DNA of 16,840 nt, from assembly GCA_913052515.1 (NCBI GenBank), contig CAJXFJ010000002.1, forward strand, positions 1 through 16,840. Reading direction: 5' to 3'. Of this stretch, positions 1 to 16,840 are shown piece after piece (the first letter of the stretch is position 1; every line of letters begins with the position of its first letter). The notes beneath the pieces are model-generated. The model was not told the origin of the DNA and did not search any database. It worked only from the letters and a program-made list of their open reading frames with translations. This DNA comes from an uncultured Flavobacteriales bacterium (GTDB lineage Bacteria; Bacteroidota; Bacteroidia; Flavobacteriales; Vicingaceae). Position numbers and translations under genes: made by a program.

Positions 1-744
1 AAATCTTTTTATAAACTGAAATTAAAAGTTCGTCATAAGATTGTAGCTGATGGACTAGATGATGGCACTTTTGATGTAACCAATGTGGGTAGGCATTTAT
101 CCGCAAAAGAGTTTAATGAAGCCTTGAATGATCCAAACTCCATTGTGATTGATATGCGGAATCACTATGAAAGTGAAGTGGGGCATTTTGAAAATGCGAT
201 TTGCCCAGATGCCGATACATTTAGAGACGAATTGCCGCAAGTAGAGGAGATTTTAAAAGGGAAAGAAGATAAAAAAGTGCTGTTGTACTGTACGGGTGGA
301 ATTCGTTGTGAAAAAGCTTCAGCATACCTAAAACATAAGGGATTTCAAGATGTGAATCAACTGCATGGAGGAATCATAGATTATTACCGTCAGATTAAAG
401 ATGAAAATCTTGAGAATCGATTCAAAGGGAAAAACTTTGTTTTTGATGAGCGCTTGGGCGAACGAATTTCGACAGAGATAATTAGTGAATGTCATCAATG
501 TGGAAAGCCTTGCGATACACATACCAATTGCAAAAATGACGATTGTCATTTGCTGTTTATTCAATGTGACGAATGCGCTGAAAAAATGAATGGCTGCTGC
601 ACACCAGAATGCAAAGACATTGCAGCCTTGCCTGAAGAAGAACAAAGAAAATTGCGAAAAACAAATAAAAATAAGGCTAAGCGAAATGTGTATAAAAGTC
701 GATTGAGACCCGACCTTAAGCAGATTTTAGCAGACAAGAAATAA
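1..744 (+). CDS. trhO: tRNA uridine(34) hydroxylase TrhO (UPF0176), 3' part
   Basis: TrhO proteins (formerly YceA/UPF0176) use oxygen to hydroxylate U34 in the anticodon of certain tRNAs, a step toward wobble-base modification. The frame is open from base 1, so the gene enters from the left edge. The GTG at 85 is internal, because the residues before it ([13 protein letters not shown] and following) are family-typical. The 247 codons present are about 100 short of the roughly 350 usual for the family, so the N-terminal domain is missing. A rhodanese domain is visible, with the active-site loop CTGGIRC; the presumed catalytic Cys codon is at 289-291. A C-terminal Cys-rich segment follows (about 490-612, starting CHQC and ending CTPEC, ten Cys), typical of the family, then a basic tail rich in Lys and Arg. 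It ends with TAA at 742-744, 31 bases before hmgA, with no terminator between, so read-through into hmgA is possible. Confidence 0.93.
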
Positions 745-775
745 TGCCTAATTTCAAACAACCAAAAAATGAAAT

Positions 776-1939
776 ATGCCTTTTTATAGAAAATTAGGAA
801 AGATACCACATAAGCGCCACACGACTTTTAAAAAGGAAGATGGCTCTTTGCATTATGAGCAACTTTTTGGAACGGTTGGCTTTGATGGAATGTCCTCTTT
901 AATGTATCATTTACATCGTCCAACCATGGTGGTGGAGCATTTAGGATCTAAAAATGTGATGCCCAAAATTGCCGTTGAAAAGAATTTTAAATCAAGGAGA
1001 TTAATTGGGTTTGATGTAAAACCACAAGACGATTATTTAGAAAGCCGAGAGGCGATGCTGTGTAATAATGATTTAATTGTTGCTTTAGCGGCCCCTAAAA
1101 AATCGACTAAAGATTATTTTTATAAAAACACCGACTCTGATGAGGTTATATTTATCCATAAAGGGAGTGGAAAGCTTCGAACTTTTTTGGGAAATATTGA
1201 CTTCAAATATGGAGACTACCTCGTTATTCCAAGAGGAATGATTTATAAAATGGACTTTGATTCAGAAGATAATCGCCATTTTGTGGTAGAGTCTGCTAGT
1301 CCGATTTATACACCTAAGCGTTACCGAAATTGGTTTGGGCAATTGTTGGAGCACTCTCCTTATTGCGAAAGAGATTTTAGGACTCCGCAAGAGTTGGAAA
1401 CACATGATGAGAAAGGCGAATTCTTAATTAAAATCAAAAAAGAAGGGGTTATTCATGATTATGTCTATGCCTCTCACCCTTTTGATGTTGTAGGTTGGGA
1501 TGGCTTTAATTATCCGTATGCTTTCTCCATTCATGATTTTGAACCAATAACCGGTCGAGTACATCAACCACCACCTGTACATCAAACATTTGAGGCTGCT
1601 GGTTTTGTCATATGCTCATTTGTACCTCGTTTATACGATTACCATCCGGAGTCTATTCCAGCTCCCTACAATCATTCAAACATTGATTCGGATGAGGTTT
1701 TGTATTACGTAGATGGAGACTTTATGAGTAGAAATGATATTGCGCAAGGTCAGATTACCTTGCATCAGGCAGGAATTCCACATGGGCCGCACCCAGGAGC
1801 TTATGAGCGAAGTGTAGGGCAAAAAGAAACGGAAGAATTAGCGGTAATGGTGGATACATTTAAACCGCTTAAAGTAACAGAGAATGCATTAAAAATTGAT
1901 GACGGGAAGTATTATAAGAGTTGGATTGAGGATAGCTAG
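776..1939 (+). CDS. hmgA: Homogentisate 1,2-dioxygenase
   Basis: This Fe(II) enzyme opens the aromatic ring of homogentisate to maleylacetoacetate in cytoplasmic tyrosine/phenylalanine catabolism. The 387-residue protein starts MPFYRKLGKIPHKRH, a typical start for the Bacteroidota type. An overlapping ATG at 769 is out of frame and stops within seven codons, so ATG 776 is chosen. The C-terminal cupin carries the likely metal ligands: His300 and Glu307 in HSNIDSDE, and His336 in PHGPHPG. By position these match human HGD His335, Glu341 and His371; the first-to-last spacing is 36 in both, although the His-Glu spacing is one residue longer here. The motif VHQTFEAAGFVICSFVPR lies just upstream of the site. 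The protein is shorter than the human enzyme (about 445 residues), as in other bacterial short forms. It acts directly downstream of the hppD product, but hppD is separated from it by an unrelated small gene. Confidence 0.95.
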   Translation: MPFYRKLGKIPHKRHTTFKKEDGSLHYEQLFGTVGFDGMSSLMYHLHRPTMVVEHLGSKNVMPKIAVEKNFKSRRLIGFDVKPQDDYLESREAMLCNNDLIVALAAPKKSTKDYFYKNTDSDEVIFIHKGSGKLRTFLGNIDFKYGDYLVIPRGMIYKMDFDSEDNRHFVVESASPIYTPKRYRNWFGQLLEHSPYCERDFRTPQELETHDEKGEFLIKIKKEGVIHDYVYASHPFDVVGWDGFNYPYAFSIHDFEPITGRVHQPPPVHQTFEAAGFVICSFVPRLYDYHPESIPAPYNHSNIDSDEVLYYVDGDFMSRNDIAQGQITLHQAGIPHGPHPGAYERSVGQKETEELAVMVDTFKPLKVTENALKIDDGKYYKSWIEDS

Positions 1940-1970
1940 ATTAGAGAGTAAAGAAAAGAGAAAATAGATA
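1939..1970 (+). repeat. Left arm of imperfect inverted repeat flanking the four-helix-bundle gene
   Basis: This is a purine-rich stretch that begins GATTAGAGAG directly at the end of hmgA and continues as runs of AGA and AAAAGAG. It is roughly complementary, with gaps, to the pyrimidine-rich stretch after the small gene; the best-matching ends are GATTA here and TAATC at 2362-2366. The low base complexity means the match could partly be compositional. An AGCTA lies just outside each arm (1934-1938 and 2371-2375). Confidence 0.45.
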
Positions 1971-1975
1971 TTTAA

Positions 1976-2335
1976 GTGTCACAGAGATTAAGACATAATT
2001 ATAAGAACTTAAAAATTTGGAAAGTTGGTATAGAGATTGGAAATCAAATTTTTGATTTGAGTTCAAATTTTCCACCTGAAGAGAAATACAGCTTAACATC
2101 ACAAATTAATCGCTCTGCTATTTCTATTCCAAGCAATATTGCAGAAGGCTCTTCTAGAACAGATAAATCATTCTCTCGCATTATTGATATTTCATTGGGC
2201 TCATCCTTTGAATTAGGGACACAACTTATATTAGCAGAAAAAAGAAAATTTATAACAGAAAAAGAACTAAACCAAATTGAAGAGAAATTAGAAGAGTTTC
2301 AGAAAATGAGCATGGTCTTTCAGAATAGACTTTAG
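1976..2335 (+). CDS. Four-helix bundle protein (23S rRNA intervening-sequence family)
   Basis: This is a 119-residue protein of the S23/IVP four-helix-bundle family. Members are encoded inside 23S rRNA intervening sequences, or as stand-alone genes in many Bacteroidota; a related fold serves as the accessory protein of diversity-generating retroelements. The cellular role of stand-alone members is not settled. Family signatures are visible: YKNLKIWKVGIEI in helix 1, IPSNIAEGSSR between helices 2 and 3, LGSSFELGTQL in helix 3, and a charged C-terminal helix (about residues 90-117). An in-frame TAA (1973-1975) directly precedes GTG 1976, so this GTG is the earliest possible start; no clear ribosome binding site is seen. 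The gene splits hmgA from hppD, 36 and 39 bases from each, and both gaps consist of the flanking inverted-repeat material. No reverse transcriptase or template repeat is nearby, so a retroelement role is unlikely here. Confidence 0.9.
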   Translation: MSQRLRHNYKNLKIWKVGIEIGNQIFDLSSNFPPEEKYSLTSQINRSAISIPSNIAEGSSRTDKSFSRIIDISLGSSFELGTQLILAEKRKFITEKELNQIEEKLEEFQKMSMVFQNRL

Positions 2336-2366
2336 CTCTCTATTCTATACTCTCTTCTCTATAATC
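2336..2366 (+). repeat. Right arm of imperfect inverted repeat flanking the four-helix-bundle gene
   Basis: This is a pyrimidine-rich stretch, CTCTCTATTC followed by TATACTCTCTTCTCTATAATC, between the small gene's stop codon and hppD. Its reverse complement (starting GATTATAGAGAAGAGAG) resembles the stretch before the small gene. In an RNA the two arms could pair around the whole small gene, as the ends of rRNA intervening sequences do. Confidence 0.45.
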
Positions 2367-2374
2367 TTAAAGCT

Positions 2375-3532
2375 ATGAAGGAAATTAAATCAGTAGACTA
2401 CGGACTAGAAAAAATATTTGAAGGAGCGCAAGATTTCTTGCCGCTTTTAGGAACAGATTATGTGGAATTATATGTTGGAAATGCAAAGCAAGCCGCACAT
2501 TTTTATAAAACGGCTTTTGGATTTCAATCCTTTGCCTATAGTGGCTTAGAAACTGGTAATAAAGACACTGTTTCTTATGTACTTAAGCAAGATAAAATCC
2601 GCTTAATGCTTACTTCGCCTTTAAGTTCAAAAAGCCCAATAAACGAGCATATAGTTAAGCATGGCGACGGCGTTAAAATTGTGGCACTTTGGGTAGACGA
2701 TGCAAGAAAGTCATGGGAGGAAACAACCAAACGTGGAGCAAAATCTTATTTAGAACCAACAGTTTTAGAAGATGAGAACGGTGAAATTGTTAAAGCAGGT
2801 ATCTACACTTATGGCGAAACCGTTCACATGTTTGTAGAGCGTAAAAATTACAAAGGTGATTTTATGCCTGGCTTTAGAAAATGGGAATCCGATTACAAAC
2901 CTGAGTCAGTTGGTTTGAAGTTTATCGATCACATGGTAGGAAATGTAGGTTGGAATGAAATGAATACCTGGGTAAAATGGTATGAGGATGTGATGGGCTT
3001 TGTTAACTTCTTGTCTTTCGATGACAAACAAATTCATACTGAATATTCAGCTTTGATGAGTAAGGTAATGAGTAATGGAAACGGAAGAATTAAGTTTCCA
3101 ATCAATGAACCTGCTGAAGGAAAGAAAAGATCTCAAATTGAAGAATATTTAGATTTTTATGAAGGTCCAGGAGTACAACACATCGCTGTGGCAACAGATA
3201 ATATCATTGACACAGTTAGCAAATTGCGTTCAAGAGGTGTTGAGTTTTTGTCAACTCCGCCAGAAACATATTATGAGCAAGTGCCTTTAAGATTGGAAGA
3301 GCATGATCATGAATTGAGAGAAGATTTAGAAGTGCTGAAAGGATTAGGGATTATGGTAGATGCTGATGATGAGGGTTATTTATTGCAAATTTTTACCAAA
3401 CCAGTTCAAGATAGGCCAACCTTATTTTTTGAGATTATTCAACGAATGGGTGCTAGGGGATTTGGTGCAGGAAATTTTAAAGCCTTGTTTGAATCTATTG
3501 AGAGGGAGCAAGAACTTAGAGGAACATTGTAA
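2375..3532 (+). CDS. hppD: 4-hydroxyphenylpyruvate dioxygenase
   Basis: This Fe(II) enzyme converts 4-hydroxyphenylpyruvate to homogentisate, the substrate of the hmgA product, in the cytoplasm. The 385-residue protein has two vicinal-oxygen-chelate (glyoxalase-like) halves. The N-terminal half covers about residues 20-160 and starts near FLPLLGTDYVELYVGNAKQA. The catalytic C-terminal half covers about residues 180-370. The metal triad is visible: His186 in FIDHMVGNV, His269 in GVQHIAVAT and Glu353 in FFEIIQR. The spacing is close to that of Pseudomonas HPPD (His161, His240, Glu322). The conserved C-terminal tail GARGFGAGNFKALFESIEREQ is intact. The ATG lies 39 bases after the four-helix-bundle gene in pyrimidine-rich DNA with no Shine-Dalgarno sequence or recognisable promoter, so transcription probably comes from upstream through hmgA. 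A terminator follows directly. Confidence 0.96.
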   Translation: MKEIKSVDYGLEKIFEGAQDFLPLLGTDYVELYVGNAKQAAHFYKTAFGFQSFAYSGLETGNKDTVSYVLKQDKIRLMLTSPLSSKSPINEHIVKHGDGVKIVALWVDDARKSWEETTKRGAKSYLEPTVLEDENGEIVKAGIYTYGETVHMFVERKNYKGDFMPGFRKWESDYKPESVGLKFIDHMVGNVGWNEMNTWVKWYEDVMGFVNFLSFDDKQIHTEYSALMSKVMSNGNGRIKFPINEPAEGKKRSQIEEYLDFYEGPGVQHIAVATDNIIDTVSKLRSRGVEFLSTPPETYYEQVPLRLEEHDHELREDLEVLKGLGIMVDADDEGYLLQIFTKPVQDRPTLFFEIIQRMGARGFGAGNFKALFESIEREQELRGTL

Positions 3533-3544
3533 TTTACATATACT

Positions 3545-3576
3545 AAGGGTCGCTTTTAGCGGCCCTTTCATTTTTT
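3545..3576 (+). terminator. Intrinsic terminator after hppD
   Basis: The stem is AAGGGTCGC (3545-3553) and GCGGCCCTT (3559-3567) with loop TTTTA. It has nine pairs including one G-T wobble and is followed by TCATTTTTT. It lies 13 bases after the hppD stop and should end the tyrosine operon. The T-run overlaps the first possible start codon of the next gene. Confidence 0.85.
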
Positions 3577-3961
3577 GAATTTGAAAGTATTTGATTTAGA
3601 AAAAATAAATCTTGTTTTTAGAGAAGATAAGATTGTTGAGATTCGAGTGAAGGATTATAATGTCATTACCATTGATGATGCAAAAGAACAATACGAACTC
3701 ATAGAAGAGCATATGCCCAATCAAAAAGTGTGCATGCTTATTGTACCTGGTATTCATACCACTATTTCCACAAACATCATCAGCTTTGTAAATAGCAAAA
3801 AGTGTATCCAAAAATCAAAAGCCGAAGCTGTAGTGCTGAATAATTTAGCCAACCGGATTACTTATAACTTCTTGAGTAAGTTCTCTAGTAGAAAGATGAA
3901 AGGTTTTGATTGTGAGGAAAAGGCATTGGAGTGGCTTAAGCAAGAGCAAGTTTTTGTATAA
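3575..3961 (+). CDS. STAS/SpoIIAA-like hypothetical protein
   Basis: This is a small soluble protein of up to 128 residues with the alternating strand/helix pattern of STAS-like folds. Strand VEIRVKDYNVITIDDAK is followed by helix YELIEEH, strand VCMLIVPGIH, a helix around NIISFVNSKKC, strand AEAVVLNNL and a C-terminal helix with EEKALEWLKQ. Small Bacteroidota proteins with this pattern (AxAxVxxxLxxRIxxNFxxxF, then EExALxWL) are known, mostly without assigned function; I infer the fold, not a role. No signal peptide or membrane segment is seen. The start is uncertain: the frame is blocked by TAG at 3557 and contains no ATG before residue 49, so TTG 3575 or TTG 3581 are the candidates. Both lie in or directly after the hppD terminator, so expression would need terminator read-through or a promoter inside hppD. 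Confidence 0.72.
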   Translation: MNLKVFDLEKINLVFREDKIVEIRVKDYNVITIDDAKEQYELIEEHMPNQKVCMLIVPGIHTTISTNIISFVNSKKCIQKSKAEAVVLNNLANRITYNFLSKFSSRKMKGFDCEEKALEWLKQEQVFV

Positions 3962-4070
3962 ATCTTGCTTTAATTCTATCTATTAAGACAATATTGAATT
4001 AACAAGGAATTAAGCTGTTGAATCTTTATATGTCAGTATTTTAACGGACTCATTTAAGATGATTACCCTA

Positions 4071-4101
4071 TTTCTAGCTGATTTTCAGTCATATATTTTT
4101 G
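4071..4101 (+). promoter_or_regulatory. Bacteroidota-type promoter for the GloVer-repeat gene
   Basis: TTTC (4071-4074) and TATTTTTG (4094-4101) are separated by exactly 19 bases. They match the Bacteroidota sigma-ABfr pattern TTTG-N19-TAnnTTTG with one mismatch in the -33 box and none in the -7 box. Transcription would begin a few bases later, giving a very short leader before ATG 4118. The rest of 3962-4070 holds no gene that I can see. Confidence 0.6.
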
Positions 4102-4110
4102 TCTGAAAAT
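4081..4110 (+). repeat. Inverted repeat spanning the -7 box (possible operator)
   Basis: Perfect 8-base arms ATTTTCAG (4081-4088) and CTGAAAAT (4103-4110) are separated by 14 bases that contain the predicted -7 box. A dimeric repressor binding here would block RNA polymerase. No protein can be assigned; AT-rich DNA makes chance matches fairly common. Confidence 0.45.
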
Positions 4111-4117
4111 TAAAAAG

Positions 4118-6568
4118 ATGAAAAAAGTACTATTCGCTATTTGTGCAATAATTTCAATTTCAATAACAGCACAACCAAGTTTTCTAGGAATGAATAATAG
4201 CTTAGCTAAACATTGGAATGGCAACATTTTTAGTGTGGATGTTGCAAGCAATTCTATGCAAACGGAGTATGATTTTTTCATGTTTGAAGGAAGTAGTTAT
4301 AAAGGAACACTGATTGAATTTAATAACAAACTGTATGGTGTGACCTCTCAAGGGAATGGACATTTTACTGGAGTAATTTATTCTTATGATTTATCAACTG
4401 GTAAATACGAACAACATTACCAATTTAACAATGCGACAGATGGTAGTGGTCCGCGAGCAGGTATGATATTAGTCAACAATAAACTTTATGGCACAACGTA
4501 TGGAGGTGGAGTAAATCTTGATGGTGTAATATTTGAATTTGACCCTGCAACAAATCAGTACACCAAGCTACATGATTTTGATAATACAAATGGAAAAGGA
4601 CCATTGGGTGCTTTACTACATGCTAACAATGGATTGCTTTATGGTATGACACAATATGGAGGGTCTAACTCAGATGGAGTAGTTTTTAGTTATAATCTTT
4701 CAACTTCTACTTTTACTAAACTTCAAGATTTAGCTGCTTCAACTACAGGAGAGAGACCTTCTGGAGCATTAATGCAGGCTTCAAATGGATTGCTTTATGG
4801 TCTTACAGAATTTGGTGGTTCAAATTCACGAGGTACCATGTTCACTTTTAATACCAATACAAACAGTTTTTCAGTCATACATAATTTTATAGCTGGACAA
4901 CCCGATAATCCTGAAGGGACGCTTTTCGAAGCTTCGAATGGCAAATTATATGGTATAGCCGGTGGGGAAATTTTTGAATGGAACATTACAACTTCTACTT
5001 TTACAAAGAAAGTGGCATCTGGTAGCAATTTAAGTCTATATGGAGACTTTATAGAGCCAACCACAGGAATGTTATATGCTTTAGGCCAAAACCAAAGAAT
5101 TATCAGATATGATTTAGCTATGGACACACTTGGTCTGGCCGCCAATCCAAACTACACATCTATTAATAACAACTACGGTAGCAATACGGCAACACATGGA
5201 AGATTATCAACTGGCTCCTTAATAAAAGCTTCGAACAATAATTTATATGGGGTTTCTTACGATGGAGGAATTGCTGGAGATGGTGTTTTCTTTGAATATG
5301 ATATGACACTTGATAGCATGTCAACTAAATTTCACTTCGGTGAAAGAGAGGCAAGCATGGCAAACGGTACTTTAGTTAGAGCAAGTAATGGAAAGTACTA
5401 TGGGTGTAGCCGTGAAGGAGGGAATGATAACGAAGGTGTCTTTTTCGAATTTGATGAATCTACGAGAACTTATAGAACAGTCTACCATTTTCATGATTCG
5501 ATAGGTGCTGTTAAGCCGGTTAACCTGCTTGAAGAAAATGGGGTGATTTATGGCTTAGGCAGTGGAACCTTTGGAAACTTGAGTGGAAATCGATTTGTCA
5601 TTTTTAAATATAATGTGGCACAAGATGCTGTTAGTTTTAGTGCAAAGACCTTGGGTAATTTAGCTTATCAAGGACCTGCTAGCCAAGGGTTTATAAAGGC
5701 CACTAATGGTCATCTTTATGCTCTAACAAGTTCTAGTATTATACATTATGAATTAGCAACTGATTCAATAATTATTGATCATACTTTTTCAGGAATCAGT
5801 GATGTTAGAGATTGTAGAGGTAGACTAATGCAAGCTTCAAACGGATTGCTATATGGAACTAGCCGGTCTGGTGGTGTTTATAGAGATGGTACATTTTTTA
5901 GCTACGACATAGTTGCCGATACAGCACACATTGAACAAAGCTTGTATCCAGGTATTGGTGAAGCGTCTACTAGTACACCTGTTCAGGCTGGAAATGGTAA
6001 AATTTACTTTACAGCCTACGAAGGAGGTAACTACTCTGATGGAACTATGTTAGAGCATGATCCAATTAGCAGAACTACCGTAAGAAAGCAGAATTTCAGA
6101 ACATCTAACAATGGGAGATGGCCTTCAGGACATTTGACATTAGCATCTGATGGAAATATTTATGGTATTGTCACTGATGGGGGATCTGCAGGTCATGATG
6201 GCGCGATTTATAAGTATCAACCAGGTACTACATCCATTACAACTGTTGTAACCTATTCAGGTATTGAAGGAGATCCCTTTGTGAATAACGGATTGATAGA
6301 ATATACGAGAACATTCACAACCTTAGAAGACAAAAAAATCGAAGAAAATTTATTTTCAATGTTCCCAAATCCTTCTAGTTCAGCGCTAAATATAATTTCT
6401 GAAAGTGGAATAAAAACCGTACACATATTGAATTTATTAGGACAAACCGTATTTGAAAGTGAATACAACCAAAACCAAGTTAGGATTAACCTTGAGTCTA
6501 TTCCAAATGGAAACTATGTGGTAGTTGTAAATAGAACAAGAGCACAGAAATTAATTATTCAGCACTAA
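4118..6568 (+). CDS. Secreted GloVer-repeat protein with T9SS sorting domain
   Basis: This 816-residue protein is probably exported across the outer membrane and attached to the cell surface or released by the type IX secretion system. A signal peptide covers about residues 1-19 (MKKVLFAICAIISISITAQ). From about 60 to 710 run tandem repeats of roughly 50-65 residues, with the theme xxNGLLYGxTxxGGxxxxGxxFxYDxxTxxxxxxxxF. This matches the choice-of-anchor tandem repeat (GloVer, TIGR03803 type), likely a beta-propeller-like or beta-rich fold. Clear copies contain NNKLYGTTYGGG, NNGLLYGMTQYGGSN, SNGLLYGLTEFGGSN and SNGLLYGTSRSGG. The C-terminus (about 743-816) is a type A sorting domain, with MFPNPSSSALNI, the strand VHILNLLGQTVFE and the end GNYVVVVNRTRAQKLIIQH. 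Some repeat boundaries are nearly identical in DNA (for example 4768 and 5834), suggesting internal duplication. The gene is monocistronic, with its own promoter and a strong terminator. No enzymatic motif is seen; the substrate or binding role is unknown. Confidence 0.9.
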   Translation: MKKVLFAICAIISISITAQPSFLGMNNSLAKHWNGNIFSVDVASNSMQTEYDFFMFEGSSYKGTLIEFNNKLYGVTSQGNGHFTGVIYSYDLSTGKYEQHYQFNNATDGSGPRAGMILVNNKLYGTTYGGGVNLDGVIFEFDPATNQYTKLHDFDNTNGKGPLGALLHANNGLLYGMTQYGGSNSDGVVFSYNLSTSTFTKLQDLAASTTGERPSGALMQASNGLLYGLTEFGGSNSRGTMFTFNTNTNSFSVIHNFIAGQPDNPEGTLFEASNGKLYGIAGGEIFEWNITTSTFTKKVASGSNLSLYGDFIEPTTGMLYALGQNQRIIRYDLAMDTLGLAANPNYTSINNNYGSNTATHGRLSTGSLIKASNNNLYGVSYDGGIAGDGVFFEYDMTLDSMSTKFHFGEREASMANGTLVRASNGKYYGCSREGGNDNEGVFFEFDESTRTYRTVYHFHDSIGAVKPVNLLEENGVIYGLGSGTFGNLSGNRFVIFKYNVAQDAVSFSAKTLGNLAYQGPASQGFIKATNGHLYALTSSSIIHYELATDSIIIDHTFSGISDVRDCRGRLMQASNGLLYGTSRSGGVYRDGTFFSYDIVADTAHIEQSLYPGIGEASTSTPVQAGNGKIYFTAYEGGNYSDGTMLEHDPISRTTVRKQNFRTSNNGRWPSGHLTLASDGNIYGIVTDGGSAGHDGAIYKYQPGTTSITTVVTYSGIEGDPFVNNGLIEYTRTFTTLEDKKIEENLFSMFPNPSSSALNIISESGIKTVHILNLLGQTVFESEYNQNQVRINLESIPNGNYVVVVNRTRAQKLIIQH

Positions 6569-6593
6569 GACAATCTTCTATTCATTCTTCAAT

Positions 6594-6623
6594 AAAAAGT
6601 CGAGTAAACACTCGACTTTTTTT
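6594..6623 (+). terminator. Intrinsic terminator after the GloVer-repeat gene
   Basis: A perfect 12-pair stem AAAAAGTCGAGT (6594-6605) and ACTCGACTTTTT (6610-6621) has loop AAAC and runs into further T. The A-run/T-run ends make it potentially active on both strands, but no gene on the opposite strand needs it. Confidence 0.92.
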
Positions 6624-6729
6624 GATTGCTAACTTTGTATTTATTGAAATCTCTAATAAGAATAAAGTCAATGTATAGTAGCTGACTATTATACTTGGAC
6701 TAGGTTTCTTCTGACTTAATCACCTTTTT

Positions 6730-6770
6730 AGAATAGTAAATTATTTTCATAGCAAATGCTTTACTATTCT
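6730..6770 (+). repeat. 11-bp perfect inverted repeat upstream of the propeller/LuxR regulator
   Basis: Arms AGAATAGTAAA (6730-6740) and TTTACTATTCT (6760-6770) match perfectly across a 19-base spacer, ending 13 bases before the ATG at 6784. It may be an operator, possibly for autoregulation, since the next gene encodes a LuxR-type DNA-binding protein. It could instead be a leader-RNA hairpin masking the start region. A smaller related repeat, ATAGT-N5-ACTAT, lies at 6675-6689. No convincing TTTG-N19-TAnnTTTG promoter was found in 6624-6783; TATACTTG (6690-6697) and TATTCTTG (6765-6772) each fit the -7 box with one mismatch but lack a -33 partner. Confidence 0.6.
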
Positions 6771-6783
6771 TGTAATAGAAATT

Positions 6784-9636
6784 ATGGTTATTCGAGTTTT
6801 AAAGAGTTTCTTCATTGTATTTGTTTGCTTTTCACTGAATGCAAGTGGCTTTGTTTCTGAAGAGTCTAATCAACCTTCTAGAAATTCCCATCAGGAATAT
6901 AGTAGTTCTTCAAATTATAGCATTCAACATTGGACAAGCCGAGAGGGCTTACCTCAAAACTCTATTAATACGATAATTCAAGCTAAAGATGGTTACTTAT
7001 GGATTGGAACCTTTGGGGGTGTATGTCGCTTTGACGGACTTACTTTCGAGAAAATAGAGCATCCTAAACTGGCTTACGAAAGAGTCATTACTTTGTTTGA
7101 GTCTTATGATAGTGCCATTTGGTTAGGTACAGAAAACAACGGACTTTTTCGATATAAAAAAGGTAAAGTGAAACATTTTACCGTGAATAACGGATTGCCT
7201 GGAAATGGCGTGAATAGCATATTTCAATTTGAGAAAGATAAAATAGGAGTGCTCATTCATGATAAAGGTATTTGCATTTTAAATGACGATAGCATTTATT
7301 TTAATCCTAATAATGTTTTTCCCAACAAAGTGCTTCTTGAGCAAGCCATAGTTGATGAAAAAAACCAAATTTGGATGGCTACCTCAGAAGGGGTTTTTAT
7401 GCTAAAGAGACCAGATACTCTTCTGCAAAAAGTAATAGGTAGTGAATTTCCTATTCAAGGGAAAGCTTTGAATTTAACTCAACAAGGTTCACTTTTATAT
7501 GCAAATAGAAAGGCAGTTTTTATTATCAATAGAGAAGAATTAGCAATTCAAGACACACTAAGTATTGTTAATAAAGAGCTTTCTTCCAAACAACTAATAG
7601 CTGACGATGAGGAAGTGTGGTTTGGGACGCATAACAGTGGTGTATTTCGTTTGGCGAAAAAGGAATTGAAGCAATGGGATAAAGGGATGGGTTTGGAGAA
7701 TGGAAGTGTTAGTGCTCTATTTAAAGATAGGTCGGATAATATATGGGTGGGTATAAATGGAGGAGGGTTATTGAAATTTTCTCAGAACCTAGTTGAGTCT
7801 TTAAGTGATAGTTCTCAACTGAGTTCAAAATCCATTTTACCGATTTATGAATACAAAAAGAACCAATTATTAATAGCAACTAATGGAGGAGGGGTTTATC
7901 ATTATAATGCAACTAATCGAGAAATAAAAAAGCTTCCAGACTCTTTAGGAGTACTTTCGGGTGTTTGGTCAATTGCCGGAAATGAAAAAGAGCTTTGGTT
8001 TGGCACCTTTGGAGAAGGTCTTTTTTATTGGAATTTTTCACAGAATAAGCCTGTTGAGCAAATATTTAATTGGCCTGCGAAAAGCGACTTGGTCAATGCA
8101 ATGTTTTATGACCCTGTTGATAGTTGCTTATTAATTGGAAATGACCAAGGAGGACTTTTTAAATTCAAAAACAATATCTGGCAGACCTTAATTTCAGAGG
8201 ATTTAAAAAAAGCCAGGATTTCACAAATAGTTGTGCATCAAGATAAAATTTATTTATCGACTCAAGGAGATGGGGTTATTATTTATGAAACAAATACGGA
8301 CAAAAGCTATGCCCTAAAAGGAATAAAGGAGCTTGAAAATAGTTCGATTAGATGCATGTTTTTTGATACTGCTGATAATCTGTGGATTGGCACATACGGT
8401 AAAGGATTAATACTCAAAAGAGGATATCATTTTTATACCATAGATAAAGAGAAAGGACTTTTTGATAACCTGATTTCGAGTATCAATGAGGACTCGCAAG
8501 GTAATTTATGGATGAGTTGTAATCGAGGGGTTTTTAAAGCTAAGAAACAAGACCTAATTGATGTGGCAACGGGAGCTATTGAGCTTGTAAAGTGTAAGGT
8601 ATACAATAGCTCTCATGGTATGAGTAATACAGAAACCAATGGAGGGTTTCAGCCTTCTAGTTGTCAGCTTGAAGATGGTAGCCTGTTTTACCCGACCATG
8701 AAGGGTGTTTCTAGATTTAATCCCAAGAAGAAATTTAAAGCCGAAAAGATTGAGTCCATACTCATCAATTCAATTAAGCTAAAAGACTCTACTTTTATTC
8801 CTCAAGACGAAAATAGAATTGCTCCTCAATATCGAGATATTAGTTTCATCTACACTGCTCCTTCTTTTACTGCACCAGAACTTATTCGCTTTAAATATAA
8901 ACTAGAGGGCTATGACGAAGAATGGCAAAACAATGGTTTTTTAAGAATAATCAATTATACCAATTTAGACCCAGGGAGCTATGTTTTAAAAATTAAAGCA
9001 ATTGACAGTCAGGGTATAGAAAGTGATAAGATTGCCGAAACCCGCTTTTACTTGGTCCCAAATTGGCATGAAATAATTTGGGTAAGGGCTTTAATCTTAC
9101 TTTCCTTGCTCTACTTAGGTTATAGAATTATGAAGTTTTTTCAGTTTAGGAAGCTTCAAAGAGAGGTTAATGAGCAGAAAATTAAGCTTGCGGAGCTAAA
9201 GATTGGTGGCCTAAATAAAGAGATAACAAAAAATAAAAGAGAATTAACTACCTATACGCTTGAGGTTATCGAAAAAAATAATTTGTTGAGAGAGATTAAG
9301 GAAAACCTCAAAAAGGTAGATAGTAATCAAGATACGGCTAACCTTGAGCGAATGGTCAAATTTGGCTTAAATGAAAAGCAAGACTGGGTAGAATTTAAAA
9401 AACGTTTTACGAATGTGGATGATGAATTTATTCAAAAACTTCGTGCAAAACATCCCCAATTAACCAAAGGGCAAATTCGATTAGCATCACTTATAAAACT
9501 AGGTTTTAGCTCAAAACAAATTGCTGAATTCTTAAATATAACTCCTCCATCTGTAGATGTTGCGAGAAGCAAATTGCGTAAAATATTGAATTTAACAACA
9601 AAGGATAGCTTGTATGACTACCTTGTAAGTATTTGA
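6784..9636 (+). CDS. Membrane-anchored propeller-sensor transcription factor (Reg_prop, Y_Y_Y, LuxR-type HTH)
   Basis: This 950-residue one-component regulator would sense a ligand outside the inner membrane and bind DNA inside. An N-terminal signal/anchor (about 1-21, VLKSFFIVFVCFSLNASG) is followed by about eleven Reg_prop blades between residues 50 and 600. Examples are GYLWIGTFGGVCRFDG, AIWLGTENNGLFRYK, NIWVGINGGGLLKFS, LWFGTFGEGLFYW and NLWIGTYGKGLI. A Y_Y_Y domain follows (about 690-755, with FIYTAPSF, FKYKLEGYDEEWQ and LDPGSYVLKIKA). Then come one membrane helix (about 762-785), a charged coiled coil (about 786-860) and a C-terminal LuxR/GerE-type helix-turn-helix (about 890-950, LTKGQIRLASLIKLGFSSKQ and then IAEFLNITPPSVDVARSKLR). 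No histidine kinase, phosphoacceptor or receiver domain is present, unlike the hybrid two-component systems with the same sensor. Intact membrane attachment implies DNA binding at the membrane, for which Bacteroides SusR is a precedent. The neighbouring giant secreted protein is a plausible target, by position only. Confidence 0.92.
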   Translation: MVIRVLKSFFIVFVCFSLNASGFVSEESNQPSRNSHQEYSSSSNYSIQHWTSREGLPQNSINTIIQAKDGYLWIGTFGGVCRFDGLTFEKIEHPKLAYERVITLFESYDSAIWLGTENNGLFRYKKGKVKHFTVNNGLPGNGVNSIFQFEKDKIGVLIHDKGICILNDDSIYFNPNNVFPNKVLLEQAIVDEKNQIWMATSEGVFMLKRPDTLLQKVIGSEFPIQGKALNLTQQGSLLYANRKAVFIINREELAIQDTLSIVNKELSSKQLIADDEEVWFGTHNSGVFRLAKKELKQWDKGMGLENGSVSALFKDRSDNIWVGINGGGLLKFSQNLVESLSDSSQLSSKSILPIYEYKKNQLLIATNGGGVYHYNATNREIKKLPDSLGVLSGVWSIAGNEKELWFGTFGEGLFYWNFSQNKPVEQIFNWPAKSDLVNAMFYDPVDSCLLIGNDQGGLFKFKNNIWQTLISEDLKKARISQIVVHQDKIYLSTQGDGVIIYETNTDKSYALKGIKELENSSIRCMFFDTADNLWIGTYGKGLILKRGYHFYTIDKEKGLFDNLISSINEDSQGNLWMSCNRGVFKAKKQDLIDVATGAIELVKCKVYNSSHGMSNTETNGGFQPSSCQLEDGSLFYPTMKGVSRFNPKKKFKAEKIESILINSIKLKDSTFIPQDENRIAPQYRDISFIYTAPSFTAPELIRFKYKLEGYDEEWQNNGFLRIINYTNLDPGSYVLKIKAIDSQGIESDKIAETRFYLVPNWHEIIWVRALILLSLLYLGYRIMKFFQFRKLQREVNEQKIKLAELKIGGLNKEITKNKRELTTYTLEVIEKNNLLREIKENLKKVDSNQDTANLERMVKFGLNEKQDWVEFKKRFTNVDDEFIQKLRAKHPQLTKGQIRLASLIKLGFSSKQIAEFLNITPPSVDVARSKLRKILNLTTKDSLYDYLVSI

Positions 9637-9651
9637 AAAACAAAATAATAT

Positions 9652-9687
9652 AAAAAGGGTTAAGACGAAGTTAAGATGCCTTTTTTT
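9652..9687 (+). terminator. Weak possible terminator after the regulator gene
   Basis: AAAAAGG (9652-9658) can pair with CCTTTTT (9679-9685) across a 20-base loop, and a T-run ends at 9687. With two G-C pairs and a long loop it would be weak. It is the only terminator-like structure between the regulator and the giant gene, so partial read-through is possible. Confidence 0.3.
9659..9676 (+). repeat. Direct repeat GTTAAGA spaced 11 bp upstream of the giant gene
   Basis: GTTAAGA occurs at 9659-9665 and again at 9670-9676, about one helical turn apart, some 45-60 bases upstream of the predicted -7 box of the giant gene. This spacing suits an activator site. TTAAGA also occurs twice upstream of the GloVer gene (3983 and 4054, the latter as TTAAGATG like the copy here). 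Short AT-rich words make this weak evidence. Confidence 0.35.
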
Positions 9688-9698
9688 CTGTTTTTGAG

Positions 9699-9727
9699 TT
9701 GGTCAATCCTTTCTCACTATACTTTTA
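9699..9727 (+). promoter_or_regulatory. Possible promoter of the giant secreted protein gene
   Basis: TACTTTTA (9720-9727) fits the Bacteroidota -7 box TAnnTTTG with one mismatch. TTGG (9699-9702) lies 17 bases upstream as a poor -33 candidate. The ATG at 9759 would follow after a leader of about 25 bases. The match is suggestive only. Confidence 0.35.
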
Positions 9728-9758
9728 TGGCCATGAAATTTTAATGCTTCATTGAGCC

Positions 9759-12700
9759 ATGAAAAAAAATCTACTGCTTCTTGTTTTAATTTTTGTCTTT
9801 TTTGCAAATGGCTTTGCCCAATACGATTATGGTATTGGTATGCGTTTCCAACACAGACCTTATGGCTGCCCTTCGAACGACATTAATACATATGTAGGTG
9901 TTTCTTCTGGCAATTTTACAGTTACTCCTAACAAAGCCGATGGATCTGTAGAAATTTCTTTTCTGCAAGCCAATACAGGCTTATATATGCTAAACGTTAA
10001 CTTGAAAATTGACGGTCAAATTCGTTTTGCCTATCACGACCATGATGCTGCTAGACATCCTACCATCACACGACTGGACGTAAGAGCAGATAATTCCGTA
10101 AATCCGCCTGTTTCTTTAATGCCTGCGGCTACAGGTGGAAATTGGCCAAGTGGTTCTGGAAGTGCAGGGAGTAAAACCAATAGTCAGTATGGTACAGACT
10201 ATAACTATCAGTTTTGGGAAAGTACAAATGGCACAATAACGCTTCGCCATGTGAAGTTTACTAATTTACCAAATAGCTTCTTTTCGTCAGGTCATACTTT
10301 TGAAATTGCTGGTCAAATGAGACTAGGTAACAACAATAACTGTTGGAGAACTTCCAATAGAAATGAGGTGAATCGAACAACAACTACTTTGTATCCAAGT
10401 AGCTTCAAAACAGAAATATCACCTACCAATGTTCAAATCACCAATCGTACATGTTCATCTGCTGAAATTAGTTGGGGTAAAAGTGGTTCAGCAGCAGATG
10501 CAAATATAGAATGGGAAGTTTTTTATAATGGTACAAGTTCTGGTCGTTTATCTGGTTCAACAAGCTCTTATACGATTCCAAATCTAGGAACAGGAAATAC
10601 TTCTGCCTTTGTGCGAGCCTATTATGGTTTACCAGGAAGGGGAACCTATTATCGAACAGGGCTGGATAAATCGATTACGCTTAGCCCAAGTGGTTTTAGT
10701 GGAAACTTTAATAACTTCCGTTCAACGGGAAATTGCGATGGCTCTATCAATCTAAACTGGGACTTTGATAATAATGAAGCAACAAGTTTTGAAATTCAAA
10801 GAGATGTAAACCCAAATTTTTCCGCTCCTTCTAGTTTAACATCTAATGGAAACAGTACCGTAGACCAAGGTACACAAAGTGGCCAGCAATATTATTATCG
10901 TTTGCGGGCGGTTCGAACTTGCCCTACGAAAACTTCCAATGTGGTGAGAACTTCTTATTCAAACACCTTGCAAGCAGAAGGTGGTGGAAATCCAACTGCT
11001 CCAACTCAAGTGCTTGTAGATGACGCCTTGACGAATTCTTCTGCGAGAGAAATTACCTTACGTTGGAAGGACAATTCAGGAACAGAAGACGGTTATCGAA
11101 TAGTTCGTTCTTCTTCTTCGGGAACAGTTCAAATTGATGTATCTGCAAACGATACAGTTTATGTTGATAATGGACTTCAAACCTGTGAATTGTACACCTA
11201 TCGAGTAAAAGCTTTTAATGCCTGTGCGACCAATGGGGTGCAATCCATAAGCAGTGATACGGTAAGTTTGTCGCCAGATGTTTCAACTACCTTTTCCGCA
11301 TTACCGAACGAACGAATTACTGCCACAGATGGAGATTTTGGTGATCGAATTGATTTAAAGTGGAATACCCAAAACAGACAAAATGAAAGTTGGGACATTA
11401 CAAGAACCAATGTATTGGATACAACGGATAAAACCGTAATTGCAAGTTTGCCTGCTGGAACCAAGTTTTACTCAGACAATACAGCCGCAGCCAATACACT
11501 TTATCGTTATGATATTCAAGGTATTTCTGATTGTGCCGGTCAAACCGTTTTATCAAACACCTCTAGCGATCAAGGTTTTCGCTTGGCTTATGGAACCGTA
11601 AATGGACAAGTAACTTACGGGGGTGGAACCGCAGTTGAAGGCGTTAAAGTTTTAGCCAGTTCTGTGAATGGAGCAAGTGGCAAGTCGGCATATTTCAATG
11701 GAACAAACTCTTATGCATCGGTGAAAGATGTGACGCAGTTTCATTCCACTGCTTTTACTTTAACAGCTTTTATCCGCTTAAACTACAACAAAAATGGGAG
11801 ACAAGTATTAGCTTCAAAATATGACGTCAGTCAAAATGGATGGATGGTCTTTTTTGAAAATGGAGATTTAAAAGTTGCACTTAACGGTACTGAAAGAACT
11901 TTAACGACACCAACGTCTAAATCCTATGCTACATGGGCTAACCTTGCAGTTGTGGTTAATGGAACTACTGTAACCAGCTATTGGAATGGAGATTCTACAG
12001 ATACACAAACCTTTCCAGCTTCTGCAACCTTTAATAACGATGATATACTGATTGGAAAAGAATCAAGTGGCAACTACTTTGAAGGTTTTATCGATGAAAT
12101 GCGATTTTATAAAAATGCACTGAGTAAAACCCAAATCAAAAGAACGTATGATGTATTTATCAATCCTTCATCGACTAATTTGGTAGGTTATTGGAGGTTT
12201 GATGAAGGAGTTGGAAGTACAGCCTACGATTATTCAAAAGTAGCTTTAATCCCCAATCGAAATCATGCAACATTAAATGGCACGGTAGTATTTAGTGATA
12301 CCATTCCAAGTCAAAATCAATTGACAGCTGGGGCTTATACCAATGTAAGCGGAAGTTATTTTATTCCTTTTATTCCTTTTCAAGGCACGGGAGACAATTT
12401 TACCCTTACACCCACTTTTGGAGTACACACTTTCACTCCAGCCAATACAACCATTTTTATTGGCGGAACCAATCCCAATTTTTCGGGAATTGATTTCATT
12501 GATAATTCTTCTTTTACCGTTCAGGGTTCGGTTGTTTTTAAAGGAACTCCTTGTGCAGTAGAAGATGTATTTGTTTTAGTGGATGGCTCTGTGGCAACAA
12601 AAGCAAATCAACCCATTTCCACAAATGATTCTGGCTTGTTTAGTGTTGAGGTTCCCATTGGAGAGCATTTTATTTCTTTGCAAAAGAATGGACATACCTT

Positions 12701-15700
12701 TGAAATTGGCCGTTTCCCACAAAGCGGGGTTTTTGATTTTCAAGATAATGTTGTTATCCCTCAACCTTTTGTTGATTCTACGCTAAGAATTGTTCGAGGA
12801 AGAGTTGCCGGTGGAGAAATTCAAGCAAATTTGCCTGTAGGTCTTGGTAGAGGCAAAAACAACATCGGTTCAGCTTCTATCATTTTTAATGCTACCCAGC
12901 GGACCTGTTTTCAAGATACGGTTAGAACTGATTCTCTAACTGGAGAATATGTGATCAAATTGCCACCACTCAATTATGAAGTGCCATCTTTTGTAGTGAA
13001 TTCAAGTAATTTCAGATTTGGAAACAATACGCAACCAAACGCCAATCTTAACCTAGTCAATAATATTCCCTTGCAAACTGTGCGAGATTCTATTTACGAT
13101 TCATTGGCACAAGTATGGAGGGTTGATACAAGTACTTTTCATGTAAAACGGAACTTTATCCGTTACAATACTCCCAACTTAGATGTGTTTGCGGAGGATA
13201 GTAGTCGTTTTTATGGACAGCAGCAAATTATACTCGATTTAATTGGAGGTAGAGATACGATTGATGCGCTAGGACTCTTAAACATTGGCGGTTACACCAT
13301 CCCTACTTTTACCGATGGAAGAAGAGCTGGATTTAAAATTACTGCCTTTGAAGAATATGAAAACCGTGACAATCCATCCTCAATTGTGATCGATCGAATT
13401 CCCATTTCAAGGGGAACCATTTCTATTAAAAATGAATTTGCTCAAACTTTAAACAACAGCTTTGTTGTTTCTCCAACAGATACCAACCGTTTTAACGGAG
13501 TTTACGACTATCAATTTACGGTAGGCCCAGCCAATGCAACTGAAAACTTATTGGATACCAATTTAAGTTTTACGCAAAGTTTAGAAGTAGAGTTGGTTAC
13601 AAATAATGGAACGGTTCAATGGTTGCCAAATCCTAATAATTCACCTTTAGTTGCTCGTGTGTTAGGTGCAGTTCCTTTGGGTGGAACTTTTGCCACTTTA
13701 GGCCCTCAAGTGGTGACTATGGTTTTGCGAGATCCACCCGGTTCAGAGAGTTTTGCCACTTGGGAACAAGGCGTTTCTCAAACCAATTCAGTTTCTTTTA
13801 ATGTTACTGCTGGGGCTGCTGCTTTTACTGAAAACAGCATTAAAGCAGGTACGGCTTTTTCTTTGTCTGATCCAATCGGAGTGATTTCCATTGATTCAGA
13901 AGTGAGTGCAACAGCACGAACTGGAGTGAGTGTAGAAAGTTCCATTGGTGCAGGTGGGGAATTTATAGAATCAACAACTTTAAACACCTCCGTTTCTACT
14001 GGTAATGGAATTGAGTTTGTGGGCGCTGATGCCGATATTTTTATTGGCCGCTCCATGAACATGGACTTTGGCCTTTCAAATTTAATTACCCTCGTTGATG
14101 AGGCTCAATGTGGAAATCCAAATGTGAGTTGTGTAGGAAGTGCTTTTCAAGTTTCTCCTACAAAAAGGCTAAAGTTTGCTCGAAAAAAATCCATGTACGT
14201 AGTGCCCGGAGGATATGGAACAGAGTTTTTTTATACCCAAAGAAGCATCGAAGAATTCGTTATTCCCAACCTAGAATTGTTGCGTAACAATTATTTAGAT
14301 TCTGCAGTAAAGGCCAACGGACAGCCTCTCTATACCAAGTACATTACTTCTGGTCCTGATTATGGAAAAAGCAATGATGACCCAACTTTAACGGCAGCCG
14401 GAAGTACTGCTCCTGCCCAGTTTAGAAGCCTTACACCAGACCATGAATTAAATACGGCTGAAGACAGTGCGGGTTTAAGTTATCAATTTCATGGTTATGA
14501 GGTAACCACACGAACGTATAATGTCAGAGAAGTACAGTTTGGTAGGAATTCTATTACCGGTCAGCTTGAGGTAGGTTATGTTACGGTTCCGAAAACGGAA
14601 ACGATTATTGAAGGGGTTGATAGTGTTTGGTGGTATAATCAGCAGATTCGTTTGTGGGTAGATGCTTTGGCCCGAAATGAGCGAGAGAAAGTTGAAGCCA
14701 TGAGCAAGCCTCCTATGAAAAACATCTCCATTTCAAGTGGTGTGAATTTATCAGAATCAGAAACAACGGTAAAGGATACAACAACTACGATTAATTGGTC
14801 TGCAAACTTGAGTGCCCAAGCGGCCGTGGAAGTAAAATCGGAAGTCGGGGGTTCAGGCTTGGGAGCTTCTGCAGGTATGAAAGTTTCTCTTTCTACCAAT
14901 GGAAATGCCAGTTTTAGAACAGCGGTTTCCAATACCATTTCTTATACGCTGAAAGATTCCGATGGGGATGACGTTACCTCCATTGATGTTTTTAAAGGTA
15001 AGGATGGCTTTTCTCCTTCTTTTAGCGTTCGAGGTGGACAAACTTCTTGCCCTTACCAAGATTCTACCACTACCAAATATTACTTACCAGGAACCAAAAT
15101 AGATAATGCTACCATTCCTACCGAAGACCCTGGTTTGTCCGTATTTCCTTCTAATCTAGCAAACATTCCAGCCAATAGTCCTGGGGTTTTCAACTTGACT
15201 TTACAAAATCCTACCAGTTTCGATAATGTCTATTCCTTAAAAGTCTTGGAAGGCACAAACCCTAATGGTGCCATTATAAAAGTAGATGGGTTAGATCCAA
15301 ATCGAGATTTTGCCATACCAGCTAATTCTTCTATCAACAAACAACTTACGATTGAAAGAGGGCCCGCTGCTATTGAATACGACAGTATTGTGATTTTGCT
15401 TCACTCGGTTTGTCAGTTTGCTTCAGGCACAGCTGCTTTCAAGGATATTTATGACGAAGTAAGTATTTCGGCAAGTTTTCTACCTTCTTGTACTGAATTA
15501 CAAATCTCTGCACCTGATAATCAATTTGTGTTTAACTCAAACTTTAATGGGGCTTTGCCGATTACCATTGATAATTACGACATCAATTACTCAGGTTTAT
15601 ATAAAATAGACTTGCAATACAAACCTTCTTCTCAGTCGGCATGGAGAACATTACCTACCGCATGGTACAAAGATTCAGCTGATGTAAGAGCACAGTTTCA

Positions 15701-16840
15701 AGCTGGGGATTCTTCGGCTTTAATTATTCCAAGAGGGCAATCATTTATTCAGTATGATTTTGATTTTGTGCCTTTCATTGATCAAAGCTATCAGTTTCGG
15801 GCGGTTTCAGAATGTCGCATTCCTGGAAATCCAAATAAGGTAGAATTTTCTGAAGTCGTTGGTGGAATTGTGGATCGAACCAAGCCATCTCCTTTCGGAA
15901 CGCCTAGTCCTGCTGATGGTATTTTAGACCCTAACGATGACATAAAAATCAAGTTTAACGAGCCAATTGAAGCTGGTTCATTAACGCTTCAAAATTTTCA
16001 ATTAACCGGAGTTACCAATGGCCAAGCCTTGCGTAACGACAAAGCCATTCGTTTTGATGGAACCAACGATTATCTGGAAATTGCAAATGGCTTGAACAGT
16101 TTTGAAGGCAGTTTTACGGTTGAGTTTTGGGCCAAGAGAAATCAGATTGGCTTAGCTCAAACCATTTTGTCGCAAGGCTCATCCGCTAACAATACTTTTT
16201 CCATCGGATTTACCGCTTCTGATTCCATTCAATTGCAATTGGGAAATCGAACGTTTACTTCTACTTATGTTGAAAATGAGTTGGGAAAATGGAAGCATTA
16301 TACAATTAGCTACGATGAAGAAAATTTAACGGTAGACATTGTTGTGCGCTTTGGTGCTACAACTAAATCGGCCATTTCAAACAACTTTTTTGGAAACTAC
16401 AATAATTCAGGGAAAACCTTTATTGGGAAAAGTGCTTCTTCGAATGCCAATTATTTCAACGGTTCAATTCATGAATTGCGCATTTGGACAAGCTATTTAT
16501 CAGCGGCTGAAATTGCAGCTAGAATGGGCGTCAGCCTTTCTGGAAGAGAGCCTTCTTTGGCGGCTTATTATCCGATGAATGAAGGAAGAGGAAGTGTGGT
16601 GGTTGACAAAGCCAGAATGCGAAATGCGCAATTTTTCGCTGAATGGGAAATCAATCCAAGCAGTTCTTCTTTGGCTTTAGATGGTGTTAACCAATACGCC
16701 ATAGTAGATACAGCGGGTACAATTGCCATTAGCAACACCGAAGATTTTACCCTTGAATTTTGGTTTAAAACCAATGGGGGTAGAAGAATGAGCATGTTGA
16801 GCAATGGCAGCGGACAAGAGTTGTCAACCGACATAAACAC
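9759..16840 (+). CDS. Giant secreted multidomain protein (FN3, prealbumin-like, LamG), 5' part
   Basis: The frame is open from ATG 9759 to the window edge, at least 2,360 residues; I translated it without meeting a stop or frameshift. A signal peptide covers about residues 1-20, with likely cleavage GFA/QYDYG. A beta-rich N-region (22-215) precedes four fibronectin-III-like domains (about 217-307, 308-409, 411-507, 508-610). At 611-918 a prealbumin/carboxypeptidase-regulatory-like domain (GTVNGQVTYGGGTAVEGVKV, later YTNVSGSYFIPFIPF) appears split by LamG 1 (about 636-855, ending LVGYWRFDEG). Two further prealbumin-like units follow, at about 918-985 (SSFTVQGSVVFKGTPC) and 1007-1085 (GRVAGG, GLGRGKNNIGSA). 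Residues 1085-2035 form a long core I cannot assign. A Big_5-like start (2038-2088, PSPADGILDPNDDIKIKFNE) runs into LamG 2 (2090-2271) and LamG 3 (2303 onward). Such domains suggest adhesion, matrix or glycan binding. The C-terminus lies outside the window, so a T9SS sorting domain is expected but not shown. Confidence 0.9.
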   Translation, partial: MKKNLLLLVLIFVFFANGFAQYDYGIGMRFQHRPYGCPSNDINTYVGVSSGNFTVTPNKADGSVEISFLQANTGLYMLNVNLKIDGQIRFAYHDHDAARHPTITRLDVRADNSVNPPVSLMPAATGGNWPSGSGSAGSKTNSQYGTDYNYQFWESTNGTITLRHVKFTNLPNSFFSSGHTFEIAGQMRLGNNNNCWRTSNRNEVNRTTTTLYPSSFKTEISPTNVQITNRTCSSAEISWGKSGSAADANIEWEVFYNGTSSGRLSGSTSSYTIPNLGTGNTSAFVRAYYGLPGRGTYYRTGLDKSITLSPSGFSGNFNNFRSTGNCDGSINLNWDFDNNEATSFEIQRDVNPNFSAPSSLTSNGNSTVDQGTQSGQQYYYRLRAVRTCPTKTSNVVRTSYSNTLQAEGGGNPTAPTQVLVDDALTNSSAREITLRWKDNSGTEDGYRIVRSSSSGTVQIDVSANDTVYVDNGLQTCELYTYRVKAFNACATNGVQSISSDTVSLSPDVSTTFSALPNERITATDGDFGDRIDLKWNTQNRQNESWDITRTNVLDTTDKTVIASLPAGTKFYSDNTAAANTLYRYDIQGISDCAGQTVLSNTSSDQGFRLAYGTVNGQVTYGGGTAVEGVKVLASSVNGASGKSAYFNGTNSYASVKDVTQFHSTAFTLTAFIRLNYNKNGRQVLASKYDVSQNGWMVFFENGDLKVALNGTERTLTTPTSKSYATWANLAVVVNGTTVTSYWNGDSTDTQTFPASATFNNDDILIGKESSGNYFEGFIDEMRFYKNALSKTQIKRTYDVFINPSSTNLVGYWRFDEGVGSTAYDYSKVALIPNRNHATLNGTVVFSDTIPSQNQLTAGAYTNVSGSYFIPFIPFQGTGDNFTLTPTFGVHTFTPANTTIFIGGTNPNFSGIDFIDNSSFTVQGSVVFKGTPCAVEDVFVLVDGSVATKANQPISTNDSGLFSVEVPIGEHFISLQKNGHTFEIGRFPQSGVFDFQDNVVIPQPFVDSTLRIVRGRVAGGEIQANLPVGLGRGKNNIGSASIIFNATQRTCFQDTVRTDSLTGEYVIKLPPLNYEVPSFVVNSSNFRFGNNTQPNANLNLVNNIPLQTVRDSIYDSLAQVWRVDTSTFHVKRNFIRYNTPNLDVFAEDSSRFYGQQQIILDLIGGRDTIDALGLLNIGGYTIPTFTDGRRAGFKITAFEEYENRDNPSSIVIDRIPISRGTISIKNEFAQTLNNSFVVSPTDTNRFNGVYDYQFTVGPANATENLLDTNLSFTQSLEVELVTNNGTVQWLPNPNNSPLVARVLGAVPLGGTFATLGPQVVTMVLRDPPGSESFATWEQGVSQTNSVSFNVTAGAAAFTENSIKAGTAFSLSDPIGVISIDSEVSATARTGVSVESSIGAGGEFIESTTLNTSVSTGNGIEFVGADADIFIGRSMNMDFGLSNLITLVDEAQCGNPNVSCVGSAFQVSPTKRLKFARKKSMYVVPGGYGTEFFYTQRSIEEFVIPNLELLRNNYLDSAVKANGQPLYTKYITSGPDYGKSNDDPTLTAAGSTAPAQFRSLTPDHELNTAEDSAGLSYQFHGYEVTTRTYNVREVQFGRNSITGQLEVGYVTVPKTETIIEGVDSVWWYNQQIRLWVDALARNEREKVEAMSKPPMKNISISSGVNLSESETTVKDTTTTINWSANLSAQAAVEVKSEVGGSGLGASAGMKVSLSTNGNASFRTAVSNTISYTLKDSDGDDVTSIDVFKGKDGFSPSFSVRGGQTSCPYQDSTTTKYYLPGTKIDNATIPTEDPGLSVFPSNLANIPANSPGVFNLTLQNPTSFDNVYSLKVLEGTNPNGAIIKVDGLDPNRDFAIPANSSINKQLTIERGPAAIEYDSIVILLHSVCQFASGTAAFKDIYDEVSISASFLPSCTELQISAPDNQFVFNSNFNGALPITIDNYDINYSGLYKIDLQYKPSSQSAWRTLPTAWYKDSADVRAQFQAGDSSALIIPRGQSFIQYDFDFVPFIDQSYQFRAVSECRIPGNPNKVEFSEVVGGIVDRTKPSPFGTPSPADGILDPNDDIKIKFNEPIEAGSLTLQNFQLTGVTNGQALRNDKAIRFDGTNDYLEIANGLNSFEGSFTVEFWAKRNQIGLAQTILSQGSSANNTFSIGFTASDSIQLQLGNRTFTSTYVENELGKWKHYTISYDEENLTVDIVVRFGATTKSAISNNFFGNYNNSGKTFIGKSASSNANYFNGSIHELRIWTSYLSAAEIAARMGVSLSGREPSLAAYYPMNEGRGSVVVDKARMRNAQFFAEWEINPSSSSLALDGVNQYAIVDTAGTIAISNTEDFTLEFWFKTNGGRRMSMLSNGSGQELSTDIN

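Follow-up and report, generated by a model that had tools for sequence, protein, structure and literature searches.

A giant T9SS type A protein with a conserved, unnamed domain, and a possible cell-wall-anchored platform suggested by its relatives

The window (the whole stretch of DNA analysed, 16,840 nucleotides from an uncultured Flavobacteriales bacterium) contains no N letters, and its features are collected in Table 1. Its last 7 kb are filled by one frame that stays open from its ATG up to the window edge. An earlier reading, made from the sequence only, had described this frame as uninterrupted and had taken its product for a giant secreted protein, and both statements were borne out. 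A protein database entry (P0001) of 3,212 aa is identical to the window frame over 2,360/2,360 residues, so the missing C-terminal end of the window protein, for which the sequence-only reading had advised obtaining the downstream DNA, is known. Pfam analysis of P0001 revealed three LamG stretches, two fn3 stretches and a final T9SS type A tail (Por_Secre_tail, PF18962; residues 3133-3210, E 5.9e-8, 33.3 bits against a cut-off of 27). Judged by this C-terminal sorting domain (the PF18962/TIGR04183 criterion), the giant is a T9SS type A substrate. Bacteroidota bacteria appear to export it to their surface, and export through PorV is predicted. Relatives keep the frame at 26-46% identity, and therefore it is no chance frame. 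Concerning the flanking domains, the FN3 and LamG assignments of the earlier reading agree with Pfam, but its "prealbumin-like" and "Big_5-like" domains were not reported by Pfam.

Table 1. Features of the giant gene and of the region upstream of it (window positions)
Feature	Residues	Position	Strand	Basis or remark
Reg_prop/Y_Y_Y protein with weak LuxR-type (GerE) match; candidate regulator		6784..9636	+	Pfam; directly upstream of giant
Direct repeat GTTAAGA-N4-GTTAAGA, 11-bp period; candidate operator		9659..9676	+	upstream of giant gene
Giant T9SS type A substrate	1-2360 of 3,212	9759..16838	+	frame and database copy; stop and C-terminal signal beyond window
Putative signal peptide	1-21	9759..9821	+	by eye from sequence
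fn3 domain (best stretch)	425-489	11031..11225	+	Pfam
LamG (Laminin_G_3; best stretch)	647-794	11697..12140	+	Pfam
LRDPPG-SCPYE domain	1301-1789	13659..15125	+	no library family; relatives; model
LRDPPG motif	1323-1328	13725..13742	+	L, R, D and first P invariant in 58 similarity-chosen sequences
Hairpin 1	1332-1413	13752..13997	+	model: long strands, low-confidence tip; length nearly constant
Helix with WWYNQQIRLWVDALARNE	1622-1648	14622..14702	+	model; alignment of 58 sequences
Hairpin 2	1663-1732	14745..14954	+	model: two 33-residue strands, low-confidence tip; length nearly constant
CPYQ	1764-1767	15048..15059	+	Cys and Pro invariant in 58 sequences
Putative Ig-like domain 1	1788-1910	15120..15488	+	model and fold comparison
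Putative Ig-like domain 2	1911-2040	15489..15878	+	model and fold comparison
LamG (Laminin_G_2, below cut-off)	2158-2242	16230..16484	+	Pfam

A relative of the Reg_prop/Y_Y_Y protein (46% identical) also stands directly upstream of the giant in L064, a locus of a relative. The exact direct repeat was found in the window and at the corresponding place of L064 only, among 119 loci of which many do not cover that place. The protein and the repeat are candidates for the regulator and operator of the giant gene. The window also codes for a T9SS type A protein with ten matched TIGR03803 (GloVer) stretches (4118-6568). Locus L004 shares three window genes (1-3532) upstream of its own giant, 82-89% identical and in the same order, without the regulator; we take them to be genes for a rhodanese, a homogentisate dioxygenase-like and an HPPD-like protein. 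Between the latter two lies a 119-aa frame in the window (1976-2335), whose product is presumably four-helix-bundle-like.

The sequence-only reading had delimited a core (residues 1085-2035) that seemed to match nothing known. No match to these residues was found in Pfam, NCBIfam or PDB sequences, and the same core in four relatives (43-44% identity) gave only scattered weak matches, each in single members. A model of residues 1040-2040 (30 alignment rows; pLDDT 73, pTM 0.48), followed by fold comparison, suggests that residues ~1788-2040 form two Ig-like domains. Accordingly, profile searches provided no family for the core as a whole, but its last quarter looks Ig-like in the model. The core is two things, a domain of its own (~1301-1789), named here LRDPPG after its first motif, and the two putative Ig-like domains (1788-2040); because of the latter, the unassigned part comes down to the ~490 residues of the former plus residues ~1085-1300.

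Conservation within the LRDPPG domain was assessed in 58 sequences picked by similarity and not by motif, a set that is free of motif-selection bias. Invariant positions include L1323, R1324, D1325, P1326, S1331, G1422, D1426, N1640, K1644, C1764 and P1765, and W1633 is conserved in at least 90% of the sequences. The two signatures that had been quoted as conserved-looking indeed contain conserved positions (N1640, K1644, C1764 and P1765, together with W1633). In 27 sequences reaching down to 20% identity and partly chosen by motif, W1633 and P1503 were invariant as well; the conservation of RD and C in this set is partly by construction, since the core fragments (33 unique ones kept from 60) were found via motif patterns requiring an RD close to their beginning and a C close to their end. 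Many distant members (349-371 aa) lack an insertion in the middle of the domain. A separate model of residues 1301-1789 (48 rows, pLDDT 74, pTM 0.69) showed a confident centre and two long hairpins with tips of pLDDT <50. Hairpin length was compared in the 147 of 355 full cores that matched all four motif patterns, and both hairpins were nearly constant. The domain gave no convincing match in Pfam, NCBIfam or PDB sequences, its model gave none among known folds, and searching the 27 members against Pfam produced nothing consistent. The earlier proposal of an unnamed domain family was thus supported: the LRDPPG domain has no family in the libraries searched.

Relatives were collected in three similarity searches, in each of which scoring was confined to the ~8,000 candidates with the most words in common; they yielded 184, 123 and 279 proteins at E <= 0.001. 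Among the best 120 listed for each search there were 358 distinct proteins, all matching the core profile, as expected; 355 of these 358 listed relatives, with protein lengths of 521-3,809 aa, contain the complete LRDPPG domain. According to their source names, which are mostly labels of metagenome-assembled genomes, the listed relatives include members of Flavobacteriales, Saprospiraceae, Ignavibacteriaceae, Gemmatimonadetes, Cloacimonetes, KSB1, Latescibacteria and Fibrobacteres. With the core profile of the window's group, 29/395 genomes drawn from the class and 13/395 drawn from the phylum were positive, one genome in each draw (G367, G581) matching only outside the LRDPPG part; besides, 10/46 genomes of the family of L004 matched the window's own core. 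This kind of giant protein is not rare. Relatives that a source names are mostly called "LamG-like jellyroll fold domain-containing", "LamG domain-containing", "T9SS type A sorting domain-containing" or "hypothetical protein". Short relatives with the core and without the partner module described below were seen in L048 (6431-9067), L050 and L051, as frames of 879-1,455 aa; the one in L048 also carries GEVED and a type A tail, and LamG is absent from it.

The giants of relatives are accompanied by other genes, and the multi-gene row found there sustains the earlier suggestion of a surface system around the core. A partner protein opens with a module of ~125 aa, which we labelled nmod. Using self-built profiles, a partner starting with nmod was found to be the next same-strand gene in 22/22 loci of full-core relatives: 16 + 4 loci, i.e. 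all 20 full-core places found in two genome surveys, and those of two named isolates, Aureibacter tunicatorum and Flammeovirga kamogawensis. The module recurs once or twice in the giants, just before their own export signal (in P0001 at residues 2693-2802 and ~3000-3110); giant and partner nmod are homologous (E 6e-10 in that one comparison; the giant's second copy reached only E 0.002), and nmod gave no consistent match in Pfam. The partner ends in a type B signal (CHU_C) in 17 of the 20 full-core loci where this end is visible and in a type A signal in the other 3; A. tunicatorum and F. kamogawensis belong to the relatives whose partner is type A. Its middle consists of cadherin repeats in L004 and L060, and the L057 partner is reduced to nmod plus CHU_C (244 aa in all). 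In two cultured Cytophagales (L118, L119), giant and nmod partner lie on plasmids of 615 kb and 640 kb. The window's own partner genes would lie past its edge, a prediction made from the relatives.

The association between nmod and the core was also examined at genome level. In 14 self-chosen core genomes, 34 nmod frames were detected: 19 core proteins, 13 frames beside a core gene and 2 that form one pair whose giant position is unreadable; 2 of the 21 core frames of these genomes had no nmod. In the class draw of 395 genomes, nmod was present in 25, the core in 29 and both in 22 (Fisher p 5e-27), the draws for nmod and core being of equal size and, where listed, having matching genome labels; the genomes are related, and neither this co-occurrence nor the locus counts are made of independent cases. 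In 7/29 core genomes no nmod was found anywhere. The three nmod-only genomes comprised one with an unreadable giant position, one with platform genes and no giant in view, and one in which only a 3.2-kb contig was available. Among the 22 genomes with both, 14 had a separate nmod frame and 8 had nmod solely inside long frames, so a separate partner is not universal. Core proteins shorter or longer than the full-core group often stand without partner. For those of 2,100-2,900 aa, an nmod neighbour was present in 6 of 12 loci (an analyst-chosen subset of those found); one of these neighbours is separated from the core gene by another gene, and two are frames of just 140-145 aa. Long core frames outside the window's group (3,537-5,698 aa) were found in G161, G253, G267, G291, G330, G449, G565 and G685; neighbour data for them cover L062, where no nmod is seen in the following gene, which is truncated at the end of the contig, and G565, where an nmod neighbour is present. 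Genome G047 holds a large family expansion of eleven nmod-bearing frames (2,137-2,217 aa), eight of them on one contig; the three that were checked (L061) also have the core.

Following the partner, a PorP/SprF-like gene comes next in 15/15 type B loci where this position is visible; the PorP-like protein of L004 matches PF11751 with E 2.9e-50. All 18 PorP-like proteins examined, which come from relatives, lack a Cys-X-Cys C-tail. The last 110 residues are Cys-free in 17 of them, and the 18th has one Cys, located before its short tail. Most of these barrels carry a long charged tail (83-94 residues in 10 proteins measured by script; the others were judged by eye). Among the loci in view, a fourth gene was present in 14/14 cases after a long-tailed PorP and in 0/2 after a short-tailed one (L095, L102), the loci being related and the short-tailed cases few. 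Its product has a putative signal peptide (by eye) and a stretch that is charged and coiled-coil-like; a match to SPOR or OmpA was above the Pfam cut-off in 6 of 11 scanned proteins, below it in 4 and missing in 1. In these 11 proteins, of 186-256 aa, the PorE domains TPR and beta-propeller gave no match. The fourth protein is short and without TPR or propeller match, and therefore it would at most work like PorE and is not filed as PorE. Locus L114 contains the three platform genes (partner, PorP-like gene and fourth gene) with no giant in view; a platform may thus exist there that does not carry the giant as cargo. Passages of PMC9143113 and PMC12618676 put forward the view that a type B protein whose gene stands with PorP-like and PorE-like genes is static and linked to peptidoglycan. 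The gene row in relatives fits this static type B class, with a shorter putative binder.

Based on these results, we propose that the giant, a T9SS-exported, adhesin-like protein, is the business end of a static platform anchored to the cell wall, a reading that we hold to be evenly poised between right and wrong. In such a platform, whose row of partner, PorP/SprF-like barrel and short protein is known from relatives' loci alone, the type B partner would stay bound to its PorP barrel, and the charged tail of the barrel, together with the short fourth protein, would tie the barrel to peptidoglycan. The giant, with the type A signal found in its database copy, would dock onto the partner via the shared nmod, and would then point outward the FN3 and LamG domains that were detected in it directly, as was the conserved LRDPPG domain; the latter may use its two long hairpins to assemble with its own copies or with a target surface. 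The signal peptide and the two Ig-like domains of this scheme were read or modelled. Gene order and nmod homology, the unbroken adjacency of the partner (22/22), and the regular presence of the PorP-like (15/15) and fourth (14/14) genes count for the platform; against it count that the partner is not universal and that the fourth gene is too short for the TPR and propeller of PorE. Moreover, homologous modules in giant and partner may only share a fold or a ligand, and the anchor itself is not universal, the partner being type A in 3/20 full-core loci.

The giant could also be a free-standing adhesin, exported as a type A protein and then attached to LPS or released, its neighbour being an independent surface protein and the LRDPPG domain a structural spacer. 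According to the consulted sections of PMC9143113, no partner is involved when type A proteins become attached to A-LPS, and the six of 12 shorter core loci without an nmod neighbour, the eight of 22 genomes without a separate partner, and some core proteins of ~740 aa with just a type A tail (precomputed Pfam) agree with such a protein. It is opposed by the constant adjacency of the partner in full-core relatives and by the near-exclusive occurrence of nmod, in the genomes examined, in core proteins and their neighbours; besides, hairpins of nearly constant length would be unusual for a plain spacer. We consider this adhesin rather unlikely. An SprB/SprF-like gliding adhesin that is moved on a track would likewise explain a giant surface protein with a PorP/SprF-like neighbour in relatives, but the giant's signal is type A and not type B, a gene for a possible peptidoglycan binder follows, of a kind that published work links to static complexes, and the carriers lack the Cys-X-Cys that ties SprF to GldK in the part of PMC12635249 consulted. 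This makes gliding very improbable.

The hairpins themselves lead to another alternative. Barrels of the MACPF/CDC, aerolysin-type and secretin families are built from protomers with two long beta-hairpins around a compact core, an arrangement that the LRDPPG domain resembles in its model only. By analogy, the hairpins of each LRDPPG domain could provide strands of an oligomeric beta-barrel in a target membrane, with the platform presenting it. Sequence and fold comparisons gave no significant match of the LRDPPG domain to these families: PF01823 (MACPF) was absent among the Pfam matches of the 27 members at E <= 1, and hhalign of the domain with PF01823 gave a probability of 0.1%. A pore or barrel former is a distinctly unlikely reading. 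The boldest reading would make the LRDPPG domain a new barrel-forming family with double hairpins, one that extends across Bacteroidota, Ignavibacteria and neighbouring phyla and is absent from Pfam and NCBIfam. In this group, on a wall-anchored surface platform with nmod as docking module, it would constitute a T9SS-delivered perforating or membrane-bridging device; we give this reading a quite slender chance.

Taken together, the observation from which this work started was confirmed, and its interpretation was partly supported. A T9SS giant is an already known kind of protein; what is new here, to judge from the libraries and literature searched, is a variant with this domain, module and gene row. 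Large proteins with the domain run into the hundreds in Bacteroidota and related phyla; they are filed as LamG, as export signal or as hypothetical, and their conserved part has been nameless. A defined domain with motifs and a recurrent partner, barrel and short protein offers a concrete model for such "hypothetical" giants. In the model of an anchored static platform, T9SS substrates of type A and of type B could join in one complex, a link of which no description was found in the portions of the T9SS literature examined.

The direct relatives of the giant are the T9SS type A proteins that databases name "LamG-like jellyroll fold domain-containing", a name that covers LamG only and is silent on the LRDPPG domain and the partner. 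The pair SprB/SprF of Flavobacterium johnsoniae resembles the system in combining a giant T9SS adhesin with a PorP/SprF-like carrier (passages of PMC12635249); it differs in that here the giant is type A, the carrier has no twin-cysteine tail and a gene for a possible peptidoglycan binder is present. The PorE-PorP-PG1035 system of Porphyromonas gingivalis shares with the relatives' row a type B protein and a PorP-like barrel, and probably also a periplasmic protein that binds peptidoglycan, and the operons of F. johnsoniae for PorE-like, SprF-like and type B proteins contain the same kinds of genes, with a predicted static anchor (both from passages of PMC9143113 and PMC12618676). Unlike in PorE-PorP systems, the last protein of the row has a length of just 186-256 aa (11 proteins scanned) and gives no TPR or propeller match, a charged tail (83-94 residues where measured) is present in most barrels, and a type A giant heads the row, with a type B partner that shares a module with it.
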